Part shown: positions 1 to 46,818 of the stretch, in pieces
Layout of the letters: each line of letters starts with the position of its first letter
Position numbering within the stretch: position 1 is the first letter of the stretch
DNA from: Gammaproteobacteria bacterium
GTDB taxonomy: Bacteria; Pseudomonadota; Gammaproteobacteria; Steroidobacterales; PWYM01
Direction: 5' to 3'
DNA length: 46,818 nucleotides
NCBI GenBank assembly: GCA_020832005.1
Contig: JAFIFN010000014.1
Location: 1 to 46,818, forward strand
Position numbers and translations under genes: made by a program
Notes under the pieces: model-generated
Database searches by the model: none
What the model saw: only the letters and a program-made list of their open reading frames with translations
What the model was told of the DNA's origin: nothing

Positions 1-1570
1 CACGCGGGGCGCGGGCGGTGTCGCTCGGGGCGGCCCGACGCTGGGGCGCCGGCGCCGCCGACGGGGAAGATCTCGGTGCCGCGAGCCTTGCACTCGGCGC
101 CCGGGCACGCGCGCTGGGTGCCACCTCAGACCTGTTCGTCGCGGGCCTGTTCGGCTCGGACCTGTTCGTCTCGGGCCTGGCGGGCGCACTGCGCGCTGGT
201 GCCTGCTGCGAACGCTGACCGGCATCGCCACGCGCCGGCCGGTTCGCCGCGGATGCCCCACCGCCCATTCGCGGCGTGGCGTCAAGATAGGCCTGGCGGG
301 CATCGCTCTGGCGCTCCTGGCGGCGGGGATTGTTCGCGGACCCAGGGGCGCCGGCCTCGCCCGGCCGATCGGCCTGCCGGCGGCGCTGCTCGCCATCAGG
401 TCGGGTCCCGTCGCCGCTCAGCCGCTGTCCGCCAAGCCGCTGTCCGACATCGGCGGCGCGCTGGCGGCCGTCACCGCGGGCAACATCGCCACCGCGATCA
501 CGCTGCTGCCAGGTATTGGCCAGTTCGCCGCGGTCCCGCTCGCCGGATGACCGCACGCGCTCCGTACCCCGGTCGCGACCCTCGCCACGCTGGCGATACT
601 GCTCGCGCGCATCACTGCGTCGCGCGCCCTGGGACGGCGCCTGCAGGCGCTGACGGCTGCCTTCCCAGGCTGTGCGCTGGGAGCCGCGGGCGTCATGCCG
701 GTAGCGGTCACGCACCTCCGGATGCCGATAGGCCACACCGCGCCGATGACGCGGTTCGTGGCGCCAGGGCTTGCCCGGCGCATAGTGGTGGGGCCGTGTC
801 CGGTAATGCGGCACATAGAAGTGGCGCGGACTGTGCAGCACCAGCACGTGGCGCTGGGGCCAGTACACGGTGCTGAAGAAGAACCCCGGGGATACGACGA
901 AGCCGGAACTCCAGTAGAAACCCGGACGCACGGCCCGGTAGTGCACCGGCGCATACCAGGCCACCGGCGGATAGTAGGGGTGCCACCAGCTGCCGTAGAC
1001 CACGCGGGTGTCGTACCAAGGCACGTGAACAATACGCTCGCGCACCGGCTCGATGACGACCACGCGCTCGCGCTCGACGACTCTTACATGATCATCCGAG
1101 CGCAGATGGCCTGCCTGGGCAGCGCGACTGCGCAGGTGCTGGACCGAGTCCATGACATCGGCTTCCTGGTACAGGAAGGCATCGCCGAGGCGCTGGGTCC
1201 AGTCGAGGTCCTCGTCGAGGCGCTGCAGGATATCGGGAAAGGCCACCAGCGCCTGGACTGCAGGGTCCCAGTCATAGCGCGCCGCTTCAGCCACTGCCGC
1301 CTCGCCCGAAAGCTGGGGGTTCTCGCGCGACCAGCGGGCCGCCTGGACGATCTCCAGCGGATAGGTCGAGGCCATCAGGATCGTCGAGAGCAGCACGTCG
1401 GGATGCAGCGCGATCGGTGCGAGCATCTGGTCGAGTTCGGCTGGGCTGAAGACGGCCGCATAGGCGTCATCGGCCGGCACTGCGCTGGCGCCCGACTGCG
1501 CGGCCGCGGGCGGCGGCGCAAGCGCCAGGGCAAGCAGCGCGATGGCGAGGAACCTGGTGGGTGCTGGCAT
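1..1570 (-). CDS. DUF3300 family exported protein (3' end outside the window)
   Basis: This minus-strand frame stays open from ATG at 1570 to the window edge, about 523 codons, so the C-terminus is missing. The N-terminus (MPAPTRFLAIALLALALAPP, then AAAQSG) is a signal peptide with a cleavage site near residue 25. The segment FSPAELDQMLAPIALHPDVL followed by STYPLEIVQAARW is characteristic of DUF3300. A Tyr/Trp/His-rich middle (WYDTRVVYGSWWHPYYPP, then HYRAVRPGFYWSSG) also fits that family. The C-terminal third is Arg/Ala/Gln/Pro-rich low complexity, with a short imperfect repeat of NRSE-type units near positions 130-180. The function of the family is unknown; a periplasmic or envelope location is inferred from the signal peptide. 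The gene appears monocistronic and lies upstream of, but is separate from, the neighbouring exporter genes. The family call is firm; the role is not. Confidence 0.85.
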   Translation of the reverse strand, partial: MPAPTRFLAIALLALALAPPPAAAQSGASAVPADDAYAAVFSPAELDQMLAPIALHPDVLLSTILMASTYPLEIVQAARWSRENPQLSGEAAVAEAARYDWDPAVQALVAFPDILQRLDEDLDWTQRLGDAFLYQEADVMDSVQHLRSRAAQAGHLRSDDHVRVVERERVVVIEPVRERIVHVPWYDTRVVYGSWWHPYYPPVAWYAPVHYRAVRPGFYWSSGFVVSPGFFFSTVYWPQRHVLVLHSPRHFYVPHYRTRPHHYAPGKPWRHEPRHRRGVAYRHPEVRDRYRHDARGSQRTAWEGSRQRLQAPSQGARRSDAREQYRQRGEGRDRGTERVRSSGERDRGELANTWQQRDRGGDVARGDGRQRAADVGQRLGGQRLSGDGTRPDGEQRRRQADRPGEAGAPGSANNPRRQERQSDARQAYLDATPRMGGGASAANRPARGDAGQRSQQAPARSAPARPETNRSEPNRPATNRSEVAPSARARAPSARLAAPRSSPSAAPAPQRRAAPSDTARAPR

Positions 1571-1698
1571 GGCGTCGCTCCCGGGGCTGGTGGCCCATGT
1601 GTCGTGTGCATTCAGCGCAGACGCACTGATGCATTCCAGCTGTGAGCTTACCTTACCGAAACTGAACGCCAGCCAAACGCGCCGCCCGCACAGTGGAT

Positions 1699-4182
1699 TC
1701 AGGCGCGCAGCGTCTGTACCGGGGGCGTTCGCACGACCGAGCGGGTGGCCAGCGTGCCGGCGATGCCAACCAGCAGCGCACCGAGGATCGGGCCGCCGAA
1801 CAGCACCATCGGATCGACGGCATAGTCCAGCCGAAACACCTGCCGGGCCAGCACCTGGCCGATCACCACCGCCCCGACCGAGGCAAGAATCCCGGCCAGC
1901 AGCCCCAGGGCGACGAATTCCGCGACGATGCCGCGCAGCACGACGCCCTGGCGGGCGCCGAAAGTGCGCAACATGGCGCTTTCGTAGCGCCGCTCGTCGC
2001 GGGTGGCCTGCACCGCGGCCAGGAGCACGACGACGCCCGCCAGCAACGTGAAACCGAAAACATACTGTACCGCCAGCGAGGCGCGGTCCATGACCTGGCG
2101 CACCTGGGCAATAATCGATTCCAGATCGATCACCGAGACGCTTGGGTGCTGGCGTACCAGTTCCAGCAGGGCCGTGCGCTCATCACGCGGCACGAACACG
2201 CTGGTGATCCAGGTGGTCGGAAACTCCTCGATCTCGCCGGGCTGGAACAGCACGAAGAAGTTGGGATCAAACGAATCCCAGGCCACGGCGCGGATGCTGG
2301 TGATCTGCCCGGTCAGCGGCTCACCGGCGATACTGAAACCCAGCGTGTCGCCCACGCCCAGGCCGAGCGACTGGGCAATGCCCTCCTCGATCGAAACCTC
2401 GGTCCCGCGGCTGTCTTCCGCCCACCAGCGTCCGGCCACCAGTGTGTTGCTCGCCGGCAGGGGCGCAGACCAGCTCAGATTGGCCTCCCGGGTCAGCAGT
2501 CCGCGGCCGTCCGGATCCGTGACCTCCAGCTCACGCACCGGCACGCCATTGAGGTGGGAGATGCGCGCGCGCACCAGCGGCGAGAACACGGGCGGCTCGA
2601 TGTCGTTGGCCCTGAAGATCTCGCGCACCGAGGCGAGCTCCTCGGGCTGAACGTTGATGATGAAATTGTTCGGTGCGTCCTCGGGCAGGCTGGCCCGCCA
2701 GCCATCCAGCAGGTCGTTGCGCACGACCGTCAGCAACAACAGCACCATCAGGCCCAGGCCGAAGGCCACAACCTGGGTAATGCTCTCGCCCCCACGCCGG
2801 CTGATGTTGGCCAGCCCGTAGCGCCAGGACACCCCCACGCCACCCCGCAGTCGGCCGCTGACACGCACCAGCAGCCAGCCGGCAAGCACCAGCGCGGCCA
2901 GCAACACGGCAATGCCACCGACCACGACGAGCAGCAGACGCAGGTCGCGCAGCACCCAGTACAGCATCAGCACCACCACCCCGATGGCGGTGGTCGCCGA
3001 AACCCAGGCCGCGACGCGCGGCGGCGGCAGATCCCGACGCAGCACGCGCAGGGGTGCTACGGTGCGCAACTGCACGATCGGCGGCAGGGCAAAGCCGGTC
3101 AGTACCGCCAGGGAGGTCACCAGGCCCATCAGCGCCGGCAGCCAGCCCGGCGCAGGCAGGGCGCCGCCCACCAGTTCCGCAAGCAGCCAGGCGATGCCGA
3201 ACTGGGCCAGCCAGCCGATCACGCTGCCAAGCACGCCGGCTACCAGCGCGAGCAAGGTCAGCTGCCAAAGGCCGACCTGGAGGACGAAGCGCTGTGGCGC
3301 CCCCAGGCATTTCATCAGCGCGACCGAATCCACGTGCCGTGCCGCATAGCGCCGCGCCGCCATGGCCACCGCGACGGCCGCCAGCAGCACGGATACCAGC
3401 GAGGCCAGCGTCAGAAAGCGCTGGGCGCGATCGATGGCGCCCGTGACCTGCTCGCCGGCATCACTGAGGTCCTGCAGGCGCTCACCCTCGACCAGTTCAG
3501 GCTCCAGCCATGCGCGAAAGCGCGCGATCTCGGCATCGCCGCCTGCGAACAGCGCCGCCCAGGTGACCCGGCTGCCGGGCACGACGAGTCCCGAGGCCGG
3601 AATATCCGCCAGGTTCATCAACACGGTCGGGGCCAGCGCCACGAAGCCGACGGACTGGTCCGGGCGGTACTCCAGCACGCGCGTCAGGCGCAGCTCTACC
3701 GCCCCGACCTGCAGCGTATCGCCGACCGCCATGCCCAGACGTGCGAGCAGGCCCGACTCGGCCCAAACCTCACCGGGCGGTGGAATATCTCGAACCACGT
3801 AGGCACTGGAAAACAGGTCGTCGGCGACACGCAGGGCGCCGCGCAGCGGATAGCCCTCGCTGACGGCCCGCAGGGCGGCCAGCTGGCCCTCATCCCCGAA
3901 GTTGACGACGCTCGGGAAGGCCAGCACCCGCGCGCTGTCGAGTCCACGCGCACCGGCCTCGACAAAGAAGTCCGGGTTAGGCTCATCGGAGCTGCGCACC
4001 CGCAGGTCTGCCGCCAGTACCTCGGTGGCCTGGCGCTCCACGCCTTTGCTCACGCGATCGGTGAAAAACGCAATCGCCGTCAGTGAGCCCACGGCCACGA
4101 GCAGGGCGACGACCAGCACGCCTATTTCCCCGGACTTCCAGTCCCGGGCCAGCGTTCTGAGCGCATACAGCAGGGCGGCCAT
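1699..4182 (-). CDS. ybbP: ABC transporter permease, YbbP/FtsX-like
   Basis: An 827-residue membrane protein close in length to E. coli YbbP (804 aa). It has an N-terminal membrane helix around residues 18-40, a periplasmic MacB/FtsX-type domain, a block of membrane helices from about residue 250, a second large periplasmic region, and three C-terminal helices. The last ends in the typical FtsX tail TLATRSVVRTPPVQTLRA. Its ATG shares one base with the stop of the upstream ATPase gene (TGATG), so the two are translationally coupled and form one exporter. The adjacent divergent tesA repeats the E. coli ybbA-ybbP/tesA arrangement. The substrate is unknown; a role in moving lipophilic molecules out of the inner membrane is only inferred from family and context. 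A 797-codon open frame on the opposite strand is a codon-bias shadow. Confidence 0.9.
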   Translation of the reverse strand: MAALLYALRTLARDWKSGEIGVLVVALLVAVGSLTAIAFFTDRVSKGVERQATEVLAADLRVRSSDEPNPDFFVEAGARGLDSARVLAFPSVVNFGDEGQLAALRAVSEGYPLRGALRVADDLFSSAYVVRDIPPPGEVWAESGLLARLGMAVGDTLQVGAVELRLTRVLEYRPDQSVGFVALAPTVLMNLADIPASGLVVPGSRVTWAALFAGGDAEIARFRAWLEPELVEGERLQDLSDAGEQVTGAIDRAQRFLTLASLVSVLLAAVAVAMAARRYAARHVDSVALMKCLGAPQRFVLQVGLWQLTLLALVAGVLGSVIGWLAQFGIAWLLAELVGGALPAPGWLPALMGLVTSLAVLTGFALPPIVQLRTVAPLRVLRRDLPPPRVAAWVSATTAIGVVVLMLYWVLRDLRLLLVVVGGIAVLLAALVLAGWLLVRVSGRLRGGVGVSWRYGLANISRRGGESITQVVAFGLGLMVLLLLTVVRNDLLDGWRASLPEDAPNNFIINVQPEELASVREIFRANDIEPPVFSPLVRARISHLNGVPVRELEVTDPDGRGLLTREANLSWSAPLPASNTLVAGRWWAEDSRGTEVSIEEGIAQSLGLGVGDTLGFSIAGEPLTGQITSIRAVAWDSFDPNFFVLFQPGEIEEFPTTWITSVFVPRDERTALLELVRQHPSVSVIDLESIIAQVRQVMDRASLAVQYVFGFTLLAGVVVLLAAVQATRDERRYESAMLRTFGARQGVVLRGIVAEFVALGLLAGILASVGAVVIGQVLARQVFRLDYAVDPMVLFGGPILGALLVGIAGTLATRSVVRTPPVQTLRA

Positions 4183-4871
4183 CAGTTCATACGATCCGCT
4201 GACAGGCGACCGGCATCAAGTTCGATGCGTCGCGTGCAGCGTGCCGCCAACGCCTCATCGTGGGTCACCAGCACCAGCGTGGTCTGGCGCTGGCGATTCA
4301 TCTCGAAGAGCAGGTTCAGCACGCGCTCACCGGTATGGGCATCCAGGTTGCCGGTCGGTTCATCGGCAAACAGCACCGAGGGCGTGGTGACGAAGGCCCG
4401 GGCGATGGCCACGCGCTGCTTCTCACCCCCGGAGAGCTGGCGCGGGTAATGCGAGACCCTCGATTCCAGACCGACGTCGACCAGTGCGGCACGGGCGGCG
4501 GTGCGGGCATCGCGTCGCCCGGCCAGTTCCAGCGGCAGCATGACGTTTTCCAGCGCGGTCAGCGAGGGCAGCAGGTGGAATGACTGAAACATGAAGCCCA
4601 CGTGTTCGGCGCGGACCTGCGCGCGGCCGTCCTCATCCAGGGCGGTGAGTTCATGGTCGCGCAGCCAGACCCGGCCACTGCTGGGATCATCGAGTCCGGC
4701 GAGCAGCGCCAGCAGCGTCGACTTGCCCGCGCCGGAGGCGCCAAGCACGGCCACGGTCTGGCCCTTGGGGATGACCAAACTTACGTCGTCCAGGATGGTC
4801 AGAGTCCCCTCAGGGCTGCTAACTTGCTTGCCCAGATGTTCCGCCCGGAGAACCATATTGTCTTCGCTCAA
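4182..4871 (-). CDS. ybbA: ABC transporter ATP-binding protein, YbbA-like (LolD/MacB class)
   Basis: A 229-residue ATPase partner of the downstream permease. It has the Walker A loop GASGAGKSTL (about residues 43-52), the signature LSGGEKQRVAIARA, and Walker B VLFADEPTGNLD followed by the switch histidine in LVTHDEALA. This is the full complement of a working ABC ATPase of the LolD/MacB type. The start chosen is TTG at 4871, because AAGGA lies eight bases upstream on the minus strand. An in-frame ATG at 4856 is the alternative and would cost five residues. With the TTG start, the 5' end overlaps that of the divergent tesA by 14 bases. The gene is coupled to the permease through a TGATG overlap. 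Confidence 0.92.
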   Translation of the reverse strand: MSEDNMVLRAEHLGKQVSSPEGTLTILDDVSLVIPKGQTVAVLGASGAGKSTLLALLAGLDDPSSGRVWLRDHELTALDEDGRAQVRAEHVGFMFQSFHLLPSLTALENVMLPLELAGRRDARTAARAALVDVGLESRVSHYPRQLSGGEKQRVAIARAFVTTPSVLFADEPTGNLDAHTGERVLNLLFEMNRQRQTTLVLVTHDEALAARCTRRIELDAGRLSADRMN

Positions 4872-5568
4872 GTCGTGTTTCCTTGTTGTTCTGCTCGGCC
4901 TTGCCGCGCTGTGCGCAGGTATGTCCTACGCTGCCGCGGACGCTGCGGATTCCTCGCCGCCCGTCCTGCTGGTGATCGGCGACTCGCTGAGTGCCAGCTA
5001 TGGCATGTACATGGATGAAGGCTGGGTCTCCCTGCTCGGCGCCCGCCTTGCGCAGACCGGCCACCCGCACCGCATCATAAACGCCAGCATCAGCGGCGAG
5101 ACCAGTGGCGGCGGGCTCGCACGCCTGCCACGGGCGCTCGAGCGACACCAGCCGGCGCTGGTCATCCTCCAGCTCGGCGGCAATGACGGATTGCGCGGCA
5201 TCAATATCGACACGCTGCGCAACAATCTTGCGCGCATGATCGAACTCAGCCAGGCGGCCGGCAGCGAGGTCATCCTGACGGGAATCAAGATACCCCGCAA
5301 CTACCGCGACGAATACTACGAGGCTTTCGAGTCAGTCTACCCCGCCCTGGCCGAGCAGTTCGATATCGCCGTCGTGGATTTTCTGCTGGAAGGTGTGGCG
5401 CTGGATCCCGAGCTGATGCAGGCCGACGGGATTCATCCGAATGTGGCCGCGCAGCCGCGCCTGCTCGACAACGTCTGGCCGGCGGTGGCGCAGGTGCTGG
5501 CGATCGGTGACGAGGGTGACGAGCACGCCGAACTTGCGGAGCGTGGAAGCGCCGGGCACACTCGCTGA
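4858..5568 (+). CDS. tesA: Multifunctional acyl-CoA thioesterase I / lysophospholipase L1 (SGNH hydrolase)
   Basis: A 236-residue exported SGNH hydrolase that cleaves acyl thioesters and lysophospholipids in the periplasm. All four blocks are present: GDSLSASYGM (nucleophile Ser), SGETSGGG (oxyanion Gly), GGNDGLRG (oxyanion Asn) and DGIHPN (catalytic Asp and His). The start chosen is TTG at 4858: GGAG sits seven bases upstream, and only this start gives the expected signal peptide (SSLKSCFLVVLLGLAALCAG, then a cleavage site near AAADA). The next ATG, at 4921, would remove the signal. It is divergent from the YbbA/YbbP exporter, a linkage also known in E. coli, and is followed after 29 bases by fadD, which suggests shared handling of acyl chains. 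The function is secure; the start is well supported but unusual. Confidence 0.92.
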   Translation: MSSLKSCFLVVLLGLAALCAGMSYAAADAADSSPPVLLVIGDSLSASYGMYMDEGWVSLLGARLAQTGHPHRIINASISGETSGGGLARLPRALERHQPALVILQLGGNDGLRGINIDTLRNNLARMIELSQAAGSEVILTGIKIPRNYRDEYYEAFESVYPALAEQFDIAVVDFLLEGVALDPELMQADGIHPNVAAQPRLLDNVWPAVAQVLAIGDEGDEHAELAERGSAGHTR

Positions 5569-5597
5569 GACTCAAGCCGACACAAGAACTTGAAACT

Positions 5598-7283
5598 ATG
5601 GAAAAGCCCTGGCTGCAGTCTTACCCCGAGGGTGTCCCCGAGACCATCGACCCCGACAGCATCCCGTCGCTCAACGCGCTGCTGGACGAAGCGTGCAGTG
5701 AGTACCGGGATCTTCCCGCCTTCACCAATATGGGTCATACGCTGACCTATGGCGAACTTGATCAGAAAAGCCGTTATCTTGCGAGCTTCCTGCAGCATCA
5801 CGCGAAGCTCTCGAAAGGTGATCGCGTTGCGGTGATGATGCCCAATCTGCTGCAGTACCCGATTGCGATCCACGCAATACTGCGCGCAGGCTTCGTGGTC
5901 GTGAACGTCAATCCGCTGTATACGCCGCGCGAGCTGGAACACCAGCTGCGCGACTCCGGCGCGCGCGCGATCATCATTCTCGAGAATTTCTGTACTGTGC
6001 TGCAGCAGGTCATTGCCAAGACCGAAGTCGGCACGGTGATTACGACCCAGATCGGCGACATGTTTGGCGCGCCGAAGCGGCTGCTGACGAATCTCGTCGT
6101 CAAGCATGTCAAGAAAATGGTCCCGGACTGGCAGATCGACGGCACGGTCACGTTCCGGCGGGCGCAGTCCCAGGGCAAGTGGCAGGCGCTCGAGGAGGTT
6201 GCAGTCGCATCCAGTGACATCGCCTTCCTGCAGTACACCGGCGGCACCACTGGCAAGGCCAAGGGCGCGATGCTCACGCATCGCAACATGGTCGCCAACG
6301 TACTGCAGTCCTCGGCCTGGATGCGCGGCTCGATCACCCCGGGGCGAGACATCGTCATTACGGCCTTGCCGCTGTATCACATCTTTTCTTTGACCGTGAA
6401 CATGCTGCTGTTCATGCGCATCGGCGGTCACAACGTGCTGATCACCAATCCGCGCGACATGCCTGGTTTCGTGCGCGAACTTGGCCGCTACCACTTCTCC
6501 ATGATCACCGGCGTCAATACCCTGTTCAACGGACTGATGAACACGGAAGGCTTCGAACGCCTCGACTTCAGCCATCTGCGCATCAGTGTCGGCGGCGGCA
6601 TGGCCGTGCAGCGGGCCGTGGCCGAGCGCTGGCAGCAGCTCACCGGCTGCGTGCTGCTGCAGGGTTACGGCCTCACCGAGACCTCCCCCTCGGCGAGCAT
6701 GGTGCCGCTGGATGCCAAAGACTTTGATGGTTCGATCGGCCTGCCCCTGCCCTCTACCGAATTCAGCATTCGTGATGATGACGGCAAGCTCGTGGCAACA
6801 GGCGAGCCCGGCGAGATCTGTATCCGTGGACCACAGGTCATGCTCGGCTACTGGAATCGACCGGAGGAGACCGCGGCGGTGATGCTGGAGGACGGCTGGT
6901 TCCGCTCAGGCGATATCGGGCGCATGGATGAGGCCGGGCGCACGACCATCGAGGACCGCAAGAAAGACATGATCCTGGTGTCCGGCTTCAACGTTTATCC
7001 CAACGAGATCGAGGATGTGGTCCAGGGCCATCCGGGTGTGCTCGAGTGCGCGGCTGTTGCCAAGCCTGATGAGCATTCCGGCGAGGTGGTCAAGGTGTTC
7101 GTGGTGCGCAAGGATGCAGCGCTGAGCGCCGAGGACATCATCGAACATTGTCGCGGAGAGCTGACCGGCTACAAGATTCCCAGGGACGTGGAGTTTCGCG
7201 ATGAGCTGCCGAAGACCAATGTGGGCAAGATCCTGCGCCGCCAGCTGCGCGACGAGGAGAAGAAGCGCGCCAGTGCTCAGTGA
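5598..7283 (+). CDS. fadD: Long-chain fatty acid--CoA ligase
   Basis: A 561-residue ANL-superfamily enzyme that activates long-chain fatty acids to acyl-CoA with ATP, at the length of E. coli FadD (561 aa). The ATP/AMP signature YTGGTTGKAKGAML begins near residue 213. GYGLTETSP, the hinge region DGWFRSGDIG and the FadD motif ILVSGFNVYPNEIEDVV follow. The C-terminal catalytic lysine lies in KTNVGKILRR. No strong ribosome-binding site precedes the ATG, so it may be coupled to tesA 29 bases upstream. The combination of a thioesterase and a ligase in one transcript suggests recycling of fatty acids. Its 3' end overlaps the next gene. Confidence 0.96.
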   Translation: MEKPWLQSYPEGVPETIDPDSIPSLNALLDEACSEYRDLPAFTNMGHTLTYGELDQKSRYLASFLQHHAKLSKGDRVAVMMPNLLQYPIAIHAILRAGFVVVNVNPLYTPRELEHQLRDSGARAIIILENFCTVLQQVIAKTEVGTVITTQIGDMFGAPKRLLTNLVVKHVKKMVPDWQIDGTVTFRRAQSQGKWQALEEVAVASSDIAFLQYTGGTTGKAKGAMLTHRNMVANVLQSSAWMRGSITPGRDIVITALPLYHIFSLTVNMLLFMRIGGHNVLITNPRDMPGFVRELGRYHFSMITGVNTLFNGLMNTEGFERLDFSHLRISVGGGMAVQRAVAERWQQLTGCVLLQGYGLTETSPSASMVPLDAKDFDGSIGLPLPSTEFSIRDDDGKLVATGEPGEICIRGPQVMLGYWNRPEETAAVMLEDGWFRSGDIGRMDEAGRTTIEDRKKDMILVSGFNVYPNEIEDVVQGHPGVLECAAVAKPDEHSGEVVKVFVVRKDAALSAEDIIEHCRGELTGYKIPRDVEFRDELPKTNVGKILRRQLRDEEKKRASAQ

Positions 7284-7932
7284 GTCGCCACGTCGCCCCT
7301 GCTGCGGGGGCGCCGCGGCGCTGCTGACAGCTGCCCTGGCCCTGGTTTCGGCGGGCTGTGCCAGCCTTGGACCCGATGCCAGCGCGCCGACGCCGCGGCT
7401 TGCCGCCTACCTGAAGGGCGGTTTCGTCGCCAGTTCACCTGACGACGACAGCGAGGTCCAGCTGCGCATCGAGCCGGTGTGGCTGGAGCGCTGGAGCCTT
7501 CGTGACGGCATCTACCTGTTCGTGGCCATGCAGCCGGCCGAGGAAGGGCCCTGGCTGCAGGCGCTCTATCGGCTGGTACCCGACCGCCAGGGCCGCGCGG
7601 TGGTGGAATCATGGCGTTTTGGCGATGACACGCTGAACTCGGTGGCCTCACCCACGGCCCTGCGCCGCATCGAGGCACTGGCGCCCGGTGAGTTTCGTCA
7701 CCTGCGCGGTTGCGATATCGCCTTTAGGCTGCAGGCCAACGGCAATTTCTTCGGCGAACACGCGCCAAGGGGCGCATGCCGCAACAGCTACGGCGGTGCC
7801 GACTACGTCTGGGCGCAGAAAACCATCTCACCCAATCAGATGCTGTGGTGGGAACGCGGTTTTACCGATGCCGGCGAAATCGCGTGGGGCCCCGAGGACG
7901 ATGGTTACCTGTTCGAGCGCATCGAGCGCTGA
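7273..7932 (+). CDS. CpeT/CpcT-like lipoprotein
   Basis: A predicted 219-residue lipoprotein. The GTG at 7273 overlaps the fadD stop by 11 bases; the open frame extends farther upstream but only as a shadow of fadD. The N-terminus has arginines, a hydrophobic stretch (AALLTAALALV) and the lipobox VSAGC, so it should be processed by signal peptidase II and anchored to a membrane. The body (LAAYLKGGF, IYLFVAMQPAEEGPWLQALYR, GCDIAFRLQANGNFFG, and the end DYVWAQKTISPNQMLWWERG) matches the CpeT/CpcT family. That family is named for phycobiliprotein chromophore lyases in cyanobacteria but is widespread in non-phototrophs. There is no sign of phycobilisome genes here, so bilin attachment should not be assumed. 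It is convergent with hemE with only 13 bases between the stops. Confidence 0.78.
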   Translation: MLSESPRRPCCGGAAALLTAALALVSAGCASLGPDASAPTPRLAAYLKGGFVASSPDDDSEVQLRIEPVWLERWSLRDGIYLFVAMQPAEEGPWLQALYRLVPDRQGRAVVESWRFGDDTLNSVASPTALRRIEALAPGEFRHLRGCDIAFRLQANGNFFGEHAPRGACRNSYGGADYVWAQKTISPNQMLWWERGFTDAGEIAWGPEDDGYLFERIER

Positions 7933-7945
7933 CCAGCGGCCGCCC

Positions 7946-9010
7946 TCATGCGTGAAACGCGGGACTCTGGGCATGGACGGCCTCGAGCATCGCCGTGACG
8001 TTTGCCGGATCGATATCCGGATGGATGCCGTGGCCGAGATTGAACACGTGCCCCGGGCCACGCCCATAGCTGGCAAGCACCCGGCCGACTTCCCGGGAGA
8101 TGGCCTCAGGTGCGGCATACAGCACGCTGGGGTCGAGGTTGCCCTGCAGGGCGACGCGATCGGCTGTCAGGCGTCGCGCCTCGGCAAGATCGGTGGTCCA
8201 GTCCACACCCAGTGCATCACAGCCGGTATCGGCCATCTCGGTCAGGCGCGGCCCCGCACCCTTGGTGAACAGCACCAGGGGCACGCGTCGACCCTCTGAT
8301 GTCCGGGTGACGCCTTGGGCAATCCGCGCCATGTACTGCAGTGAAAACTCCCGATAGGCCGCGGGGGAGAGCACACCGCCCCAGGTGTCGAAGACCATGA
8401 CCGCCTGCGCGCCGGCCGCGATCTGCGCGTTGAGGTAGTCGGTGGTGGCGCGCGTGAGCACTTCCAGCAGCCCGTGCAGCAGCGCAGGCTCGCCATAGAG
8501 CATGCCCTTGATGCGGGCGTGGTTCTTCGAGCCCCCGCCCTCGACGCAGTAGGTGGCCACGGTCCACGGACTGCCGGCAAAGCCGATCAGCGGCACACGC
8601 CCGTCCAGCTCGCGACGCACCCGGCGCACGGCTTCCGTCACATAGCCCAGGTCGGTTTCGATGTCCGGCACGCCCAGGCGCGCAAGGTCACGCGTCGTGC
8701 GCACCGGACGCTCGAAACGTGGGCCTTCACCTTCCGCGAAGTACAGGCCAAGTCCCATGGCATGCGGCACGGTGAGGATGTCCGAGAACAGGATCGCCGC
8801 ATCCAGCGGGAAACGCCGGATCGGTTGCACCGTAATCTCGCAGGCCAGGTCCGGCGTGGAGCACAGTGTCAGGAAGTCGCCGGCCCTGGCCCGCAACTCA
8901 CGGTACTCGGGCAGGTAGCGCCCGGCCTGGCGCATCATCCATACCGGTGTACGTTCAACCGGCTCGCGCAGCAGCGCGCGCAGCAACAGGTCATTTGCAA
9001 GGTCGGTCAC
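7946..9010 (-). CDS. hemE: Uroporphyrinogen decarboxylase
   Basis: A 354-residue enzyme that converts uroporphyrinogen III to coproporphyrinogen III in heme synthesis; the length is normal for the family. The N-terminal signature [19 protein letters not shown] carries the substrate-binding arginines. [13 protein letters not shown] supplies the catalytic aspartate region, [10 protein letters not shown] the conserved Asp, and [11 protein letters not shown] the C-terminal histidine motif. The start is GTG, overlapping the pyrF stop as GTGA, so it is translationally coupled and is the last gene of the long pil-aro operon. No clear intrinsic terminator is visible between it and the convergent CpeT-like gene. 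Confidence 0.97.
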
Positions 9011-9717
9011 GCGCAGGCCTCCGCGATGGTGTGCTGGATCGCCTCGGCTGCGGCACGTGGCGAGGCGGCGTCGCGGATCGGACGACCCACGACGATGTAG
9101 TCGGCGCCATTGGCAAACGCCTGGTCGACTGTGACGATGCGTTTCTGGTCATCTTCCGGACGGTTGTCGACCGGGCGTATCCCCGGGGTGATCACCAGCA
9201 GACGGCCGTCGATATGCTGGCGCAGCAGCGGCGCCTCCAGACCTGACGAGATGACACCATCGCAGCCGGCCTCGAGCGCGCGGCGCGCCCGGGAGAGCAC
9301 CAGTGCCTCGACGTCACAGGCGAAGCCCAGGTCGTCGAGATCACCACGATCAAGGCTCGTCAACACGGTGACACCGAGGATTTTCACATCGCCTTTGGCG
9401 GCGGCGGCGGCTTCCATGATCGACTGGTTACCGTGCACCGTCGTGAAGCTCACGCCGCGATTGCGCAGCCGGCGCACTGCGGCGGCCACCGTGGCCGGCA
9501 CATCGAAGAACTTGAGATCGACGAAGATCTTCTTGTCGCGCGCGACAAGCTCGTCGAGGAGCTCGAAGTAGCCGCCGGCCATCATCAACTCAAGGCCGAG
9601 CTTGTAGAAACGCACTGAATCGCCGAGCTCGTCTGCCAGGCGCCGGGCCTGACCGGCATCGGGCACATCCATGGCGAAAATCAGCCGCTCGGCTGCGGGA
9701 ATCGGCTTCATGGGCAT
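9007..9717 (-). CDS. pyrF: Orotidine 5'-phosphate decarboxylase
   Basis: A 236-residue enzyme that makes UMP from OMP, the last step of de novo pyrimidine synthesis. The catalytic Asp/Lys network is in [19 protein letters not shown] gives the first strand, FYKLGLEL the substrate Lys, and VTPGIRP plus VVGRPIRDA the phosphate-binding ends of the barrel. The start at ATG 9717 is preferred because AGGA lies ten bases upstream. A TTG at 9747 would add ten residues without a good ribosome-binding site, and an ATG at 9711 is also possible. The stop overlaps the hemE start. It follows dgt by about 40 bases. Confidence 0.95.
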
Positions 9718-9757
9718 CGCGATCTGATCCTGGACGGCAGTGGGCAAGCTGCGAATT

Positions 9758-11017
9758 CTACCTGCATGGGCGCGGGGGGGTTTGACCCCCGCACCGGTCC
9801 GCGGCCGCCGCCGGGGGCCCCGCGCCCCCGGGGGTGCGCCGCGGATCGGTCAGCCGCTCGTACTCGGTGATTGCATATCGATCGGTCATGCCCGCAATGT
9901 AGTCGGCCACGGCGCGCGCGCGGCCATCTGCGCCGTCGGCAGCCTCCCAGTCGGCGGCGTGGCCGGCATGCTCGTCAGGCATCAGACGGGGTTCTGTGAA
10001 GAAGGCCTCGAACAGGGCCTGGACCACCTTCCTGGCCTTGGTCGTCATGCGCAGCACGCGATAGTGCCGATAGAGATGCTCGTGGAGATAACGCTTCATG
10101 TCCCGGATATGACCGGCCATCTCTTCGGAATAGCCGATCAGCGGCGCCTGGCGGGCGCGCACAGCGGCGATATCTGCGGGTGCCGCGTCGAACAGGCGCA
10201 GTGAGGAGTTTGTCACCAGGTCGCCAACCATGCTGTCGATCATGCGGCGCACGATCTCGTGGATCAGGCGGCGACCCTGCAAACGCGGGTAGGCGGCCCT
10301 GACCGTCTCGTATTCCCTGCGGAACAGGACGACTTCCTGCAGCGCATCCATGTCCAGCAGCCCTGCGCGCAGGCCATCGTCGATATCGTGATTGTTGTAG
10401 GCGACTTCATCGGCAAGATTCGCCAGCTGCGCCTCCAGAGAGGGCTGGGTCCGGTCGATGAAGCGCTGGCCAAGCTCGCCCAGGCGACGGGCATTCCTGA
10501 CCGAACAGTGCTTGAGTACCCCTTCACGCGTCTCGAAGGTCAGGTTGAGACCCTGGAAGTCGGCATATTTTTCCTCAAGTTCATCGACCACCCGCAGCGA
10601 CTGCAGGTTGTGCTCGAAGCCGCCGTAGTCACGCATGCAGGCGTTCAGCGCGTCCTGGCCGGCATGCCCGAACGGCGTGTGGCCAAGATCATGCGCCAGT
10701 GACACGGCCTCGACGAGGTATTCATTGAGGCCCAGGGACTGGGCCACCGTGCGACCGATCTGGGCGACCTCGAGCGAGTGGGTCAGACGGGTCCGGTAGA
10801 GATCACCTTCATGATTGACGAACACCTGGGTCTTGTAGACCAGTCGGCGGAATGCCGTGGAGTGGATGATGCGGTCGCGGTCGCGCTGGAACTGCCCGCG
10901 CAGCCGCGGCGGCGCTTCGGCGAAGCGGCGTCCGCGGGAGTGTTCGTCCCAGGCCGCCCACGGCGCCAGTCGCTGCTCCGGGTGACGCTGCAGCCATGTG
11001 AGCGGTTCAGCGGTCAT
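9758..11017 (-). CDS. dgt: Deoxyguanosinetriphosphate triphosphohydrolase-like protein
   Basis: A 419-residue HD-domain dNTP triphosphohydrolase, which splits dNTPs into nucleosides and triphosphate. The N-terminal [11 protein letters not shown] and [15 protein letters not shown] regions, metal ligand H80 (LTHSLEVAQ), the HD pair H109-D110 in [12 protein letters not shown], and the [16 protein letters not shown] block [14 protein letters not shown] identify the dGTPase type 2 family. The start is set at ATG 11017, overlapping the aroB stop by 11 bases, because family members begin just before this point. In-frame ATGs at 11026 and 11056 lie inside aroB. The last 30 residues are Pro/Gly/Ala/Arg-rich and GC-extreme, beyond the conserved domain. 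Confidence 0.92.
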
Positions 11018-12107
11018 CGCGCACATCGTGGAGCACACCCGCAAGCAGCTCATCATCGACTTCGGCGGTGACCACGGCCTCGCCCAGCGACTTGAGCAGC
11101 ACCAGGCGCAGGCGCCCGCCGATGACTTTCTTGTCCATGCCCATGGCCTCGCGCAGGGCTTCAGGGGGAAGTCGCGGCGCCGCGGTCGGCAGGCCTGCCG
11201 AGGCCACGAGTCGGGTCACCCGCTCGACATCCGACGCATCGAGCCAGCCGAGACGCTTCGACGCCTCTGCAGCCATGACCATCCCGGCACCCACGGCTTC
11301 ACCATGCAGCCACTGCCCGTAGCCGGCCAGCGCCTCGATCGCGTGACCGAAGGTATGGCCGAGGTTGAGCAACGCGCGTGCGCCATGCTCGCGTTCGTCT
11401 TCGGCGACAAGCAGCGCCTTGAGTTCGCAGCTGCGCCGGATGGCTGCCGAGAGTGCCTCCGGGTCGCGCGCCAGCAGGGCGGGCATCTGCGCCTCCAGCC
11501 AGACCAGGAATTCGCGATCCATGATCAGGCCGTACTTGATCACCTCGGCCAGACCCGCCGCCAGTTCACGCGCCGGCAGGGTCGCCAGGGTATCGGTGTC
11601 GGCGACGACTGCGACGGGCTGGTGAAACGCGCCCACCAGGTTCTTGCCCAGCGGCAGATTCACCGCGGTCTTGCCGCCAACGGAGGAGTCGACCTGGGCA
11701 AGCAGCGTCGTTGGCAGTTGCAGGAAATCCACGCCACGCTGATAACAGGCGGCAGCGAAGCCGGCCAGGTCACCGATGACGCCACCGCCCAGCGCGGCCA
11801 CGCAGCAGTCTCGATGGAAGGCCCCGCCGGCGAGGGCTTCGAGCACTGCGGCGAACTGGGCAAGCGTCTTGTGGGCCTCACCATCGGGCAACACCAGCGT
11901 GCCCACGCGCTTGCCCGCAAAGCCGCCAAGCGCCGCCTTCATATACAGGGGCGCCACGGTTTCGTTGCTGACCAGCAGTACGTCATTGCCGGGCACAAGC
12001 CCGGCCAGCAGTCCTCTGCGGGCAAGCAGGCCCGGGCCGATGTGAATCGGGTAACTGCGATCGCCGAGGTTCACCTGCAGCGGCATCATGGCATCGGCAT
12101 GGTTCAT
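11007..12107 (-). CDS. aroB: 3-dehydroquinate synthase
   Basis: A roughly 366-residue NAD-dependent lyase of the shikimate pathway that converts DAHP to 3-dehydroquinate. Typical blocks are [15 protein letters not shown] at the N-terminus, [10 protein letters not shown], the nucleotide-binding [15 protein letters not shown], the [27 protein letters not shown] active-site stretch (shown here only as its recognised family pattern), and the metal-binding [12 protein letters not shown] and HGEAVGAGM. Four in-frame ATGs (12152, 12107, 12089, 12086) are possible and none has a clear Shine-Dalgarno. The shortest gives 359 residues and the E. coli protein has 362, so the true start is probably between 12086 and 12107. 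The gene follows aroK, the usual aroK-aroB pairing. Confidence 0.93.
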
Positions 12108-12215
12108 GGAGCGCGATTCTCGCGGCAGGGTGGAGCCGATTGCAAATGCCATGATCGGTCCGGAAAGCCTGCGGTCCTGGCAGTATGAGCCGCGCGGGTT
12201 ACCGGCAGATGACCG

Positions 12216-12737
12216 TCAGGCGCCAGGCGAGGAAAGCCTTTCCTCGATCTCGCGAGCCACCGCACTGACCTTGCGACCATCGGTGTCCACGATAATGTCG
12301 GCGATCTCGCGATACAGGGGTTCGCGAAAAGCCATCAGTTCGGTCAGCGCCTCTTCGGGCTCGCGACCTGTCAGCAGGGGCCGCTCGCGGCCGTGACGCG
12401 TGCGCGTGACCTGCTGGGCAATGGTGGCGCACAGGTACACGACCGTGCCGCGCGCAGCGAGGACCCGGCGGTTGTCAGGGGAGATGATGGCACCACCGCC
12501 GGTTGCAAGCACGATGCCATCGAGGGCTGCCAGATCACTGATGACGTCCTGTTCACGGCGCCGGAAGCCCTCTTCCCCCTCCTTGTCGAAGATGAAGGGG
12601 ATATCCACGCCGGTACGGCGCTCGATTTCCTCGTCGCTGTCGTGGAATTCGAGCCCGAGCACACGGCCGAGCTGCCGACCGACCGCCGACTTGCCCGAGC
12701 CCATTGGGCCTATCAGAAAGACGTTACCTGCTGTCAA
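12216..12737 (-). CDS. aroK: Shikimate kinase
   Basis: A 173-residue P-loop kinase that phosphorylates shikimate. Walker A is G10-PMGSGKS-17, the shikimate-binding Asp is in FHDSDEEIE, the GGG motif is in LATGGGAI, and the lid arginine is in RERPLLTGREP. The start is TTG at 12737, overlapping the pilQ stop as TTGA, which implies coupling to pilQ translation. Order pilQ-aroK-aroB is conserved across many gammaproteobacteria. Confidence 0.96.
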   Translation of the reverse strand: MTAGNVFLIGPMGSGKSAVGRQLGRVLGLEFHDSDEEIERRTGVDIPFIFDKEGEEGFRRREQDVISDLAALDGIVLATGGGAIISPDNRRVLAARGTVVYLCATIAQQVTRTRHGRERPLLTGREPEEALTELMAFREPLYREIADIIVDTDGRKVSAVAREIEERLSSPGA

Positions 12738-14911
12738 TTGATGGTCGCACCCTCGCGCAGGATCTTCGGCGTCACGAAGATCAGCAACTCGGCTTTATTG
12801 GAAACCCGCTGATTGGAGCGGAACAGGTGTCCCAGCACCGGGATGTCGCCGAGCAGCGGTACCTTGCTGGTGAAATCGCGCCGCTCGGTCTCGAAGATAC
12901 CACCAAGCACCACGGTCTCGCCATCGTTGACCAGCACCTGGGTGGTGATCTGGCGGGTGTCGATACTGGGAACGAAACCGCCGGTAGCGCTGGGGAGAAT
13001 CTCGCCGACGTTATCCTTGCTGACCATCAGGTCCATGATGATGCGATTGTCAGGCGTGATCTGCGGCGTCACGGTGAGGCTCAGCACGGCCTTCTTGAAC
13101 TGCGTGGCCGTAGCACCGCTGGCCGACGACTCCTGGTAGGGGATTTCCACGCCCTGCTCGATGCGCGCCTCGCGCTGATTGGAGACGATGACACGCGGCG
13201 TGGAGACCACTTCCGCACGCCCCTCGGCCTGCAGTGCGGAGAGTTCCAGATCGATCAGCGTATCGGCGCCAAGAAAGGCCAGCGCGATGGAGCCTGCCGG
13301 GTTGGCGACCGGCAGGTTGACGTTGTAACGCTGGTCGATGGTGCCGACCTGCACCGGGAACGGCTGGCCGGTGTTCTGCAGATTATCCAGTGCGGAGTCG
13401 ACGATCGACGCCGAACCGGCCCCGGTGCCGGTCATGGAGATCAGGCCACTGCCGCCGCGCTCGCCGACCTGCGTGAGACCGAGGCGAACACCGAGTTCGC
13501 GATTGAAGTCGTCGCTGACGATGACGATGCGCGACTCGATGAGCACCTGGCGCACCGGGATGTCCAGCGTGGCCACCAGGCGACGGATATCAGCCAGGCG
13601 CGCGGTGGTATCGTTGAGCAGCAGCGTATTGGTGCGCTCGTCGATGGCGACACTGCCACGTTCAGACAGGAAGCTTCGTGTGCGTCCCTCTCCTGAGATC
13701 AGGCGGCCCAGGTCGGCGGCCTTGGCATAGTTGACCTGCAGAAATTCCGAGCGCAGCGGCTCGAGCTGCTGGATTTCCTGGCGGGCGCTGAGTTCGGCGC
13801 GCTCGCGGGCGGCGATCTCGGCGGCCGGTGCGATCAGCACGACATCACCGTTGCGGCGCTTGTCGAGACCCTTGGTGGCCATGACGATGTCCAGCGCCTG
13901 GTCCCAGGGCACGTTCTGCAGTCGCAGCGTGACATTGCCGGTCACGGTATCGGCGACCACCATGTTCAGCCCCGAAACATCAGCCAGCAGCTGCAGCACG
14001 GCGCGCGTCTCGATGTCCTGGAAGTTCAGCGTCAGGCGCTCGCCGGAGTAGGTGCGCTCCTCATCGAAGGGGCTGCGCACTTCGGGCGCCGGTGCCGCGG
14101 CCTTGACCTCGACCGTGAACAGCGTGTCCGACTGGTAGGCCATGTGTTCCCAGTCACCGCTGGCGGCGATGATCATGCGGGTATCGCGATCGACACGCAT
14201 GGCGTCGACCGTGGTGACCGGCGTGGCGAAGTCCACCACATCGAGGCGACGCATCAGCTCGGTTGGCAGTTCGGTATCGCGGAACGACACGACCACGCGA
14301 CCACCTTCCTCGCGCACGTCCACGGTGGTATTGGGATCGGACAGGCGCACCTGGATGCGTCCTGCGCCATCGGCGCCGCGACGGAAATCCACGTCCTGGA
14401 CGCTGCGACGGTCCGTACGGGTGGGCGTCGGACGGGATTCGGCTGCTGCTGCCGGGAACGAGGTGGCCGCGACGCGTCCGGTGTCGGATCCCAGCGTGAC
14501 CAGGATGGTGTTGCCACTGACCTGTGTCTGGTAAGGCACCATGGAATCAAGGTTCAGCACCACGCGCGTGCGGCCATCGGCCTCGGCGGCGAGAATCGTG
14601 CTCAGCGGACCAACATTGACGTCGCGGCGACGGCTGTCCAGGCGCAGGGCCGTATCCGGCAGATCCAGGGCGATGCGTGCCGGTGAGTCGATGGTGAACG
14701 CCAGCGGCTCCGGCGCGGCGCTGCTCATGGTCAGGCGCAGTTCCAGCCGGTTGCCCGGCAGGGTCTGCACATCGATGCTCTCGAGCTGTCGCTCCGCTGC
14801 CGCGGCGGCAGACCCCAGGCCCAGCGTGAGCACGGCCAGCAAGGCCAACGACGACAGGCCTGCGCGGCCGGTTGCCAATGCCATCCCCAGCGGCTTGCGT
14901 ACAAAGATCAT
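12734..14911 (-). CDS. pilQ: Type IV pilus secretin PilQ
   Basis: The outer-membrane channel through which type IV pili emerge; 725 residues from ATG 14911. After a signal peptide (RAGLSSLALLAVLTLGLGSA, then AAAAE) come AMIN-type peptidoglycan-binding domains. The secretin/TonB short N-terminal domain (LTLNFQDIETRAVLQLLADV) follows at about residues 290-330, then the N1-type NolW domain, and the C-terminal secretin barrel with VLIESRIVIV, TPRVIVSNQREARIEQG, VTPQITPDNRIIMDL and DGETVVLGGIF. The start is chosen because GGGAG lies eight bases upstream of ATG 14911. A TTG at 14959 that overlaps the pilP stop is the alternative and would add 16 residues before the signal peptide. Confidence 0.95.
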   Translation of the reverse strand: MIFVRKPLGMALATGRAGLSSLALLAVLTLGLGSAAAAAERQLESIDVQTLPGNRLELRLTMSSAAPEPLAFTIDSPARIALDLPDTALRLDSRRRDVNVGPLSTILAAEADGRTRVVLNLDSMVPYQTQVSGNTILVTLGSDTGRVAATSFPAAAAESRPTPTRTDRRSVQDVDFRRGADGAGRIQVRLSDPNTTVDVREEGGRVVVSFRDTELPTELMRRLDVVDFATPVTTVDAMRVDRDTRMIIAASGDWEHMAYQSDTLFTVEVKAAAPAPEVRSPFDEERTYSGERLTLNFQDIETRAVLQLLADVSGLNMVVADTVTGNVTLRLQNVPWDQALDIVMATKGLDKRRNGDVVLIAPAAEIAARERAELSARQEIQQLEPLRSEFLQVNYAKAADLGRLISGEGRTRSFLSERGSVAIDERTNTLLLNDTTARLADIRRLVATLDIPVRQVLIESRIVIVSDDFNRELGVRLGLTQVGERGGSGLISMTGTGAGSASIVDSALDNLQNTGQPFPVQVGTIDQRYNVNLPVANPAGSIALAFLGADTLIDLELSALQAEGRAEVVSTPRVIVSNQREARIEQGVEIPYQESSASGATATQFKKAVLSLTVTPQITPDNRIIMDLMVSKDNVGEILPSATGGFVPSIDTRQITTQVLVNDGETVVLGGIFETERRDFTSKVPLLGDIPVLGHLFRSNQRVSNKAELLIFVTPKILREGATIN

Positions 14912-14955
14912 CCCATATACTCCCATCGACTCGCGGGGTGTTGACCCCGGCCGTT

Positions 14956-15498
14956 TCAATTCTCGCTGAGTGCCATTGCCGCCGGGCGCTCCATATAGCC
15001 GCCCATGCCATCCGCGACGATTTCGGTCAGGCGAATCTCCGATTCGGAGATCGCGATGACCCGACCATCACTCTGGCCCATGTAATTGCCTCGCTGAACG
15101 CGGTGAACCAGACCATCGCTGGTTTGCACGAGCGCGAAGGTGTTATCGCCGAAGCGCAGGGTGCCAACCATGCGCATGGTGTCGAGCGGAAACTGCTCAA
15201 GAAACTGGCGGGGCCGGTCACGATCCGGCGCGCCCACACCGTCGGCACGCGCCACGGACGGACTGTCAGGGGTGAAAGGCGAGCGCAGATTGCGCCTAGC
15301 AGCCCCGTAGGCATGACTCGGCGCGGGCTGAATCTCGGGCAGCGGCTCTATGCGCCCGCCCGGACGCGCCTTGACCTCATCAATATAGCTGTTCAGGTCA
15401 TCCATACGCCCGCTGCATGCGCTGGCCAGGGCCAACGTGCAGCCCGCAAGGATCAACAGCGCCGCGCGCGCAGGGGCAGACAGTTGCAGCATGCTCAT
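14956..15498 (-). CDS. pilP: Type IV pilus lipoprotein PilP
   Basis: A 180-residue inner-membrane lipoprotein that links the PilN/PilO platform to the PilQ secretin. The signal (ARAALLILAGCTLALASAC) ends in the lipobox LASAC. A flexible Pro/Arg-rich linker follows, then the compact beta domain with LDTMRMVGTL, TFALVQTSDGLVHRVQRGNYMG and the closing IRLTEIVADGMGGYMER. The ATG at 15498 overlaps the pilO stop (ATGA). The next in-frame ATG lies two codons in. Length and neighbours are standard. Confidence 0.95.
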   Translation of the reverse strand: MSMLQLSAPARAALLILAGCTLALASACSGRMDDLNSYIDEVKARPGGRIEPLPEIQPAPSHAYGAARRNLRSPFTPDSPSVARADGVGAPDRDRPRQFLEQFPLDTMRMVGTLRFGDNTFALVQTSDGLVHRVQRGNYMGQSDGRVIAISESEIRLTEIVADGMGGYMERPAAMALSEN

Positions 15499-16100
15499 TC
15501 GCCGGCCTCGTCAAGGTAACGGTAGGTCTTGGCGGTCACATCAAGTACCAGCTTGCCGGTGGGGGTGCGATCTCCTTCACGGGTGATCTGGATGTCGTGC
15601 AGCGTGACGATGCGCGGCAGGGCGGCAATGCCACTGACGAATTCGCCCATCTCGTGATAGCTGCCGACCAGCCGGATGCTGATCGGCAATTCCGCGTAGA
15701 AGTCACGCCTGACCTCGGGACTCGGCTGGAACAGCCTCTCCTCGAGTCCGGCAGCCAGCCCCGTCTGCGAGATGTCCACCAGCAGGTTCGGCACCTCGGT
15801 CTGGTTGGGCAGCTGACGCAGCATGGTGCCGAAAGAGCGCTCCATCTCCTCGAGCTGGACCCGGTAGGCATCGAGGTTGGCCGCCTGGCGCTGGCGGGTT
15901 TCGAAATTGCGCCTCAGGTCAATTTCCTCGCGCTCCGCGCGCTCGAGACGCGGCATCTCCTCGCGTACGACCTTCATATAGAAGCCGCCCGCCACCACGG
16001 CGACGAACAGCAGCACGATGACCGCGGCACGGAAAACAAAGGGCCAGCGGCCGATGTCATTGATGTCCAGCGCCTTGAGCTGCTCGAGAAGATCTTTCAC
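15495..16100 (-). CDS. pilO: Type IV pilus inner-membrane protein PilO
   Basis: A 201-residue bitopic protein of the pilus alignment complex. It has a short cytoplasmic N-terminus, one membrane helix (FRAAVIVLLFVAVVAGGFYM, about residues 23-42), a coiled-coil stretch rich in Arg/Glu (EEMPRLERAEREEIDLRR to about residue 95), and a ferredoxin-like periplasmic domain containing LPNQTEVPNLLVDISQTGL and LPISIRLVGSYHEMGEFVS. It pairs with PilN. The pilP start overlaps its stop and the pilN stop lies two bases upstream of its start. Confidence 0.95.
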   Translation of the reverse strand: MKDLLEQLKALDINDIGRWPFVFRAAVIVLLFVAVVAGGFYMKVVREEMPRLERAEREEIDLRRNFETRQRQAANLDAYRVQLEEMERSFGTMLRQLPNQTEVPNLLVDISQTGLAAGLEERLFQPSPEVRRDFYAELPISIRLVGSYHEMGEFVSGIAALPRIVTLHDIQITREGDRTPTGKLVLDVTAKTYRYLDEAGE

Positions 16101-16102
16101 GC

Positions 16103-16663
16103 TCAGCCCTCCTCTCGATCAGACGCCGACACCTGGGTCACGAACACCGTGAACTGGGCCTGGCGCAGCGCGCCCTCCTGGCGTGTTTCCACCACGGAGA
16201 GCCCGGGATTGGTCATCCACGGTGAGCTGTCGAGCTGACGCATCAGCGCGGAGACACGCGTGCTCGACTGCGCGGTGCCCCGAAGCTCGATGCGCTTGCC
16301 GGTCTGGCGAACCTGTGTGAAGTAGACGCCATCAGGCAGGCGATCGGCGAGCTCGTCGAACAGGTGCACGACCTCCGGGCGGCTGCGCTGCAGCTCCTCG
16401 ATGATCTCCATGCGAGCCAGCAGGCGCTGCTTCTGCGACTCCAGCGAACGGATCTCGGCGATCTGCGCATCCAGCGTGGCGATTTCGGCACGCAGCAGCT
16501 GGTTACGCTCGTTCTGATGGTTGGTCATGCCGCTCCAGATCTGGATGCAGGCAAAGACCACGGCGAGTCCGAGGACGACGGCGACGGCCGCGGCGATGCC
16601 GAAGTCGCGCTGTCTGCGTTTCCGCAGCTCCTCGCGCCAGGGAAGCAGGTTGATACGAGGCAT
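16103..16663 (-). CDS. pilN: Type IV pilus inner-membrane protein PilN
   Basis: A 186-residue bitopic protein that heterodimerises with PilO. Its N-terminus, MPRINLLPWREELRKRRQR, contains the conserved INLLPWRE peptide that docks into the groove of PilM. One membrane helix (about residues 22-43), a coiled coil with LDAQIAEIRSLESQKQRLL, and the fimbrial-assembly domain GVYFTQVRQTGKRIELRGTA follow. ATG 16663 is preferred because GGAG lies 11 bases upstream; a TTG at 16672 is too close to that element. The start overlaps the end of pilM. Confidence 0.95.
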   Translation of the reverse strand: MPRINLLPWREELRKRRQRDFGIAAAVAVVLGLAVVFACIQIWSGMTNHQNERNQLLRAEIATLDAQIAEIRSLESQKQRLLARMEIIEELQRSRPEVVHLFDELADRLPDGVYFTQVRQTGKRIELRGTAQSSTRVSALMRQLDSSPWMTNPGLSVVETRQEGALRQAQFTVFVTQVSASDREEG

Positions 16664-16664
16664 G

Positions 16665-17726
16665 TCAGTCAAAACTCCTCAGCGCCAGACCGCAGGCGAT
16701 CAGCAGGGCCGTGGAATCCCTCTTCACGTTCTGCGCTTTCGGTCGTGAGCCGATCTTCATCTGGCCGAGCGGGTCACCGATTTCGGTGGGTATGCCCACG
16801 CGGCTGGCAATCACGTCCGCCACACCCGGAATATTTGCACAGCCGCCGCACACGAGGATCTGATCGGGCTGTTCGCGGCCGCTGCCGGAGGCGAGGAAGA
16901 ACTGCAGGCTGCGACTGACCTGCTGGGTCATGTCGTCAATGAACGCATCCAGCACTTCCGGGCCGTAGTTGCTGGGCAGACCGCCTTCCTTCTTGGCACG
17001 TCCGGCGTCCTCGAGCGACAGACCGTAGGTGCGCATGATCTCTTCGGTGAGCTGCTGGCCGCCGAACGCGAAGTCGCGCGTGTACACGACCCGCAGGTCG
17101 TGCAGCACACTGAAGGTGGTCGTGCTGGCGCCGAAATCGACCACGGCAACCTGGCGGTCGACGCCGTTCTCCGGCATCTGGTGGGTCAGCAGGCGACAGG
17201 CGTTTTCCAGCGCAAAGGCCTCGACATCGACCAGGCGAACGGTCATGCCGGCGGCCTCGACGGCGGCGACCCGCTGGTCGACGTTCTCGGTCCTGGTGGC
17301 CACCAGCAGCACATCGAGCGCATCGGGGTCCTTGGCCGAGGGGCCTACGATCTCGTAATCGAAACTGACTTCTTCCATGGGGAAGGGGATGTACTGGTCG
17401 GCCTGCAGCTCGACCTGGCCTTCCATGTCGGCCTCGGAGATGTTGCCGGGCATCTGGATGATCTTGGTGATCGCCGCGTCGCCGGAGATGGCGATGGCAA
17501 CATCGCGGTTGCGCGAGCCGGAGCGTTTAAGGGCGCGCCCGATCGCCTCGCCAACTGCGTCACTGTCTACGATGACCTTTTCGTTGACCGCATTCACCGG
17601 CGTGGCCTCGGCGGCATAGGCTTCCACGCGAAAGCCCCGACCCGCCTGGACCAGCTCGATGAGCTTGATCGACGAAGTGGTTATGTCAAGTCCAATCAGG
17701 GGCTTTTTCTGGCGCCGGAGAAACAC
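16665..17726 (-). CDS. pilM: Type IV pilus actin-like ATPase PilM
   Basis: A 353-residue cytoplasmic actin/FtsA-fold protein that binds the PilN tail and anchors the pilus platform. The nucleotide-binding segments are LIGLDITTSSIKLIEL at the N-terminus, VAVVDFGASTTTFSVL near residue 195 and ILVCGGCANIPGVADVI near residue 290. The start is GTG at 17726 with AGGA seven bases upstream (AAGGAAAAAAC). It is the first gene of the ten-gene minus-strand run that ends with hemE, and is divergent from mrcA. Confidence 0.96.
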   Translation of the reverse strand: MFLRRQKKPLIGLDITTSSIKLIELVQAGRGFRVEAYAAEATPVNAVNEKVIVDSDAVGEAIGRALKRSGSRNRDVAIAISGDAAITKIIQMPGNISEADMEGQVELQADQYIPFPMEEVSFDYEIVGPSAKDPDALDVLLVATRTENVDQRVAAVEAAGMTVRLVDVEAFALENACRLLTHQMPENGVDRQVAVVDFGASTTTFSVLHDLRVVYTRDFAFGGQQLTEEIMRTYGLSLEDAGRAKKEGGLPSNYGPEVLDAFIDDMTQQVSRSLQFFLASGSGREQPDQILVCGGCANIPGVADVIASRVGIPTEIGDPLGQMKIGSRPKAQNVKRDSTALLIACGLALRSFD

Positions 17727-17793
17727 GTTTTTTCCTTTTTCCGTAGAGCCTTGCGCTGCCTGAAGACCGCCGGTCCGCGAGGGTCGATTTAAC

Positions 17794-17802
17794 TATATAT
17801 CA
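17794..17802 (-). promoter_or_regulatory. Candidate extended -10 for the pilM operon
   Basis: On the minus strand the sequence TGATATATA reads as TGn plus a five-of-six match to TATAAT (TATATA). No good -35 lies 17-18 bases upstream, which is tolerated for extended -10 promoters. The placement, about 70 bases before the GTG, is reasonable. The call rests on motif alone. Confidence 0.35.
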
Positions 17803-17872
17803 CGCTATCCGTCAGCGCCGCCCGATGTCGCCGCCCGCACTGGTTAGAGCGTGGCGTGTCGGCACGTGGGCG

Positions 17873-17878
17873 TATAAT
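17873..17878 (+). promoter_or_regulatory. Candidate -10 element upstream of mrcA
   Basis: A perfect TATAAT hexamer stands in otherwise GC-rich sequence. The hexamer 17 bases upstream (CGTGGC) is a poor -35. It would give a leader of roughly 275 nt before mrcA. A second, closer candidate is CATAAT at 18117-18122. Neither can be chosen from sequence alone. Confidence 0.35.
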
Positions 17879-18147
17879 GGCGACCCTGAGCCGGGGAAAC
17901 TGCCAACTACGTAGCAAAAAATGCCGCCGACTGATTCTTTCCCCACAACATTTCCGGATTTGTGCGGTCGTACGAACTAATGCGCGTGGTGCAAATCGAA
18001 CGCGGTTGTCGGTCTGCTGCCGGCCCGGCGCGCCGCACCCCTTGTCCCGCCCCATGGCGCAGTCGCAAGCAGGCTGTCATTGCCCGTGCGCTGCACTCGG
18101 ATTGCGGGTTACTATGCATAATTGAGCCTGTTCAAGCAAGGACTTAA

Positions 18148-18165
18148 ATGCGGTTTCTATCATGA
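18148..18165 (+). CDS. Five-codon leader cistron (MRFLS) coupled to mrcA
   Basis: ATG at 18148 is preceded by AAGGA with a five-base spacer, the only good ribosome-binding site in front of mrcA. The frame runs ATG CGG TTT CTA TCA TGA. Its TGA overlaps the mrcA ATG as ATGA, while mrcA itself has no Shine-Dalgarno at a proper distance. This arrangement would let ribosomes terminate and restart on mrcA. It may be a real coupling device or a chance frame; the peptide itself is unlikely to have a function. Confidence 0.4.
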   Translation: MRFLS

Positions 18166-20720
18166 AGCCTTACCTCCTGATTCCGCTCGCTCTCGCCACG
18201 CTGATGGCCGCAGCCGGGCTGGCCGTGGTCGCCATCGTGGCCGGCGCCTACCTGTATCTGCTGCCGAGCCTGCCCGACGCCCGCGAGCTGCGTGACCTGA
18301 GGCTGCAGGTTCCACTGAGCATCTATAGCCGCGACGGCCGGCTTATCGCGCAGATGGGCGAGCGCCGGCGCGACCCCGTAGCACTGGAAAACGTACCCGA
18401 GCGCCTCATCCAGGCGTTCATCGCCGCTGAGGACGAGCGCTTCTACAGTCATCCGGGATTCGACCTGCAGGGCATTTCGCGCGCAGCCCTTGGGTGGGCG
18501 ACGACGGGGCGCGTAAGTCGCGGCGGCGGCAGCACGATCACCCAGCAGCTTGCCAAGGTCACGTTCCTGTCACCCGAACAAACGGTCGTGCGCAAGACGC
18601 GCGAGATCTTTCTGGCACGCCGCATCGAGCAGCAGCTCAGCAAGGACGAGATTCTCGAGCTGTACCTGAACATGATCTTTCTGGGTCAGCGGGCATTCGG
18701 CGTGTCTGCCGCCGCGCAGGTGTTCTTCGGCAAATCGCTCGACGAGCTGAACCTCGCCGAGATGGCCACGATTGCGGGCCTGCCGCAGGCACCCTCCCTG
18801 TACAACCCGGTGCGCAGCCCGCAGATGGCTGAGACCCGGCGCAGCTACGTGCTGCGCCGCATGCTGGAGACCGGATTCATTAGCGTCGAGGAACACGACG
18901 AGGCGCGGCTGCAGCCGATGGTCTCACGCCTCCACGGGCCACGCATCGAGCTCGAAGCGCCGTATGTCGCCGAGATGGTGCGCATGGAACTGCTGCAGCG
19001 TTTTGGCCAGGAGGTCTACGAGGGCGGATTTCGCGTGGTCACAACGGTGGACAGCCGCCTGCAGAGGGCCGCGGACAGTGCACTGCGCCAGGCGCTGCTG
19101 GAGTACGACCGCCGGCATGGCTGGCGCGGTCCGCTGGCGCGGCTGCAGCCCGAATCCCTGGCGGCACCCGAAGGCATCGAGACCGCGCGCCATTTCCACG
19201 ACCTGCTGGGCGACTTTCCCGAACCCGCCGTGCTGCGTGTAGGCCTGGTCACCAGCGTCGGCGAGCGCGACGCACGGGTCTTCCTGCGACGCCGCGCAAC
19301 TTCGGTAGACGTGAGCTGGGCGGGGCTTTCGTGGGCGCGGCCCCATATCAGTACAGACCGGGTGGGACCGGCGCCGCAGGCGGCCGCCGATGTGCTCGCG
19401 CCGGGTGATGTGGTCTATCTCGTGGAACTCGCTGACGGCAGCTGGACGCTGGCGCAACTGCCCGAGGTCCAGGGCGCGCTGGTGGCACTGGATCCGTCCG
19501 ACGGCGCCATCGTCTCGCTGGCGGGCGGCTTCGATTACTTCGTCAGCAAGTTCAACCGCGTCACACAGGCGCGCAGGCAACCGGGCTCGGCGTTCAAGCC
19601 GTTCGTGTTCTCGGCGGCACTTGAACATGGTTTCACGGCGGCCAGCATCGTCAACGACGCACCGCTGGTGTTCGAAAGTTCCGAGCTCGAGCAGGCGTGG
19701 CGGCCCGAGAACTATTCGCGCCAGTGGAACGGTCCTACGCGCATGCGCGAGGCGCTGGTACGCTCACTGAACCTGGTGTCTGTGCGCGTGCTGCTTGGCG
19801 CCGGAGTCGGCAACACCGTCGCCCACCTGCAGGCGTTCGGGCTCTCCGAGGCGGCCCTGCCGCGTAACCCCACGCTTGCCCTCGGGGCCGGGGCGGCCAC
19901 GCCACTGGAACTCACCGGCGGTTACGCGGTGTTCGCCAACGGTGGCTACCGCGTGGAGCCCTACTTCATCGAACGCATCGAGGATGGCGCTGGCAGAGTC
20001 GTCTACGAAGCCTCACCGACCAGCGCCCGCTGCTACAGCTGCATGGATGATGAGGACCTGGTACTGCCCGGCACGCGCACGGATGAGTTCATGACCCTGC
20101 CAGATCCGCGTACGCCCTTCCCGGGTGCAGTGAATACGTTGCGTAACGCGTCGACACCCAGGCTGGTGACGCTCGAGGAGATCCGTGGCGCCGACAGCCT
20201 CGGTGAGCCCGAGCAGCGCCTCGCGCCCCGGGTGATCTCGCCACAGAACGCGTGGATCATCAGTGACATGATGGCCGACGTGATCCGGCGCGGCACCGGC
20301 CAGCGGGCCCGCCGCGATGTGGGTCGGGACGATATCGCCGGCAAGACCGGCACCTCCAACGACCGCCGTGATGCATGGTTCGCCGGCTACAACGCCGACC
20401 TGGTGGCGACCGCGTGGGTGGGCTTTGACCAGGAGCGCTCGCTGGGAGTGCGCGAGGAGGGCGGGCGCACGGCACTTCCAATGTGGAATTACTTCATGGC
20501 ACCCGCGCTGAGCGGCACGCCGGTACGCCGTCCGGAGCGGCCGCCTGGCCTGATCGAGGTGCGCATTTCCCCAAGCAGCGGCCTGGTCACGGCTGCCGGG
20601 ACATCCGGCGGCATCCTGGAGGTCTTTGAACTCGGTCGCGTCCCGGCCAGCGAAGACGGGCGCAACGGCGACGGACTCGATGTCCGTCGTGATGATTTCG
20701 ACGACTCCACTTTGTTCTGA
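18162..20720 (+). CDS. mrcA: Penicillin-binding protein 1A (bifunctional transglycosylase/transpeptidase)
   Basis: An 852-residue class A PBP that polymerises and cross-links peptidoglycan in the periplasm. A membrane anchor spans about residues 5-34. The glycosyltransferase 51 domain follows, with catalytic Glu90 in AAEDERFYSHPGFD and the blocks RGGGSTITQQLAK, KTREIFLARRIE and ELYLNMIFLGQRAFGV. An OB-like insert lies at about residues 320-425. The transpeptidase domain has the SxxK nucleophile Ser476 (PGSAFKPF), SLN in VRSLNLVSV, and K728-TGTS. All catalytic motifs are intact. The ATG overlaps a five-codon leader frame. Its place divergent from pilM is as in Pseudomonas ponA. Confidence 0.97.
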   Translation: MKPYLLIPLALATLMAAAGLAVVAIVAGAYLYLLPSLPDARELRDLRLQVPLSIYSRDGRLIAQMGERRRDPVALENVPERLIQAFIAAEDERFYSHPGFDLQGISRAALGWATTGRVSRGGGSTITQQLAKVTFLSPEQTVVRKTREIFLARRIEQQLSKDEILELYLNMIFLGQRAFGVSAAAQVFFGKSLDELNLAEMATIAGLPQAPSLYNPVRSPQMAETRRSYVLRRMLETGFISVEEHDEARLQPMVSRLHGPRIELEAPYVAEMVRMELLQRFGQEVYEGGFRVVTTVDSRLQRAADSALRQALLEYDRRHGWRGPLARLQPESLAAPEGIETARHFHDLLGDFPEPAVLRVGLVTSVGERDARVFLRRRATSVDVSWAGLSWARPHISTDRVGPAPQAAADVLAPGDVVYLVELADGSWTLAQLPEVQGALVALDPSDGAIVSLAGGFDYFVSKFNRVTQARRQPGSAFKPFVFSAALEHGFTAASIVNDAPLVFESSELEQAWRPENYSRQWNGPTRMREALVRSLNLVSVRVLLGAGVGNTVAHLQAFGLSEAALPRNPTLALGAGAATPLELTGGYAVFANGGYRVEPYFIERIEDGAGRVVYEASPTSARCYSCMDDEDLVLPGTRTDEFMTLPDPRTPFPGAVNTLRNASTPRLVTLEEIRGADSLGEPEQRLAPRVISPQNAWIISDMMADVIRRGTGQRARRDVGRDDIAGKTGTSNDRRDAWFAGYNADLVATAWVGFDQERSLGVREEGGRTALPMWNYFMAPALSGTPVRRPERPPGLIEVRISPSSGLVTAAGTSGGILEVFELGRVPASEDGRNGDGLDVRRDDFDDSTLF

Positions 20721-20738
20721 AGCCTGAGCGGAGCCGCC

Positions 20739-21344
20739 ATGTCCAGCACCGCGCCCCAGCGCCTTGCCGAAGAGGCCGCGAGAATCCTCTTCGACGAGGC
20801 CATCGACGATTACGGACTGGCCAAGCGCAAGGCGCGCGAGCGCCTGGGGCTGCCTTCGAACATGTCGCTGCCGAAAAACACCGAAGTGGAACAGGCGCTG
20901 ATGACGCTGCAGCGACTGTTTGGCGGTGCGGCCCACGACGCGCGCATTCGCCAGATGCGCGAGACTGCAGCAGAGGCGATGCGGGTGCTGGAAGCGTTTC
21001 GCCCCCGCCTGGTCGGCCCGGTGCTGGCTGGCACCGCCACGGACGCCTCGGCAGTCAATCTGCACCTGTTTGCCGATCCGGCCGAGGAGGTCCTCATGGT
21101 CCTGCTCGGCAAACGGATTCCCTTCGAGAGCTTTGAACGTCGGCTGCGCACCCGCGCGGGGGCGGGCTACGAAGAGTTTCCGGCGGCACGCTTCGTGGCC
21201 GGCGACGTGCCGGTCGAGATCACGATTTTCCCGACACACGGCGTGCGCCAGGCGCCGCTTTCACCGATAGACGGACGCCCGATGCGCCGGGCCGGCCGCG
21301 CGGAAGTGCTCGCGCTGCTCAATCCCGACGCGCCGTCGACCTGA
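20739..21344 (+). CDS. Conserved protein of unknown function, 201 aa
   Basis: A soluble 201-residue protein with no signal peptide or membrane segment, 18 bases downstream of mrcA and probably co-transcribed. The N-terminal half is helical (EEAARILFDEAIDDYGLAKRK, then LPKNTEVEQALMTLQRLF and MRETAAEAMRVLEAFRPRLV). The second half has GPVLAGTATDASAVNLHLFADPAEEV, which resembles the small nucleotidyltransferase-like proteins found in related proteobacteria, some of which carry misleading automatic names. The recognisable pattern is an N-terminal helical region followed by a GxxLxGTA...NLHLFAD segment. I cannot assign an activity. It is convergent with gltA, with 18 bases between the stops. Confidence 0.75.
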   Translation: MSSTAPQRLAEEAARILFDEAIDDYGLAKRKARERLGLPSNMSLPKNTEVEQALMTLQRLFGGAAHDARIRQMRETAAEAMRVLEAFRPRLVGPVLAGTATDASAVNLHLFADPAEEVLMVLLGKRIPFESFERRLRTRAGAGYEEFPAARFVAGDVPVEITIFPTHGVRQAPLSPIDGRPMRRAGRAEVLALLNPDAPST

Positions 21345-21362
21345 AACGCGCGCGGCGCAGCT

Positions 21363-22658
21363 TCAGCGCATGTCCACCGGCTGGTAGTCACGCAGCCCGG
21401 GGCCGGTGTAGAGCTGGCGGGGCCGGCCGATGCGGCCACCCGGATCGGCGTTCATCTCGCTCCAGTGCGCCACCCAGCCAACGGTGCGCGCGATCGCGAA
21501 CATCACCGTGAACATCGACACTGGAATTCCCAGCGCCCGGTAAATGATGCCCGAGTAGAAATCCACGTTCGGATAGAGCTTCTTCTCGACGAAATAATCG
21601 TCCTTGAGTGCGACTTCTTCAAGGCGCAGCGCGAGCTCGAACATCGGGTCGTTCTGGTCGCCAAGTTCAGCAAGTACCTCGTGGCACATCTTGCGAATCA
21701 GTTTGGCGCGCGGATCGAAGTTCTTGTAGACGCGATGACCGAAGCCCATCAGACGGAACGGATCGCTCTTGTCCTTGGCCTTGGCGACAAACTTCTCGAT
21801 GTTGTCGATGCTGCCGATCTGGTTGAGCATGGTCAGTACGGCTTCGTTCGCGCCGCCGTGAGCAGGCCCCCACAGCGCGGAGATGCCTGCCGCAATTGCC
21901 GAGTAAGGATTGGTCCCGGAACTGCCTGCCAGACGCACTGTCGAGGTCGAGCAATTCTGTTCGTGGTCGGCGTGCAGAATGAACAGCAGGTCCAGCGCGC
22001 GGGCGGCCACCGGGTTGATCTCGTACTCCTCGGCCGGCACGGCAAAGAACATATGCAGCATGTTGCTGCAGTAATCGAGATGATTCTGCGGGTACATGAA
22101 CGGCTGGCCCAGCGAGTGCTTGTAGGCAGCGGCGGCGATGGTGGGCAACTTGGCGATGATGCGATGGGCGAAGATGTCGATGTGTTTCGGATTCTTCAGA
22201 TTCATCGTGTCGTGATAGAAGGCTGACATCGATGCCACGACACCCGAGACCATGGCCATGGGATGGGCGTTGTAGTGGAAACCGTTGAAGAATCGCAGCA
22301 GGCTTTCATGCAACATCGTGTGCATGCGCAGCGAGCGTTCGAAGCTGCTGAGCTCATCAGCGCTCGGCAGGCTGCCGTAGAGCAGCAGATAAGCGACCTC
22401 GACGAAGCTGGAGTGTTCGGCCAGCTGCTCGACGGGATAGCCGCGGTACAGCAACACGCCCTCGTCCCCATCGATGTAGGTAATCTTGCTTTCGCAGGCA
22501 GCGGTGGCTGCAAATCCCGGATCGTAGGTGAAGATGCCCTGATCGGAGTAGAGGCCGCCGATGTCCACCACCGAGGGGCCTAGCGTGGGCACACGCAGCG
22601 GCAGAGTTGCCTTGTCGCCAGTTTCCGGATTCAACAGCTGGTAGGTCTTGTTGGTCAT
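21363..22658 (-). CDS. gltA: Citrate synthase (type II)
   Basis: A 431-residue enzyme that condenses acetyl-CoA and oxaloacetate at entry to the TCA cycle. [64 protein letters not shown] and [13 protein letters not shown] are the classical blocks; the last three carry the catalytic histidines. The length and N-terminal beta domain fit the hexameric, NADH-sensitive gammaproteobacterial form. Start ATG 22658 has AGGA seven bases upstream; the longer frame to 22697 has no such support. It is transcribed alone. Confidence 0.97.
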
Positions 22659-22821
22659 GCACTCATCCTGCCCGTGGTGTTGTCGCAGCCGGTCCATCGG
22701 ACCACTGCCCGAAATGATCGTGCTACCGGGAAGCTTGCCGCTGCGGGAAGCGGCAGATTATATGCTTGGCTGCGCATGGGCGCCAAAACTGCCAGCACCC
22801 TGGTCGCAAGCCCCGCATCCC

Positions 22822-22860
22822 AGACAAAACAAACCCGCCGGGCTCTGCAGCACGGCGGGT
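22822..22860 (-). terminator. Intrinsic terminator downstream of rpmE
   Basis: On the minus strand, ACCCGCCG (22860-22853) pairs with CGGCGGGT (22840-22833) across a 12-base loop and is followed by a T-rich run (TTTGTTTTGT). It lies 26 bases past the rpmE stop, in the right orientation to end that transcript ahead of gltA. Confidence 0.75.
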
Positions 22861-22885
22861 CTTGGTCGGCAATCGGAATGAACTT

Positions 22886-23092
22886 TCAGCCGCCCATGCC
22901 GTACTTGCGGCGAAACTTGTCGACGCGGCCGCCGGTGTCGACGATTTTCTGCTTGCCCGTGTAGAACGGGTGACACTGTGAACAGACCTCGACCTGCAGG
23001 TCACGCCCCATCGTGGAGCGAGTCTGGAACACGTTGCCGCAACTGCACGTCACGGTGATTTCTGTGTACTCGGGATGGATCTCGGCTTTCAT
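22886..23092 (-). CDS. rpmE: 50S ribosomal protein L31
   Basis: A 68-residue ribosomal protein that bridges the subunits near the 5S r[23 protein letters not shown], then [24 protein letters not shown] identify L31. The four cysteines (two in TCSCGN, two in CSQC) show the zinc-binding C+ form. The start is ATG 23092, as in homologs; the open frame extends upstream to 23356 with no family match. It is followed by an intrinsic terminator and has its own likely promoter. Confidence 0.97.
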
Positions 23093-23227
23093 GGCCCGCT
23101 GCCTGACTTGGGAGGCGCCGTTGGGCGGCTCCGTGATTGAAAAAGTCTCAAGGTAACCCTCAAGGTGGCGAAAATCCGCCGGCTCGATTGATGCCCGCGT
23201 GCCAAACAGGCTCCCAGCGGGCCCGCC

Positions 23228-23257
23228 ATAATACACGGGCCGTGGTCTGGGTGGCAA
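23228..23257 (-). promoter_or_regulatory. Candidate rpmE promoter
   Basis: On the minus strand, TTGCCA (23257-23252) and TATTAT (23233-23228) are separated by 18 bases, a good match to sigma-70 spacing. The predicted start near 23221 gives a leader of about 130 nt before rpmE. Confidence 0.5.
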
Positions 23258-23312
23258 CTGGCGGGTTCTGGCGCGCCGCGCGGCAGTCCGGGGGCTGTAC
23301 ACAGCCGGAAAC

Positions 23313-23350
23313 ATATTCACAGATCCTGTGGATAACTCTGTGCACAAAGC
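23313..23350. promoter_or_regulatory. DnaA-box-like cluster
   Basis: TGTGGATAA at 23327-23335 is the exact complement of the consensus DnaA box TTATCCACA. ATATTCACA at 23313-23321 differs by one base from TTATTCACA, and TGTGCACAA at about 23340-23348 is a weaker third match. Three sites within about 40 bases in GC-rich DNA is suggestive of DnaA binding. Function is inferred only. Confidence 0.4.
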
Positions 23351-23564
23351 CGCCACGAAGCGCTCAAGGGCGCATTGGCATTACGAATCTGCAAGATTGG
23401 CGAAATTTTGCTCAATACCGCTAAAGTCTTTTTATACAAAGGCTTACGGAAGCTATCGAAGCTGCATGCTTAACAGGATGCAAGTTTATGGCTGATTTCT
23501 CGGGATACGCGCCTGCTGTGCATAACGAGCGCGTCTGACGCACCCCGCGGGGCCTGTTGTCCGG

Positions 23565-24737
23565 TCATTCAGCGTCAGGCAGGAAGGCGGCCAGCACGCC
23601 ATCCAGCTGAACATAACCCAGCTCCGTGGCGCGCCAGCGGCCATCGCACTTCTCCAGAAGGCCCTGATCCCGGGCCTGGGCCATGGTCTCGAGCAGCTTG
23701 AGCGGCGAAGTGCCGGTCGCCTGCTCCAGCGCCTGCTCACTGAAGCCCTCGCGCAGGCGCAGTGCGTTGAGCAGGAATTCGAACTGCCGGTCGGCGGGCC
23801 CCGGCCACGACGCCTGCACCCGCCGCGCCGCTGGCGCCTCGAGGTAGGCTCTGGGATGCGCGACCCGCCGTGTCCTGCGCACGCCCTGCGGCGTCGTCTG
23901 CTTGCCGTGAGCCCCTGCGCCGAGCCCGAGGTAATCACCGAAACGCCAGTAATTGAGGTTATGCCGGCACTCACGGCCGGGCCGGGACCACGCGGAGACC
24001 TCGTAGCGCGTGAAGCCCGATTCTCTCAGCAACGCTCTGGTGGCCTGTTCGATGTCACAGATCAGGTCTTCATCGGGCAGCGGCGGCGGGGCGTGGTGGA
24101 AGCGCGTATTGGGCTCGAGCGTGAGCTGGTAGTGGGACAGGTGCGCAGGCCCCAGTGACAGCGCGGCGCGCACATCGGCGCAGGCCTGCGCGACACTTTG
24201 CCGCGGCAACGCGTACATCAGGTCCAGGTTGAAATTATCAAACCCGCCGGCTACGGCTTCATCCACCGCCGCGAAAATCTCCGCCGGACCATGGATCCTG
24301 CCCAGCGTGCGCAGCTGGGCTGCGTCGAAGCTCTGCGCACCCAGGGACAGCCGGTTGACGCCGGCACGACGATAGTCCGCCAGCCTGCCCCGCTCGACGG
24401 TGCCGGGATTGACCTCCAGCGTGATCTCGCTGTCTTTTCGCAAGGGCAGACACGCCGCCAGGCCATCCAGCAGATCGCCGATGGCCCCGGCACTGAACAG
24501 GCTGGGCGTGCCGCCACCGAGGAAGACCGTCTCGATCGCACGTCCCGTGACCCACGCCGCATCAACAGCTGCGTCCTCGAGCAGCGCCTTGATGTAGGCC
24601 TGCTCGGGCAGCTCACCGCGCAGGCTGTGCGAGTTGAAGTCACAGTACGGACACTTCGACACGCACCAGGGCAGGTGAACATACAGCGCCAGCGGCAGCA
24701 CATGTGCGACGGCAGGCGTTTCATGCGCCGTGTTCAT
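23565..24737 (-). CDS. hemW: Radical SAM heme chaperone HemW
   Basis: A 390-residue radical SAM protein long misnamed as an oxygen-independent coproporphyrinogen oxidase. The cluster cysteines are C25, C29 and C32 in CVSKCPYCDF; unlike true HemN it lacks the extra fourth cysteine after the motif (CDF rather than CxC). VFLGGGTPSLF, ITLEVNPGT and LSLGAQSFD are the typical SAM-binding and barrel blocks. The C-terminal HemN domain has LNYWRFGDYLGLGAGAHG. The family is known to bind and deliver heme to respiratory enzymes. The start overlaps the rdgB stop (ATGA). Confidence 0.94.
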   Translation of the reverse strand: MNTAHETPAVAHVLPLALYVHLPWCVSKCPYCDFNSHSLRGELPEQAYIKALLEDAAVDAAWVTGRAIETVFLGGGTPSLFSAGAIGDLLDGLAACLPLRKDSEITLEVNPGTVERGRLADYRRAGVNRLSLGAQSFDAAQLRTLGRIHGPAEIFAAVDEAVAGGFDNFNLDLMYALPRQSVAQACADVRAALSLGPAHLSHYQLTLEPNTRFHHAPPPLPDEDLICDIEQATRALLRESGFTRYEVSAWSRPGRECRHNLNYWRFGDYLGLGAGAHGKQTTPQGVRRTRRVAHPRAYLEAPAARRVQASWPGPADRQFEFLLNALRLREGFSEQALEQATGTSPLKLLETMAQARDQGLLEKCDGRWRATELGYVQLDGVLAAFLPDAE

Positions 24738-25333
24738 CTCGATGCCAGCAGCCGGCCCAACGCCGCGAGGGCCTGGCCGCGATGGCTGATCGCGTTCTTT
24801 TGCTCCGGCGGCAGCTCGGCGGCAGTCAGGCCCAGTGCCGGCACCTCGAACACCGGATCGTAGCCGAAGCCCCGATGGCCACGCGGCGCGCGTGCGATGC
24901 GGCCGGCCCAGGTACCACGGGCGATCAGCGGGTCGGGATCATCGACCGACCGCAGCGCCACCAGCACGCACACAAAGTGCGCCAGGCGGGCCTCGTCAGG
25001 CAGCGCATGCAGCGCGTCGAGCAGGTGAGCGATATTGGCCGCATCATCGGCATTGGGCCCTGCATAGCGGGCCGAACGCACCCCCGGCGCGCCGTGCAGG
25101 CCAGCCACTACTAGGCCGGAGTCGTCGGCCAGCGCCGGCAGACCACTGGCGGCGGCGGCGCGGGCCTTGAGCAGCGCGTTCTCGACGAAGCTGCAGGCCG
25201 TCTCGTCGGCCTCTGCGAGTCCCAGTTCGCGCTGGGTGACAAGCTCGATTCCCAATGGCGCGAGCAGCGCGGCGAGTTCCCGGCGCTTGCCCTCGTTGGA
25301 GCTTGCAAGCACCCAGCGGGTGCCGCGGTTCAC
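24734..25333 (-). CDS. rdgB: XTP/dITP pyrophosphatase (non-canonical purine NTP hydrolase)
   Basis: A 199-residue Ham1/RdgB enzyme that removes inosine and xanthosine triphosphates from the nucleotide pool. [42 protein letters not shown], and GFGYDPVF with [10 protein letters not shown] are the conserved blocks. The start is GTG at 25333, overlapping the rph stop (GTGA). It sits between rph and hemW, as in many gammaproteobacteria. Confidence 0.96.
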
Positions 25334-26043
25334 ACCAGGGCCTCTCGCTGCGCCGTCATCACGCCGCGAATTCCCAGTATGGCCAGATCGAGCAGGGCAT
25401 CGAGTTCGTCGCGACGCAGCGCATGGCCCTCGGCCGTACCCTGCACCTCGATGAAGCCGCCGGCTTCGTTCATGACCACGTTCATGTCGGTCTCCGCCGC
25501 CGCGTCCTCAGCGTAATCGAGATCGAGCACCGGTTGGCCTGAGAATATGCCCACCGAAATGGCCGCAATCTGGCCATGCACCGGATCGGTCTTGAGCCGG
25601 CCCGCACCCAGCAGTCCGGCCACTGCCAGGCGCAGCGCCACGTAGGCGCCGCTGATGGCCGCGGTGCGTGTGCCGCCATCGGCCTGCAACACGTCACAGT
25701 CCAGCGTGACGGTACGCTCGCCCAGTGCGCGCAAATCGACGGCCGCACGCAGCGAACGGCCGATCAGGCGCTGGATTTCCTGGGTGCGCCCGCCCTGGCT
25801 TCCACGCACGGCTTCGCGGGCATTACGGGTGTGCGTCGAACGCGGCAGCATCCCGTACTCCGCAGTCACCCAGCCCTGACCGGTGCCGCGCAACCAGGGC
25901 GGTGTGCGCTCCTCAACACTGGCCGTGCACAGCACGCGTGTGTCACCGAACTGCGCCAGCACCGAGCCCTCGGCATGGCTGGTGAATCCCGGGGTCAGGC
26001 GCACAAGGCGCAGCTCGTCGGCGGCGCGACCGCTTGGTCTCAT
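25330..26043 (-). CDS. rph: Ribonuclease PH
   Basis: A 237-residue phosphorolytic 3' exoribonuclease that trims tRNA 3' ends. [68 protein letters not shown] and [17 protein letters not shown] cover the RNase PH fold, with the phosphate-binding arginines in place. ATG 26043 has GGGAGAG six bases upstream. It is followed by rdgB with an overlap and preceded by a PP2C gene on the same strand. Confidence 0.97.
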
Positions 26044-26133
26044 GAAATCTCTCCCGGCTGTCCGCCGCAGGCACTGCGGCCAAGGTAAAACAGCCCTATT
26101 GTCGCAGGAATTGCGCCGGGCCGGCGCAGCAGG

Positions 26134-26931
26134 CTACCAGCGCAGCGCGACCGCCGAGGTATTGTCCGCATACGGCGCGGTCGCCTTGACCGCCTGGCGC
26201 CCCAGGCGCATCAGGCGTGCCTCGAGGGTGGCGGCCCCCGCGCCGGTGAGTTCACCGATCTGCGCATCAGTCAGGCCCGACCAGAACCCGTCAGAACAGG
26301 CCAGCAGCACATCGCCGGCGCGCAGTGGTCGCAGCCTCGAGATGCTCATCTCGGGCACGGCGGCATCCCCGCCGAGGCAGGACTCGACATAGTTGCGCAT
26401 GGGATGGCGATGGACCTCGCTTTCGGCAATCAGACCCTGCTGCAACAGCAGTTCGACATGGCTGTGATCGCGGGTCCGCGCCAGCACCTGACCGTCGCGC
26501 AGCTGATAGACGCGACTGTCGCCCACATGCGCCCACCAGGCACCGTTGTCCTGGGCAATCGCCATGGCGCAGGTCGCCCTCGGGCGCACGTCCAGTGACA
26601 CCGAGTGGCCCAGGCGCACGATATCGGCATGCGCGCGCCCCAGTGCCAGGTGCAGAAACCCCTGCGGATCGAGTAGCGGCTTGGGCGCTGCCATGAAGGC
26701 GCGCTTCACGACGGCCACCGCTGTTTCGGCAGCGCGGGCGCCTTCGCTGTGCCCGCCCATGCCATCGACGGCCATCATCAGCCAGACACCCTCGTGGCTG
26801 GCCAGGCAGACACGGTCCTGGTTGTCCTCGCGGTCACCGACCAGGCTCAGCGAGGCGGCCGTGTGGCCGGCGCCGCTGGCGGCATCGTCGGAGCCCGCAG
26901 CCGGGCTGTCCTTGCGTGTTTTCGACTGCAT
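26134..26931 (-). CDS. PP2C-family serine/threonine phosphatase
   Basis: A 265-residue soluble phosphatase. The metal-binding motifs are all present: GDREDNQDRV, VDGMGGHSEGA (with the second Asp), HVGDSRVYQLRDG, LLACSDGFWSGL and the final PYADNTSAVAL. It should therefore be an active Mn/Mg-dependent phosphatase. The first ~30 residues are polar and Ser/Ala/Gly-rich, likely disordered. No Ser/Thr kinase gene or type VI secretion gene lies in the window to indicate its substrate. In related genera a PP2C gene also sits beside rph or yicC. Start ATG 26931; a TTG one codon upstream is possible. Confidence 0.9.
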   Translation of the reverse strand: MQSKTRKDSPAAGSDDAASGAGHTAASLSLVGDREDNQDRVCLASHEGVWLMMAVDGMGGHSEGARAAETAVAVVKRAFMAAPKPLLDPQGFLHLALGRAHADIVRLGHSVSLDVRPRATCAMAIAQDNGAWWAHVGDSRVYQLRDGQVLARTRDHSHVELLLQQGLIAESEVHRHPMRNYVESCLGGDAAVPEMSISRLRPLRAGDVLLACSDGFWSGLTDAQIGELTGAGAATLEARLMRLGRQAVKATAPYADNTSAVALRW

Positions 26932-27073
26932 CAACGGTCCACTGTTTCGATAGGCCAGAGTGCGGCAGGCAGGGACCTGCGCCCGGTTGCCGCGAGACTA
27001 CTAAAGCCCCGGCGGTGCTTCAGTGACGGCCGCCGCAGTTTATCTGCGTGACAGGGCGGAGCAAACAGCGTGC

Positions 27074-27082
27074 TGCTACACT
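27074..27082 (+). promoter_or_regulatory. Candidate extended -10 for the yicC operon
   Basis: TGCTACACT reads as TGn plus TACACT, about 40 bases before the yicC ATG. No good -35 lies at 17 bases; a TGACAG occurs 22 bases upstream. It would start the yicC-gmk transcript. Confidence 0.35.
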
Positions 27083-27121
27083 TCCGCTCCCATTGCGAAC
27101 GGGCCAGCGAAGCTACCTTAA

Positions 27122-27988
27122 ATGATCCTGAGCATGACCGGTTATGCGCGCCACGAAACGACCGTGGGCGGCAACGTGCTGACGTGGGAGGCACGCAGCG
27201 TCAATCACCGCTTTCTGGAAATCTCCTTCAGATTGCCCGATGAGCTGCGCGGCCAGGAGCCGCGCTTCAAGGCCAGCGTGCAGGCCAGACTGGGGCGTGG
27301 CAAGGTCGACCTGGGCCTGAGACTCGCGCAGGCCCCGAGTGCGCCCGCGCCATTCATCGTGGATGAGGACCTGGTCATGCGTCTGCGCGAGGCGGCCGGC
27401 CGCATCGACTCGCTGACCGGCAGTGCCGGGGGACTTCGCGCCATCGATCTGCTGCGTTGGCCCGGTGTGCTACAGGAGCCGGCACCCCAGGTTGAGGGGC
27501 TGGCCGAGGCTGCCATGACGGCGCTTGCCACGACACTCGATGGCCTCGTGGAAGCCCGCAGCGCCGAAGGTCAGCGCCTGGCGGAAATGCTCGAGGCGCG
27601 TTGCGCGCAAATCCTGAGTCTGACCGAGCTTGTGAGCAAGCGACTGCCGCAGCTGCAAACCGAGCAGCTCGAGCGCATGCGCGCTCGCATAGCGCGCCTG
27701 GACGTCGACGTCGACGCAGGCCGGCTCGAGCAGGAAGTGGCGCTGATCACCAGCCGCATGGACGTGGCCGAGGAGCTCGACCGGCTGAACGCACATGTCG
27801 CCCAGCTGCGCGATGTGCTCAGGAAAAACGAACCGGTCGGCAGGCGCCTGGATTTCCTGATCCAGGAGCTCAACCGCGAGGCCAATACGCTGTCCTCCAA
27901 GTCCGTCGACATGGAAGTCACGCGCGCGGCCGTCGAGCTCAAGGTGCAGATCGAACAGATGCGTGAGCAGGTGCAGAATGTCGAGTAG
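27122..27988 (+). CDS. yicC: YicC family endoribonuclease
   Basis: A 288-residue protein of the YicC family, shown in E. coli to be an endoribonuclease that affects small RNA stability. The N-terminus MILSMTGYARHE, then VRSVNHRF-like ARSVNHRFLEISFRLP, and the C-terminal DUF1732 block RMDVAEELDRLNAHVAQLRDVL with RRLDFLIQELNREANTLSSKS are diagnostic. Coiled-coil helices dominate residues 150-285. Pairing with gmk, 21 bases downstream, is common in proteobacteria. No strong ribosome-binding site precedes the ATG. It is divergent from the PP2C gene. Confidence 0.95.
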   Translation: MILSMTGYARHETTVGGNVLTWEARSVNHRFLEISFRLPDELRGQEPRFKASVQARLGRGKVDLGLRLAQAPSAPAPFIVDEDLVMRLREAAGRIDSLTGSAGGLRAIDLLRWPGVLQEPAPQVEGLAEAAMTALATTLDGLVEARSAEGQRLAEMLEARCAQILSLTELVSKRLPQLQTEQLERMRARIARLDVDVDAGRLEQEVALITSRMDVAEELDRLNAHVAQLRDVLRKNEPVGRRLDFLIQELNREANTLSSKSVDMEVTRAAVELKVQIEQMREQVQNVE

Positions 27989-28009
27989 CGGCAGCGACCG
28001 GAGCGCGTG

Positions 28010-28651
28010 ATGGCACGCACGCCTGCCACGTCGCGGCCCGAGGGCAAGCTGTGGGTGATCTCGGCACCCTCCGGCGCGGGCAAGACCACGCTGGTGCGCG
28101 CACTGATGGCGCAGCGACCCCGGCTGCGTTTCTCTGTGTCGTACACGACCCGTCCGCAGCGCACCGGTGAAACCCACGGGCAGGACTATTTTTTCGTCGA
28201 CGAGGCGCATTTTGTCGCGATGGTCGAGCGCGGCGAGTTTCTCGAACATGCCAACGTGTTCGGGCGCCGCTACGGCACCGCACAGGCGCAGGTCGAAGCC
28301 CTGATGCGCGCCGGCTTCGACGCGCTGCTGGAGATCGACTGGCAGGGCGCCCGGCAGGTACGCGAGCGCATGCCCGGGTGCCGCAGCATTTTCGTGCTGC
28401 CGCCGTCGCTCCACGAGCTCGAACGGCGGCTGCGGCATCGCGCCACTGACGAAGAAACGGTGATCAGGCGCAGGCTTGCCGAGGCCCGGGAAGACATCAC
28501 GCACTGGGCCGAGTTCGATTTCGTGATCATCAATGATCAGCTCGAGGTCGCCCTGGCCAGCCTGCTGGAGATCATCGACGGCCAGGGCGCGCAGGTGGCC
28601 AGCACATACCCGGAGCATGCGGCTCGCATCCGCACTCTGGTCGCGGACTGA
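28010..28651 (+). CDS. gmk: Guanylate kinase
   Basis: A 213-residue kinase that converts GMP to GDP. The P-loop is SAPSGAGKTT (about residues 18-27). The GMP-binding blocks are FSVSYTTRPQRTGE and DYFFVDEAHF, with EIDWQGARQVR and the lid RRLAEAREDITH following. ATG 28010 has GGAG six bases upstream; a GTG one codon earlier is the alternative. It lies between yicC and rpoZ, linking GTP supply to the stringent-response gene downstream. Confidence 0.97.
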   Translation: MARTPATSRPEGKLWVISAPSGAGKTTLVRALMAQRPRLRFSVSYTTRPQRTGETHGQDYFFVDEAHFVAMVERGEFLEHANVFGRRYGTAQAQVEALMRAGFDALLEIDWQGARQVRERMPGCRSIFVLPPSLHELERRLRHRATDEETVIRRRLAEAREDITHWAEFDFVIINDQLEVALASLLEIIDGQGAQVASTYPEHAARIRTLVAD

Positions 28652-28783
28652 CCTCAGGAACCCGGACGCGCACTTGCTGGCTGCGAGCCGGGCTTTGGAT
28701 TACACTACCTGATCGGTTTGAAACTTTGAGCGTGGCGGCGAACCTGGGACATCCGGGGCCCGCCCGCAGGATCCAGGTTGCCC

Positions 28784-29101
28784 ATGGCCCGCATTACCGT
28801 CGAAGACTGCGTCGAGAGAATTCCCAATATGTTCGAGCTGGTGCTCGTCGCCTCCAAGCGCGCCCGCAGGCTCGCCAATGGTGCCGAGGCACTGGTGCCC
28901 TGGGAGAACGACAAGCCCACGGTCGTGGCCCTGCGTGAAATCGCCGAGGGTCTGGTGACCCCGGAGATTCTGACCGAGGCAGATCGCAGCGTCGATGAAC
29001 TGCTCGAGCAGCAGGCCAACCAGGAATTTGCCGGTGGCATGCTGGGCGGTGGCTTCGGCGAGCGCGGCGACGACGAGCGCGGCATCTCTATCGGAGATTG
29101 A
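28784..29101 (+). CDS. rpoZ: DNA-directed RNA polymerase omega subunit
   Basis: A 105-residue omega subunit, which stabilises the beta' subunit and forms part of a ppGpp site in proteobacteria. [20 protein letters not shown], then [24 protein letters not shown] are the conserved core. The C-terminal tail is Gly/Glu-rich ([17 protein letters not shown]) and variable. ATG 28784 has AGG six bases upstream. It precedes spoT by 51 bases, the common gmk-rpoZ-spoT order. Confidence 0.96.
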
Positions 29102-29152
29102 GGCGCAGCGCGGGGATCCTTCATTACAGGCTTACGCGAGGCAACAGCTCCC

Positions 29153-31387
29153 GTGAAACAGTCGGTCTCACTGCTGGGCAGATTGCCCGTAGGCCGGCGC
29201 GCAACGGGCATCAACGAGCTGGTCTCCCAGCTCTACACCTATCTGCCTCAATCCGACGTGGAGCGCGTACTCGCTGCCTACGAGTTCAGTGCATCTGCCC
29301 ACGAGGGTCAGAAGCGCAAGAGCGGCGAGCCTTACATCTCCCACCCTGTCGCGGTCGCGCGCATTCTTGCCGACCTGCATCTGGATGCCGGCACCCTGAT
29401 CGCGGCACTTCTGCACGACGTCATTGAGGATACCCCCACCGCGCGCGGCCAGCTGGCCGGACTGTTCGGCGAGGAGGTGGCAGCCCTTGTCGACGGCGTC
29501 AGCAAACTCGACCAGATCCAGTTCCGCAGCCGCGCCGAGGCCCAGGCCGAGTCGTTCCGCAAGATGCTGCTGGCGATGGTCGAGGATATCCGGGTGATCC
29601 TCGTCAAGCTGGCCGATCGCCTCCACAACATGCGCACGCTTGGCTCGATGCCGCCCGACAAGCAGCGACGGATCGCGCGCGAGACGCTGGACATCTACGC
29701 GCCGATCGCCAATCGCTTAGGGATAAACAAGATCCGCCTGGAACTCGAGGACCTGGGGTTCCGCTCACTCTACCCGCGCCGCTTCGCGGTGCTCGAACGC
29801 GCCCTCAAGCGCGCCACCGGCAATCAGAAATCCTTCCTGAAGAAAATCGCCGTGCGCCTGGACAAGGCCCTGTCGGAGGCGAAGATCGAGGCCCGCATCA
29901 TCAGCCGCGAAAAGCACCTGTTCAGCGTGTATCGGAAGATGCGCGACAAGGGCCGTGCGCTGTCCGAGATTGCCGACGTCTACGGGTTCCGCATCACGGT
30001 TGAGGACATCGACACCTGCTACCGCGTACTTGGGGTCGTCCACCGCCTCTACAAGCCCATGCCGGGCCGTTTCAAGGACTACGTGGCCATTCCGCGTGTA
30101 AATGGCTACCAGTCGCTGCACACGACACTGTTCGGTCCCAACGGCGTGCCGCTGGAGGTGCAGATCCGCACCCACGACATGGACCGCGTTGCCGAATCCG
30201 GCATCGCCTCGCACTGGCAGTACAAGTCCGTCGACCAGAAGGTCTATGCGCCGCAGGCGCGTGCGCGCGAATGGCTCTCCAGCCTGATGGAGATGCAGAA
30301 GACCGCCAACTCCGAGGAGTTCCTGGAAAGCGTGCGGGTGGACCTGTTTCCCGACAAGGTCTACGTGTTCACCCCCAAGGGCGACATCCTGCGCCTGCCG
30401 CGAGGCGCCACCACCGTGGATTTCGCCTACGCTGTGCACACCGATGTCGGCAATCGCTGTGTCGCCGCAAAGGTGGATCGTCGGCTGGTGCCGCTGCGCA
30501 CCGTGCTGCGCAACGGCCAGGCCGTGGAAATCATCACCGCCCGCGGCGCCCAACCCAATCCGAACTGGGTCAATTTCGTGTCCACGGCGAAGGCGCGTGC
30601 CGCCATTCGCCAGCACCTCAAGAATCTCAAGCGCAGCGAAGCCGGCGATCTCGGCAAGCGGCTGCTCGACCAGGCCCTGTCGGAGTTCGGCACCTCGGTG
30701 CGCAAGGTCGGGCGCGCGCAGTTGCAGTCGACGCTGGACGAACTGGGCCTGAACAACGGCAGCGAGCTGTACGAGCAGCTCGGTCTCGGCGAGCGGCTGG
30801 CGCCGCTGGTTGCGCGCATGCTGGTCAATCAGCAGCTTCCAGACGGCCAGGAGGCCGACGAGCAGGATGCCGACGGCGAACGCCCGGCGCGCCGCCCGCT
30901 GCCGCCTCTGGCGATTGCCGGCACCGAGGGCATGGTCGTGAGTTATGCACGCTGCTGCTTTCCCATTCCCGGTGACGACATTATGGGCCACCTCTCGGCA
31001 GGCCGCGGCGTGGTCATCCATCGCAACAGCTGTGGCAATCTCGCGGAGTTCCGCAAGCAGCCGAACAAGTGGATCACGGTGACCTGGAAGAATCAGGTCA
31101 GCGGGGACTTCAACGTCGAAGTCATCGTCGACGTGATCAACCGCGTAGGTGTGCTGGCAGCCGTGGCCAGCAACATCGCCGGCTCGCGCACCAATATCGA
31201 GCACGTTTCCGTCGTTGAACGCGACGGCGATGTCTCCGCGCTGGTATTCATGCTTCAGGTGGCTGATCGCATCCACCTTGCACGCGTGATTCGCAGCATC
31301 CGCGGCATGCCCGACGTGCTGAAAGTCAGCCGCAGCGCCGGGCGCGCGCGACAGCGCGGCGGTGCCGCCCGGGAAGAGGCCGAATAG
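29153..31387 (+). CDS. spoT: Bifunctional (p)ppGpp synthetase/hydrolase
   Basis: A 744-residue RelA/SpoT protein that makes and degrades the alarmone (p)ppGpp. The hydrolase domain is intact: H50, H64 and the HD pair at 88-89 in LLHDVIED. The synthetase domain has [51 protein letters not shown] and [14 protein letters not shown] ([27 protein letters not shown]), the conserved-Cys region ([21 protein letters not shown]) and a C-terminal ACT domain follow. The start is GTG at 29153 with GAGG 11 bases upstream. Both active sites look functional. Confidence 0.96.
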
Positions 31388-31439
31388 GCCGCCAGCGCCG
31401 ACTTCCGCTTATCGAGACTACGAAAGGATTCAAGCCGAC

Positions 31440-31835
31440 ATGCGACAGATCATCACAACCGCCGATGCGCCCGCCGCCGTAGGCACCTACAGCCAGGCTG
31501 TCAGGGTAGGCGATACGGTCTATCTTTCCGGGCAGATCCCGCTGGATCCGGCCACCATGGAGCTGGTAGACAGCTCGCCCGAGGACATGATCCGGCGCGT
31601 GTTCGACAACCTGGCGGCGGTCTGCAAGGCCGCCGGCGGCAACCTGCAGGACATCGTCAAACTCAACGTCTTTCTCACCGACCTGGGCTGGTTCGGCCAG
31701 GTCAACGAGATCATGGCGCAGTATTTCAAGGCACCCTATCCGGCCCGTGCGGCCGTGGGTGTGGCCAGTCTGCCCAAGGGCGCGCAGGTCGAAATGGAAG
31801 CCGTCATGGTACTGGGCAGCAGCCACGGCGGATGA
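31440..31835 (+). CDS. ridA: RidA family reactive intermediate/imine deaminase
   Basis: A 131-residue enzyme that hydrolyses reactive enamine/imine intermediates such as 2-aminoacrylate. [46 protein letters not shown] and [25 protein letters not shown] are the family blocks; the Arg in YPARAAVGV is the carboxylate-binding catalytic residue. ATG 31440 follows AAAGGA by 11 bases. The open frame extending to 31362 overlaps spoT and is a shadow. Its stop overlaps the recG start (ATGA). Confidence 0.96.
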
Positions 31836-33904
31836 CCGATGGCGGTCTGAGCCAGCCAGTGACGGCGCTGCGTGGCGTCGGCCCGCAGCTGGCACAGCGC
31901 CTGGCCCGACTGGGCGTCGAGCGGATCGCCGACCTGCTGTTCGTGTTGCCGCTGCGCTATGAGGACCGCACCAGGATCTCACCGATCGGCAGCCTGCAGC
32001 CGGGCATGCGCGCGGTGGTCGAAGGCGAGATCCAGCTGGTGGAAACCGTGCTGCGGCGGCGGCGGCAACTGCTGTTGCGCGTATCTGACGGCACGGGCAG
32101 CGTGCTGCTGCGCTTTTTCCATTTTTCCGGCCAGCAGGCCGCGGCCCTGCGCCGCGGCACGCGGCTGCGACTTTACGGAGAGCTGCGCCGAGGCAGCGCC
32201 GGCCTGGAGATCGTGCACCCGGAATATCGCAGCGTGCGTGTCGATGAACCACTGGTCGATGACCGCCTGACGCCGATCTATCCGCTGACCGAAGGAGTCA
32301 CCCAGGGGCGCCTGCGAGCGCTGGTCGACGAGGCCCTGCGGCGCCTGCAGCTGACACCCCCCGAGGACTTGCTGGGGCCGCTGCTGGAAGCAGGTCTGCC
32401 AGGCCTGGTCGAGGCCCTGATGCTGCTGCACCGTCCGCCACCGGATGTGGCACTGGAGACGCTCGAGGCAGGGCGCCATCCGGCCCAGCGTCGCCTGGCG
32501 CTGGAGGAATTGCTGGCGCATCACCTGAGCATGCGGCTGCGCCGGGAGGCCCAACGCAGCGGCCAGGCGACGCGGCTGATGCCTGACGGCGAGCTGGTGC
32601 GACGCTTCCTCGGCGCGCTGCCGTTCGAGCTGACCGCCGCCCAGCGGCGCGTCCTTGACGAGATCGGCCGCGACCTTGAGCTCACCGTGCCGATGCTGCG
32701 TCTGGTGCAGGGCGATGTCGGCTCCGGTAAGACCGTGGTGGCGGCGGCGGCGGCCCTGGCGGCAATCGAGGCCGGCAGACAGGCGGCGATCATGGCGCCG
32801 ACGGAGCTGCTGGCCGAACAGCATTTCCGAAATTTTGACCAGTGGCTGAGCGCGCTTGCCGTGCCGATCGTGTGGTTGACGGGATCGGTAAAGGGGCGGC
32901 GCCGTGCCGAGGCCGAGGCCATGCTCGCATCGGATACGCCAGTGGTGGCCGTGGGCACCCACGCGCTGTTCCAGGAAGGCGTGCACTTCGGCGCGCTGGC
33001 ACTGGTGATCGTTGACGAGCAGCACCGCTTCGGTGTGCACCAGCGCCTGGCGCTGCGCGAGAAGGGCACGGTGCAGCACGGCCATCAGCCCCATCAGTTG
33101 ATCATGACCGCAACACCGATACCGCGCACACTGGCCATGACGGCCTATGCCGACCTTGACACGTCGGTGATCGATGAGCTGCCGCCGGGCCGCACGCCTG
33201 TGCGCACGGTGGTGATGCCCGACTCGCGCCGCCAGGACATCGTGCGCCGGGTGCACGAGGCCTGCGCGGCCGGCCGACAGGCCTACTGGGTGTGTCCGCT
33301 GATCGACGAATCGGACACCCTTGAAGCCCAGGCAGCCGCCGAGTTGCATGCCTCACTCACCCAGGCCCTGCCGGGCCTGCGCATCGGCCTGGTGCACGGA
33401 CGACTTCGTGCCGCCGAGAAAGACGCGGTCATGCAACGCTTCAAGTCGGGCGGCTTCGACCTGCTGGTAGCGACCACGGTCATCGAGGTTGGCGTGGATG
33501 TGCCCCGTGCCAGCCTGATGATCATCGAAAACGCCGAGCGCATGGGCCTGTCGCAGCTGCACCAGTTGCGCGGCCGGGTCGGGCGGGGCAGTGACGAAAG
33601 CTCCTGCGTGCTGCTGTATCGCGCACCGCTGTCGGCCTTGGCGCGCCGGCGTCTCGCGGTGATGCGCGACACCAGCGACGGCTTCGAGATCGCCCGCCAC
33701 GATCTGGAACTGCGCGGACCCGGCGAGCTGCTGGGCACTCGCCAGACCGGTCTTGCGCAGATGCGCGTGGCCGACCTCGCGCGCGACGCCGACCTGCTGC
33801 CGCTGGTTCAGCGCACTGCGGCCCGCGTGGAGCTGGACGCGCCGCGTCGCGACGCCCTGATACGCCGCTGGATTGGCGCGGCCGCACGCTATGGGGGCGT
33901 ATGA
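31832..33904 (+). CDS. recG: ATP-dependent DNA helicase RecG
   Basis: A 690-residue branched-DNA helicase for fork rescue and recombination. The wedge/OB domain occupies about residues 1-150 ([19 protein letters not shown] at the start). The SF2 motifs are Walker A at about residue 294 (GDVGSGKT), motif Ia [12 protein letters not shown], the DEQH box at about 395, [13 protein letters not shown], and the C-terminal [22 protein letters not shown] and [15 protein letters not shown]. No catalytic residue is missing. The start overlaps ridA. The end overlaps a possible 36-codon frame. Confidence 0.97.
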
Positions 33905-34011
33905 GCCGCTGCGTGGTGCGATGCGCCGGGCGCTCCCGCACTGGCAGCGCCGATTGGCAGCCTACCGGGCCGACTGGCTACAATCTCCGCCCTCCGGCCC
34001 CACAGGCATAA
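33901..34011 (+). other. Possible 36-codon frame at the recG/ubiC junction
   Basis: ATG at 33901 overlaps the recG stop (ATGA), and the frame runs 36 codons (start [13 protein letters not shown]) to a TAA eight bases before the ubiC ATG. There is no separate ribosome-binding site, no recognisable domain, and the segment also holds the likely ubiC promoter. It is probably non-coding. Confidence 0.2.
33954..33984 (+). promoter_or_regulatory. Candidate ubiC promoter
   Basis: TTGGCA (33954-33959) and TACAAT (33979-33984) are separated by 19 bases, slightly long but otherwise five-of-six matches. The predicted start near 33991 gives a leader of about 28 nt before ubiC. It suggests that ubiC-ubiA can be expressed independently of the recG run. 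Confidence 0.5.
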
Positions 34012-34018
34012 GGCCCGC

Positions 34019-34594
34019 ATGAATTCGGTGTTCTCCCAGACCAGCGCAGCCCTGCCCGCGCACTGGATCGATGCCCAGGCATTGGCGCAGTCCGACGTCC
34101 CGACCCAGGTACTGCGCTGGCTGCGGTGGCAGGGCCTGCTGACCGAGGCGTTGCGCACGGCGTGCGGGGCGGGTTTCCGCCTGCAGGTGCTGCGCCAGGT
34201 GAGCACGCAGCTGGACGAGACAGCGCGCATCCTGCTGGATGTGGCCGATGATCAGGCGCTGTGCCGCGAAATCGTCATGGGGGATCAGGCCCACAGTTAC
34301 GTATTTGCCCGCACGCTGTTGCCGGCGACGACGCTGTCCGCGCACCCCTGGCTGGCAACGCTGGGTGAGGCCTCCTTGGGCGAGCGGCTGCAGGCCGTCG
34401 AGGGACTCTCGCGTGAGGCCTTCGAGTATGCGCGGCTGGCGCCCGGGGATGCGCTGCTCGATGGCCTGGTGCCGCCCACCCGGCAGCTGGTCTGGGCACG
34501 GCGCTCGGTGTTCCGCCTCAGCGGCGGCCCGCTGTGCGTATTCGAGGCATTCCTGCCGGACGTCGTCAGCTGCCCCATCCCCGCGGGCGCATGA
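34019..34594 (+). CDS. ubiC: Chorismate--pyruvate lyase
   Basis: A 191-residue enzyme that makes 4-hydroxybenzoate from chorismate, the first step in ubiquinone synthesis. The fold is seen in HWIDAQALAQSDVPTQVLRWL, FRLQVLRQ, REIVMGDQAHSYVFARTLLP, and the C-terminal WARRSVFRLSGGPLCVFEAFLP, which carries the conserved Glu of the active site; the Arg and Gly positions also appear conserved. It ends in an ATGA overlap with ubiA, so product formation and prenylation are coupled. Confidence 0.9.
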   Translation: MNSVFSQTSAALPAHWIDAQALAQSDVPTQVLRWLRWQGLLTEALRTACGAGFRLQVLRQVSTQLDETARILLDVADDQALCREIVMGDQAHSYVFARTLLPATTLSAHPWLATLGEASLGERLQAVEGLSREAFEYARLAPGDALLDGLVPPTRQLVWARRSVFRLSGGPLCVFEAFLPDVVSCPIPAGA

Positions 34595-35481
34595 GCGCGC
34601 TGCCGCTGACCACCGTCGGACGCCAGCTGCTGGCCTATGCACGGCTGCTGCGCCTGCATGCGCCTATCGGTATCTGGCTGCTGATGTGGCCCACGCTGTG
34701 GGCATTGTGGCTGGCGGGCGAGGGCCGACCGGACGCGCAGGTGTTTACGGTGTTCGTGCTCGGCGTCGTGCTGATGCGCTCGGCGGGGTGTGCGATCAAC
34801 GACTTTGCCGACCGGCGGCTCGACGGCCATGTGCGCCGCACCCGGCAGCGCCCACTGGCCAGCGGCCAGGTGTCGCCGGCCGAGGCGCTGGTGCTGTTCG
34901 CCGGCCTGTCGCTGATCGCGCTGGGGCTGGTACTGACGATGAACCGGCTCACCCAGGGCCTGGCGCTGGTGGCTGCCCTGCTGACCATCGTCTATCCGTT
35001 TACCAAGCGCTACCTGTCCACGCCGCAGTTCGTGCTCGGCATGGCCTTCGGCTGGAGTGTGCCGATGGCTTTTGCCGCCCAGACGGGGGCTGTGCCGCAA
35101 CTGGCCTGGCTGCTGTTCTGCGCGGTGATTCTCTGGGCGGTGATTTACGACACGATGTACGGGATGGTCGACCGCGAGGATGATCTCAAGCTGGGCCTGA
35201 AGTCCACGGCCATCCTGTTCGGTGACGCCGATCGCGCGATTCTGGGCGCGCTGCAGCTGACGCTGCTGCTCACGCTGTACCTGGTGGGCGAACGCGCAGG
35301 CCTGGGCGGCTGGTACCAGCTTGGGCTGCTGGCAGCCGGCTGCTCGGCCGCCTGGCAGCAGTGGCTGATCCGTGAACGCCATCCCCAGGGCTGCTTCCAG
35401 GCATTTCAGAACAATCACATCTTCGGCGCCGCGATCTTCGCCGGCATTGCGCTTCATTACACGTTCACCCCGCTGGCCTGA
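34591..35481 (+). CDS. ubiA: 4-hydroxybenzoate octaprenyltransferase
   Basis: A 296-residue polytopic prenyltransferase (about eight to nine membrane helices) that attaches the isoprenoid tail to 4-hydroxybenzoate. The first Asp-rich motif is NDFADRRLDGHVRRTRQRPLASG, split here as NDFADRRLD and RTRQRPLASG. The second is DTMYGMVDREDDLKLGLKSTA. ATG 34591 overlaps the ubiC stop. The upstream open frame to 34534 overlaps ubiC and lacks support. It is convergent with comF, with 11 bases between the stops. Confidence 0.96.
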   Translation: MSALPLTTVGRQLLAYARLLRLHAPIGIWLLMWPTLWALWLAGEGRPDAQVFTVFVLGVVLMRSAGCAINDFADRRLDGHVRRTRQRPLASGQVSPAEALVLFAGLSLIALGLVLTMNRLTQGLALVAALLTIVYPFTKRYLSTPQFVLGMAFGWSVPMAFAAQTGAVPQLAWLLFCAVILWAVIYDTMYGMVDREDDLKLGLKSTAILFGDADRAILGALQLTLLLTLYLVGERAGLGGWYQLGLLAAGCSAAWQQWLIRERHPQGCFQAFQNNHIFGAAIFAGIALHYTFTPLA

Positions 35482-35492
35482 GACGCCAAGCC

Positions 35493-36176
35493 TCACGCGC
35501 GCGCCACAGCGCACACGCTCAGCGACGCCGCGCCCGCTGCCAAGGCCGCCTCCGCCATGGCCGCCAGCGTCGCGCCGGTGGTCACGACATCATCAACCAG
35601 CAGCACGCGCCGACCGTGAATCCAGCGCGGGGATACCGCGAAGGCACCAGTGAGGTTCTGCCGTCGGGCGGCGGCTGGCAGGCCGGTCTGCGCCGGGGTG
35701 GCGCGCACCCGCCGCGCAGCCTCTGCACACAGCCCCAGGCCGTGGCGGCTGGCAATGCGTGCCGCCAGTTCCTGGGCCTGGTTGAAGCCCCGCAGCGCCA
35801 ACCGGGCCGGGTGCAGCGGCACGGGCATGACCAGTTCGGCGCAGTCGGCCGGCACATGGTCGGCCAGCAGTTCGCCGAGCGCGCAGGCCCAGGACAGGCG
35901 GCGGGAGAACTTCATGCCGATGACCAGCCCATCGACCGGCCAGGCATAGCGCCAGGGGATCCAGGCCCTGTCCCACGGCGGTGCATCAGCTCGACAACAG
36001 CCGGCCGGCAACGGGCGGCCGGCCGGCAGCTCATCGCCGCAGCGTGGGCAGGCGCGTCGCGGGCCCGGCAAGCCGCGTCGGCACGGCGTGCAGAAGAAAC
36101 GGTTGCCTGCCGGCTGCCTGCACAGCACGCATTCGCGGGGCCAGAGCCGGCGCAGCAGGGCAGCCCTGTCAACCAT
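35493..36176 (-). CDS. comF: ComF family protein (DNA uptake-associated amidophosphoribosyltransferase-like)
   Basis: A 227-residue ComF/GntX protein. An N-terminal zinc finger has four cysteine pairs (CVLC, FCTPC, CPRC, and GCC). The phosphoribosyltransferase-type C-terminal half has PVPLHPARLALRGFNQAQELA and the PRPP-loop VLLVDDVVTTGATL. Related proteins act in natural transformation; the biochemical role is unclear. The ATG at 36176 is favoured by AAGG six bases upstream. The longer frame to 36269 would run through the biotin operator. The start codon lies immediately beside the BirA operator, so comF expression may respond to biotin too. Confidence 0.9.
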   Translation of the reverse strand: MVDRAALLRRLWPRECVLCRQPAGNRFFCTPCRRGLPGPRRACPRCGDELPAGRPLPAGCCRADAPPWDRAWIPWRYAWPVDGLVIGMKFSRRLSWACALGELLADHVPADCAELVMPVPLHPARLALRGFNQAQELAARIASRHGLGLCAEAARRVRATPAQTGLPAAARRQNLTGAFAVSPRWIHGRRVLLVDDVVTTGATLAAMAEAALAAGAASLSVCAVARA

Positions 36177-36200
36177 AACTAGCCTTTTCGGGTTGACAGG
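36165..36200. promoter_or_regulatory. BirA (biotin repressor) operator between comF and bioB
   Basis: CCTGTCAACC (36165-36174) and GGTTGACAGG (36191-36200) form a perfect 10-bp inverted repeat with a 16-base spacer. This matches the known BirA operator architecture, TTGTnAACC-N14-16-GGTTnACAA. The right arm contains the TTGACA -35 of the bioB promoter, so bound BirA would block transcription. The left arm touches the comF start codon. The match is by arm sequence, spacing and gene context. Confidence 0.85.
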
Positions 36201-36222
36201 CATCGAGGTCCCCGCGAATACT
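36193..36222 (+). promoter_or_regulatory. bioB promoter
   Basis: A perfect -35 TTGACA (36193-36198) is followed after 18 bases by AATACT (36217-36222), a four-of-six match to TATAAT. The -35 lies inside the right arm of the BirA operator. The predicted start is near 36229, giving a leader of about 28 nt before bioB. Confidence 0.65.
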
Positions 36223-36256
36223 CCTGCCCCGAGCATCACCTTCGGGAGCACAAGAT

Positions 36257-37267
36257 TTGAAGCACGCAAAGCACGCGGTTGTCGTTGATTCGCCAGCCCA
36301 GCGCGGTCCGCGGCATGACTGGTCGGCGACGCAAGTCCTCGATTTGTTCGAGCTGCCGTTCATCGAGCTGCTTGATCGTGCCCGCGCCATCCACCGCGAG
36401 ACCTTTCCCGTCGGCGACATGCAGATCAGCACCCTGCTGTCGATCAAGACAGGCGCCTGCCCCGAGGACTGCGCCTACTGTCCCCAGAGCGTGCATTTCG
36501 ACACCGGCCTGAACCCCGAACGCCTCGCGCCGCTCGAGGAGGTGCTCAGCGCGGCGCGCGCCGCGCAGGCACATGGCGCCACCCGCTTCTGCATGGGGGC
36601 GGCCTACCGCTCACCGAGGCCTGCCCAGCTCAAGGCTATCGCCGAGATGGTGCGTGAGGTCAAGGCGCTGGGGCTGGAGACCTGCGCAACCCTGGGCATG
36701 CTCACTGGCGAACAGGCCCGAACACTCAAGGACGCGGGCCTGGATTACTACAATCACAATCTCGATACCTCCGAGCGCTATTACGCCGAGATCATCACCA
36801 CACGCAGCTACGCAGACCGTCTGGATACGCTCGCGCAGGTGCGCGGGGCGGGCCTTAAGGTGTGCTGCGGCGGTATTGTCGGCATGGGCGAGACGCGCGC
36901 GGATCGCGCCGAACTGCTGCGCACGCTGGCGAACCTCGATACCCACCCCGAGAGTGTCCCCATCAACCACCTGGTGCGGGTGCCGGGCACGCCGCTGGCC
37001 GATGCCCCCGCCCTGGATCCGCTGGAGTTCGTGCGCACCGTCGCGGTGGCGCGAATCCTGATGCCTGGCAGCCGCATAAGGCTCTCCGCCGGGCGCACCG
37101 ACATGAGCGATGAGACCCAGGCCCTGGCCTTTCTCGCCGGTGCCAACTCGATCTTCTATGGTGACCGGCTGCTGACCACGCCCAACCCCGAGGCCGACCG
37201 TGACATGCAGCTGCTGGCGCGGCTTGGCATCGAACCCGCCCGCGCCGAGGTCACGCAGCCAGCCTGA
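36257..37267 (+). CDS. bioB: Biotin synthase
   Basis: A 336-residue radical SAM enzyme that inserts sulfur into dethiobiotin. The [4Fe-4S] cysteines are C68, C72 and C75 in CPEDCAYC. The [2Fe-2S] ligands include the Cys in [10 protein letters not shown], the Cys in LETCATLG and the Cys in [14 protein letters not shown], plus the Arg in [16 protein letters not shown] and [12 protein letters not shown] complete the family signature. The start is TTG at 36257, with GGGAG eight bases upstream. It is under the BirA operator and precedes bioC; bioF, bioH and bioD are not in the window. Confidence 0.96.
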
Positions 37268-37303
37268 CCTGATGGGGTGACCGGCTTTGGGTAAGCTGGC
37301 GAT

Positions 37304-38212
37304 ATGGAGACCAACGCCAGCGGCTTGCCACAGCACCTGCGCCCCGACATCAGGCGCGTCAGGCGCGGATTTGATCGCAGGGCCGCAAGCTTCGAGCAGC
37401 AGGCCTTCATCGAACCGGCACTGCGCCAGCGTCTGCTTGAACGCCTCGCGCTGATCACACTGACGCCTGAGCGCATCCTCGACCTGGGCTGCGGCACAGG
37501 CCAGGCGGCGTTTGCGCTGGCCGGGAAATACCGTCGTGCGCAGGTGTTCGCGGCAGACCTGTCGCCGGCGATGCTCGCCCAGTGCGCACGCCGCCGGCCC
37601 TGGCGATTGCGCCGGCGTGTGCATGCGCTGTGCTGTGATGCCGGCGCGCTGCCGTTGCGCCGCGGCCGCGTCGACCTGGGGTTGTGCAAACTGATGCTGC
37701 ACTTGCACCCGGACCCAGCGGCGGTGGTCGCGCCGTGTCGCCGCGTGCTGCGGCCGGGCGGCCTGCTGCTGTTCAACACCTTCGGCCCGGATACGCTGCG
37801 TGAGCTTCGCAGCGCCTGGCGCCAAGTGGACACTCATGCCCACGTGAACCTGTTCATGGACATGCACGACCTCGGCGATGCGCTGCAGCGCGCCGGGCTG
37901 GGCGCGCCGGTGATGGACGTGGAGACGCTGACGGTGACCCATGAACAGCCTGAGGCGATGTGGCGTGATCTGCGTGCCACCTGCGCGGGCAATACGCTGG
38001 AGGGGCGGCCTAGAGGGCTGACGGGGCGCGCGCGGCACACCCGGCTGCTCGCCGCCCTGGAGGCGCAGCGCCGTGAAGCGCGCCTGCCGACCACGCTCGA
38101 GGTCGTCTACGGACACGCCTGGGGCCAGCCCGAGCCACCGGCGTCGCGTCCGGGCGAGGTGCGCATCCCGCTGTCGAGCCTGCGTCGGGGCGCCCGTTCG
38201 ACACCCGACTGA
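37304..38212 (+). CDS. bioC: Malonyl-ACP O-methyltransferase BioC
   Basis: A 302-residue class I SAM methyltransferase that methylates malonyl-ACP to open biotin's pimelate branch. DIRRVRRGFDRRAASFEQQAFIEPALRQ at the N-terminus (cited as the family's RRxFDRAAxxYexxA pattern) and ILDLGCGTGQAAFALA at about residues 58-73 are the typical motifs. LNLFMDMHDLGDAL-like NLFMDMHDLGDALQRAGL and LRATCAGNTLEG in the C-terminal half match BioC rather than general UbiE/UbiG enzymes. It is 36 bases downstream of bioB, probably co-transcribed. The last 40 residues are Arg/Pro-rich. Confidence 0.85.
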   Translation: METNASGLPQHLRPDIRRVRRGFDRRAASFEQQAFIEPALRQRLLERLALITLTPERILDLGCGTGQAAFALAGKYRRAQVFAADLSPAMLAQCARRRPWRLRRRVHALCCDAGALPLRRGRVDLGLCKLMLHLHPDPAAVVAPCRRVLRPGGLLLFNTFGPDTLRELRSAWRQVDTHAHVNLFMDMHDLGDALQRAGLGAPVMDVETLTVTHEQPEAMWRDLRATCAGNTLEGRPRGLTGRARHTRLLAALEAQRREARLPTTLEVVYGHAWGQPEPPASRPGEVRIPLSSLRRGARSTPD

Positions 38213-38307
38213 AGCATCCACGCCGCCGCCGCGCGCCACCTGTCGGTCGACCTGCAGAGCGTACCCTAACGGCTTGTTTGCCCAGTGGTTAAGCTTGAGA
38301 ACAGGCG

Positions 38308-38336
38308 TTGCAAGCCGGTCACCGGTCACGTAGATT
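38308..38336 (+). promoter_or_regulatory. Candidate promoter of the DUF2244/cox block
   Basis: TTGCAA (38308-38313), 17 bases, TAGATT (38331-38336). The predicted start near 38343 lies just after a possible ATG at 38340, which supports the later ATG at 38370 as the true start of the DUF2244 gene. Confidence 0.4.
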
Positions 38337-38369
38337 TCCATGACCCATGCGTCATCGCCTGGGGAGTCG

Positions 38370-38885
38370 ATGACCTACGTGCTCCACGACAAAAGGAATT
38401 TGTCCGTGCACCGCATAGAGCTCAGCCCCAACGGCTCGCTGACCTGGCAGTCGGCAGCTATTTTCTTTGGCTCCATCGCCGCTGCATCATTGTTCATTGC
38501 GCTGATCTTCCTGGCCCAGGGATACTGGCCTGTACTGCCGTTCGCGGGCCTTGAACTTGCCCTGCTCGGCTGGGCGCTGTGGTACAGCATGCGCAAATCC
38601 CGCCAGCGCGACACCATCGTGCTGGAAGACCAGCGCGTCGTGGTGGAAAAGCATCGGATGCATTCCCGCCAGCGCATGGAGTTTCCCCGTTTCTGGACTC
38701 AGGTCAGGCTGGAGCCTGCAGTCCACCGCCATCACCCAAGCCGACTGCTGATCCGGGCACACGGACGGGGCTGCGAGATCGGTGACTTCCTGACCGACGA
38801 TGAACGCGAGAGCCTGCGGCTGCGCCTGGCGGAATTGCTGGCGGCAAACCCGGTTCTTGTCGACGGCAAGGACACGACGCTTTGA
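38370..38885 (+). CDS. DUF2244 domain-containing membrane protein
   Basis: A 171-residue protein with two membrane helices close together (about residues 30-50 and 55-75: SAAIFFGSIAAASLFIALIF and YWPVLPFAGLELALLGWALW). A cytoplasmic part follows with SRQRDTIVLEDQRVVVEK and a beta-rich tail ending in IGDFLTDDERESLRLRLAELL. This is the DUF2244 architecture, seen next to cytochrome c oxidase genes in many proteobacteria; its role in oxidase biogenesis is inferred from that linkage. ATG 38370 has GGGGAG just upstream; a start at 38340 is possible but would leave almost no leader. Confidence 0.82.
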   Translation: MTYVLHDKRNLSVHRIELSPNGSLTWQSAAIFFGSIAAASLFIALIFLAQGYWPVLPFAGLELALLGWALWYSMRKSRQRDTIVLEDQRVVVEKHRMHSRQRMEFPRFWTQVRLEPAVHRHHPSRLLIRAHGRGCEIGDFLTDDERESLRLRLAELLAANPVLVDGKDTTL

Positions 38886-38937
38886 TATACAATGCCGGCC
38901 CCGAGGCGTCCGCCGGGCGCACGGGGTTCCCGTTTTT
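38886..38937 (+). promoter_or_regulatory. Candidate coxB promoter and short stem-loop with T-run
   Basis: TGATATACA at 38883-38891 is an extended -10-like element at the end of the DUF2244 gene. Further on, ACGGG (38921-38925) pairs with CCCGT (38929-38933) over a three-base loop and is followed by a T-run (38933-38937). The stem is only five pairs, so it may be a weak attenuator or chance. The pair suggests that coxB can be transcribed separately from DUF2244. Confidence 0.3.
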
Positions 38938-38982
38938 ATGGGCGGCTGCGGCTGCCTGAGATCATTGCAGCAGAGAGTATCC

Positions 38983-39828
38983 ATGAGGAAGCAGACCCGC
39001 TCCCGCCCAGGTATCGCCGCCGCGCTGGCCAGCATGGCAGCCATCTTCATGCCCGCCCTGGCGCGCGCCAACGACTGGGCGTTGAACATGCCCATCGGCG
39101 TGACCGACATCAGCGCGGAGGTCTACCGCCTGCACATGCTGATCCTGTGGATCTGCGTGGTCATCGGCATCGTCGTATTCGGTGCCATGCTGTATGCCAT
39201 CGTCAATCACCGAAAATCGCGCGGCGTTGTGCCGGCCAAGTTTTCCCACAGCACGCGCGTGGAGATCATCTGGACCGTGATCCCGGTGCTGATCCTGATC
39301 GGCATGGCGCTGCCCGCCACCGAAACCCTGGTGAAGATGGAAGATACCAGTGGTTCGGATATGACCATCAAGGTCACCGGCTATCAGTGGCTCTGGGAAT
39401 ACGACTATCTCGACGAAGACATACGCTTTTTCAGCCGGCTGGATGCGGAAAGTGATCGCGCACGCCAGCTGGGCTCGGGCATCGACCCGTTTACGGTCGA
39501 AAACTACCTGCTTGAAGTCGACAACCGCATGGTCGTGCCGGTAGATGCCAAGGTGCGCCTGCTGCTGACGGCCGGTGACGTGATCCACGCCTGGTGGATT
39601 CCCGACTTCGCCGTCAAGAAGGATGCGATTCCCGGCTTCATCAATGAAGTCTGGTTCCAGGCCAACGAGATCGGTGTATACCGTGGCCAGTGTGCCGAAC
39701 TGTGCGGCCGTGACCACGCCTTCATGCCGATCGTGGTCGATGTCAGGAGCCAGGAGGACTACCAGGCCTGGCTGGCCGAGCAGCGCGGCGATGTGGCCGA
39801 TCGACCGGTGGCCGCGGCAGAGCTCTAA
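38983..39828 (+). CDS. coxB: Cytochrome c oxidase subunit II
   Basis: A 281-residue subunit that carries the CuA electron-entry site. A signal peptide (residues 1-30, ending ARAND) is followed by two membrane helices (about residues 48-72 and 88-110). The periplasmic cupredoxin domain has GYQWLWEYDY, the CuA ligands H202 (VIHAWWIP), C237 and C241 (QCAELCG), H245 and M248 (DHAFM). All ligands are present. ATG 38983 has GAGAG six bases upstream; the longer open frame overlaps the DUF2244 gene. Confidence 0.97.
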   Translation: MRKQTRSRPGIAAALASMAAIFMPALARANDWALNMPIGVTDISAEVYRLHMLILWICVVIGIVVFGAMLYAIVNHRKSRGVVPAKFSHSTRVEIIWTVIPVLILIGMALPATETLVKMEDTSGSDMTIKVTGYQWLWEYDYLDEDIRFFSRLDAESDRARQLGSGIDPFTVENYLLEVDNRMVVPVDAKVRLLLTAGDVIHAWWIPDFAVKKDAIPGFINEVWFQANEIGVYRGQCAELCGRDHAFMPIVVDVRSQEDYQAWLAEQRGDVADRPVAAAEL

Positions 39829-39923
39829 CCTCACCGACGCCACCGAACGCGAACACGCAATTCTAGGGATGGATACTGCCCGACCGGCCAGCAAGCGCCG
39901 GTGGGTCAACGGAGAACCTTGCG

Positions 39924-41507
39924 ATGAGTGACACCGCCACGCACACCGCCGATCACGACGACCACCATGACACCCCCAAGGGCATCATGCGTTGGCTGAC
40001 AACGACCAACCATAAGGACATCGGGACGCTGTACCTGCTGTTCGCGCTGCTGATGTTCTTCGTCGGCGGCTCCATGGCATTGATCATCCGCCTGGAACTT
40101 TTTCAGCCCGGCCTGCAGTACGTCAATCCGGAATTCTTCAACCAGATGACGACCATGCATGCGCTGATCATGATCTTCGGCGCGGTCATGCCGGCGTTCG
40201 TGGGCCTTGCGAACTGGATGATCCCGCTGCAGATCGGCGCGCCCGACATGGCGCTGCCGCGCATGAACAATTTCTCATTCTGGATCCTGCCGTTCGCCTT
40301 CACGCTGCTGCTCTCCACGCTGTTCATGCCAGGCGGCGGGCCGGCCGGCGGCTGGACACTGTATCCGCCACTGGTGCAGCAAACCGGTGACGCGCTGCCG
40401 TTCGTGATTCTTGCCATCCACTTGATGGGTATCTCGTCGATCATGGGCGCGATCAACGTGATCGTGACCATCATGAACATGCGCGCACCCGGCATGACGC
40501 TGCTGAAGATGCCACTGTTCGTCTGGACCTGGCTGATCACCGCCTACCTGCTGATCGCGGTCATGCCGGTGCTCGCCGGAGCGGTGACCATGCTGCTCAC
40601 CGACCAGTTCTTCGGCACGACGTTCTTCCATGCCGCCGGCGGCGGTGATCCGGTGATGTTCCAGCATATTTTCTGGTTCTTCGGGCATCCCGAGGTCTAC
40701 ATCATGATCCTGCCGGCCTTCGGCATCGTCTCGGAGATCATCCCGACCTTTGCGCGCAAGCCGCTGTTCGGCTACGACGCCATGGTCTATGCCACGGCGT
40801 CGATTGCGTTCCTGTCGTTCATCGTCTGGGCGCACCACATGTTCACGGTGGGCATGCCGCTGGCCGGCCAGCTGTTCTTCATGTTCGCCACCATGCTGAT
40901 CGCGGTGCCGACAGGCGTGAAGGTATTCAACTGGACGGCCACGATGTGGCGCGGGGCAATGACCTTCGAAACGCCGATGCTGTTCGCACTCGCTTTTCTT
41001 TTCCTGTTCACGATCGGCGGGTTCTCGGGGCTGATGCTCTCCATCGTGCCGGCCGACTACCAGTACCATGACTCCTACTTCGTGGTGGCGCATTTCCACT
41101 ACGTGCTGGTGCCGGGTTCGGTGTTTGCGATCATGGCCGGCGTTTATTACTGGCTGCCGAAGTGGACCGGTCACATGTATGACGAAACACTCGGCAAGAT
41201 TCACTTCTGGCTGTCGGTCATCGGCGTCAACGTGACCTTCTTCCCGCAGCATTTTCTCGGGCTCGCCGGCATGCCCAGGCGCATTCCCGACTACGCCACG
41301 CAGTTTACGAACTTCAACATGATGTCGAGCATCGGCGCGTTCATCTTCGGACTCTCGCAGTTGATGTTCGTCTACATCATCTTCAAGACGATCCGCGGCG
41401 GCGCCAAGGCCAGCGCGGAAGTCTGGGAGTCGCCAACGGGGCTGGAGTGGACCGTGCCGTCACCGGCACCGCACCACACCTTCGATGAGGCGCCGCAGGT
41501 CAAGTGA
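39924..41507 (+). CDS. coxA: Cytochrome c oxidase subunit I
   Basis: A 527-residue, 12-helix catalytic subunit with heme a and the heme a3-CuB center. The low-spin heme histidine is in MHALIMIFGAV, and CuB ligands are H255 in FFGHPEVYIMILPAFG and the His pair in VWAHHMFTVG. The a3 and low-spin heme histidines are in VVAHFHYVLVPG. H255, E257 and Y259 show the Glu of the D channel (GHPEVY) and the cross-linked Tyr, so this is an A1-type aa3 oxidase. It is 95 bases downstream of coxB. Its stop overlaps the following small gene. Confidence 0.98.
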   Translation: MSDTATHTADHDDHHDTPKGIMRWLTTTNHKDIGTLYLLFALLMFFVGGSMALIIRLELFQPGLQYVNPEFFNQMTTMHALIMIFGAVMPAFVGLANWMIPLQIGAPDMALPRMNNFSFWILPFAFTLLLSTLFMPGGGPAGGWTLYPPLVQQTGDALPFVILAIHLMGISSIMGAINVIVTIMNMRAPGMTLLKMPLFVWTWLITAYLLIAVMPVLAGAVTMLLTDQFFGTTFFHAAGGGDPVMFQHIFWFFGHPEVYIMILPAFGIVSEIIPTFARKPLFGYDAMVYATASIAFLSFIVWAHHMFTVGMPLAGQLFFMFATMLIAVPTGVKVFNWTATMWRGAMTFETPMLFALAFLFLFTIGGFSGLMLSIVPADYQYHDSYFVVAHFHYVLVPGSVFAIMAGVYYWLPKWTGHMYDETLGKIHFWLSVIGVNVTFFPQHFLGLAGMPRRIPDYATQFTNFNMMSSIGAFIFGLSQLMFVYIIFKTIRGGAKASAEVWESPTGLEWTVPSPAPHHTFDEAPQVK

Positions 41508-41620
41508 TGGCCGCAGGCTCGCAGCGGCGCCGCCGAATCATCGCCAGCGCCTTGATACTCGGGGGCGTTGCCGTTGCCTTCTATATCACTTTCATCGTGA
41601 TGGCAGTGACGCGCGCGTGA
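41507..41620 (+). CDS. Cytochrome oxidase small assembly protein (37 aa)
   Basis: A 37-residue single-pass membrane protein not usually called by gene finders. It starts by overlapping the coxA stop (TGATG), so translation should be coupled. The N-terminus is basic ([16 protein letters not shown]) and a single helix follows ([19 protein letters not shown]), ending TRA. Basic tip plus one helix, between coxA and ctaG, matches the short assembly proteins known at this position in other proteobacteria. Function in oxidase assembly is inferred from position and form. Confidence 0.7.
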
Positions 41621-41636
41621 CACAGAGGGTATGTCA

Positions 41637-42188
41637 ATGAGTGAACAGGTGAAAGCCAATACGAAGAACCGTGGCCTGATCGGCAGATTGCTGCTGATGG
41701 CCGGGGGCATGTTCGTGTTCGGCTTCGCACTGGTACCGCTCTACGACGCCTTCTGCGAGGTCACCGGCCTGGGTGGGCGCACCAATACTGAAGCCGCCGT
41801 GGTCACCGAGCGACCCGATGAGTCGAGAACCGTGACGGTGGAGTTCGTCGCCTCATTGGGCGGCTTCGCGCCCTGGGACTTCGAACCTTCGGTAAGGTCG
41901 ATGCAGGTGCACCCGGGCAGGCTCTATCAGACCCATTACGTCGCGCGCAATCGCAGCAGTGGCCGGCTTATGGGTCATGCCGTACCCAGCGTTGCGCCCG
42001 GCTCGGCGGCGCGACACTTCCAGAAGACAGAGTGTTTCTGCTTCACGCCCCAGGAATTCCTGCCCGAAGAAGAGCGCGACATGCCGGTGGTGTTCATCAT
42101 CGACCCCGAGCTGCCGGGACATGTTGATCGGGTTACGCTCTCGTATACGTTTTTTGCAGGCCAGACGGTGGCTGGCCTTGATCGATAA
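41637..42188 (+). CDS. ctaG: Cytochrome c oxidase assembly protein CtaG (Cox11)
   Basis: A 183-residue copper chaperone that loads CuB. One N-terminal membrane helix ([20 protein letters not shown]) is followed by the periplasmic Ig-like domain with [26 protein letters not shown] and the copper-binding CFCF in [17 protein letters not shown], then [14 protein letters not shown] 41637 is chosen because GAGGG lies about eight bases upstream; an ATG two codons earlier is too close to it. It is followed by coxC after 31 bases. Confidence 0.96.
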
Positions 42189-42219
42189 GAAACAGACAAG
42201 ATAAGGAATGAAAATCCCG

Positions 42220-43083
42220 ATGGCGCACGCAACAGGCAAGTATTACGTTCCGCATGGCAGCTGGTGGCCGATCATCGGCTCGGTCGGGCTGTTCGCACTC
42301 ATGCTCGGCTCGGCCAACGCGCTCAATGGCTCCGGCGGCACATGGCCGGCGTTGCTGGGCCTGGCAATCGTGCTGTTCATGTTCTACGGCTGGTTTGCCG
42401 AGGTTGTTCGCGAAAGCGTCGCCGGCTATTACAGCGCGCAGGTGGATCGCTCGTTCCGCCAAGGCATGATCTGGTTCATCTTCTCCGAGGTCATGTTCTT
42501 TGCTGCGTTCTTCGGTGCGCTGTTCTATGCCCGGGCATTGTCGGTGCCCTGGCTGGGCGGCGAGGGCGTGGGGTTTTTCACGAACCTGCTGCTTTGGGAA
42601 GGTTTCGAGCCCACCTGGCCGACCGATGGACCTGCCGGCGTTGGCGGAGACTTCACCGCAATCGGGCCCTGGGGTTTGCCGGCCATCAATACCGCGATCC
42701 TGCTGACCTCGGGTGTGACGCTGACCATCGCCCACCATGCGCTTCGCGACAACCATCGCGGAATCCTGATCGGCTTTCTCGCGGCCACGTGGCTGCTGGG
42801 GCTGATTTTCGTAGGCCTTCAGGCTTACGAATACGTTGAACTCTACCAGGACTACAACCTGCGGCTGGACACCGGCATCTACGGCTCGACGTTCTTCATG
42901 CTCACCGGCTTTCATGGCTTCCATGTCACGCTTGGGGCGATCATGTTGATCGTCGTCTGGCTGCGCTGCCTGCGCGGACATTTCACACCGAAGCAGCATT
43001 TCGCCTTCGAGGCCACAGCCTGGTACTGGCACTTTGTCGACGTGGTGTGGCTGGGCCTGTATGTGTTCGTCTACTGGTTCTAG
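42220..43083 (+). CDS. coxC: Cytochrome c oxidase subunit III
   Basis: A 287-residue, seven-helix subunit that stabilises the oxidase and its proton uptake. YYVPHGSWWPIIGSVG, WFIFSEVMFFAAFFGALFYAR, HHALRDNHRGILIGF, YGSTFFMLTGFHGFHVTLGAI and the C-terminal WYWHFVDVVWLGLYVFVYW are the family blocks. The ATG at 42220 (MAHATGKYYVPH) fits homologs and has AAGGA 12 bases upstream; an ATG at 42208 abuts that element. It ends 46 bases before a strong terminator. Confidence 0.96.
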   Translation: MAHATGKYYVPHGSWWPIIGSVGLFALMLGSANALNGSGGTWPALLGLAIVLFMFYGWFAEVVRESVAGYYSAQVDRSFRQGMIWFIFSEVMFFAAFFGALFYARALSVPWLGGEGVGFFTNLLLWEGFEPTWPTDGPAGVGGDFTAIGPWGLPAINTAILLTSGVTLTIAHHALRDNHRGILIGFLAATWLLGLIFVGLQAYEYVELYQDYNLRLDTGIYGSTFFMLTGFHGFHVTLGAIMLIVVWLRCLRGHFTPKQHFAFEATAWYWHFVDVVWLGLYVFVYWF

Positions 43084-43128
43084 AGGGCGTCGGGGAAGGA
43101 TGCCGCACGACACGCGGCTGCCGTAATG

Positions 43129-43155
43129 AAAAAGGCGCAGTCACTGCGCCTTTTT
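43129..43155. terminator. Bidirectional terminator between coxC and the DUF2909 gene
   Basis: AAAAAGGCGCAG pairs with CTGCGCCTTTTT around a three-base loop. The 12-bp perfect stem has A- and T-runs at its ends, so it can stop transcription from coxC (+) and from the converging DUF2909 gene (-). Confidence 0.85.
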
Positions 43156-43194
43156 CGTCGAAGCACCGCCGCAAACAGCGAGCACCAGTGGCGC

Positions 43195-43392
43195 TCAGCC
43201 AAGCCCCTGGGGTTGCAGGGCACCGGTCATCCACGCCGCGAACAGTGTCGCGAACAGCAGCACCGACAGTGTGATGCGCACCGTCAGCGCGTTGACCATT
43301 TTCTTTGAATCACTGCCACGAACCAGGTGGAACAGGCCGAGACCCAGACTCACGATGATGGCCGCCAGCAGCAGCAGGATAACAAGTTTCAT
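43195..43392 (-). CDS. DUF2909 twin transmembrane protein
   Basis: A 65-residue protein with two helices (LVILLLLAAIIVSLGLGLFHLV, cited as about residues 3-23, and ITLSVLLFATLFAAWMTG at about 39-57) joined by a charged loop with GSDSKKMV. This is the DUF2909 / twin transmembrane family, often found within cox loci. It is encoded against the cox genes, and its start is only 14 bases from the SURF1 start. It ends before the bidirectional terminator. Function unknown. Confidence 0.85.
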   Translation of the reverse strand: MKLVILLLLAAIIVSLGLGLFHLVRGSDSKKMVNALTVRITLSVLLFATLFAAWMTGALQPQGLG

Positions 43393-43406
43393 GCACAGCC
43401 CAGCTG

Positions 43407-44171
43407 ATGAAAGATCGTAATTATAGCGCGCTGACCGCTGGCCTGGCGCGCCCGCCCTGGTGGGCCACAGCGGCCACGCTCGCGGCCCTTGCGCTGTTCA
43501 TCGGCCTGGGTGCATGGCAGCTGGATCGCGCGGCGGAAAAGCGCGCACTGCTGGCCCAGTCGGCTGCCGAAGACGCCCTTGACGTCTCCACCACGTTGCC
43601 GGCCCGTGACGCGCCCGCAGAGGAGTGGCTGTTCCAGCAGGTGGCGCTGACCGGGCAATACGAGACGGACCGGCAGATTTTGCTGGATAATATGACCCAG
43701 GACGGGCGTGTGGGCTACCAGGTGCTCACGCCGCTGCGGCTCGCCCACGACGGATCGCTGGTGCTGATCAATCGGGGCTGGATCGAGGCCGAAGGGCCGC
43801 GCGCGCAGCTGCCAGAGCTTGACGTCGCGCAGACGCAGCGCCGCGTGACAGGGCGACTCAATCATCTGCCCCGTCCGGGGCTGCGCCTGGGTCAGGACGA
43901 CCCCGGCGCAACAGATGATCCATGGCCGCGCCGCTTTCTGTACCCGGAGCGCGAAACGCTTGAGGCGGCACTGGGCGAGGCGCTGCCGCCGTTCCAGGTG
44001 CAGCTCTCGGCGCAGGCGCCCGATGGCTTCAGCCGCCAGTGGACGCTCGTGAACATGCCCCCGGAGCGGCATGTCGGCTACGCGGTCCAGTGGTTCGCGT
44101 TCGCGGTGGTGTTGCTGATCATTTATTACTTGCTGGGCATGAGACGTGGACGAAAAGACCATCAGGACTGA
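43407..44171 (+). CDS. SURF1 family cytochrome oxidase assembly protein
   Basis: A 254-residue protein with two membrane helices (about residues 17-38 and 222-243) and a periplasmic domain between. ALFIGLGAWQLDRAAEKRALL, VALTGQYETDRQILLDN, GYQVLTPLRL, LVLINRGWI and the final HVGYAVQWFAFAVVLLIIYY are SURF1 blocks. SURF1 proteins help to place heme A in CoxA. It is the first gene after the coxC terminator, so it needs its own promoter, likely in the antisense DUF2909 gene. Confidence 0.94.
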   Translation: MKDRNYSALTAGLARPPWWATAATLAALALFIGLGAWQLDRAAEKRALLAQSAAEDALDVSTTLPARDAPAEEWLFQQVALTGQYETDRQILLDNMTQDGRVGYQVLTPLRLAHDGSLVLINRGWIEAEGPRAQLPELDVAQTQRRVTGRLNHLPRPGLRLGQDDPGATDDPWPRRFLYPERETLEAALGEALPPFQVQLSAQAPDGFSRQWTLVNMPPERHVGYAVQWFAFAVVLLIIYYLLGMRRGRKDHQD

Positions 44172-44775
44172 ATCAACCGGGCATCGCTGGAAGCTGGTGT
44201 TACTGGCGGCGCTGTTTTTCGTGCCGCTGGGCATCTCGTTCTACTGGTATTACGGGCTGGATTCCGTGCGTCCCGCCGCCAGTGTGCAGAAGGGTGAGCT
44301 GATTGTGCCCGCACGCCCGCTGCCACAGCTGGAGTTGCCGCTGGCCCACGGCGGCATGACCGCCGCCGACTTTCTGGAACGCACCTGGACGCTGGTGTAC
44401 CTGGCCGAAGGTCCGTGTGACAACCAGTGCCGCGACCGACTGGCGGAGTTGCGCCAGCTGCGACTGGCGCTGGGACGCGACCGCAATCGCGTGGGCGGCG
44501 TGCTGCTCTATAGCGGCGAGGCGCCGGATCTGGAATGGCTGAGCCGCGAGCACGCCGGGCTGATTGCTGCATCGGTGGACGGCGCCGAGGCCAGGACAGG
44601 CCTGCTGCCGAGATTCGGCGGTGAACCCGATGCACCGGAGGCACTGCTGCGCGCCGAGCGGGTCTACATCGTCGACCCGAACGGCAACCTCATGATGCGC
44701 TATGACGCAGGGACTGCGCTCAAGGACATCCATGAGGATCTGAAACGCCTGCTGCGTCTTTCAAGGATAGGATGA
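44146..44775 (+). CDS. Sco-like membrane-anchored thioredoxin-fold protein
   Basis: A 209-residue protein with one N-terminal membrane helix (about residues 16-38) and a soluble periplasmic domain. TWTLVYLAEGPCDNQCRDRLAELRQ has the CxxxC pair in the position of the Sco1 copper motif, and RVYIVDPNGNLMMRYDAGT matches the C-terminal Sco/thioredoxin block. The Sco histidine is not obvious, so copper delivery is likely but not proven; a thiol-reducing role for CuA is the alternative. The start is GTG at 44146, overlapping SURF1 by 26 bases. Its stop overlaps ctaA. Confidence 0.8.
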   Translation: MDEKTIRTESTGHRWKLVLLAALFFVPLGISFYWYYGLDSVRPAASVQKGELIVPARPLPQLELPLAHGGMTAADFLERTWTLVYLAEGPCDNQCRDRLAELRQLRLALGRDRNRVGGVLLYSGEAPDLEWLSREHAGLIAASVDGAEARTGLLPRFGGEPDAPEALLRAERVYIVDPNGNLMMRYDAGTALKDIHEDLKRLLRLSRIG

Positions 44776-45791
44776 ACGCCATGCGCAATTCGTTTTACAC
44801 GCTCGCAAGAGTCGGCACCGTCGTGTGCCTGTGTGTGGTCGTGCTCGGCGCCTGGGTCCGGCTCACCGATGCCGGCCTGGGTTGTCCGGACTGGCCGGGC
44901 TGCTATGGCGTGCTCACGGTACCCCAAAGCGAAGATGAGCTTCTGCGCGCCGAGCAATTCCGGCCGGATCGCGCAGTGGACGTGGGCGCTGCCTGGCGCG
45001 AGATGATCCACCGCTACCTCGCGGGCATCCTCGGTCTCATGGTCCTGGCGATGGCCGTGATCGCGGTGCTCAACCGGCGCGACGCACAGCAACCGGTGGT
45101 CCTGCCGCAGGCTTTACTGGTGCTGATCATTTTCCAGTCCCTGCTGGGCATGTGGACGGTCACGCTGCTGCTCAAGCCACTGATCGTGATGCTTCACCTG
45201 CTTGGCGGACTGGCGACCCTGACACTGCTGTTTCTGCTCGCGCGCATGCCGCGGCAGCAGCCAAGGCGTCCGCCCGCTGAGAAGGGCCTGCGCCGGCTGG
45301 CCATTGCCGGGCTTGCCGTCCTGGTCGTGCAGATCGCCCTGGGTGGCTGGACCAGCACCAATTACGCAGCCCTGGCCTGTCCTGATTTTCCGAAGTGCCA
45401 GACCCAGTGGTGGCCCGACATGGATTTCTCTGAAGGCTTCGTCATGTGGCGCGGGCTGGGCATCGACTATGAACATGGTGTGCTCGACGGCGAGGCCAAT
45501 ACGGCCATCCACATGACCCATCGCATGGGCGCGCTGGTGGCCTCGGCCGTGCTGATCTGGCTGGCGATCACCGCCTGGCGGCGCAGCCGGGACGCTCGCG
45601 TGCACACGGCCGCGTGGCTGATGTCGGCGGCGCTGGTGGCCCAGCTGACGATCGGCATCCTGATCGTGTTGCTGGGCCTGCCGCTGTCGCTGGCCACGGC
45701 GCATAACGCGATGGCGGCCTTGCTGCTGCTGGCCGTAGTCAACCTGAACATCACGCTGCGCAGGGCGCCGGCCGCGAGTACCGGCGGATGA
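44772..45791 (+). CDS. ctaA: Heme A synthase (COX15/CtaA)
   Basis: A 339-residue, eight-helix enzyme that oxidises heme O to heme [22 protein letters not shown] near the N-terminus, [44 protein letters not shown] and [12 protein letters not shown] contain the paired cysteines and heme-binding histidines in both halves. The ATG overlaps the upstream stop (ATGA), and the end overlaps ctaB in the same way. Confidence 0.96.
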
Positions 45792-46663
45792 CACGGGCGC
45801 CGCGCGTCGGCGATTATCTGGAGCTGTGCAAGCCCCGCGTCGTCGCGCTGATCGTGTTCACGGCGGTGGTCGGGATGTTTCTTGCCGTGCCTTCGATGCC
45901 ACCCTGGCAGGCGCTGGTGTTCGGCACGCTCGGCATCTGGCTGGCCGCCTCCTCGGCCGCGGTCATCAACCACGTGCTGGATGCACGCATCGATGCGGTC
46001 ATGGACCGTACCCGCAACCGGCCATTGCCCACGGGACACCTCGGGCAACGACAGGCGATGGTGTTCGCGCTGCTGCTCGCGGTGGCCTCGATGCTGGTGC
46101 TGGTGGTGCTGGTCAATCCGCTGACCGCAATCCTGACTTTCCTGTCCCTGATCGGCTACGCGGTCATCTATACCGTCTACCTGAAGCGTGCGACACCACA
46201 GAATATCGTCATCGGCGGTGCGGCGGGGGCGGCGCCGCCCGTGCTGGGCTGGACGGCCGTCACCAACAGCGTGGATCCGCATGCGCTGCTGCTGTTCCTG
46301 ATCATCTTCGTGTGGACACCGCCGCATTTCTGGGCGCTGGCCATTGCGCGCAAGGACGAGTACGCCAAAGTCGACATCCCGATGCTCCCCGTCACCCATG
46401 GCGTGGCGTTCACACGCCAGTACATCCTGCTCTATACCATCCTGCTGGTCATCGTAACCCTGCTGCCGTGGATCACGCAGATGAGTGGCGTGTTCTACCT
46501 GTTCGGCGCCCTGGCGCTGGGTGCGGGATTTCTCTACTACGCCATCGCCCTGCGGTTCTCCGAGCGCAGTGATCTGCCGATGAAGACCTTCAGCTACTCG
46601 ATTACCTACCTGATGGCATTGTTCAGCTTCCTGCTCATCGATCACTATCTGCCGGCGCCCTAG
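45788..46663 (+). CDS. ctaB: Protoheme IX farnesyltransferase (heme O synthase)
   Basis: A 291-residue UbiA-superfamily enzyme that farnesylates heme B to heme O. The two Asp-rich motifs are [20 protein letters not shown] and, in the second half, [41 protein letters not shown] and [10 protein letters not shown] are typical of the CtaB/CyoE family. With ctaA it completes heme A supply for CoxA. It ends 29 bases inside a converging gene on the minus strand. Confidence 0.97.
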
Positions 46664-46818
46664 TGCCGGCAGCCGTGTAGGGGTAGCGGGCGAAGATCGC
46701 CGCGACGGCTTCGTTGATGGCCGTGCGCGGATCATCGAGCGCTGCCGAAGTGACCCGACCGGTGGCCACGCCTTCCCAGACCAGCTGCTTGCGGGCCCGA
46801 TCGACGAGATCGATGTGC
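46635..46818 (-). CDS. DUF4136 lipoprotein, C-terminal part (start outside the window)
   Basis: Sixty codons of a minus-strand frame enter from the right edge and stop at 46635. The readable part contains [20 protein letters not shown], then [27 protein letters not shown], which matches the C-terminal end of DUF4136 proteins. These usually begin with a lipoprotein signal, which would lie outside. The stop falls inside the end of ctaB, giving a 29-base tail-to-tail overlap. Function unknown. Confidence 0.75.

Follow-up and report, generated by a model that had tools for sequence, protein, structure and literature searches.

A predicted BirA operator of bioB overlaps the start of a divergent comF gene in a gammaproteobacterium of the PWYM01 lineage

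The window, i.e., the entire 46,818-nucleotide stretch of DNA analyzed here, contains two divergently transcribed units at its bioB locus. The forward strand encodes the biotin synthase BioB (36257-37267; TIGR00433, 394 bits against a cut-off of 225), followed by a second operon gene coding for a bioC-like methyltransferase (37304-38212), whose best match is TIGR02072 at 151.8 bits, below the cut-off of 184.95. bioB begins with a TTG that aligns with the ATG start of its congeners and has a GGGAG ahead of it (36244-36248). Its promoter comprises a TTGACA -35 element (36193-36198) and an AATACT -10 element (36217-36222) separated by 18 bp; this pair, matching the consensus at 10 of 12 positions, is the sole sigma-70-like match within 3 kb (shuffled sequences give a mean of 0.3), and both TTGACA and ATACTC are invariant in four congeners. 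The reverse strand carries a comF/gntX-family gene (35493-36176) for a 227-residue protein that combines a zinc ribbon (Pfam DZR_2) with a phosphoribosyltransferase domain (Pribosyltran) and scores below the curated cut-offs of the NCBIfam GntX/ComF models. The comF ATG (36176-36174) is preceded at a distance of 6 nucleotides by a putative Shine-Dalgarno-like AAAAGG (36183-36188 on the minus strand), and an alternative in-frame ATG is found at 36201-36203. On the minus strand, the 3-kb promoter scan recovered no comF promoter by consensus, and no conserved leftward -10 element stands out in the registered alignment columns.

Between the divergent genes lie two 10-base arms, CCTGTCAACC (36165-36174) and GGTTGACAGG (36191-36200), which are perfect reverse complements of each other and are separated by a 16-base spacer, ATAACTAGCCTTTTCG (36175-36190), equal in length to that of the Escherichia coli bioO operator. 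The initial annotation had described this arrangement of arms and spacer, its placement on the -35 element of bioB and the reach of its left arm to the comF start codon, and a direct reading of the sequence bears out all three. The TTGACA falls inside the right arm, such that the site overlaps the promoter of a biotin gene, whereas the left arm consists of the last base of the comF ATG and comF codons 2-4 (M-V-D-R). The spacer holds the other two bases of the comF start codon together with AAAAGG; if the alternative ATG were used, the entire operator would be comF coding sequence.

Palindromy by itself is little evidence for an operator and we dropped it as such, because about 2.1 perfect 10-bp inverted repeats with spacers of 10-20 are expected per window in Markov sequences. 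As judged by bioO-type half-sites, TGTNAACC and GGTTNACA with an allowed spacer of 14-16 bp, the site has zero mismatches and a spacer of 16. By chance, the 4.18-Mb genome should hold about 0.004 copies of the core TGTNAACC-N16-GGTTNACA; it holds one exact copy. A scan of the genome for a wider regulon, with a spacer of 16 and at most 3 mismatches, returned 31 sites, among which the one at bioB alone is exact. The next best (C63:1281, G000) has 2 mismatches and maps to the 3' end of a histidine-phosphatase-like gene, with no bio gene recognized there, and the bioF- and bioA-like loci of the genome have no site better than 4 mismatches. The related genome G002 displays a partial site, AACC-N16-GGTTGACA (L183, C174:16922-16949), in the neighborhood of a histidine-phosphatase-like gene as well as of transposase-like reading frames; the recurrence of histidine-phosphatase neighbors at this site and at C63 is possibly due to chance. 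Two further operator-like sites of G000 with 3 mismatches, C43:13272 and C173:4844, are near-identical despite being on different contigs, which suggests a repeated element.

Upstream of bioB the motif is widely conserved. We compiled 108 bioB loci, 80 from named genomes and 28 from relatives of the window's genome, and found the operator motif with up to 2 mismatches ahead of bioB in 67 of them, against 2 of 1323 random 450-bp control stretches. We also anchored loci on GTTGACA alone, in order to avoid selection on both arms. Of the 69 loci in this set, 61 have TGTNAACC, again with up to 2 mismatches, leftward of the anchor at a spacing of 14, 15 or 16 bp, and every other spacing within 5-44 yields 0-5 matches. 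Moreover, operators precede bioB at loci with no adjacent comF detected (L027, L044, L088 and L099), indicating that bioB is the constant partner of the operator.

The genome has a single detectable biotin protein ligase (L001). It couples an N-terminal HTH_11 domain (PF08279, 43.3 bits against a cut-off of 25) to the ligase domain PF03099 and aligns with E. coli-type BirA structures across the HTH; it is thus a group II BirA, and the objection that the ligase might lack a DNA-binding domain, raised in the initial annotation, does not apply. The E. coli bioO operator, TGTAAACC-N16-GGTTTACA, has the same half-sites, TGTNAACC and GGTTNACA, and the same 16-bp spacer, and the E. coli K-12 bioA-bioB gap reads CTTGTAAACC-N16-GGTTTACAAG, with the bioA ATG starting 9 bp to the left of the TGT. 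Both operators are situated directly upstream of bioB, abut a divergent gene on the left and occur together with an HTH-bearing BirA. They differ in that the left gene is bioA in E. coli and comF in the window, in that the comF ATG is shifted inward by 18 bp, which places it within the operator, whereas that of bioA lies 9 bp outside it, and in that the window's operon consists only of bioB-bioC, as opposed to the bioA-bioBFCD arrangement. BirA regulons of gammaproteobacteria were reportedly described by Rodionov in 2002. According to the accessible part of PMC5343134, biotin genes of gamma- and deltaproteobacteria are controlled by BirA sites, and the BirAs of alpha- and betaproteobacteria have neither an HTH nor a regulon; comF and the overlap of an operator with a start codon are both absent from that part of its main text.

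The distribution of the operator further tracks the DNA-binding domain of BirA. Among 26 genomes in which bioB was located and birA identified, the site (up to 2 mismatches) is present in 16 of the 18 whose BirA has a Pfam HTH_11 domain, the exceptions being G026 and G031 with 3-mismatch sites, and in none of the 8 lacking a Pfam HTH (G001, G003, G005, G008, G015, G028, G039 and G050). The BirA of G008 has an HTH-like N-terminus that gives no Pfam match; with G008 counted as HTH-bearing, the association has a Fisher p of 0.00018, a value that ignores kinship. On the bioB tree, HTH loss is confined to three branches, and hence a phylogenetic pair test cannot reach significance; one of the three, the G015 group, is weak evidence because its bioB is distant and has no adjacent comF. 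Within the window's genus, G000 and G002 retain the BirA HTH along with both operator arms, while G001 and G003, which are sister to G000, have neither the HTH nor the left arm but keep the -35 and -10 elements (GTTGACAG and ATACTC) as well as comF. G004 has neither bioB nor the BirA HTH. In the BirAs of G001, G003 and G004 (L162, L164 and L168), a group II enzyme has thereby become a group I ligase by natural conversion within a single genus. The joint loss of HTH and left arm with preservation of the promoter would be expected of a BirA operator, but not of a bare promoter or of coding constraint. BirA of Bacillus subtilis does not bind a half-site (PMC4016012), in keeping with regulation being lost upon loss of one arm. 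At the comF 5' ends of G001 and G003 (L128 and L129) there is no ATG at the usual position. Translation there probably begins at a TTG immediately left of the surviving TTGACA, which suggests that a new comF start arose once the operator had decayed.

These observations bear on two explanations that dispense with a repressor. The inverted repeat could have arisen by chance around a strong -35 element, in keeping with the roughly two perfect repeats of such spacing per window; the rarity of the specific motif and its recurrence in this position across dozens of genera refute this, and we regard it as scarcely credible. Alternatively, coding for the comF N-terminus (V-D/N/Y) might be the only reason for the conservation of the left arm, and the -35 element the only reason for that of the right arm. 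This explanation draws on the fixed frame in which comF runs through the left arm at about 80% of loci and on the TTGACA in the right arm, but it does not account for the left arm where comF was not found alongside, for the sharp preference in spacing or for the disappearance of the left arm exactly with the BirA HTH while comF stays. Within the left arm, the wobble positions of comF are nearly fixed and a non-synonymous one, the first codon position behind D/N/Y, is free to vary, which speaks against coding constraint; we weigh this pattern lightly because it was seen at called-site loci and is partly biased by their choice through the motif. Overall, such dual constraint appears very improbable as the sole cause, and we assign a probability of about 0.93 to 36165-36200 being the BirA operator of bioB. 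As such it would be ordinary in kind, an operator of the classical type, with the overlap of comF being its less ordinary aspect. Of the initial annotation's proposal, a BirA operator on bioB touching comF, the bioB part is upheld by the BirA HTH, the bioO layout, the conservation and the co-loss, and the overlap by its presence in many genera; the link between biotin and competence stays a prediction.

BirA binding, the response to the ligand and the repression of bioB at this site are inferred from sequence, and the following circuit can be envisaged. When biotin is plentiful and the acceptor proteins are filled, BirA charged with biotinyl-AMP would dimerize, and the two winged HTH domains of the dimer would bind both arms. 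The bound protein would then cover the bioB -35 element and block initiation, so that bioB-bioC would be turned off. Under biotin shortage, BirA would transfer its biotin and leave the DNA, allowing transcription of bioB-bioC.

The pathway under this predicted control is a reduced one. No bioD was found in G000-G004, nor any bioA, bioF or bioH above the family cut-offs; in the window's genome, the bioA and bioH matches are far below them. All bioA-like genes were rejected as under the family cut-off, and a bioF candidate on C226 of G000 was ruled out by its gene context as kbl, located beside tdh. The window's genome, which is 94% complete, accordingly does not present the full de novo set of bioA, bioF, bioD and bioH in addition to bioB and bioC, and missing contigs are an unlikely cause of the absent genes because G003 is rated 100% complete. 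The bioC-like methyltransferase is itself below the cut-off for BioC in a genome with no bioF, bioH, bioA or bioD partners above cut-off. In the order-mates G006 and G014, bioB is closely followed on its contig by bioF, bioH and bioD, and a bioA above the cut-off is located elsewhere. Most likely, then, the genus trimmed its biotin operon to bioB-bioC. No BioY biotin transporter was found; BioB could serve in the salvage of dethiobiotin. A repressor retained on the bioB-bioC remnant in G000 and G002 and abandoned in G001 and G003 would fit ongoing decay of the system.

The overlap of comF with the operator is no quirk of the window. Of the 51 loci with a divergent comF and a site, 41 share one comF frame with respect to the left arm, and in 47 the comF frame remains open across that arm; in the GTTGACA-anchored set, comF has the shared frame at the left arm in 39 of 48. 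Its ATG occupies the exact register of the window (+9 relative to the operator) at 11 of the 51 loci, including those of Nevskia, Microbulbifer, Kangiella and Zhongshania, and a GTG does so at 2 more. As both the frame and the start register recur across loci, the overlap is old and common to many gammaproteobacterial genera. The left arm and spacer constitute the comF start region, and any full-length comF transcript must start in or cross the operator; hence, a bound BirA dimer, sitting on or just downstream of the necessary comF transcription start, should hinder comF and may lower its expression. The precedent is E. coli bioO, where dimers of BirA-biotinyl-AMP repress both divergent transcripts, including that of bioA, whose ATG lies 9 bp away from this operator (PMC5438404). 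This precedent and the obligatory passage through the operator speak against the operator serving bioB only, with the comF overlap arising as a side effect of the close packing of divergent genes and comF being expressed regardless, e.g., because RNA polymerase displaces BirA or the promoter is tolerant. That explanation is in turn favored by the constancy of bioB as partner at loci where comF was not found alongside and by the want of a conserved comF promoter element, and we consider it a serious contender at a little short of even odds. Control of comF by biotin through BirA is likewise tentative, and we would not quite wager on it. The same slightly-below-even expectation applies to its generalization, namely that across many gammaproteobacteria BirA represses both comF/gntX and bioB from an operator in the comF start region, such that a gene for DNA uptake or use would go up when biotin is short, with start codon, Shine-Dalgarno-like sequence and operator arm under joint selection.

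A ComF-family protein (GntX in E. coli) is no proof of competence. A literature search for comF with biotin or BirA gave a single relevant find, the paper on the bioH-comFC neighborhood. We found no description of the conserved comF-operator overlap in the searchable papers, a set that excludes RegPrecise and the 2002 regulon paper, and we therefore make no claim of its absence from the literature. In gammaproteobacteria comFC/gntX is divergent from the biotin gene bioH, as the work of Akatsuka and co-workers is summarized in PMC5438404. The window resembles this case in the divergent arrangement of a biotin gene and a gene of the comF family; the partner there, on that summary, is a free-standing bioH outside BirA control in E. 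coli, as against bioB with a BirA operator here.

Together, these results confirm a classical repressor circuit, as predicted from its components, in a gammaproteobacterium of the PWYM01 lineage. They also uncover a natural experiment within one genus, in which the BirA DNA-binding domain and one operator arm were lost and the promoter was kept. If comF is indeed co-repressed, this would explain through regulation why gammaproteobacterial comF/gntX genes neighbor those for biotin, and would make it simple to test whether DNA uptake or use is linked to the biotin status of the cell.
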